From Liolophura sinensis (taxonomy: Eukaryota; Mollusca; Polyplacophora; Chitonida; Chitonidae): a stretch of 64,000 nucleotides of DNA. Positions 1 to 64,000 of this stretch are shown here, piece by piece. The notes below the pieces were generated by a model. It had not been told where the DNA came from. It saw nothing but the letters and a program-made list of their open reading frames with translations, and ran no database searches. Each line of letters opens with the position of its first letter. Positions within the stretch are counted from its first letter, which is position 1. The position numbers and the translations under genes are program-made. The DNA is taken from NCBI RefSeq assembly GCF_032854445.1, contig NC_088300.1:80269084-80333083 (forward strand), in the 5' to 3' direction.

Positions 1-745
1 TGTGACTGACACTAGTATATGTATGCTATACAGGAAGCCAGATGTAAACCCAAAACTATGACTGACACTAGTATATGTGTGCTATACAGGAAGCCAGATG
101 TAAACCCAAAACTGTGACTGACACTAGTATATGTGTGCTATACAGGAAGCCAGATGTAAACCCAAAACTGTGACTGACACTAGTATATGTGTGCTATACA
201 GGAAGCCAGATGTAAACCCAAAACTGTGACTGACACTAGTATATATGTGCTATACAGGAAGCCAGATGTAAACCCAAAACTGTGACTGACACTAGTACAT
301 GTGTGCTATACAGGAAGCCAGATGTAAACCCAAAACTGTGACTGACACTAGTACATGTGTGCTATACAGGAAGCCAGATGTAAACCCAAAACTGTGACTG
401 ACACTAGTATATGTGTGCTATACAGGGAGTCAGATGTAAGCACAAAACTGTGACTGACACTACTACATGTGTGCTATACAGGAAGCCAGATGTAAACCCA
501 AAACTGTGACTGACACTAGTATATGTGTGCTATACAGGAAGCCAGATGTAAGCACGAAACTGTGACTGACACTAGTATATGTGTGCTATACAGGAAGCCA
601 GATGTAAGCACAAAACTGTGACTGACACTAGTGTACTATGCAGGAAGCCAGATGTAAGCACAAAACTGTGACTGACACTTGTACATGTGTGCTATACAGG
701 AAGCCAGATGTAAGCACAAAAGTGTGACTGACACTAGCACATGAG
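1..745. repeat. 56-bp tandem repeat, about 13 copies
   Basis: Core word TGACTGACACTAGTATATGT then GCTATACAGGAAGCCAGATG. It runs off the left edge; the copies from about 540 on carry AAGCAC instead of AAACCC, marking a sub-array. Confidence 0.95.
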
Positions 746-1014
746 GAGGGATGTGACAAAAATGGTGCAGTAGTTTCTTCAGCCTACTCAAGCCATAACA
801 CTGACATCACAAGTTAAATGTTTTTCAGTGTCAATAACATAAATAAATATAATGCACTGATCTATCGACTGATCATAGTAGTGTCACCTAGTAGCAGACG
901 TTTCGATACCAGGTTTATTTCATTACAGCTTGATGCCATATTCCAGAATCTTTCCCTGGCAATAATTGCAGTCAGTTTTCTTGGTGGAGTAAATAAGACT
1001 GCGTCTGCCCAAGA

Positions 1015-1062
1015 GAAACCACCAACCTTTGGCAAGTGACTGACACACTTTCTCACATGTAA
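1015..1062. repeat. Fragment of the same interspersed family
   Basis: AAACCACCAACCTTTGGCAA followed by ACACTTTCTCACATG matches the pattern of the 57160 fragment. Confidence 0.35.
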
Positions 1063-1227
1063 CAGATACATGTCTGTAAACTATACAGGCGGAGACCAAA
1101 TACCTTTCAAAAATGGCCACAAAGAGCATCATCGCCCACTTGTCACCAAGCCCTCAGCAGCAGTGAGAACAGGGGAATCTACAAGTTACAAATCCCAGGC
1201 CATCAGACTTATAGTGCTGCTCAGCAC

Positions 1228-1352
1228 TAGACAACAACCTGAGGATGGTTGTGGGCTTCCCCAGGTTTCCTCCCACCATAATGCTGGCCATCATCATATA
1301 AGGGAAATATTCTTGAGCACAGCGTAAAACACCATTCTAATAAATAAATACA
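1228..1352 (+). mobile_element. SINE 3' fragment
   Basis: Starts near CAACCTGAGGATGGTTGTGG and carries CATAATGCTGGCC and a variant tail ATTCTTGAGCACAGCGTAAA ending in AATAAATAAATA. The head is absent. Confidence 0.75.
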
Positions 1353-1361
1353 CCAGACGCC

Positions 1362-3585
1362 TCCCAAAGTCAAAATATTCACACACCAGCTCAAAGACAC
1401 CAGAAATCTCCGATAGTCAAAGTATCCAGATACAATGTCACAGACATCAGGCAACTCCCAGAATCAAAGTATCCAGATATTAGTCTATGTCACAGACGTC
1501 ATCCCCCCCCCCCCAATTCAAAGTATCCAGATATTAGTCTATGTCATAGATATCAGCCCCCCCCCCTACATCAAAGTATCCTGATATTAGTCTATGTCAT
1601 AGACATTAGCCCCTGCCAAAGCAAAGTATCCAGATATTAGCCTGTCATAGACATCAGCCACCCACAGATCAAATTATCCAGATATTAGTCTATGCTATAG
1701 ACATCAGCCCCCCAAAGCAAAGTATCCAGATATTAGCCTGTCACAGACATCAGCCCCTGCCAAAGCAAAGTATCCAGATATTAGCCTGTCATAGACATCA
1801 GCCACCCACAAATCAAATTATCCAGATATTAGTCTATGCTATAGATATCAGCCTCCCACAAAGCAAAGTATCCAGATATTAGTCTATGTCATAGACATCA
1901 GCCCCCTCAAATCAAAGTATCCAGATATTAGCCTGTCATAGACATCAGTCCCCCCCCCATCAAAGTATCCAGATATTAACCTATGTTATAGATATCAGCC
2001 CCTCCCAAATCAAAGTATCCGGATATTAATCTATGTCATAGACATCAGCCCCCTCACAAATCAAAGTATGCCGATATTAGTCTATGTCATAGATATCAGC
2101 CCCCCCCCCCCAAATCAAAGTATCCAGATATTAGCCTGTCATAGATATCAGCCTCCCACAAATCAAAGTATCCAGGTATTAGTCTATGTCACAGACATCC
2201 CCCCAAATCAAAGTATCCAGATATTAGTTTATGTCATAGACATCAGCTCCCCCTCAAATCAAAGTGTCCAGATAATAGCCTGTCATAGACATCAGCCCCC
2301 CCACAAATCCCCCAAATTCAAGTATCCAGATATTAGTCCCCCCAAATCAAAGTATCCAGATATTAGTCTATGTCATAGACATCAGCCCCCCCCCCCACCA
2401 AATCAAAGTATGCTGATATTAGTCTATGTCATAAACATCACCCCAAATCAAAGTATCCAGATATTAGTCTATGTCATAGACATCAGCTCCCCTTCAAATC
2501 AAAGTTTCCAGATATTAGTCTATCATAGACATCAGCCCCCACAAATCAAAGTATCGAGATATTAGTCTATCATAGATATCAGACCCCTCTCCCAGAATCA
2601 AAGTATCCAGATAATAGTCTGTGTCACAGACATCAGATCTTCTCCTGAAGCATCAAAGGATCCAGATACTAGTCCATGTCATAGACATCAGACTCCACCC
2701 CACCCCCCCAACCAGAATCAAAGTATCCTGATATTAGTCCATGTCATAGACATCAGACCCCTCCCCCCCTTCAAGAATCAAAGTATCCAGATATTAGTCT
2801 GTCACAGACATCAGACCTCCCCCGCCAGAATCAAAGTATCCAGATATTAACCTATGTCATAGATATCAGCCCCCTCCCAATCAAAGTATGCTGATGTTAG
2901 TCTATGTCATAGACATCAGCCCCCCCCACCCCACCCCCCCAAATCAAAGTATCAAGATATTAGTCTGTCAAAGATATCAGACCTCCCCCACCAGAATCAA
3001 AGTATCCAGATATTAACCTATGTCACAGATATCAGCCCCCCCCCCACCAGAATCAAAGTATCCAGATATTAGTCTGTCAAAGATATCAGACCCCTCCCCC
3101 AGAACGAAAGTATCCAGATAATAGTCTGTGTCACAGACATCAGATCTTTTCCCGAAGAATCAAAGGATCCAGATACTGGTCCATGTCACAGACATCAGAA
3201 CCTCCCCACCTCCCAAGAATCAAAGTATCCAGATAATAGTCTTTGTCATAGACATCAGATATCCACCCCCACCCCACCCCACCGCCGCCACAATCAAACT
3301 ATCCAGATATTAGCCAAGGTCACAGCCATCAGTGCCGCACCGCTCCTCCTCCCTTACCCCAGTATCAAAGTATCCAGATACTACATGTATGATGTCATGG
3401 ACACCAGACGTCCCTTTAGAGTCCAAGTATCCTGACACCATGCCAAAGACATCGGACACCTCGTAAAATATCCAAATACTATGTCATGGACACCAGACAA
3501 CTCTCAGAGTGAAAGTATCCTGCCACGTGACCCTTCCCATTCAAAATATCTAGACACCATCTCAAAGACACCAGACACCTACCGG
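1362..3585. repeat. About 40-48-bp tandem repeat with C-tracts
   Basis: Units read ATCAAAGTATCCAGATATTA, GTCTATGTCATAGACATCAG and then a run of 4-13 C. Length varies mainly through the C run and a missing 'TCTATG'. The right end degrades into loosely related units. Confidence 0.92.
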
Positions 3586-3960
3586 TATTCAATAATAACC
3601 TTTTTCCTAGTACCTCCATCACTTACCTTCTGTTCTGGCACCTACATCACTTCTCTATTCTGGCACAACAATCACTTATCTTCTCTGTTCGGGCACCTCC
3701 ATCACTAATCTATTCTGGCACCTCCATCACTTCTCCTCTCCTCTGCCACCTCCATCACTTATCTTCTCTCTTCTGGCACCTTCATCACTTATCTATTCCG
3801 GCACCTCCATCACTTCTCCTCTCCTCTGCCACCTCCATCACTTATCTTCTCTCTTCTGGTACCTCAATAATTTACCTTCTGTTGTGTCACCTCCATCACC
3901 TCTCTATTATGGCACAAGTATCACTTATCTTCTTTGTTCAGGCACCCATTCAAAGTATCC
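3586..3960. repeat. About 24-bp 'CACCTCCATCACTTATCTAT' array, short copy
   Basis: Units of CCTCCATCACTTATCTATTC type with TCTCCTCTCCTCTGCC interruptions. The opening TTCAATAATAACCTTTTTCC matches the opening of the larger array at 7764. Confidence 0.9.
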
Positions 3961-4033
3961 AAATGTTCCCGCCCCTTCCATTTTCCCATAAATGCTCCCA
4001 TAATAGCGCGGTATACACCATCTATGTACTTAC

Positions 4034-4136
4034 GAAATAGGGATCTTCTATAATGTCTGATTTTCCTCTTGGATCATATTTTCCCAGAAGTAGAATTTCA
4101 GATGGACTCCCTTTCGGTTTAACTCTCTTCAAATCT
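4034..4136 (-). CDS. ACP1: ACP1 exon 5 (general-acid loop)
   Basis: 103 bases: one base completing a Gln codon, then 34 codons DLKRVKPKG...IIEDPYF. The acceptor is TTGTGACCAG and the donor GTAAGT at 4033-4028. It contains the invariant Asp-Pro of the catalytic acid loop. It ends in phase 0, so a final exon of roughly 25 codons is expected further left. Confidence 0.9.
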
Positions 4137-7100
4137 CTGGTCACAACATATGCAGAATAAAAATTAGTATTGGTATCAAATGTAAGTTCACACAACTTCA
4201 CATGTTCATAATGTTGTCACTAGCAATTAAACAAAATCAACTTAACAAATTAAAAGCAAACCACTAAATTCAATATGGATTTTGAATTATGCATTTGGCT
4301 GCCCTGCTCACCTGTAGGAGACACATGAATTCAAACTTCAGCTCAGTACATAAAGTAATGAAATCGTGAATTTGGTCACTTACGCTAATTCATATGCACA
4401 CAGCGCATGGAACATCCCCCTTGTGTCATTGTGCTTTATATGCATGTAAGGTCAATACATGCTGTATTTTTTTCAGATATCACCTATAACATTTTGTTTA
4501 ACGTTAATTCTGCAACACAATACACTAAGTCAGGAATTTACAGTATTTAATACGCACACACCGAATCAACAAAGGAATATGCCCCTCGTGTTATTGTGCT
4601 CTACGTGTGGAATATCCCCCTCGTGTTATTGTGCTCTACATGTATGGAATATCCCCCTCGTGTTATTGTGCTCTACATGTGTGGAATATGCCCCTCGTGT
4701 CATTGTGCTCTACATGTGTGGAATATGCCCCTCGTGTTATTGTGCTCTACGTGTGGAATATGCCCCTCGTGTTATTGTGCTCTACATGTGTGGAATATCT
4801 CCCTTGTGTTATTGTGCTCTACATGTGTGGAATATCCCCCTTGTGTTATTGTGCTCTACATGTGTGGAATATCCCCCTTGTGTTATTGTGCTCTACATGT
4901 GTGGAATATCCCCCTCGTGTTATTGTGCTCTACATGTGTGGAATATCCCCCTCGTGTTATTGTGCTCTACATGTGTGGAATATGCCCCTCGTGTTATTGT
5001 GCTCTACATGTGTGGAATATGCCCCTCGTGTTATTGTGCTCTACATGTGTGGAACATGCCCCTCGTGTTATTGTGCTCTACATGTGTGGAATATCCCCCT
5101 TGTGTTATTGTGCTCTACATGTGTGGAATATCTCCCTTGTGTTATTGTGCTCTACATGTGTGGAATATGCCCCTCGTGTTATTGTGCTCTACATGTGTGG
5201 AATATCCCCCTCGTGTTATTGTGCTCTACATGTGTGGAATATCCCCCTCGTGTTATTGTGCTCTACATGTGTGGAATATCCCCCTCGTATTATTGTGCTC
5301 TACGTGTGGAATATGTCCCTTGTGTTATTGTGCTCTACATGTGTGGAATATCCCCCCCGTGTTATTGTGCTCTACATGTGTGGAATATCCCCCTCGTGTT
5401 ATTGTGCTCTACATGTGTGGAATATCCCCCTCGTGTTATTGAGCTCTACATGTGTGGAATATCCCCCTCGTGTTATTGTGCTCTACATGTGTGGAATATC
5501 CCCCCCGTGTTATTGTGCTCTACATGTGTGGAATATCTCCCTTGTGTTATTGTGCTCTACATGTGTGGAATATGCCCCTCGTGTTATTGTCCTCTACATG
5601 TGTGGAATATCCCCCTCGTGTTATTGTGCTCTACATGTGTGGACTATCCCCCTCGTGTTATTGTGCTCTACATGTGTGGAATATCCCCCTCGTGTTATTG
5701 TGATCTACATGTATGGACTATCCCCCTCATGTTATTGTGCTCTACATGTGTGGAATATCCCCCTCACGTTATTGTGCTCTACATGTGTGGAATATCCCCC
5801 TCGTGTTATTGTGCTCTACATGTGTGCAAGCCCTGAGCTGAATACATTTTGTTTAGCATGGTTTTACCTGTTACTGGACGCCGACGCTGAGGGTATGCAT
5901 AAGTCACACCTGTACAATGTAATACTCACTGTATGTTCTCCTTATCCATTCCAAAAATATATTTAAACTTGGTGAAATCTTCAGCAGTGATCTGAAATGG
6001 AACATAATTATATGAAGTAACTGCCCGAGTGCACGTTATGTCTGATATCTTCATTCTAATTATGAAGTTTACGGATCTTGCTTATGTCACATATACCACT
6101 ATCTGAGTGGTCCACATTAAATGACTTAGATGATCCCCTGGAGGTGGATCCTGGACACCCAATACATAATCCTGACAAACATCCTCATACCCAGCTTGGA
6201 TGAGAAAGGGCAGAGAGGACAGAACATCCTCATACCCAGCTTGGATGAGAAAGGCTAGAGAGGACAGAACATCCTCATACCCAGCTTGGATGAGAAAGGC
6301 CAGAGAGGACAGAACATCCTCATACCCAGCTAGGATGAGAAAGGCTAGAGAGGACAGAACATCCTCATATCCAGCTTGGATGAGAAAGGCCAGAGAGGAC
6401 AGAACATCCTCATACCCAGCTTGGATAAGAAAGGCTAGAGAGGACAGAACATCCTCATATCCAGCTTGGATGAGAAAGGCCAGAGAGGACAGAACATCCT
6501 CATACCCAGCTTGGATGAGAAAGGCTAGAGAGGACAGAACTGACACTCACCTAAAATTTCAAGCTTTTTCTTTTGTATCTCTATGACAACACAGTACATG
6601 GACTAATGTCTAAAACCACTTTTTGTTCAATCTGTAAGTATTCCATGTCATTATTTGTACAATGCGGACATGAGTTGAAAACAGCCACTTTTGATATGTG
6701 TATTAAGGTGTGGTTTTCTAGTAGTTAAGTTGACAAGGAAACTACACAACATGGCTGGCAGGAAAACCCTCACCTGTGTAAGCTTGCTTACACTGTAATT
6801 CTTACTAAACATTAGTTTTAAGAAAAAAAAGACTTTTTCACACAAACACAGTTAAAATATTTGTATCAATATGTATGTCGACAACTCCCTAGAGTCTTTG
6901 GCACTTTGCTAACATTAAGAAAAACATAAATAAATAGGAGTGTATGATTACTATGTCATCAACATGCAGGATAAGGTGGCTGAACTTCTGTTGTCTGACC
7001 TCAAGCCTAATGTTGATATTATTGCTAACATTCAGCTCACACCTTGTCTACATCATTTTTAAAACTCATGTTTACAAAATCACATGCAAAGCTGAAAATG

Positions 7101-10100
7101 ATAAATGGTGTAGTCATGAAATTTAAGATGATGGAACACACATATCTTAATTGACCTCAGAGTTATAAAATCTGCTTGGTTCTGCAGATCTCACAGGAAT
7201 TTCTCTGCGCAAATTTAATTACTGATCTGTTGTACAAGTGGTCAAGAGATTTTGCCCAATTAATGGGCAATGCCAGAGAACAATTATTGGCATTTCCTCT
7301 TACTAAACTAATGAGCTGGCATTTGTACATAAAACTGCAAAGGGTTCGTACGCTCTCTGTGTTTACATGCCTGACAAAGTTCTCACACAGCTAATGATAA
7401 TATTTCATTAACACTGGTGGAGTATTTGTCCCAGCCGAATGTGTTGTAGTTGTTGTCCCTGAGTGTGCCAGTTAGGACACAGTTTAGGATAAGACAAGTT
7501 AGCCATGGTGGACACGTGGAGGCAAATCTCTGAGGAGAACTACAGCATGCAATCTCTACAAAGTGGTAAGTTAATCAGCTTCTTGTTAGGGCTGACAAAT
7601 GCTCCAGTAAATGTTTACACTTACATCCTCATACATCAGTGTACAGTACGCGAGGGTGTTTCCCGTCAATGTCAACAAGTCACTTCACTCTTTCGTTACC
7701 GTGACATCTCAACACCAAAATTCATTTCAAAATGTTTCCGTCCTACTTTACATAATAATTAGGCTTCAATAATAATCTTTTTTCTAGCACCTTCATCACT
7801 TGCCTTCTGTTCTGTCACCTCCATCACTTCACTAGTCTGGCTCAGCTATCACTTATTTTCTCTATTCTGCCACCTTCATCACTTATCTATTCTGGCACCT
7901 CCACCACTTCTCTATTCTGGCACCTCCACCACTTCTCTATTCCGCCACCTTCATCACTTATCTATTCTGGCACCTTCACCACTTCTCTATTCTGACGCCT
8001 CCATCACTTCTCTATTCTGGCACCTCCACCACTTCTCTATTCCGGCACCTCCATCACTTATCTTTTCTGGCACCTCCACCACTTCTCTATTCTGACACCT
8101 CCATCACTTATCTATTCTGGCACCTCCATCACTTATCTATTCTGGCACCTCCACCACTTCACTATTCTGACACCTCCATCACTTATCTATTCTGGCACCT
8201 CCACCACTTCTCTATTCTGACACCTCCATCACTTATCTATTCTGGCACCTCCATCAATTCTCCTCTCCTCTGCCACCTCCATCACTTATCTTCTCTCTTC
8301 TGACACCTTCATCACTTATCTATTCTGGCACCTCCACCACTTCTCTATTCTGGCACCTTCACCACTTCTCTATTCTGACACCTCCATTACTTATATATTC
8401 TGGCACCTCCACCACTTCTCTATTCTGACACCTCCTTCACTTATCTATTCTGGCACCTCCGCCACTTCTCTATTCTGAGACCTCCATCACTTATCTATTG
8501 TGGCACCTCCACCACTTCTCTATTCTGCCACCTCCATCACTTATCTATTCTGACACCTCCATCACTTATCTATTCTCAAACCTCCATCACTTATCTATTG
8601 TGGCACCTCCATCACTTATCTATTCTCGCACCTCCATTCTGACACCTCCATCACTTATCTATTCTGGCACCTACACCACTGAACTATTCTGCCACTTACG
8701 TTACTTATCTTCTCTCTTCTGGCACCTTCATCACTTATCTATTCTGGCACCTCCACCACTTCTCCATTCTGGCACCTCCACCACTTCTCTATTCTGACAC
8801 CTCCATCACTTATCTATTCTGGCACCTCCACCACTTCTCTATTCTGACACCTCCATCACTTATCTATTCTGGCACCTCCACCACTTCTCTATTCTGAGAC
8901 CTCCATCACTTATCTATTGTGGCACCTCCACCACTTCTCTATTCTGCCACCTCCATCACTTATCTATTCTGACATCTCCATCACTTATCTATTCTCAAAC
9001 CTCCATCACTTATCTATTCTCAGACCTCCATCACTTATCTATTGTGGCACCTCCATCACTTATCTATTCTCGCACCTCCATTCTGACACCTCCATCACTT
9101 ATCTATTCTGGCACCTACACCACTGAACTATTCTGCCACTTACGTCACTTATCTATTCTCGCACCTTCATCACTTATCTATTTCTCGCACCTCCATTCTG
9201 ACACCTCCATCACTTATCTATTCTGGCGCCTCCATCACTTATCTATTCTGGCACCTCCATTCTGACACCTCCATCACTTATCTAATCTGGCACCTCCATC
9301 ACTGAACTATTCTGGTACTGGGGGCCTCCTTGGCTCAGTTGGTTAGTGTGCTAGTGCAGCGTAATGACCCAGGAGTCTCTCACCAAAGCGGTCACTCTGA
9401 GTTCAAGTCCAGCCCATGCTGGCTTCCTCTCCGACTGTAAGTGGGAAGGTCTGACAACAACCTGCGGTGGGCCTGGGTTTCCCTGGGTTTCCTCCTATCA
9501 TAATGCTGGCCGCCGTCGTATAAGTGAAATATTCTTGAGTACGACGTAAAACACAAATCAAATAAATAAATAAAATATTCTGGTACCCCCATCACCACAT
9601 CTTTTGTGGCACTTCCATCACTTTATCTTCAAATTAGGAGCTTTTACCACTTATCATAAGTTCTAGCACCCCTATCATTTACTGTCTATTCTAGCACCTC
9701 CACACTTACCTTTTATTCTGTCATCTCCATTACGCATGTTCTGTAATCTAATCCCTCAGCCAATACTCTTTAGTCTATTCAGTACTTGCCCACCCCTTAC
9801 CAGTGGCTGTGTAATCCATCTTTACACACATGTACTTGTGTAGCTGTATGATTCATGCTTACCTGTCTAGCTGTATGATTCATGCTTACCTGTCTACCGG
9901 TATGATCCATGCTTACCTGTCTAGCTGTATGATCCATGCTTACCTGTCTAGCTGTATGATTCATGCTTGCCTGTCTAGCTATATGATTCATGCTTACCGA
10001 TCTAGCTGTATGATTCATGCTTACCTGCCTAGCTGTATGATCCATGCTTACCTGTCTAGCTGTATGATCCATGCTTACCTGTCTACCCGTATGATCCATA

Positions 10101-10850
10101 CTTACTGATCTAGCTGTATGATCCTTGCTTACCTGTCTAGCTGTATGATCCATGATTACCCGTCTAGCTGTATGATCCTTGCTTACCTGTCTAGCTGTAT
10201 GATTCATGCTTACCTGTTTAACTGTATGATCCATGCTTACCGATCTAGCAGAATGATTCATGCTTACCTGTCTAGCTGTATGATCCATGCTTACCTGTCT
10301 AGCTGTATGATCCATGCTTACCTGTCTAGCTGTATGATCCATGCTCAGGCCATGTTTCTTCATCACCGCGATTGCTCTATCATCTGGAGGATTACCTATC
10401 TGGTATGTGGATGTAGCTGCACTGTCTACCAGCCACTGAAAAGGCACAGCACCATATCAGGGCAAAACCAGCCATATCAACAAATGATACCAGATACAGT
10501 TCATGTACCCGTATATGCAAACTAACACTGTGTTAAGTACCAGGTAAAATATTGATCTGTATTTAATAAAAATGTGATGAGAAGGGCATAGCTAGAGCAC
10601 TCAGCTACGTGTATATTGTACATAACAGCTGTATTAAGTCTTTAATAAGATCACCTGTGTATTATACAAATCAGACTTTTCAGGCAGGGAAGTCTCCACG
10701 TAATTTTATTTTTGTAAAGAAGTACACATATTTTTCAATAGAAATTGAAGACACCATGGATCAACTATGCTCAGACCTTGTCTTGCAGTCCTCTTTCTTT
10801 CAGTATGTGATTGAATATACCCTCTGCCATGGTTGACCTGCATATGTTAC
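4034..10850 (-). CDS. ACP1: Low-molecular-weight protein tyrosine phosphatase, exons 2-5 (partial gene)
   Basis: Seen: four minus-strand exons whose phases join without a break (10850-10777, 10435-10322, 5991-5930, 4136-4034). They give 117 contiguous codons, preceded by the last two bases of a Gly codon. The product starts at the phosphate-binding loop (GNICRST, supplying the loop Cys, Arg and Ser), passes through the substrate-specificity segment TYQIGNPPDD and ends at the general-acid loop IIEDPYF. Known: this family hydrolyses phosphotyrosine in the cytosol by a Cys nucleophile in C-x5-R-S, with the Asp of the DPY(Y/F) loop as acid; the usual length is about 157 residues. The nucleophilic Cys should lie in exon 1, which I could not find right of 10850. 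The last exon, expected to encode the C-terminal helix, is not seen left of 4034 and is probably outside the window. The second loop Tyr is Phe. The introns are mostly minisatellites. Identification is firm; expression is not testable here. Confidence 0.93.
4393..4448. repeat. Isolated unit of the 37-bp array
   Basis: GGAACATCCCCCTTGTGTCA and TTGTGCTTTATATGCATG match the 37-bp unit but stand about 130 bases before the main array. The stretch between holds nothing I recognise. Confidence 0.75.
4577..5826. repeat. 37-bp tandem repeat, about 34 copies
   Basis: Unit words: CTACATGTGTGGAATATCCC and CCTCGTGTTATTGTG. Because 37 leaves remainder 1 on division by 3 and no unit carries a stop, all three plus frames stay open for hundreds of codons; these are not genes. 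The array lies in the ACP1 intron between exons 5 and 4. Confidence 0.95.
5930..5991 (-). CDS. ACP1: ACP1 exon 4
   Basis: 62 bases, phase 0 in and phase 2 out: ITAEDFTKFKYIFGMDKENI plus CA. The acceptor is CCATTTCAG and the donor GTGAGT at 5929-5924. It corresponds to the family segment ITKEDFxxFDYILCMD; the usual Cys before MD is Gly here. It follows directly on ...DHTARQ of exon 3. Confidence 0.9.
6178..6542. repeat. 45-bp tandem repeat, 8 copies
   Basis: Words CATCCTCATACCCAGCTTGG and ATGAGAAAGGCCAGAGAGG. It is exactly 15 codons, so both strands are open (minus: VLSSLAFLIQAGYED). Alternating GGCC/GGCT variants suggest a 90-bp higher-order unit. It lies within an ACP1 intron. Confidence 0.95.
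6543..7763. other. Unique intronic DNA of ACP1
   Basis: A/T-rich, with only short frames; the only item of note is the possible plus-strand exon at 7505. Confidence 0.7.
7505..7568 (+). other. Possible short 5' exon on plus strand inside an ACP1 intron
   Basis: AGCCATGG gives a good start context. The frame reads MVDTWRQISEENYSMQSLQS plus one base and then meets a strong donor G|GTAAGT. No following exon with matching phase was found before LIX1L, so this may be chance. Confidence 0.2.
7764..9316. repeat. About 25-bp 'CACCTCCATCACTTATCTAT' array, long copy
   Basis: Some 60 units such as GGCACCTCCACCACTTCTCT and GACACCTCCATCACTTATC. Blocks of several hundred bases are themselves duplicated (around 8480-8700 and 8900-9130). 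It continues after the SINE. Confidence 0.93.
9317..9573 (+). mobile_element. tRNA-derived SINE, full length, inserted in a minisatellite
   Basis: The head GGGGGCCTCC..TGGCTCAG carries an A-box, and GAGTTCAAGTCC a B-box of RNA polymerase III type. The body includes CATAATGCTGG and the tail ends ATTCTTGAGTACGACGTAAA then (AAAT)n. The flanks repeat TATTCTGGTAC on both sides, a target-site duplication taken from the host array unit. This is the reference copy for the other fragments. Confidence 0.88.
9574..9760. repeat. Decayed end of the CACCTCC array beyond the SINE
   Basis: Units such as GGTACCCCCATCACC and TCTAGCACCTCCACACTTAC, increasingly diverged. Confidence 0.8.
9836..10342 (-). repeat. 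27-bp exon-end/splice-donor minisatellite of ACP1
   Basis: Read on the minus strand, each unit is the last 21 bases of exon 3 (codons MDHTARQ) followed by the first six bases of the intron (GTAAGC, read as Val-Ser). The native copy is 10342-10322. Eighteen further copies run to 9836 without a frame break, translating as VSMDHTARQ with scattered substitutions such as VSMNHTARS, VSKDHTARR and VSMDHTGRQ. Nearly every unit boundary keeps GT and most read CAG|GTAAGC; one unit starts GCAAGC, losing GT. The frame then stops at 9797-9799. Whether the copies are exonic, intronic or alternatively used cannot be decided from sequence alone. Confidence 0.93.
10322..10435 (-). CDS. ACP1: ACP1 exon 3 (specificity segment)
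   Basis: 38 codons, phase 0 at both ends, reading WLVDSAATSTYQIGNPPDD through HGLSMDHTARQ. The acceptor is CCTTTTCAG. The first donor is CAG|GTAAGC with GT at 10321-10320. The Tyr and Gln of TYQIG occupy the variable positions that distinguish vertebrate isoforms. The segment resembles the vertebrate slow/B-type exon (AATSGYEIGNPPD) rather than the alternative exon; no second alternative exon was found. Immediately beyond the donor lie 18 in-frame copies of the exon end plus donor (see the 27-bp array). Confidence 0.92.
10777..10850 (-). CDS. ACP1: ACP1 exon 2 (P-loop)
   Basis: 74 bases: two bases finishing a Gly codon, then 24 codons from NICRSTMAEG to GLQDK. The acceptor is TTATTACAG at 10851 and the donor is GTCTGA at 10776-10771, a weaker match than its neighbours. 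The Arg and Ser of the phosphatase signature C-x5-R-(S/T) are here. The position of the exon break inside the P-loop Gly codon fits the family's known gene structure. Confidence 0.9.
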
Positions 10851-12344
10851 CTGTAATAACAAGTCACTCTGGTTGGTTAATTATCTTACCACTGTAATGA
10901 CAAAATCGAAATGTACTAGATAGTAACCCTGAACATCCATTAAGAACATCAACCACAAATTATGCAACATCTATCGTAGTCAGCTGTTGACCAGTGGTTT
11001 ATTTCTGACTAAATACGCATGCATTTTCAATATAAACACAGCTTCAACTTCGCGTGTGAAGAACAAACAAGCAAACAATCCCCTAACAATGAACAATCTG
11101 ACAAAGTGAGGTCATGGTACGGATTCGAACCTAATTCGAACATAAAAGTTACGAACACACTTCAATAGTCAAACCCAGGCATAGTACACGTGCTGTACAA
11201 AATCAAAGGGTTTTGTCAACAGAATTGGTAGTTTGCTGATAGTTTCATGGTTGAAATGCTTCTGAAGACTATCCCTCGGGAAGAGAGTATACCAAAACAG
11301 ACTGGAAGAACTAACCAAGACAGACAAATAAGGCGGTCTGCTTGTTCTCCATCGTGTCAGCCTAGCAGGTGCGTCTATGTCACTCTGACATAGTTCTCTC
11401 CCCTTCTCAAACTTGGACTGTGTGCAGTTTACACATCCGCTTAACAAACATATTTCCATAGTTAATCAAGATTTGTCAAGGCTTAGTCAACAGTTGAAGT
11501 GTAAATATTTATGGCAAAGTTGAATTACAATACAAATCCCTTGTAAGTGGGTTTATTAAAACAACAGTCTTGTCATTACATTACAAGTAAGCAAACGTCA
11601 ATTTTGCCTCAGCGGAGGAATAACAGTCGTCTGGTCAAAGGTCAACTGCTTACGTGCCGGCCTTTAAAGAAATTGATAGTTTGAGGTGTAAGGAATGTAG
11701 CGATCGGTTAAACTTGTTGGAAAGTGAATATCGTTGTTGGTGTTGTGGCGTTACACAGGCGGAGTCACTAGCATCTGAAGTCATCAACGATCAGTGGCAG
11801 AAACGTGGTGTTTTGTGTAAATACCAGCGGTTGTCCTGGCCGACTGCACAGCTAGCTTGCCAGACGAAAGACAGCTGCGTGAAACAACAACATGGATGCT
11901 AAACACTGACGATCACAGTCAACTTCTGGAGGCTTCACAAAAGTTTGGGGACTTGGGACTCTCCCATGTCATCTGAAACTGGAGGCCGTTTTTGCGACGC
12001 AGCAGTGTACTTAGAGATCAAGTAAATGACAGAAAGACAAAGTAACTAAGAGGAAAATCGATTCATTAACAAATTTTGTACCTTTTTCGATTTTTGTTTA
12101 CATTGAAGTTTAGTGAAATTGCTACGCCGGCACAATATTGTGGACTTTCTGTAGTATTTGCTCCAGACTATTATCAATTTTAAAACAGTTACCTGCGCCC
12201 AAATTGCCTTCTTCAACTCGTTGGGAAAATACTAGGAGAAGTATTCAGGTCAGAAATCGAACATCGATTGATTTACTTGGAGTGTGTGTCATGTTCAACA
12301 TGTTAAGTGCTGTATAGATTGAGATATTGCAAACAAATGAACCC
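10851..12344. other. Region between ACP1 exon 2 and the LIX1L start
   Basis: Should hold ACP1 exon 1 and promoter on the minus strand and the LIX1L promoter and 5'UTR on the plus strand. I found no VLFVCLG-like exon with a good donor. A plus frame at 11600-11902 with two Cys pairs has no ATG (see rejected items). Confidence 0.6.
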
Positions 12345-31627
<19,283 letters not shown>

Positions 31628-32539
31628 AGGTTTTACATGTCAAAACTAGGAGCCACATGCTGGCAGAGAGCTGTACATGCAACAGAATTACAAACTGCAG
31701 CATTAGCAAGCCCTGTGTTAAACAGTACTGTGCTATGCATTTACTGAATTAGTGGCAGTGGTGAGTAAAGGTGCTCAGCTATTGTCCAATCCCTGCTGGC
31801 AGGATACGAAGGCTGACTGAATATCAGACACAAGTAGTGACCATTTGTCCATAACCAACTGTTATCAGCTTTGCCTTAGTTTGCATGTTATACACATCAG
31901 TGTTTGTGTAGAAAACTAATAACGTTGGTTAACTATTACATGTCTTTTTCTGTTGGATCTGACAAAACACATTGATTTGGAACATATTTGTGTTTTAACA
32001 TGCTGCCTGTACAGGTGAGAAGAGATGCTTTGTGAAACCTCTGAGGGCTCCATGTAATGTGGTATCCAGACTTATCCTCATGTAGCTCCATCGGAATGAC
32101 ACTTCATGTGCAGTATTATATCATTTAGAGCCTGGGAACAGATCTTGGGCAAACTCACAAGATCAAGACAAGACTGGGTTTATCTCTGGTGACGGGATCA
32201 TGCTTGTCATCACAATGGTCAGATTCCTGTGTTATTCCCTATTGTTGTTTTCTGTCTTTCATGTTAGGACATGTAGATCTACAGTACATATATTTGTTTA
32301 TGACATCCTATCCACATTACACAGAGTAGTGCAAACATGTAAATCCAATTTTATGTACATACATGTATACATGCAATAGGATAATGTGGATTTTATAGTC
32401 AGACGATGCCTCAGTGACTAATTTGGTACATGTAGGAAATCGCTTCTAAATATTGCTATTTAATTTTCACCATTGCTCATGCATTTATTTGGAGGTAAAT
32501 TAAATTGTGGATAATCCTAGTTATAGGTATAACATACTA

Positions 32540-32905
32540 ACCATGCATGGATGAGATGTGGTGGTAGATATCAACCTGTATGAAATGTGGTGGTAGATAT
32601 CAGCATGGAGGAGATGTGGTGGTAGATATCAACCTGTATGAAATGTGGTGGTAGATATCAGCATGGATGAGATGTGGGGGTAGATATCAACCTGTATGAA
32701 ATGTGGTGGTAGATATCAGCCTGGATGAGATGTGGAGGTAGGTATCAGCATGGATGAGATGTGGTGGTAGATATCAACCTGTATGAAATGTGGTGGTAGA
32801 TATCAGCATGAATGAGATGTGGTGGTAGATATCAACCTGTATGAAGTGTGGTGGTAGATATCAGCATGGATGAGATGTGGTGATAGATATCAGCCTGTAG
32901 ACTTC
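32540..32905. repeat. 29+29-bp higher-order repeat
   Basis: Two related 29-bp units alternate: one with CAGCATGGATGAGATGTGG and one with CAACCTGTATGAAATGTGG, both ending TGGTAGATAT. Located about 0.9 kb after the LIX1L stop. Confidence 0.93.
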
Positions 32906-33339
32906 AGTCTCACATGTACCCGCACTGTTGGCTTTATACTTAATACTTAAGTTAACTGTACCTGTAAATTTTGTGTAAATGATTGCAGAATGTTTTAGCA
33001 TGTCTCAGAGATGTACCATATCTCCAACTCACAGATATTCACTTCTTGGACAAAGGCTGGTTTCTTCATAAGGCTCTGACCTTGAATAAACAGTGAGAAA
33101 ATGACCTTTAATGTAGGCATTAACACTATGGATTGTGGAACAGCAAATGAGAAAAGTGTTTTGCAAATTGTCAGTTTGTCTTTCGTCTGTTTCATGTAAG
33201 TGTCAGTATTAGTTAGTATTGCACTTTTTGTAGCTATGGCATACATGTACATGGTATCTGTGTCCTTGGGACACCAACGCCACAGTCATATCAGCAATAG
33301 GCTTGGACCTCATCTTAAACTATGTGTATATGATACTGT

Positions 33340-34285
33340 TTCAGTCTTGATGAACAACAAGATATAGTACCATTTCTGTTTTTAGTATTGATGGCTGACA
33401 TGGTATAGTACCATTTCTGTTTTTAGTATTGATGGCTGACATGGTATAGTACCATTTCTGTTTTCAGTATTGATGACTGACATGGTATAGTACCATTTCT
33501 GTTTTCAGTCTTCTTGATGACTGACATGGTATAGTACCATTTCTGTTTTCAGTATTGATGACTGACATGGTATAGTACCATTTCTGTTTTCAGTCTTGAT
33601 GACGGACATGGTATAGTACCATTTCTGTTTTTAGTATTGATGGCTGACATGGTATAGTACCATTTCTGTTTTCAGTCTTGATGACGGACATGGTATAGTA
33701 CCATTTCTGTTTTTAGTATTGATGGCTGACATGGTATAGTACCATTTCTGTTTTCAGTCTTGATGACTGACATGGTATAGTACCATTTCTGTTTTTAGTA
33801 TTGATGGCTGACATGGTATAGTACCATTTCTGTTTTCAGTATTGATGACTGACATGGTATAGTACCATTTCTGTTTTCAGGATTGATGACTGACATGGTA
33901 TAGTATCATTTCTGTTTTTAGTCTTGATGACTGACATGGTATAGTACCATTTCTGTTTTTAGTATTGATGACTGACATGGTATAGTACCATTTCTGTTTT
34001 CAGTCTTGATGACTGACATGGTATAGTACCATGTCTGTTTTCAGTATTGATGACTGACATGGTATAGTACCATTACTGTTTTCAGTATTGATGGCTGACA
34101 TGGTATAGTACCATGTCTGTTTTCAATATTGATGACTGACATGGTATAGTACCATTTCTGTTTTCAATATTGATGACTGACATGGTATAGTACCATTTCT
34201 GTCTTCAGTCTTGATGACTGACATGGTATAGTACCATTTCTGTTTTCAGTCTTGATGACTGACATGGTATAGTACCATTTCAAGG
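33340..34285. repeat. 41-bp tandem repeat, about 22 copies
   Basis: TGATGACTGACATGGTATAG then TACCATTTCTGTTTTCAG. Each unit ends with a pyrimidine-rich tract and CAG on the plus strand and holds GGTA...TACC arms. Confidence 0.95.
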
Positions 34286-35317
34286 TTAGTCACCTGGCAT
34301 GGTATTGTTGAGATTTTTGTTTGTTAGTATCTTCACAGCATTTATATTTAGAATTATATTTAATATCTTGTGAATAAACACGTCAGTTTATTAAATATGC
34401 TGTCTGATTTAGGTGCTCACAGAATTCTTTGTTAAATGTGGAATTGGTCCATTATGTGGCTAATTGAGTTGTATCTTTGGTGATTGTTGAAACAGTGTGT
34501 CATTCATTCTTGATAAATTATACCTGTACATGTAGTTTGCCATTTGCTTTGTTTGTTACCTTTAGATGAAAATTGTGTGCCTGTATGACATATGTTCTTA
34601 TAGTTGGATATTAATCAAATTTCATGATTGTTAACTAACATATATTTAAGAAAAAGTAATTTGAAGCCTGTATAGCCATTAGTATAGTAGAAATCATTTT
34701 GTCTTTTCGAAGGTTCTCTTTCTAGGATTTTGTGCAAGACTGTTTAACCCAGTGCCTTGGTGTTATACAAGCGCCATGTCCATCATGTTCACGTCTTCAT
34801 TTTCACTTTCATTACTCATACAAAGCAACAATATTGAGCCCAGATGAAACCAAACAGTTCCATTTCTGTCAAACAACAATGCAATTAGTCCATTGGTACT
34901 TAATGAGTGTTAATATGACAGCTTCTGTCATATAGATGATATTGTGTATTACCCCTTAAGTGCCTCTGTGACATGTTCATAATTGGTGACACTACTGCAG
35001 TCTATTGAGTTAATTGCCAGTAAGTTTATACCTAACATTGGCAGTATGTGAACCATGGGAAATTTTAATTCTGATTGAAATCTTCACCAGATTGCTGTGG
35101 GATTTTACATGAAATACCATATTTATTTATGAATCTGACTTTGTATCCTAAAACCCAGAATTGATGTGTTATCTTTATCAGAAACATTTGTCTAATAGCT
35201 GAACACAAACCATTTATGCTTCTTGTAAGCTGCATAATAAATGTAACTAGGCAATGGAAATAAAAATGTCACAGCTGAATTGCCTGTTTTCCTGTCTGTT
35301 CTTGTGGTGACATTGTA

Positions 35318-36690
35318 GCTCTATGGTTAATGTGTGTTGTGCATGGAGAGCTGCAGCTCTGTGGTTAACGTCTCTCCATGAGAGGAGAGCTCCAGCTCTA
35401 CGGTTAATGTCTCTCCATGAGAGGAGAGGTCCAGCTCTGTGGTTAACGCCTCTTCATGAGAGGAGAGCTCCAGCTCTACGGTTAATATCTCTTCATGAGA
35501 GGAGAGCTCCAGCTCTGTGGGTAATGTCTCTTCATGAGAGGAGAGCTCCAGGTCTGTGGTTAACTTCTCTTCCTGGGAGGAGAGCTCCTGCTCTGTGATT
35601 AACGTCTCTTCATGAGAGGAGAGCTCCAGCTCTGTAGTTAATGTCTCTTCATGAGAGGAGAGATGCAGCTCTATGGTTAACATCTCGTAATGAGAGGAGA
35701 GCTCCAGGTCTGTGGTTAACGTTTCTTCTTGAGAGGAGAGCTCCTCCTCTGCGGTTAACCTCTCTTCATGAGAGGAGAGCTCCAGCTCTCTGGTTAACGT
35801 CTCTTCATGAGAGGAGAGCTCCAGGTCTGTGGTTAACATCTCTTCTTGGGAGGAGAGCTCCTGCTCTGTGATTAACATCTCTTCATGAGAGGAGAGCTCC
35901 AGGTCTTTGGTTAACATCTCTTCTTAGGAGGAGAGCTCCTGCTCTGTGGTTAACATCTCTTCTTATGAGGAGAGCTCCTGCTCTGTGATTAACGTCTTTT
36001 CATGAGAGGAGAGCTCCAGCTCTGTGGTTAATGTCTCTTAATGAGAGGAGAGATGCAGCTCTATGGTTAACATCTCTTCATGAGAGGAGAGCTCCAGGTC
36101 TGTGGTTAACGTCTCTTCTTGAGAGGAGAGCTCCTGCTCTGCGGTTAACGTCTCTTCATGAGAGGAGAGCTCCAGCTCTGTGGTTAACGTCTCTTCATGA
36201 GAGGAGAGGTCCAGCTCTGCTGTTAACGTCTCTTCATGAGAGGAGAGCAGCTCTGTGGTTAACATCTCTTCATGAGAGGAGAGCTGCAGCTCTGTGGTTA
36301 ACGTCTCTTCATGAGAGGAGCGCTCCAGCTCTGTGGGTAACGTCTCTTCATGAGGGGAGAGGTCCAGCTCTGCGGTTAACGTCTCTTCATGAGAGGAGAG
36401 CAGCTCTGTGGTTAATGTCTCTTCATGAGAGGAGAGCTCAAGCTCTTTGGGTAACGTCTCTTCATGAGAGGAGAGGTGCAGCTCTGCAGTTAACGTCTCT
36501 TCATGAGAGGAGAGCTTCAGCTCTGCGGTTATCGTCTCTTCATGAGAGGAGAGCTTCAGCTCTGCGGTTAACGTCTCTTCATGAGAGGAGAGCTTCAGCT
36601 CTGCGGTTAACGTCTCTTCATGAGGGGAGAGCTCAAGCTCTGTGGTTAACGTCTCTTCGTGAGAGGAGAGCTTCAGCTCTGTGGTTAACG
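35318..36690. repeat. 39-bp tandem repeat, about 35 copies
   Basis: CTCTGTGGTTAACGTCTCTT then CATGAGAGGAGAGCTCCAG. Exactly 13 codons, so long frames are open on both strands (plus LWLTSLHERRAPA, minus LELSSHEETLTTE). The unit holds the hairpin word CTCTTCATGAGAG. Confidence 0.95.
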
Positions 36691-36766
36691 CAAAAGACTC
36701 CTACATTATGGTCCTCATGTTCTACATTGAGGAAAAGGTTCTGATCTGAGACAAACCTGGGTCAGG

Positions 36767-36951
36767 TTATACCATAAACTTTAAAATTGGAACTTTTCCA
36801 CGCCGCTTGGTTGTCAGCACTGAAGGGTTAAAACAAGGAAAGATGACTGGCTGGCCCTGTGTCAGTATAATGTGACTGGGTGGGGTGTCATGTCTGGTAT
36901 CTTCGGCATAATACTTCAGTGGCGGCAGGACTTTAGTGGCATGGACTCGCT
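36767..36951 (-). CDS. Terminal exon of the small unrecognised gene
   Basis: Two leading bases complete a Gln codon with exon 2, then RVHATKVLPPLKYYAEDTR... to KVPILKFMV and TAA. The acceptor is TGTCTTTTGGCAG. It lies just right of the 39-bp array. Confidence 0.5.
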
Positions 36952-37645
36952 CTGCCAAAAGACATTGTGTATATATTGTGCATTCATTCATTGATTCATT
37001 CATTTATTCTCATCTGAGGTGACAAGTTCGAGTTTGAGGACTAAATACTACTAATCAGACACATGATATACAATATACCATCTCTCTCTAGAATGAATGG
37101 GAAAATTGAAGAGACCGAGAAGATGATAATGAAATCTGACATGATCTGACATGAGTATTCGTCTTGTTTTCTACCCCCACCCCCTCACCTCCCCACCTAA
37201 CAGACTGGTCTACCAACTTCCTTCGCAGAAGTTGCGTAAAAAAGATGTCTTATCTACAGTGATATGTTGCCCGCGTCGCTTACATTCCTGGATAAGCCTG
37301 TTGAAACTGCAAGCAGGCGGAGTAAAGGGGTCCTACAAATAACTTCTTTAATGGACTTACGTTTTCTCTTCAGTTTGAACTCCAGCCATGGTTGATGTGT
37401 ATCTACAAGTGTCGTGTTCCAGTCATGAGGCACTAGTGGGTTTCCACAGGCCACAAACATTACATCCGTTGAAAAACTGCAAACTTACTAAATATTTAAA
37501 AAAAAAACCACTTACCAGCTTATATTAACCAACTTATATAAGTGACACAACTCATAGTAAATAGACATATGCCAGCAAGACAGCGATAACTCGACAGTGA
37601 AGAAATATTGGAGTCTTACCGGCATAGCACGCAATTGTTATTCAT
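36767..37645 (-). CDS. Unrecognised small three-exon gene, 108 codons
   Basis: Seen: three minus-strand exons with good splice sites and matching phases: 37645-37620 (MNNNCVLC plus two bases), 37476-37361 (38 codons, FSTDVMFVACGNPLVPHDWN...) and 36951-36767 (60 codons, ending KRRGKVPILKFMV then TAA). Donors are CG|GTAAGA and C|GTAAGT; acceptors are GTTTGCAG and CTTTTGGCAG. The predicted product has a CVLC pair followed by ACG, a Trp/Pro-rich middle and a basic C-terminus, with no signal peptide or membrane segment. I do not recognise the family. The 26-base first coding exon is short and is the weakest part; the true start could lie in an exon further right. The agreement of both phases is the main support. 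Confidence 0.45.
37361..37476 (-). CDS. Exon 2 of the small unrecognised gene
   Basis: One leading base, 38 codons and one trailing base between acceptor GTTTGCAG and donor GTAAGT (37360-37355). This is the only frame open across the interval. Confidence 0.5.
37620..37645 (-). CDS. Candidate exon 1 of the small unrecognised gene
   Basis: ATG followed by seven codons and two bases, ending at a strong donor GTAAGA (37619-37614). Chosen because its phase 2 end fits the single leading base of the next exon (split codon CGT, Arg). Confidence 0.35.
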
Positions 37646-37751
37646 AATTACCTTCTATCTTCAATAAAAACTTACCATACTATGAAACCTTCATCGACAG
37701 GTTCTGGTATTGACATTATCAGATGTTAAAAATTTCATATGAGAGACATTG

Positions 37752-37886
37752 TACGTGGGATGGTCTGGCAGCAACCTGAGGATGATCGTGAGTTTCCACG
37801 GTTTTCTGTCCAATGAATGCTTGCCGTCGGCGTATAAACGAAGTATTCTTGTGTACGATGTGAAACACCAATCAAGTGATTAAATA
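37752..37886 (+). mobile_element. SINE 3' fragment, strongly diverged
   Basis: GGGATGGTCTGGCAGCAACC through GTATTCTTGTGTACGATG and ACACCAATCAAG. It lies just upstream of the small minus-strand gene. Confidence 0.7.
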
Positions 37887-38384
37887 TAGTCCTTATAACA
37901 GACAAATATCACGGATCAAAGACAAGCACCAGGGGAAAGTGTGAGTCGAGGCCGTATAAACGCTATGGTCAGTTGAAGAAGCTTGATTCCGTCTGCTGAC
38001 AACCTGTTTTCCCACTGCTTCTAAAGACTTATTAAAGAAGTGACCACAGAAAGTCACAATATATGGAAACCCGAAACTATGTCTGACCGTACCCACTAAA
38101 AGGAGCTGACAGAAGATACATATCCACCAAGACGGGAACATCTGTTTTATTTGCGTAAGAATTAACGTTAGATAATTGTAAACAATCTTACGATGTGGTA
38201 CAATACATAAAACAAGTGCAAAATAACACTGTAGTTCATAACATTTACCGTCCCTAATCTTGGAGTGTCAGGTTAAGTTTCTCAGCCAGGGTTGCTGACC
38301 CGCTCCGTGACAACAAGCTCCCCAACATGTTACCGTACACATAAGAAACCCATAAACTTTCTCCATGCCTACAAGAAGCTCGTT

Positions 38385-39360
38385 ATGCACCTGACAGTAC
38401 ATCAGGTACCTGAATCACAACGTCTAGCTCTTTGTGCTCCTGTCAGTACATCAGGTACCCGAATCACGACGTCTAGCTCTTTGTGCTCCTGACACTACAT
38501 GAGGTACCCGAATCACGATGTCTAGCTCTTTATGTTCCTGACAGTAGGCCTACATGAGGTACCCGAATCACGACGTCTAGCTCTTTGTGCTCCTGACAGT
38601 ACATGAGGTACCCGAATCACGATGTCTAGCTCGTTATGCACCTGGCAGTAGGCCTACATGAAGTACTCGAATCACGACGTCTAGCTCTTTATGCTCCTGA
38701 CGGTACATCAGGTACCCGAATCACGACGTCTAGCTCTTTATGCTCCTGTCAGTACATGAGGTACCCGAATCACGACGTCTAGCTCTTTATGCTTCTGACA
38801 GTACATGAGGTACCGAATCACGACGTCCAGCTCTTTATGTTCCTGAAAGTAGGCCTACATGAGGTACCCTAATCACGACATCTAGCTCTTTATGCTCCTG
38901 ACATTACATGAGGTACCCGAATCACGACGTCCAGCTCTTTATGTTTCTGACAGTACGCCTACATGAAGTACCCGAATCACGACGTCTAGCTCTTTATGTT
39001 TCTGACAGTAGACCTACATGAGGTACCCGAATCACGACGTCTAGCTCTTTATGCTACTGACACTACATGAGGTACCCGAATCACGACGTCTAGCTCTTTA
39101 TGTTCCTGACAGTAGACCTACATGAAGTACCCAAATCACGATGTCTAGCTCTTTATGTTTCTGACAGTAGGCCTACATGAGGTACCCGAATCACGACGTC
39201 CAACTCTTTATGTTTCTGACAGTAGGCCTACATGAGGTACTCGAATCACGGCGTCTAGCTCTTTATGCTACTGACACTACATGAGGTACCCGAATTATGA
39301 CGTCTAGGTCTTTATGCTCCTGACGGTACATGAGGTACCCGAATCACGACGTCTAGCAAA
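38385..39360. repeat. About 49-58-bp tandem repeat, about 18 copies
   Basis: GAGGTACCCGAATCACGACG, TCTAGCTCTTTATG and CTCCTGACAGTA. The longer form has an added palindrome GTAGGCCTAC before ATGAGG. Confidence 0.94.
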
Positions 39361-40512
39361 GAGAGTGAAGTCTGATTGCAGAAATACACGCCTACAACCA
39401 TGAGAGTGACGGCTGATTGCAGAGGTACACGCCTATAACTGTAAAAATGACGGCTGATTGCAGCGATACACGCCTATAACTGTGAGAGTGATGTCTGATT
39501 GCAGAGGTACACGCCTATAACTGTGTGACGTCTGATTGCAGAGGTACACGCCTATAACTGTGAGAATGATGTCTGATTGCAGAGGTACGCGCCTACAACT
39601 ATGAGAGCAACGTCTGATTGCAGAGATACACGCCTATAGCTGTGAGAGTGACGTCTGGTTGCAGAGATACACGCCTATAGCTGTGAGAGAGAGACGTCTG
39701 ATTGCCCACCTATAGCCGTGAGACTGACGGCTGATTGCATAAATACACGCCTGTAACCGTGAGAGAAACGTCTGATTACAGAGATACACGCCTATAACCG
39801 TGAGAGTGAAGTCTGATTGCAGAGGTACACGCCTACAACTGTGAGACTGACGGCTGATTGCAGAGATACAAGCCTATAACTGTGAGAGAAACGTCTGATT
39901 GCAGAGGTACACGCCTACAACTGTGAGAGTGACGTCTGATTGCAGAGATAAACGCCTATAACCGTGAGAGTGAAGTATGATTGCAGAGATACACGCCTAT
40001 AACTGTGAGAGTGACGTCTGGTTGCAAAGATACAAGCCTATAACCGTGAGAGTGAAGTCTGATTGCAGAGGTACACGCCTATAACTGTGAGAGAAACGTC
40101 TGATTGCAGAGATACACGCCTATAACTGTGAGAGTGACGTCTGCTTGCAGAGATATAAGCCTATAACCGTGAAGAGTGACGTCTGCTTGCAGAGATATAA
40201 GCCTATAACCGTGAAGAGTGACGTCTGATTGCAGAGATACAAGCCTATAACCGTGAAGAGTGACGTCTGATTGCAGAGTTACAAGCCTATAACCGTGAGA
40301 GTGACGTCTGGTTGCAGATGTAAGCCTATAACCGTGAAGAGTGACGTCTGATTGCAGAGTTACAAGCCTATAATCGTGAGAGTGACGTCTGATTGCAGAG
40401 TTACAAGCCTATAACCGTGAGAGTGACGTCTGGTTGCAGATGTAAGCCTATAACCGTGAAGAGTGACGTCTGATTGCAGAGTTACAAGCCTATAACCGTG
40501 AGAGTGATTTGC
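39361..40512. repeat. About 41-bp tandem repeat, about 27 copies
   Basis: GTCTGATTGCAGAGGTACAC, GCCTATAACTGTGAGAGTGA. It directly abuts the preceding array with no spacer. Confidence 0.94.
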
Positions 40513-40584
40513 TATGTGCATTAATGTTACTATTCGTTTGAAGGACTTCCTGTTCCTGTTCCTGTTGAAGAGATTAACTCCCTA

Positions 40585-40647
40585 CTCCCCAACACCTCCC
40601 CAAACTCCTCCCTCCTGCCCCCCACCTCCCTCCCCCCCCCCAAAAAA
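40585..40647. repeat. Pyrimidine-rich tract with C11A7
   Basis: CTCCCAACACCTCCCC..., CCTCCCTCCTGCCCCCC and a run of C followed by A. The minus strand is G-rich and could form a G-quadruplex. Confidence 0.8.
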
Positions 40648-41784
40648 AGAAACACGTTTCGGCATGTCAATGTCACAGGAACTATGAATAAGTCCGATAA
40701 CGTTAACCCCGTCCGCACCTTGGAGCTCAGCATGTACAATCGTCATGCACATATGAAGACTACTGATGTTTATACATGTATTCAAGGTTCTGTTTGTGGC
40801 AAGATTCAGGCACCTAGCTGAGACTACGTGAATTATCAGGGAGTCTATTAAACTCATGGCGACCTGATTCCAAAATAAGATCCATAATATCACGAAACTA
40901 AAGCAAATGTCTCCGTCGTGTTGTTCGTCGACAGAAGGTGAACACATAATTAATACACATAATACGCTGATGTCAGAAGACAGATGAGCCTTAGTGACTT
41001 GGTTTGACATCTGTGTACACATCTGAAGTGTGTGATTCAAGCGTTCGATGAGAAGACTGCATGCATTAATGTCTGAACCGGGAACCAGAATCAAATATCT
41101 GATCAGAAGTTGCAAGAGATGGTCTGTTTGCACAATAATGTAGACTCAGATCAAACGACTTTGATAATAATGACAAGTCAAAAGTAAATAAAAATAACAG
41201 GCGTATGACAATGTGTACACAGGCACAAGTTTGATAAAAACAAATACTTCAATACTTCAAGAGATACGAGTATACGAGCAAAAAAAAGGGCAAATGACAT
41301 CAATGGCATTACAAAAAATGGCCATGGTCACCGACAAAAAAGTGTATGTTTCCTTCCAATGCTTAAGTGCATATGGTATAACCTTAGTAAACATTGCCTA
41401 CAACGTTCAAGGCATAGTGCGTTTACAAAGTAAAGGAAGTACAGGCCTAACGACTCAAACACGATTAGATATAAGTGACATGATGCTTGATGGAAATTGC
41501 GCGATGAATTCAAGAGATAGTGTTTTAACAACAGACGGGCGGACAGACTGACTAATGCCGACCATGTGAGGCCTTTAGACGGGGGAGTAAAAATCACTGA
41601 GCTCTGGGTAAACTCTGGTCTCCGGGAGATCTCGGCATGTGTTCTAAACAGGGAGAAATTTTGGATGTTTTAGGGAAATGCGCAAGGCCACGGATGTCTC
41701 AATGTCCATTACGTAAATGTTCCACATACATACAATGCAATGTACAGGATCCACAATGGTAAAAAGTAAAAAATCCTCATACGT

Positions 41785-41905
41785 AATGGCTCCACATACG
41801 CAACAGCTCAACATACGTAAAAGTTCCATATGTGTAACGTAAAGGCTCCAAGCACGTGACGTAAAGGCTCCAAACACGTAACGTAAAGGCTCTAGGCACG
41901 TATTT
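41785..41905. repeat. About 22-27-bp imperfect repeat
   Basis: ACGTAAAGGCTCCAAGCACG and variants (ATGGCTCCACATACG) four to five times, just downstream of the LRR gene's last exon. Confidence 0.8.
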
Positions 41906-42020
41906 AGAGATTCATCTCCTTCATCCCAAACCGTCGATCGTTAGCTGCCCTTCGTTGTATCACCCTGGACCCGTTGTATGGCTGCCAAATTCCCCACCAC
42001 GTCCTGTCCAACGTGTCTCT

Positions 42021-42690
42021 TCAACTGCTGACGACTGTTCTCAGCCAGTCCAGCACAGTCCAGACAGGTAAGTACTTACTAACAGTCGTAGCTGTTGTTG
42101 ACGACCGACCCAAGCCCACCAAGCTCCACCTAGACTTGGAGTACCCCAAGTACAAAGGGGCTCCATCAGTGAAAGCAGACTCACTATTCAAATCTTTGTT
42201 CGTAATACGGAGACAGGAGGCCGGGTTTTTATCACAATCAGTCTCCCAAACCTTCACAGCCATAGTCTGGAGATTTGATCGAGGTTTCTTGCTGTCGAAT
42301 CGAGCCGAGGCCACACCTGGCACCACCCAAGCCGAACGCCCCTGGAACCATGCCGAAGACATGACACAAGGTGGCGTGAACGCTTTGGTCATGAGACTGT
42401 CGTATTTCAGCTTGAGCAAGGCAAAGTCGTGGTCCTGAGAACGGCGTGACAGGTACGCCGGATGTACCACAATTCCCGTCGCCTTGTTCAGCTCCCGAAG
42501 TCCGATCTTCACATGGTAGTTAGGGGACCACGAGGGATCTCGGAGTTTACCCGGATTAGCCAAATTCTTTTCCACACAGGAAGCTGTCGTCAGAATCCAC
42601 CAATCCGTCAGCAGCACCGCATTACATGTCGGCTTTCGGCGGGAGTTCAATACAGTCACATGATAGTTCTTAACTTCTGATTTATGTCGT
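42021..42690 (-). CDS. LRR-pseudoprotease gene exon 4 (S1 protease homologue)
   Basis: 222 codons after the split Arg, ending LDWLRTVVSS and TGA. The acceptor is CTTTTCTCCGCAG. Fold landmarks are visible: CNAVLLTDWWILTTASC (His loop), DHDFALLKL (Asp loop), AWVVPG (usually a WGxT-like strand), DGAPL (Ser loop) and WSLVGLG before the C-terminal helix. The classical activation sequence IVGG is absent; the domain starts around KNYHVTVLNS. Both His and Ser of the triad are replaced. Confidence 0.88.
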
Positions 42691-45600
42691 CTGCGGAGAA
42701 AAGAAGAACATTGTTATAAACACTGTAAGTCATGCACATGCAATTCTATACACTTAGCAATCTCTCGGTACCTGGTGTCGCTGTAAATGACAAGAGACAC
42801 ATTTAACGTAGCATGCATTACAACTGAGTTAAAAATAGGCTAAAATTTGCTCAATTTTCCCTACTGTTCAATAAAATTCTACAAATGACATTGTATTTCT
42901 GGTTGACACTAATTACCGAGTTCAAGCCGAACACAGCTTTACAATGAAGTTATTCTGGATGTTGAGTTTGCGTTTTTTGACCTAAAACTTTGGGTTTGAC
43001 AATAGGTGAATGACTATCTGTACTGAACCTTGATTGAATCGTCGACATGAAGACAGCGATTTATCTGAACTGACCTGATGAGGGCTTTGTCAAAATGCAA
43101 TCTCCACTTTGACTGGAAGCGACATCCAAGCAACACGCTTTCCTTGCGTCGTGTGTCAGTTGTTTTCCTTGTCTTCTGAGTAACCACTTTTGGTGGAAAA
43201 ATGGTTGTCGATGTGGATGTCCCTCTGGGATAAACGTTTGGAAACTTTGGCCTCAATGTTTGTTTAGGTTTTAGAGTTGTGAGGACATATGGGCGAACGG
43301 CGGGTTGTTTCTGGTCATAGGGCGGGTTGGCGCCTGGTTTTGCCGTGTCATATGTCTCATTCTTGAAGCTCTTGTTACTCAGTGGTCTTGACGTATAGCT
43401 GGGAACTCTGTAAGGACGACGAAATCTGTCTGGTCTGGGTGTTAGGGCTGACAGACGGTTAAAGTTGCGCACGTTCGCCCTGTCTCTTAATGGAGGTTTT
43501 GTTTGAGGATTAGGGATTGGGGATCGATTGGGTTTCCGCGGGTAGATAGGATTCCGGATCCTAGTTGGCACTTTTGGCGTCACCTTCACGATCTGTCTGC
43601 GAGGTGTCGTTGTCCCCACCGTGGGAGAAGGTATTCTGTGAAAAAGAGAAGGTGGGTTCCACCATGTTTCTGTACCTGAGTTATTGCCCTTATCATAGTC
43701 GTGTTCATAAAGCCGTGGTCCACCAAACTCCCCTTTCTGATTACGTCTCTCTTTGTCAAACTCCCTCTTTGACGAGTAGTTTTGTGATGTGCCTCTGGTA
43801 GAAAAACCTCTTCTTGCCTGCGGTCGCTTAGTAGTGAACTCTCTTGGTATTATAGGCCTTCGTGTTGTTTTCCAGCGGCGTCTCCCTGGATAATGGACAT
43901 CGCTCCTCTGAGTCGGCCTGGAGGTAGATATCGTTGGTCTGGGCCGCTCGGTGAAGGGTTTCCTCCGGTTAGAACGAGACCAGGGACTAGGCGTAGTGGT
44001 TCCTCTAGAATCAAACGTCCGACCTGAGAGTCCCGAACCACTGTGGATTCTAGAACGATCACGGGAGTCCACTAATATGTTTGGCCTGGGGGATATCGGT
44101 ATGAAGCGTTTATTCGCACGTCTTAAGGTGTCGACAAGCGGCTTGGTTACTCCGGATTTCTTTCTCACACGATTCTTTTTGGAACCATGATTTGCGTTAT
44201 GGTTTGAAAGGACGTTGCGATTGCTGTATTTTGACCTCGGACCCCCCTGGTATTTTGACCTCGGGTCTCCCTGGTATTTTGATGTAGATAGAGGCAGGAT
44301 GTTCCTTAGCGTAGTGGTTAACATGGGGTTGTTTTGATGCACACGGGGATAACGACTCTTTGGTGCCATTATTGTCCTGTCTTGGCTTGGGTAGTTATGG
44401 CGCTCCTTAACAGGAGGTCTGATGGCGGGCGAGCCTTGCCTTGCCACGGGAGAACTACAGGTAAAGTCAGATTGGCCCAGGGATAGAATCTGAAAGACAT
44501 AAGGCATGGGTACGTGCACATAATAGATCGCCTTTACCTAGGGCATTTTTGGTAAATGTACAGAGTTCAAATGTGGTAAATATATAGAGTTCAAATGTGA
44601 TAAATGTACAGAGTTCAAGTGTGGTAAATGTATAGTGTTGTTGTGACTACATTCTATACCCTGTAGACCAGTTCATAGGTGGACATACCATTTATAAGCA
44701 ATCTTGGTTTATCATTTATTTGTAACCATGACAATCAATAACACTCGTAATACGACAACTTTATCAAGGAATTAACTATTTTATCACAGACTGATTGGTT
44801 TATCTGAACTCGCTTGAGTAGAATTGCTTTAATGTGAGAAGTCATGTAACCAGGATAATGGTGTGTGCTTTGGATGGCCGTGAAATACTCCTGATGGTAT
44901 TGGTATCTTAGGTATGCTACTGTGTTTAACATATACGAAATCCTGTAGTGTTATATCCCCAAACCATCCTCAGCATATATTAACTTTGATATCACACTCA
45001 CTCGCTGTCCCCTAAGCTCTCTGGGCTGGTCGCATGCCAGTTGATCTGCATCTGCCAGCTGGAGCTGCCAGATGGGGACGAGATATCGAAACCAAGACAA
45101 GTGACAGTCACACAGCCACGGATTCTTCACCAGACTTAACTCCCCTCCTGTGGCCATGCTGTTGCTGATGTCACTGTGAAGACTCTTAAGTCGATTCTCA
45201 GCTAACGATAAGTGTTTCAGGCGTAGTCCAAAAGATGGGGATGCCTTCACTTCGGAGAGGTTATTTCTGCTTAAATCCAAATGACTGAGTGAAGAACTCG
45301 GGAAGAGACTGTTCATGTTAACATAATGGATGGAATTTCCACTGAAATTAGCCCTAACCAAATTAGGAATTTCATGGAAAAGATCCTTCATCAGTAACGA
45401 TAAGCGGTTTTGTTGTGCGTTTAATTCGTCAAGACGTGTAAGGCCTTTCAACACAGTGCCAGATAGATCCTTCAGCTGGTTATAACCAACATTTAAATGA
45501 CGAACATTTTTTAAGGAAGAAAATATTCCACCCCGAAGGGAGGAAAGCAAATTGTTATTCAAAAGCAGCGTGTTCAGTTGTTGTTGAGAATGGAAGGCTT

Positions 45601-48600
45601 TGCCATCGATGAATGTGATGTGGTTAAAAGCCAGGTTGAGGAATTTCAAATGAGGAACAGTGCGGAAGCTCTCACCGGTTATTGACGATATCTGGTTATG
45701 TTGAAGGTTTAACCAAGTCAGCTGTGACACAAATCTACTGAGAGAAACTGCTAAAGAACTATGCTCAATTGCATGTATTTTATTTCTAGCTAGATTTAGC
45801 TCCCTTAGCTTTCTCAATCCTGAAAACGTGCCGTTGACTAAATCCGTTATTCCGTTTCCAGATAAATCCAGTTTCTCCAAGGCATTGAGATCTTTGAAGT
45901 TTTCTCTGGAAACTGTATCTAGGTTATTGTTCGAAAGATCCAGTATTTTCAGGGCAGACGGCCGACCAAAAACATCTCTGGCGATCAGAATCAGTTTGTT
46001 GCCGGCCAGATTTAGCTCCGTCAGTTTGGGCGTCCCGTGAAATGTTCCTGCTGGTATTGCACCGATGTTGTTATAGCTGAGGTCTAACCTACGGAGACTG
46101 TGGAAAGAGTTCAGGGTTCGGGCGTGTATTCGGATTATCCGATTTCCTGACAAGGACAGATCTGACAACATCCTAACCACGGTGAGACTTCCAGGCCCCA
46201 GGCTACGTAACCTGTTACCATTCATCGACAGCTTCTGCAGCTGAAGGGCATGGGAGAACCAATCTGACTGAATGCCATCAAACATATTGTCATCCATGGA
46301 TAACTCTCGGAGATGGCGGTTTCTGGCAAACACAGTTCTCGGTAAATACGTCAGGTTATTGGAGGACAAATCCAAAATTTCGAGATTCCTTAGTGAATGA
46401 AATGTGTCTATATCCAGAGATCGAATCTGATTTTCATCTACGTAAAGTTTCTTCAACCTGGGCACGTTGTCCAACAGACCAGACGGGAGGATGTGAAGAC
46501 CGTTTTTGGACAGCCTTAGCTCTTCTAAATGATACAGTCCTTGGAATGTTTGAGTTTCCAACGATTTCAGGTTGTTATTCTGCAGATTTAACAAAACCAA
46601 GTTTGGCAAGTACTCAAATTCGGCCGGACTTATATACCTGACGTCATTCCCAACAATGGACAGCTCCAGTAAATCACGTGAACGCATGAAGGCGCTCTTT
46701 CTGATTGTGGACAGCTGATTGTTTGAGTGTATAGCTGTTCCTCGAGCGGCAATACTGCTTGGTTTGTGGGGATGACCATAGGAAATGGAGTCACGTGACT
46801 GATTGGACTGCCCTTCCTCCCCAAAAATTGACAGCCGAATGATATCTGCAATATAAAGGTTAACAACTGAGACTTTTGATTGGTCCAATACACAGCATAT
46901 GTTTTTGCCAATATCAATCATCGTTAGGGATTACATGGAATAGATATGACTTTATATACTTGGATTTCAGTGTAGGAAACCAGATCTATTTGTGGTATTC
47001 GCTAACATATTCAGAATTCTCTAATTTAAACTTTTAAAATCAAGACGAAAGAGATTCTTCGACAGTTTAAATATTTCTATGCTTACTGTGTTATGCTCTT
47101 GCTTAAAGGGAAAAGAAATAGTCCACTTCTTAAGACAAGTCTAACAGTAACAAGTAATCATTCTGAAAGATGATTTAACGTAGACAGCGTTTGACCAGAC
47201 TTTCAAGAAACTGTATCAGCTCAGTTGACAAGAATTTACCAGCCTGCAGGCCTATGATCGGCATTCTGTGTATGTAAGCTTCATGCTGAAAATCTTTGCT
47301 TTACGTGCGATTCTGAAGATTTGGAAGAGTATTTTTAACCAACGTTTTATTAACAAGTAGTAAAAGAGGTCAGTACGGCCTGGTGGTGGAGCTATAAAAC
47401 CTCTCAGGGAGAGTGAGATATCCGAGACGGTAGATACGGGAAAATCTGATTAATCCTAACTCTATTTTGCCAGCGTGGAGAGTCAATGTGCCAAGTCGGG
47501 TGCTAATCCGGCATCAGCACTGCACCACGGCGAGGTGTAGGTAACTAGCCATCTAGGCTATATAATGTACTTAGGCATAAAATGTTGGAGGTATTTAATC
47601 ATAAGGATATGTACCTCAGACTGTCTGTTATCACTTAGCAAGTCAGTGCACGGAGAGGCGATGATAACGAGGCGTTTTTACCTGGGCTGATACATAACGC
47701 TCCCCTAATCATATACGCTAACCCATGTAGTCTGTGACTATAAATACGTAACTAAACGACTGTATCTAAAATGGCTGCGTGGGAACAGGCACATTTACCC
47801 GGGGAGTTGCTTCTTGCTTCAATGGTAAAGAAGATTTTAGGTTTTTAATTTATTTATTTATTTGATTGGTATTTCACACCGTACTCAAGAATATTTCACT
47901 TATCCGAAGGCGGCCAGCATTATGATGGGAGGAAACCGGGTAGAGCCTGAGGGAAACCTACGACCATTCACAGGTTGCTGGTAGACCTTCCCACGTAGGG
48001 CGGAGAGGAAGCCACCATGAGCTCACAGCGACCGTACTGGTGAAAGGCTCGTGCGCCGCGCTGGCGTGCTAACCATCTCGGCCGCAGAGACCCCAAGTTT
48101 TCACACAAGAATAATTAAACATGTAAACATTATGACAGATGCTTTTATGGCGTTAGCCTTTGATTTAATGACCCTGAAATGATAGTACTGGAAAAGTGCC
48201 AACGTGTGAAGAACATCCTTGGCATGGATATTCCATCTTATGCAAGTGATAATCAACACGGGTTCGTCAGACGTCTGTAGTTAAATCATTCTGCAATTTG
48301 TTGTAATTAACAACCGTGTGGCACCTTGTTTATGTCCCGAGAAGTCGTTACACTCGTAGGGTAAACTATACCCTTTTTTCTTTGGGTTAGAACTCCAAAT
48401 CTGTCTACAGCCAACTAGATTTGCTTGCCGTTCGCTGTATAAACTGTACTAAAAGCGGCATCTAGCGGAACTCTAATGAGATTTAACTGTGTACATTTAA
48501 ATGAGGATAACAGTGGTGTTAGCAGAGCTCTGCAGATGACCGGCTCGTCTGAACTAATGACCTACTGCTGGCCTGCCAAACAAACCCGATCTCTGCTAAA

Positions 48601-50852
48601 AGCTATGCAGCTGTCATCCATGTTGAGAATCCTGTTGACTTACGAACATAAAGATACAATAACGAAATGTTTACGGTACTGTTCAAAAACCTGAATGCAA
48701 TTTTATATTTTTCTGAAAACGCAAACCATCATATGTCGCATATTGTTACATGATGTAACAATTTTGTCATATTATGTTACGCGTTTGGCATGGTCATAAT
48801 TAGGTCTGACTTGATGAACAATAGAACTGCTAACTGTTACAGGGAATAATTCAGTAGGAACATAATGATAACAATAAAACATAATCTCGCACGGGAATTC
48901 AGAGTGTAACAATATTAGATCATGAAACTAGGTCATTGCTACATGCGCAGTGCCACACCAAAAGCTGGCGCAATTATCCAGAGAGACCAGACATATGGGG
49001 AGCTTGAAATCGTCCTCTGGCCAGTTTATATCATTGTTCTACTGTGTTAGCGCGAGCTTGGCCTCCATTGCCATATACCCACGACTCTTGTGATTCCTGA
49101 AGTAATAATGTAAATGTCTGTGTTCTATGCCACAAATTCTCAACTCGAGTGTTCATACTCTTTGTCTCATACACCACGCACGCCCCAATTTTCCCCACCA
49201 CGAAACAGTTACAACAAATCTGACTCCCTGATGTTTACCGGTGTAGGTCACGAGAAAAGACAATTAGAGTCATCTCTTGCTGGTTACGATGCTCGTTGTC
49301 AGTTTGTTATTTGACTGCTCTTGTATGTGGCACTGAAGAACAGTTCACTTCTATGACAGTTTGCGTTATGGGCTCAACCGTCCAACACATCGGGGAAAAA
49401 ACTCCATGCTTCTCGGAGTTGTGACCTAGGTCTAAAAAGGGCAAGGGACAGGTGTTCCAGACGAACAAGACAATTCTAAAACAATGGGGGTATTGGGGAA
49501 TATTTTATTCCAAGCCGTGATCTTCGGTGGAATCAATATAAAGGTCGGATGAATTATACGTATTGGTGAAGTAAGAAGAATTCTAATCTATGCATCGAAA
49601 GAGACATTCGTAAACCAGTCGTCAACGAATAAGAACGTTCTAGGCCACTAATCACGAGGCCAACTCCCAAAATGACGTATGACACGAACCACCAAAGAAC
49701 TAAGAAAGTATATAAAATACGACAAATAGGACAGAATCATGCAAAGAGAAGCAATCCACAGTTTTCAATAATATTGGAAAGAGGCAAAGAATGTTAGGCG
49801 ACGGAGTAAAATCAGTATTCAAATCGTGTACCATGCTAGAATATCAATTGTCGATAACAAACTATGTATACCAGTTTTATTGCTTTATTGCAACTGTTGA
49901 AATATCCAACGTGACGATTTAATTCAACACGATGAATATCCGTTTCCTGGCCTCGGGTTAAGCGGAATTAGACATAATCCCGAAGCAGAGCGTCCAGAGA
50001 GATTCTGGACGCTCTGTCTATATTTACTAACGAGACAATTATACTCATTCTAAAACTTAGGAAACTTGAATTAAAAAAAGTTTGATGAAATACCCTCGAC
50101 ACACAAGTGTTTGTAGTAATGACTTGTGGCGTGGACTGAAATCGCCACACAACACGCAGGATCTAACAAATGCCACAAGGCGAGATATGTTCACGCCATA
50201 TGCAGGACCCTTCGGTATATTGCTGTCCAAGAGAGGATAATTTACAGTGTCAAAATTGAAACTCTCCTACTTTGTCCTAAAATCTGCGAGAGGAGAAATC
50301 GTTTTGGTCCTGCACAAACCGACAACAAAATATTTGTAAGATAATCCAGCCCTGGTGTTGTGTAGGGTTTGTTTTTGGAGTACCTCCAACAAACAGTCGT
50401 GGTCTTTCAAATACCATGGCTGTTTTTTTTCCAAAATACAAATTCAATTGATACCAATGCATGCATTCTTTAACCAGACGTGTATCACACATATAACACT
50501 TACCTGAAGGTATGGACGAAGGCAGGTCTACCAACCCCATACACATCATGTCCCGGCCGGAAACGGCCCGGCTAGACCCGGACGAAAAGTCTCTCCGGAA
50601 CCAATGACCTTGATCAATGGCGTTTTCCAACATCCGGATATCAGCCGGAGACTTGAGGTCCTCCCACCGTCTCAGCAGTTCATGTCCGGGCCGGATCTGC
50701 GAACAACGACAAGCCAAGGGACACTGCATCGGCCTGTTGGTGTCCGGGGACATCTTCTGGGGAGGGCTGTGTCTATAATTCTGGGTCGCCACAGTGGAGG
50801 TCAGCAAAACTAGTCCTAAACATGCCCACATCCCTGGGTAAGCCGCCTCCAT
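42021..50852 (-). CDS. Secreted LRR protein with C-terminal trypsin-like pseudoprotease domain, four exons, 1425 aa
   Basis: Seen: exons 50852-50504, 46845-45002, 44489-43075 and 42690-42021 join with matching phases (1,0,2) into 1425 codons plus TGA. Order: signal peptide (about 1-24); LRRNT cysteine cap with CPLACRC (44-50) and a later Cys; about 21 LRRs of LxxLxLxxNxL type; LRRCT cap (PWLCDCHLSWF, CDQPRELRGQR, with its fourth Cys supplied by exon 3 as QSDFTC, residue 742); an Arg/Lys/Pro/Thr/Ser-rich linker of about 430 residues; a chymotrypsin-fold domain (about 1204-1425). In that domain the His site reads TTASC (Ser, about 1240), the Asp site is kept (DHDFALLKL, about 1291) and the GDSGGP site reads FTDGAP (Asp, about 1378). 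Inference: secreted or matrix protein with a binding, non-proteolytic domain. An acceptor-like TTCGTCCAG just before the ATG suggests an upstream 5'UTR exon. Confidence 0.88.
43075..44489 (-). CDS. LRR-pseudoprotease gene exon 3 (LRRCT end, basic linker)
   Basis: 471 codons plus two bases; acceptor GTCTTTCAG and donor AG|GTCAGT (43074-43069). After the LRRCT cysteine the product is low-complexity and strongly basic, with repeated PRP, TTR and RSKY motifs and one local duplication (KYQGDPRS/KYQGGPRS). A single Cys near the end (LLGCRF) could pair with the protease-like domain, as propeptide cysteines do in related proteins. Confidence 0.85.
45002..46845 (-). CDS. LRR-pseudoprotease gene exon 2 (about 21 LRRs and most of LRRCT)
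   Basis: 1844 bases, 614 codons after the split Asp codon. The acceptor is ATATTGCAG. The donor is CGA|GTGAGT (GT at 45001-45000), chosen because it makes ELRGQR continue into ILSLGQSDFTC, restoring the LRRCT pattern. If the donor is not used, the frame runs 16 codons further to a TAA at 44951. A stretch of about 40 residues poor in LRR consensus (EEGQSNQSRDS...) precedes the first clear repeat. Confidence 0.92.
47847..48099 (-). mobile_element. SINE, diverged, in intron 1 of the LRR gene
   Basis: The tail (TTTATTTATT) is at the left and a degraded head (TAACCATCTCGGCCGCAGAG) at the right. Body words GGCGGCCAGCATTATG and CAGGTTGCTGGTAGACC are conserved. Confidence 0.85.
49986..50016. other. 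Perfect 13-bp inverted repeat with 5-base loop
   Basis: CAGAGCGTCCAGA, loop GAGAT, then TCTGGACGCTCTG. It stands in otherwise unique DNA in intron 1 of the LRR gene, 0.5 kb from exon 1. The role is unknown. Confidence 0.9.
50504..50852 (-). CDS. LRR-pseudoprotease gene exon 1 (signal peptide, LRRNT)
   Basis: 116 codons plus one base. It starts MEAAYPGMWACLGLVLLTST, a typical signal peptide, and ends DLPSSIPS at donor G|GTAAGT (50503-50498). ATG 50852 was chosen as the first ATG in frame; a later Met eight codons in could also serve. Confidence 0.85.
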
Positions 50853-52782
50853 TCTGGACGAATAAAACAACCGTCACACTTTGTTCACGTTCACTTCACT
50901 TTTTGTGCTCAGCTAACATGTTGTCATGGTATTGCTTTCCAAATTCCAGAGACGCCAGCAAAGTTTGGTGGAAAACCATCAATATGTGCATATGCCTACA
51001 TCATGCGCTTGATTGGGCTTATTTTTCTTGCGCTCTAAATTCCCCAGCTCTTTTGAGAGTTTTTGTGATGGTGTGTAGAGACTCTCAGAGTAAATGAAGC
51101 GTTCTCCTGTATACAGTTACACCATTGCACTGTCGGTAATAGAAATGCTTACTGGGATATTTTTGAAGCTGCCCAGCGTAGAGAAATTTTAGCCCTTAAA
51201 GGCCGCGCGGCAAATGAAAGAACCACTGAATCCTTGTGTAATAAAGCAGAATATATGGAGCCAGTAGCGGGGCATAGCACAGCGGGGAATTCCACGGGGC
51301 TCCTGTTATATCAACAATTCTTCGGGTCTCATAAGTCCGGAGGCCTCCCCTAAAACATTTATCACTGAGGGTATTCCCGAGATCTGCCTGTCGTCGATGC
51401 CTGCGTCGAGAAAACAGCTATGTGGTACCAGATCTACGGCCAATCCGCACAACACCATGCAGGCAATCTCCAGATTCTACCATTCACGGGCCAACAATCT
51501 CAGTAGTTCTATGCCTTCCCAAGCACGTCACTGTAAATAATGTGCCTTCTGACAGAGATCGGAACCTGCACAAGAAGAAAACATAAAGTCAGTCCAGAAT
51601 AATGTTTCTTTTCGACCTTTCTGGATGAAAGTAGTTTAATAGTACTTGTCATCATGCTGTTCGAGCCCCAAAAGTAAACCGACCCTAAAAAAAACGCACA
51701 TGGTTGGTGCAGGCGTTACAGGTATTTGGTGGATGAAAAGGGAACGATAAATCTGACATCCTTGGTGACATTAACTGATGGTGGAACAGACACATGCAAT
51801 GCAAAGCGCACATGTCTGCCAAAGGTTAATTACAGATTAATGGATTGAGAAAGGATCAGTCCGTGCATGTGGGCGAGTATACATTTACTGTGTTTAACAT
51901 ATATCGGCTAACATGCAGCGACATCAGCACTTGGGTTTTACATTGAAGTTTGTTAACTAACCGTGTTAAACCAGTGTACCTCCTTTCATTTAAATGATAA
52001 TTTATGGGACAAATGTGACTACTGCACTTCACACGCCGCTGCTTTTCGATATGTTTTAGCTTTTCTACTGTTCTCAAGAGGATAAAACTCGAAACCAGGC
52101 AGTGAAACAGCGTGTCCTTTCCTCAGAGACCTTTCAGTCTCGTATCCTGTCTCCATGTTTTCCAAAGCTTGGTTCAGAAACGCTTATCTCGCCCGAATTA
52201 ACTAAAACTTGAAAAGTTTACGGTTTACGGTCTGAAGATTTCCATTTATAATTCTCAGTAGCACGTCAGGGATACCATGTACAGCGTCATATACGTACGA
52301 TGTTAGCAGTTCCTACCCGATAAACCAGCCACCAGTTCCCACCCGATAAACCAGGCCAACAGCCTTGTACAACTTATTCCATCAAGTCGTCATTGAGGCT
52401 TATGGTAATGCTTATATAGGTCAGCATAAACATCGGCTTATTTATCGCTGAAATAGTTTGAAAATTTAAGCACTTGGCAGAAAAAAATATTTTTTTATTT
52501 CTAACATCAAATTTAGACAGATGAAAGCATTTACAGATTGAACCAAGAGTACATTGAAGTGGCAGTGTGTATGGGCTGACGCACTGCATGGAGTTGTGGT
52601 GTTATGAAAGCGCAGGGCCTGTACATAAAACAAACGTAGGCCTATATGTGGTCCACAAATCTTGTATTCACTCTTGTGCAACCTTTATAGACAGAAATGT
52701 GAAGAGTGAAAAAATAACTTTTTCTGGACTATAAAGGAGCTTTAGGTGGGGGGGGGGGGAGTGTTGAGGTTGGTGGGGGATG

Positions 52783-52858
52783 TTTGATTTGATTTGATTG
52801 GTGTTTTACGCCGTACTCAAGAATATTTCACTTATACGACGGCGGCCAGCATTATGGT
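52783..52858 (-). mobile_element. SINE 3' fragment
   Basis: TTGATTTGATTTGATTGG, then GTTTTACGCCGTACTC and GGCGGCCAGCATTATGG; the rest of the element is missing. Confidence 0.8.
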
Positions 52859-53589
52859 AAACATGCCACTTGAAGCACTGTAATGATCTTTGCATCAAAG
52901 ACTCGGTAAAGCTGATGCTTGACGAAGTTGTTCAGCTTTCTGTCAGAGTAGCCAATATTACTGCCTGTTCAATTCCATCTGTTCGAGACCTGGGGAAACT
53001 TTGAAACACGTCAAAGTTGTTTACACAGTACAGCAGACCTACCCTTATGTTGTTTATATTGTTAAGTTTTCTTAGCGAACCTTCCAGCTTAACCCGACCA
53101 CTGAGGCCAATTATTTTTCGCCTAGCTGTAACATGTAGGAAAACAGAACGGGCAACCCTGGGTGATACAAACATAACAACGCGGTAATACGGCAAGTGTC
53201 AGCTCCGCGACATAGCCTGACTTGTGATAACAAAGTTGAGTCGTGTTTTATAATGAGAATTTTCTCCGCTTTTCCCCGGTCGGACATACAGAGCTGAGAT
53301 TTACTGTGGTTTTATTGCAGGATCGGAAACTGTATACAAGAATAAACAACAGAAATAAAGCCGATTTTTATCGCCATCTGCTGTACGTATACTTCATGTT
53401 TACAAAGAACTGTCAAGAATTACAATAGACTCTCTCATTCGGAGTGAGGCAATTTAGTGCCTGTTCCCACAGTTATATATCAATGACACATTTTGTTAAG
53501 AGGCTGCAATCCACAAAACACAGGACTACACCGAGATGAAAGTTCAATAGAAGGATGTGGTTTTGTGAAACTAGAAAAAGTTTGTCCGA

Positions 53590-53655
53590 AGAATGAATGA
53601 ATGATTATGGTTTAACGCCACATCGGCAATATTTCAGCCATATCGTGTCCGAAGA
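53590..53655 (+). mobile_element. Fragment of a second interspersed repeat
   Basis: GGTTTAACGCCACATCGGCA and ATATTTCAGCCATAT resemble the tail of a widespread molluscan repeat that differs from the main SINE here. Recognition is from general familiarity, so confidence is limited. Confidence 0.4.
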
Positions 53656-55043
53656 CAAAAAGACTATGACATATCCTATATTTTCAGTTTAAGTCTCACA
53701 TGATTCCCGAACCACCAATCCACCAAAGTACGTTAAGAATTAGCTGAGGATGAATATTCTCTGTTCAGTTATTTATGTATTTGATCGGGGTGTAATGCTG
53801 TTCTGGCTCTTGAGTGGAAGAAACCCCGCCAGGTACCTTATAAACGTGTATACAGGGTTAATGGCATGCCTTAGTCCGCGCAATGGCGATTGTGACTCAA
53901 GCTGACTTCACCACTGTTCTCTTGTAACGAATGAGTACTACTGTACAAGTTTGCCTCTAAAGGTCATATAACAGACGACTGGAATAAACGGCAGAGGACA
54001 TAACTTTTATTACTTCCGATGGGAAAGGTACCCCGGCCATTGTGGTAGCCTAGCCAGAGTCAGGAAGATTTGACAGCAGTAAAGAGCAAGGCTTTAACCA
54101 ATTCCCGAATAACATATTAAAATCATACATGACAGGATGTGAGAATTGCTGTTTCGCAAGATGAGTTTACGTCATCGCTCATTTACGTTGTCTTACTCTG
54201 TTAGTTTGCGGATTTTGCGTTAGACCGACGTCCGCGAGTTCTTATATGTGATTGTCTGTGGCTTCAGGGCACATCTGCAATATATCAGCAATATATCGTG
54301 GCGATTCCAGCCCTGTGGATCGTTCGAATTTATGAACAATGGCTTTTTCATCTACAAATTGGCCATACATTTCATTAAAGGGAGAGTTCGGGGTCAATCG
54401 AACATGGCATATTGTTTCATTGCTGCAATGATCCGTATACTATACAACAGACCACTTTCACCAAAAATATAACTTTTCCTTTCCAAGTAATCTGTCCGCT
54501 TTGAAGATCGCTTTAGACGTCTTGCCACCGTGGCGGGTACTTTTTATATCGGTTTTTATAATGAAATCATCGCGCACAGAGGATCCCATACAGACATGCT
54601 TCCTTTGCTTTAAAGTACTTATGTTAAATTGATAGTTCCGTTACCTTGACTACGGTAGTCAACGCTGCGCTGTTCTTGAACCTGTAATCTTGGGTTAGAA
54701 GCCTGTCTGAAATTTATTTCGGGTGTGGGCGAAATTCAAAACCAGACACGGTCATACCGGCAAGTCTTGGGCTAGATTGTTACTTAGTAGTTCCCCATGT
54801 ATTTAGGCAGTTGAGCTCAACACCTGTGCTGAGTACGGAACACACGTTTCTTAATTAGAGTAGCCTACATACATACGCTGTAAGCTGTCCCTTATCACCT
54901 CATTCCGAGGTTAGAAAATGCGAACAGTATGGTCCACAATGATCCGAGAGTAGAAAGCCGGTTAACTCCTGAAAAACACCTGAAAAAGTCTTTCTTCATT
55001 GCTATACAGAGCAAGCAAAAAACATTCTTTGTAATAATCTAGC

Positions 55044-55194
55044 ACACTGTGGATGGTCGTGGGTTTCTCCCGGGCTCTGATTGGTTCCTCCCGGGCTCTG
55101 ATTGGTTTCTCCCAGGCTCTGATTGGTTTCTTCCACTATAATGCTGGTGGTCGTATAAGTGAAGTATTCTTGAGTACGGCGTAATACACTGATC

Positions 55195-55223
<29 letters not shown>
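55044..55223 (+). mobile_element. SINE 3' fragment with an internal triplication
   Basis: The word GGCTCTGATTGGTTxCTCCC is present three times (55071-55130) where other copies have it once, then CATTATAATG-like body and tail ending in a long (AAAT)n run. Confidence 0.75.
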
Positions 55224-55225
<2 letters not shown>

Positions 55226-55581
55226 AATCTTGCGTTGGGCGAAATATGTGTTTGACAAATGGCGAATCTTTGAAAACGTTGACAGTGCTACACTTCAGGA
55301 AGGTAGTAAGATTTCGATTCCAAATTATTTTCTATTCTGTGCATTTCAGTTAATATTCAGACTCTTAGAATTTCTCTGAAAGGATTATAAGTCTTTGTAA
55401 CCTTTTCTTGAGAAATACTCATCTGCAATAAGTTCTCCACCTACGTAAATATTTCACCTTTACAAATACTAAAAATTTTCTTTAAAAAATTTCATTAAGA
55501 ATACTATAACGATAACTGACTTGAAATCCAGTATAATTTATTCATCTGATTTAACTGACTTGAAATTCAGTATAATTTATT

Positions 55582-55712
55582 CATCTGATTAGTGTTTCAC
55601 GCCGTACTCAGGAATATTTTACTTACACAACGGAGGCCAGCATTATGGTGGGAGGAAACCGGGATCAGCCCGGGGGAAACACACGACCATATGCAGGTTG
55701 CTGCAGACCTAA
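55582..55712 (-). mobile_element. SINE 3' fragment
   Basis: TGATTAGTGTTTCACGCCGT to CATATGCAGGTTGCTGCAGA; the flanking phrase ACTTGAAATCCAGTATAATT recurs around it (55521, 55559, 55711), suggesting a small local duplication. Confidence 0.75.
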
Positions 55713-56859
55713 AATCCAGTATAATTCGGTGATCCTAACTGATGGACTATAGATGACATCCATACGCAATAAACGATTAAAACCACGCTGGCAAACATAT
55801 ACATGCATGAACAGAAAAGAAAATATCTTTAAATGAGAGTCACGTGACAAGTTGCTTGTAAATGACAGTTACTAAATTAAGGAAAGCCGCCATATTTGAA
55901 GGAGATACTTAGGCCTATCTACTTTAAGAAGTAGGACCAAGATGGGGTTTGTTTCTAATGTTCTTTTAAAGATCAACAGTACAAGTGTGATGAAAAACAG
56001 CACAGGCCGTTCGACAATCTGATTGGTTAAAATAAGCTAACCAGGACGCAGAGTGAGGAAGCAGTTTGGTCGGCACCAGTGAACGTTATAGGTTATAAAT
56101 ATAGAAAACACAGAAAAAGTACACCGATTCTACGTGGAACCATAATTAAGTTAGACAAATCTAAAACCGTTAAACCCAACGAAAACGCTACATCTTCTCT
56201 CTGTCAATCTAAGCGGTGGCAATTTCAGCGCGTCAAAACAACACGGACCTGAACAAATCGCTTTTCCCGTGCTAAGTAATGTTTAATATGTCCTAGATAT
56301 GGTAAGAGCATCAAAGTTCGGCTGCTTTCAAGACCTCTTTACGGTGCACGTGTACATCTGTCAAGCTACTTCTTCTTGTTAGAGCAGGAAAGCTATGTTC
56401 GTAGTCAATGTAAACATGCAAGTGAGGAATGCCAAAACCCGTCACAGTGGCGGGCAAAGTACGAGATAAAACCTGCCGAGATGAGCATGTTTTTACATGT
56501 TCCAGAATGTAACAAATACTGACCCCGTGCGGTAGATGAAATATTTGTGGCAGCCATCCCAAAATAACGCCAGTTAAACATCTTTACAGCATTCTGCGTT
56601 TATGGCAACGGGTGCAAATTGCTGTGTCATGTAAACTCAGCATTCCGGACGCCACATCTGTAGAACTATCATGTCTAGCTACAAGAATGCACAAATTCGC
56701 TCAAACAAACCTGAATTTATGCTAATCAGTCAAGAAACTATTCAATCAACAAATCATTCATAAATCGATCAGTCAGTCAATCAATCTGCTGATCAGTAAA
56801 GCTGCCAATCTATAAATCAGCTAATGCCAACTTAGACATATGAAATCAGCCAGATCTGT

Positions 56860-57235
56860 GACCAAGTTGTCCTCTGTCTCAGGTCTGCTCAAGGGTGTTT
56901 CAGGAGGAAACCATCGCCCTTCTGCAAGCATCTGAACAACTTTCCTTACCCCTGACACACGTTTTCTCCCGCAGAACGAACTCAAGGTGTGTGTGCGGAG
57001 AGGACACAAATGTCCATTGGACTTGATGAACTATGATACAGCTGTCTGCTGTAAACCCTAACAACACTGTCACCAGGTTTTGTCCGTTACCCGCAGCAAA
57101 TGACTGTGCTTATTTATTTATTTATTTATTTTTTTATTTTTTTTTAGATTTATGGATGGAGGAAACCTAAGTAGCCTGATGTAAACCACCGACCTTTGGC
57201 ACCTATACTGACGAACTTTATTAACCGTAATCTAT
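56860..57235. repeat. Two fragments of one interspersed family
   Basis: 56905-56955 (GGAAACCATCGCCCTTCTGC then ACAACTTTCC) and 57160-57235 (AACCACCGACCTTTGGCACC then GACGAACTTTATT, next to a TTTA-rich tail) look like two decayed copies of the same element. A third piece lies at 1015-1062. Confidence 0.4.
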
Positions 57236-57554
57236 TCTATTATATTTCCGACGTGCCACGTATAGAGGTATATGCACATGATATTGTTGGACGGCAAGTT
57301 GTTTTCATCGAGCGCTAGACGGCGCAAATTGCCACATCATGTAGCGTCATCGATTATCGCTCATTATCATCAAGACCCCACAAACAGTGAGGGCCAAGGA
57401 ATATATACTTATGCTCCGTTAAAACGCCCAAGTTTGAACCGGCAACTAGCGTGTTTTGGGAATTTGACTTTGGACCCTTATTTATTTATTTGGTTTATGT
57501 ATGACCCATTATAAAGGTGTATTATATACTGCAATCCGTTATCTTGGCAGTGAA

Positions 57555-58265
57555 TAACGAACCACGCCGTTGCTGATTTACAATTCTGTTACACGCTGCA
57601 ATTCACGTTCTTATTTATTTACTATTCTGTTACACGCTGCGATTCACGTTCTTAATTATTTACTATTCTGTTACACGCTGCAATTCACGTTCTTATTTAT
57701 TTACTATTCTGTTACACGCTGCGATTCACGTTCTTATTTATTTACTATTCTGTTACATGCTGCAATTCACTTTCTTATTTATTTATTATTTTGTTACACG
57801 CTGCGATTCACGCTGTTATTTATTTATTATTCTGTTACATGCTGCAATTCATGCTGTTATTTGTTTATTATTCTGTTACACGCTGCAATTCATGCTGTTA
57901 TTTATTTATTATTTTATTACACGCTGCGATTCATGCTGTTATTTATTAATTATTTTGTTACACGCTGCGATTCACGATGTTATTTATTTATTATTCTGTT
58001 ACACTCTGCAATTCATGCTGTTATTTATTTATTATTTTATTACACGCTGCGATTCATGCTGTTATTTATTAATTATTTTGTTACACGCTGCGATTCACGA
58101 TGTTATTTATTTATTATTCTGTTACACTCTGCAATTCATGCTGTTATTTGTTTATTATTCTGTTACACGCCACGATTCACGATGTTATTTATTTGTTATT
58201 CTGAAGACACGCTGCAGTTCACGTTGTTATTTATTTATTATTCTGTTACACGCTGCAATTCGTTA
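57555..58265. repeat. About 41-bp tandem repeat, about 17 copies
   Basis: GTTACACGCTGCAATTCACG then TTCTTATTTATTTACTATT; later copies carry TGCTG in place of TTC. An 120-bp block (about 57880-58010) is itself repeated (58010-58140). Confidence 0.94.
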
Positions 58266-58869
58266 TCTGTAAATTGTAGTTCATGTTTGCCGTGTGCATG
58301 TTTAAATGTGATCGGAATAGATCAAGTGCTGGACATATAGTGGTTTACAGAGTGAATGAGGTCACCGGCTATGTGATGCTGACTGTAGTACACGGCAACT
58401 CGCATTCCTGTATACCACGGTTTGTTGGTAGTCCATAACACCTACAGAAAAATAGCATGGCGTAGTGTAGTGTGCAAATGCATGATTAGTTTATCCTTTA
58501 TATCAGTAGAAACTGTAATTTTTCTGTCAAGCACAACATAAATAACATGAAATAAATAAATAAAATAAATTTTAAATGTAGTAAATAAGTTTTTAAATAA
58601 ATCGATCAATCTCGCATCAACACGTGATACCTCCTCATAGCCTATCTCTGCATCTGTACGTATACAAGTCTCCATGTAGATGAATTGCATGATAGTGTTT
58701 CTGTTATCTTGGACTGTAACCCGCCTTGATAAGCTATACGAGCTTTGACTATACAGATACTATGGGATAGGGAAATGCGCCGCCAGTCTTTTAACCAACC
58801 TCGCCTATATTTGAACAACACCTACAATTAAGTAGAATGGAGGGTGAGTACAGTCATTTTGTTTTAATA

Positions 58870-59525
58870 ATTATCTGTCTACCTATTTGATCATGTTTGT
58901 GGGTGCCTGTCTCTTTGATGATGTTTATGTGTGTCTGCCTGAAAAATGATGCTTACGTATATCTGCCTGTTTGATGATGTTTACGTGTGTTAGCCTGTTT
59001 GATGATGTTTATGTGTGTCTATCTGTTTAATGAAGTCTGTTTATGTCTGCCTGTTTGATGACGTTTATATGTGTCTGCCTGTTTAATGATGTCTGTGTCT
59101 GCCTGTTTGATGTCGTTTATACGTGTCTGTCTGTTCGATAATGTTGATGTGTGTCTGCTTGTTTGATGACGTTTATATATGTCTGCCTCTTTGATGATGT
59201 TTATGTGTGTTTGCCTGTTTGATGATGTTTATATGTGTCTGATTGATGATGTTTATGTGTTTGTCAACATGACAATGCTGATGTGTGTCTATCTGTTTGA
59301 TGATGTTTACGTGTGTCTGCATGTTTAAAGATGTTTATATGTGTCTGCTGGTTTGATGATGTTTAGGTGTGTCTATCTGTTTGATGATGTTTATTTGTGT
59401 CTGCCTGTTTGATGATGTTTATTTGTGTCTGCCTGTTTGATGATGTTTATGTGTGTCTGCCTGTTTGATGATGTTTATTTGTGTCTGTCTGTTTGATGAT
59501 GTTTATGTGTGTCTGCCTGTTTGTT
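58870..59525. repeat. 28-bp tandem repeat, about 23 copies
   Basis: TGCCTGTTTGATGATGTTTA then TGTGTGTC, with many length variants. Confidence 0.94.
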
Positions 59526-59984
59526 TTTATATCCATGTATATGTGCCTGGGAATTAAATGCCCATACGAGCGATCGATATGCAGGGTAACATACTTTGTC
59601 CTAGATATCAGGCCGATTACGGATTGATTTAATGTCATATATACTCAGCCAAGAAGTAAGGAGCCAGATACCAAAATTAAGCGAGGCTCTGTTCCAAAGG
59701 AGGCAGAACAGGACGTGGAAATTCCAAGCCATGAAGTCTGAAGTGAGGAAGAACCACGCGAAGTACCAAACGAGGAAGCAGCAAGCGATATACAAAACGA
59801 GGACTTACCAAACCAGGAAGTAAAAAAGTACCAGAACAAGGAAGTACCATACAAGGAAGAACAAATGTAAGAAAGGTACGAAGTGAGGAGATTTCACACG
59901 AGAAGGTACAAAATGAGGAAGTACCATGCGAGATACTACAAAGCGGGAAAGCACATTGCGAGGAAGTGAGAAGTGAGGAAGTAC

Positions 59985-60555
59985 CAATACTAAGTTAAGG
60001 AAGTACACCAAGTAAGGAGGTACCACACCAGGAGGAACCACGTATGAGGAAGTATAAGGAAGTACCAAATGTGGAAACATCAAGTGAGGAAGTACCAAGT
60101 GAAGATGTACCAAGTTAGGAAGCATGAGGGAGTACGAGGAAGTACCAAGTGAGGAAACACCAAGTGAGGAAGTAAGAGAAAGTACCAAGTGTGGAAACAT
60201 CAAGTGAAGAAGTACCATGTGTGGAAACATCAAGTGAGGAAGTAAAAAGTGTGGAAACATCAAGTGAGGAAGTACCATGTGTGGAAACATCAAGTGAGGA
60301 AGTACCAAGTGAGGATGTACCAAGTGAGGAAACACCAAGTGAGGAAATACCAAGTGAGGAGGTACCAAGTGAGGAAACACCAAGTGATGAAGTACCAAGT
60401 GAAGATGTACCAAGTGAGGAAGCATCAAGGAGTACGAGGAAGTACCAAGTGAGGAAACACCAAGTGAGGAAGTAAGAGGAAGTACCAAGTGTGGAAACAA
60501 CAATTGAGGAAGTATGAGGAAGTACCAAGTGAGGAAGTGTGAGGAAGTATCATCT
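59985..60555. repeat. 15-bp tandem repeat, over 30 units
   Basis: AAGTACCAAGTGAGG and AAACACCAAGTGAGG; five codons, giving SEEVPSEETPSEE-like frames on plus and LGTSSL-like on minus. Degenerate units extend left to about 59800. Confidence 0.93.
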
Positions 60556-60611
60556 AGACCAGTACAATATGTCTATGCTATGCATATCCGCATAAAACAT
60601 GCGCTTAAATT

Positions 60612-60765
60612 AATGATGATTCAGTACCCTTACGTTATAAATATAACAATAATTCAGTACCCTTACGTTATCAATATAACAATAATTCAGTACCCTTACG
60701 TTATAAATATAATGATAATTCAGTACCCTTACGTTATAAATATAATGATAATTCACTCACTCACG
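60612..60765. repeat. About 33-bp repeat, 4 copies
   Basis: AATTCAGTACCCTTACGTTA then TAAATATAACAAT. It shares the AATTCAGTA start with the following 43-bp array. Confidence 0.9.
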
Positions 60766-61019
60766 TAACACCTGAAGTATGACTCTACTTCAACTAGGTA
60801 TCACTATGAATATGAAGTTAATTCAGTACGGCAGCATTAAAATATAATGATAATACACTCACTCGAGAAAAACACTCTAAGTAAGGAGATATTTCAGTGC
60901 AGGAACTAACTATAGCAGTTGATCATAACAGTAGCACTATAAGTATGCTGATAGCTAGATAATACACATGATGATACAGTTCGGTAGTACGATGGGCAAT
61001 ACGAATGATAAAGCTTCAT

Positions 61020-63345
61020 TTTAGTAGTACTTTAGGTGTAATAATAATTCAGTAAGGTACGTAGAACTGTAGGCCTATGCATGATAATAATTCAGTAAGA
61101 TACGTAGCACTTTAGGCCCATGCACGATAATAATTCAATAAGGTAGGTAGCACTGTAGGCCTGTACATGATAATACTTAAATAAACTGTAGACATATAAC
61201 TGATAGTAATTCAGTAAGGTACGTAGCACTGTAGCCATATCCATCATAATAATTCAGTAAGGTACGGAGCACTATAGATTTATTTATTCATTTGATTGGT
61301 GTTTTACGCCATGCTCAAGAATATTTCACTTATACGACGGCGGCTAGCTTTATGGTGGGAGGAAACCGGACAGAGCCCGGGGGAAACCCACGAACATCCG
61401 CAGGTTGCTGACATACCTTCCCGCTTACGGCCGGATAGGAAGCCAACATGAGCTGGAGTTGAACTCACAGCGTCCGCATTGGTGACAGACTCCTGGGTCA
61501 TTGCGCTGTGCTAGCGCGCTAACCAACTGAGCCACGGAGGCCCCCGTAGCACTGTAGACCCATGCATGATAATATTTCAGTAAGGTACGTAGCACTGTAG
61601 ACCCATGCATGATAATAATTCAATAAGGTACGTAGCACTGTAGACCCATGCATGATAATAATTCAGTAAGGTACGTAGCACTGTAGACCTATACATCATA
61701 AAAATTCAGTAAGGTACGTAGCACTGTAGACCCATGCATGATAATAATTCAATAAGGTACGTAGCACTGTAGACCCATGCATGATAATAATTCAGTAAGG
61801 TACGGAGCACTGTAGACCTATACATCATAAAAATTCAGTAAGGTACGTAGCACTGTAGACCCATGCATGATAATAATTCAGTAAGGTACGTAGCACTGTA
61901 GACCTATACATCATAAAAATTCAGTAAGGTATGTAGCACTGTAGGCCCATGCATGATAATAATTCAGTAAGGTACGTAGCACTGTAGGCCCATGCATGAT
62001 AATAATTCAGTAAGGTACGTAGCACTGTAGACCCATGCATGATAATAATTCAGTAAGGTACGTAGCACTGTAGACCCATGCATGATAATAATTCAATAAG
62101 GTACGTAGCTCTGTAGGCCCATGCATGATAATAATTCAGTAAGGTACGTAGCACTGTAGACCTATACATCATAAAAATTCAGTAAGGTACGTAGCACTGT
62201 AGGCCCATGCATGACAATAATTCAGTAAGAGACGTAGCACTGTAGACCTATACATCATAATAATTCAGTAAGGTACGTAGCACTGTAGACCTATACATCA
62301 TAATAATTCAGTAAGGTACGTAGCACTGTAGGCCCATGCATGATAATAATTCAGTAAGGTACGTAGCACTGTAGACCCATGCATGATAATAATTCAGTAA
62401 GGTACGTAGCACTGTAGACCCATACATGATAATAATTCAGTAAGGTACGGAGCACTGTAGGCCTATACATCATAAAAATTCAGTAAGGTATGTAGCACTG
62501 TAGGCCCATGCATGATAATAATTCAGTAAGGTACGTAGCACTGTAGGCCCATGCGTGATAATAATTCAGTAAGGTACGTAGCACTGTAGACCCATGCATG
62601 ATAATAATTCAATAAGGTACGTAGCTCTGTAGGCCCATGCATGATAATAATTCAGTAAGGTACGTAGCACTGTAGACCTATACATCATAAAAATTCAGTA
62701 AGGTACGTAGCACTGTAGGCCCATGCATGACAATAATTCAGTAAGGTACGTAGCACTGTAGACCTATACATCATAATAATTCAGTAAGGTACGTAGCACT
62801 ATAGGCCCAAGCATGATAATAATTCAGTAAGGTACGTAGCACTGTAGACCTATACATCATAATAATTCAGTAAGGTACGTAGCACTGTAGGCCCATGCAT
62901 GATAATAATTCAGTAAGGTACGTAGCACTGTAGGCCTATACATCATAATAATTCAGTAAGGTACGTAGCACTGTAGGCCTATGCATGATAATAATTCAGT
63001 AAGATACGTGGCTCTGTAGACCTATACATGATAATAATTCAGTAAGGTACGGAGCACTGTAGGCCCATGCATGATAATAATTCAGTAAGGTACGGAGCAC
63101 TGTAGGCCTATACATCATAATAATTCAGTAAGGTACGGAGCACTGTAGGCCCATGCATGATAATAATTCAGTAAGATACGTAGCACTGTAGGCCTATACA
63201 TCATAATAATTCAGTAAGGTACGTAGCACTGTAGGCCCAAGATGATAATAATTCAGTAAGGTAGTTAGCACTGTAGACCTATACATCATAATAATTCAGT
63301 AAGGTACGTAGCGCTGTACCCATATGCATGATAATAGTTCATGGT
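61020..63345. repeat. 43-bp tandem repeat, about 48 copies, interrupted by a SINE
   Basis: TAATAATTCAGTAAGGTACG, TAGCACTGTAGACC and either CATGCATGA or TATACATCA. The two variants alternate in blocks; a 300-base block is visibly repeated (about 62040-62220 and 62580-62760). Confidence 0.95.
61275..61543 (-). mobile_element. SINE, full length, minus orientation, inserted in the 43-bp array
   Basis: Plus strand begins with the (TTTA) tail and ends GAGCCACGGAGGCCCCC, the reverse of the tRNA-like head. The array resumes immediately after with GTAGCACTGTAG. Confidence 0.88.
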
Positions 63346-64000
63346 AGTAATTCAGTAAGGTACGTGTAGTACATTAGGTATGATTATAATTTAACAATAA
63401 TTATTAAAATATAATGATACCTAATGTACTTTGCGTGTATGTAGAATTACGTTAATGACTCATTATCACCTTAATAAATTGTTATCACACGCAGGGACTA
63501 CACCGTTACATGGCTATAGTACTACCATATCAAGTGCTGCCTTACCGATGCATTATCATAGGTGTACCACCACTTTACTGAACTATCACCCCATGTACAG
63601 AGTTACCTGACTCTACACGTATGACAGGATTAATAACTGATTAAGATATCCATGTACATGGGTTGAAAGTGGGAAGAAGATTCCTAATTCATGTGACAGT
63701 AGATCAACTCGAATGAATCACTGAATTCGGTAATGATGAAAGTATCGACATAGGAGCTCTACTGGTGTGGAAAGAGAGCACAAAGTCTGTGCATAGTCTG
63801 TGCCTACACGGTAGTCGGTGTTTAAGACTGTAATAATCTGCCTCTTGATAAGCTGTAGACCTCCTGTTGGCACGGATACATTTGATTAACATTACAAATG
63901 GGTTCCTGTAGATGTAACAGTTTATAGTCAGACATTACTAAAATATTGAAAAAGTAGGGTGTTTAATGCAGAAATCTATTGGTTAGGTTTGTGTAAATCT
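63346..64000. other. Unique DNA at the right edge
   Basis: No array, SINE or convincing coding frame seen. Confidence 0.7.

Follow-up and report, generated by a model that had tools for sequence, protein, structure and literature searches.

A minisatellite multiplies the exon 3 splice donor of ACP1 in the chiton Liolophura sinensis, with splicing most likely at the first copy

In the chiton Liolophura sinensis, a 27-base tandem repeat multiplies the end of exon 3 of the ACP1 gene. The array belongs to a known kind, the "mirage" minisatellites of amphioxus, and we consider it probable that splicing takes place at the first donor and that the later copies are removed with the intron, so that the array is probably a tolerated repeat, a passenger. 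Published accounts report mirages from a few amphioxus genes (Adh3, the globins BflGb6 and BflGb9, TnC and PGBD5). There they are said to duplicate exon-intron junctions and to be prone to changes in length, and by RT-PCR splicing is reportedly regular; their units run to 10-72 bases in Adh3 and 150-160 in the globins (PMC3087553, PMC3902484). The ACP1 unit, at 27 bases, falls within that published range. As in the mirages so described, it spans an exon-intron boundary, multiplies AG/GT signals and leaves the first copy intact, copy 1 being the exon end itself. It differs from them in being molluscan, in having 24 exonic bases in a 27-base unit, and in that every rung is in frame and open.

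The gene bearing the array was identified from its exons, all on the minus strand of the 64,000-nucleotide stretch that we analyzed (the window). The peptide of exon 3 (WLVDSAATSTYQIGNPPDDRAIAVMKKHGLSMDHTARQ; 10322..10435, minus strand), with borders read from the sequence as the acceptor TTTCAG/TGG and donor 1 CAG/GTAAGC, matched Pfam LMWPc (E 5.7e-8) and, over all 38 residues, LMPTP structures (E 2.8e-11). Upstream lies exon 2 by vertebrate ACP1 numbering (GNICRSTMAEGIFNHILKERGLQDK; 10777..10850, minus strand; donor AAG/GTCTGA; PF01451, E 1.1e-4). The coding exon that follows, exon 5 in vertebrates (ITAEDFTKFKYIFGMDKENI onward; 5930..5991, minus strand; acceptor TTTCAG/ATC, donor CA/GTGAGT), was located by a six-frame motif search and opens with ITAEDF at 5991 in phase 0; vertebrate exon 6 (DLKRVKPKGSPSEILLLGKYDPRGKSDIIEDPYF) lies at 4034..4136 on the same strand with the donor TTC/GTAAGT. 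The borders of exons 2, 5 and 6 were set by eye. Homology to LMWPc is thus found in the exons flanking the array.

The array itself occupies 9833..10345 (minus strand) and was resolved by TRF into 19.0 copies of period 27 (89% matches, 0% indels, score 807), the unit AGC ATG GAT CAT ACA GCT AGA CAG GTA translating as the nine residues SMDHTARQV. Copy 1 (10345-10322) is the exon's own end, the first intron base at donor 1 is 10321, and 18 copies come after, so that TRF and the copy table both bear out the original prediction that the exon 3 boundary is the repeat unit with 18 extra copies. The predicted unit of 21 exon bases plus GTAAGC was right in spanning the junction with 27 bases but wrong in composition: each copy carries 24 bases of exon followed by GTA, and the strong GTAAGC is a copy junction, whose AGC is exonic in copy 1 (CTG/AGCATGG). 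With unit edges at CTG/AGC and GTA/CATGTG, one ancestral segment accounts for both flanks. Exact CAG/GTAAGC is present in 13 of the 19 copies (1, 2, 3, 5, 6, 8, 10, 11, 12 and 15-18) and TCG/GTAAGC in copies 4 and 13, and the remaining four are weaker: CGG/GTAATC (7), TCA/GTAAGT (9), CAG/GCAAGC (14) and CAA/GTACAT (19). An expectation of about 18 near-consensus donors therefore stands insofar as most are strong, but they are not equal, the 18 extra copies comprising 12 strong and 2 medium donors. As regards the homogenization of inner copies expected of a mirage, copies 1-3 are identical, and a two-base variant recurs in copies 4, 9 and 13.

These features suggest a simple history. A 27-base stretch over the exon 3 5' splice site (24 exon bases plus GTA) would have been duplicated in tandem to give 19 copies, and each copy junction would have joined GTA to the exon's own AGC, creating the strong donor GTAAGC in most copies (11.7 bits versus 5.9 for the presumed ancestral CAG/GTACAT, by an approximate matrix). 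Donor 1 would then be used, and copies 2-19 would depart with the intron. Donor 1 is the most likely choice because it gives the shortest exon with the upstream acceptor and is transcribed earliest; SR proteins can reportedly favor proximal donors (PMC5585400), which counts against this model. Use of a later rung would insert SMDHTARQV repeats and leave the protein unbroken: since the unit is nine codons, one of them intronic, later rungs would add repeats, and occasional use would do little harm. The predicted junction word is CATGGCCTGAGCATGGATCATACAGCTAGACAGATCACTGCTGAAG for donor 1 (exon 3, one unit, exon 5) and CAGGTAAGCATGGATCATACAGCTAGACAGATCACTGCTGAAG for a later rung. We infer the duplication history, the preference for donor 1 and the instability of the array alike, and by analogy copy number is likely polymorphic between animals.

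The principal alternative is that the ladder is used, giving ACP1 mRNAs with 0 to 18 extra SMDHTARQV units after ...DHTARQ, varying by individual and perhaps by cell. The claim that all rungs are in frame into the ITAEDF exon was confirmed, because that exon starts in phase 0 and the exon 3 frame stays open from 10456 to 9797 (219 amino acids) across all copies, with the first in-frame stop 522 nt beyond donor 1. This openness, the identity and strength of 13 of the 19 donors, and the three identical copies on the exon side all favor ladder use. However, among the copies 6 of 19 distinct changes were synonymous against an opportunity of 15/81, an excess that is not significant in so small a sample (P = 0.12), and donor positions were not spared (they make up 9 of the 27 unit positions and took 7 of the 19 distinct changes). 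Judged from these substitutions, the copies appear to behave neutrally, without sign of coding or donor constraint. Together with the regular splicing reported for amphioxus mirages and with six related ladders of the same genome that cannot work in this way (below), this makes ladder use unlikely, and the length-variable phosphatase originally proposed, while possible, is not supported. Predicted structures of near-perfect repeats can mislead, and we drew no inference from a single-sequence prediction for the 219-amino-acid frame, in which the whole model was one long structure of strands only (mean pLDDT 67.9).

In ten of 74 donor-ladder arrays fetched from the genome the repeated segment is likewise the end of an exon, supported by database matches, bringing the verified genes to 11 with ACP1. 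The structure is therefore not unusual, as first supposed, being present in these 10 other genes as well as in the published amphioxus ones. In six of the 11 (POLR3A, BTAF1-like, NARF/CIAO3-like, LEDGF, GT18 and RRP7A), splicing at any later donor would either meet a stop in the exon frame or shift the frame, and donor 1 must therefore serve there; in POLR3A this holds although donor 1 scores 8.5 versus 12.6 for the ten later donors walked. That argument does not bind ACP1, where every later donor is usable, and ACP1 stands out for this reason as the sole case in which all 15 scored later donor-like copies could be used. Unit length is a multiple of three in six of the 11 cases (24 bases in the BPHL-like ladder), an excess over one third that is not significant (P 0.12), though it leans the way that occasional use of later donors would predict and counts against the preferred reading.

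The gene identifications rest on peptides chosen by eye and then searched, since a blind control, in which composites of the array edges at loci L012-L030 were searched in three frames against Pfam, had low power: it missed TSP1, which was found when the peptide was searched alone. Credible domains appeared at 2 of 19 5' edges (GH31, and PHD_5 at 0.006, below cut-off) and 0 of 16 3' edges; a DUF6964 match at a 5' edge was taken for a repeat artifact. The TSP1 and PHD identifications fall under Pfam's cut-offs, and POLR3A never matched in Pfam. We dropped a fucosidase-like locus, L037, whose peptide matched at E 1.9e-11, yet whose exon end recurs at only 17/30, and also L019 and L081, at 18/30, the 99% null. 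At L013, L024 (GMC-like by eye), L025 (DERA-like by eye), L032 and L049, the exon end recurs at 20/30 or more and no significant database match was found, so that these are unproven candidates, as is L074; L074 has the same recurrence and a Branch match at a nonsignificant E of 0.044. For L043, L058 and L062, coding by look, the Pfam search gave nothing.

That ACP1 is here a decaying gene copy, which would make splicing of the array irrelevant, is very improbable. The last exon, outside the window, does leave the family's frame after FETVYEQC, and exon 1 was not found by motif search within the window; against this, exon 1 is short, a single-base sequencing error is conceivable, and exons 2, 3, 5 and 6 all have open frames and splice sites and contain the GNICRS and EDPY motifs. 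Furthermore, PF01451 has only two matches in the genome, both exons of this gene, in a search that did not score exons 5-7 and that weak copies could escape. No second copy of the locus was found in the assembly, and PF01451 and DNA searches of the genome revealed no second or spliced copy recording donor choice; the sole other DNA match, at 68% identity to C4:12179643, belongs to another array and was rejected. Least probable of all is an assembly artifact of array length: tandem arrays are difficult to assemble and HiFi coverage is 14X (SRX20411988), but the array, at 513 bases, is short beside HiFi reads that average 8,347 bases, and scattered substitutions separate the copies, unlike a copying error.

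Vertebrate ACP1 is alternatively spliced through two exon 3 variants. The same exon of the same enzyme is affected in the chiton, but the array repeats only the last 24 bases of exon 3, and a motif search of 16 kb of minus strand did not find this exon complete a second time. The duplication copies an AG/GT site, as in models where introns arise when AG/GT proto-splice sites are duplicated in tandem (the Rogers model and the amphioxus globin model, as cited in PMC3087553), but unlike in those models no new intron is apparent and the copies sit at one existing junction.

That a single mollusc carries mirages in 11 genes, basic ones such as POLR3A and RRP7A among them, suggests an origin wherever minisatellites abound. 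Near-identical donors at fixed spacing, in those genes where only donor 1 would be productive, form a natural experiment on tandem 5' splice site choice, and the spliceosome's choice among equal or stronger tandem donors is addressable through such chiton genes; Liolophura sinensis RNA-seq is deposited (SAMN35319765-SAMN35319769; PMC11068029). More speculatively, and we think this unlikely, exon-end ladders might be genome-wide, biased to chromosome ends, still arising and present in hundreds of genes, with ACP1 an extreme that yields individually varying phosphatase lengths and with the first donor beating stronger downstream ones in frame-breaking ladders.

The idea that splice sites strongly seed arrays was considered and rejected. 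Raw ladder counts for words and their reversals, not normalized by word frequency, were 1557/190 for CAGGTGAG, 458/309 for AAGGTAAG, 501/263 for GAGGTAAG and 1560/555 for CAGGTATG. Three-rung ladders of CAGGTAAG numbered 895 versus 285 for the reversed word, matches that overlap and so carry no P value; because CAGGTAAG is itself 2.06 times commoner than its reversal (30,216 versus 14,643), the excess per word is only 1.5-fold.

The ACP1 array is real and, apart from details, matches the original description; it lies at 9833-10345 (period 27 bases, 19.0 copies, 0 indels, 89% matches by TRF). Read on the minus strand, its copy 1 is the ACP1 exon end itself and 18 copies follow, exactly the number of extra copies claimed in the original prediction. 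This exon is part of the gene for ACP1, the low molecular weight tyrosine phosphatase: LMWPc matches the peptide of exon 3 with an E value of 5.7e-8, and LMPTP structures align to that peptide across 38/38 residues, up to the exon's last residue (2.8e-11). In a non-exhaustive genome-wide search that left exons 5-7 unscored, PF01451 had only two hits, both in this gene (exons 2 and 3). The repeat unit does span the exon boundary, but it is AGC ATG GAT CAT ACA GCT AGA CAG GTA, 24 exon bases plus GTA, and not 21 exon bases plus GTAAGC. Up to about 18 near-consensus donors had been expected; CAG/GTAAGC occurs in 13/19 copies and TCG/GTAAGC in 2, but the remaining 4 are weaker, among them that of the last copy, CAA/GTACAT. 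Because the next coding exon (beginning ITAEDF, 5991) starts in phase 0, every rung could be joined to it in frame, as predicted, and the first stop in the exon frame comes 522 nt past donor 1, the 5' splice site at the end of copy 1.

Copy 1 is flanked on its left by exon CTG and the last copy on its right by intron CATGTG, and one ancestral segment followed by CATGTG would account for both array edges. In the duplication history that we infer for the array, the strong donor GTAAGC would exist only at copy junctions, where the GTA of one copy meets the AGC of the next. The junction-made donor scores 11.7 bits versus 5.9 for the inferred ancestral CAG/GTACAT, on an approximate matrix from human donors.

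The copies, a small sample, show no visible trace of either coding or donor function. Among the 18 extra copies there are 19 distinct changes, of which 6 are synonymous, 12 alter an amino acid and 1 would make a stop if alone; this last occurs in three copies, each time with a neighboring change. Synonymous opportunity is 15/81 (P for 6 or more, 0.12), and donor positions (9/27 of the unit) hold 7/19 changes. Copies 1-3 are identical and copies 4, 9, and 13 share a two-base variant, a pattern that resembles ordinary minisatellite turnover. AlphaFold modeling of the open frame was uninformative.

The same intron holds another in-frame array (6174-6540, minus strand, 45-base unit, 8.2 copies, reading VLSSLAFLIQAGYED), slightly upstream of the exon at 5991. 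A 15-base inverted repeat (87%; 9795-9809 and 10430-10444), possibly due to chance, pairs the region of the exon 3 acceptor with bases immediately past the array. The likely last ACP1 exon (ESGMKPFETVYEQC) lies left of the window on its contig, C6, at ~80,266,460-80,266,760 (3380-3680 of fetched piece L071, minus strand); it loses the family's frame after EQC and soon reaches a stop, a frame shift in the reference that is either real or a sequencing error. Interspersed elements at ~9320-9580 and 26913-27210, which start GGGGCCTCC(G/T)TGGCTCAGT and end near AAATAAATAAATA, presumably resemble a tRNA-derived SINE.

The ACP1 array belongs to an already known kind, the mirage, described in amphioxus; PMC3902484 also places mirages in TnC and PGBD5. 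In the open-access literature surveyed, which took in part of that on chiton tandem repeats, minisatellites and introns, we found no report of mirages, or of tandem repeats over exon-intron donor sites, in a mollusc. The more interesting result is a wider class of exon-end ladders in the chiton genome. Tandem repeats with a period of at least 10 occupy 30.5% of the window versus 2.8, 4.1, 15.7, 7.4, and 0.9% of five 8-kb comparison stretches at round coordinates. We searched 609,464,459 bases in 632 contigs (609.5 Mb and 632 scaffolds in PMC11068029; species name corrected to L. sinensis in PMC12441733) for runs of three exact donor words at 20-50 base spacing, using several such words in turn. 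From the matches listed, mostly on contig C1 and for one word on C1-C5, 74 arrays were fetched (22/23 of the first word's list, plus 35 and 17 from further words' lists); the 5' edge lay beyond the fetched piece in at least eight (L011, L035, L041, L076, L077, L079, L082, and L085). An array was accepted if a known protein matched the peptide up to its first donor and if, further downstream, the exon end (-24 to +6) recurred at 21/30 positions or more; random stretch pairs gave a median of 15, a 99th percentile of 18, and a maximum of 30, some pairs sharing a repeat.

This gave 10/74 fetched arrays among the matches listed. These exon-end ladders lie in genes for POLR3A (PDB match, 3e-9), a GH31 glucosidase (4.4e-14), LEDGF (9.5e-10), a GT18 enzyme (1.6e-11), RRP7A (2.5e-6), a helicase that we take to be BTAF1/Mot1-like (9.8e-19 against chains called helicase-like protein), an Fe-hydrogenase domain presumed NARF/CIAO3-like (1.8e-12), a presumed BPHL/valacyclovir hydrolase (2.4e-12), and, below the Pfam cut-off, a TSP1-repeat protein (3.5e-4) and a PHD-like finger (1.4e-3). 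Six further candidate ladders lacked database support, and three more (L037, L019, and L081) were rejected, with exon-end recurrence of 17/30, 18/30, and 18/30.

Unit length is a multiple of three in 6/11 ladders including ACP1 (P 0.12). In 6/11 ladder genes (POLR3A, BTAF1-like, NARF/CIAO3-like, LEDGF, GT18, and RRP7A), every later donor-like copy is either out of frame or beyond the first exon-frame stop. That stop comes 6-99 nt after donor 1, which also excludes any rungs downstream of the fetched sequence. Usable later copies number 7 in GH31, 7 in TSP1, 4 in PHD, and 1 in BPHL; in ACP1, 15/15 later copies passing a 12/15 donor test remain usable. POLR3A and RRP7A are generally essential, and donor 1 must therefore be used enough there. 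The POLR3A exon end is repeated in 44-base units (C1:14888600-14891500, array from 1874 on the minus strand of that piece, L022); only the first donor keeps the frame, and at 8.5 bits it (GTAAAT) is weaker than the ten later donors examined (GTAAGT), which score 12.6. Read most simply, these sequences suggest that splicing usually takes donor 1 and that the ladder would be removed with the intron. Against it, PMC5585400 describes SR proteins shifting the choice among competing donors. In-frame use of the later ACP1 rungs, and with it the length-variable phosphatase originally proposed, is possible but unsupported.

Human minisatellites form near chromosome ends. On C1, 12/23 listed CAGGTAAG ladder arrays fall in its first 6 Mb, where 1.7 would be expected from the range that the list covers (P 2e-8), and 10/13 listed AAGGTAAG starts, two of the 13 being ~1 kb apart, lie at most 10 Mb from an end (2.7 expected, P 2e-5), statistics that ignore gene density. 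On C6, ACP1 lies 2.2 Mb from the contig end. The distribution fits a source in minisatellite formation near chromosome ends; exon ends would have been caught by chance: once word frequency is allowed for, the donor word exceeds its reversal only 1.5-fold. A rough extrapolation from the four ladders verified among 22 fetched arrays from ~80 Mb, all located with one exact donor word, would put the number of affected genes in the tens for this word and in the hundreds overall, an estimate and not a count.

Two other arrays were of note. One, at ~2160-3000 of L004 (C4:12178143-12181515), carries both ACAGGTAAG and ACAGGTGAG, each of them donor-like, in every unit and adjoins an unrelated array that has CATACAGCTAG in common with the ACP1 unit. 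The other occurs at C2:7746953 (+) and C2:8306058 (-), the same sequence on opposite strands ~560 kb apart, which points to either inverted duplication or duplication in the assembly.
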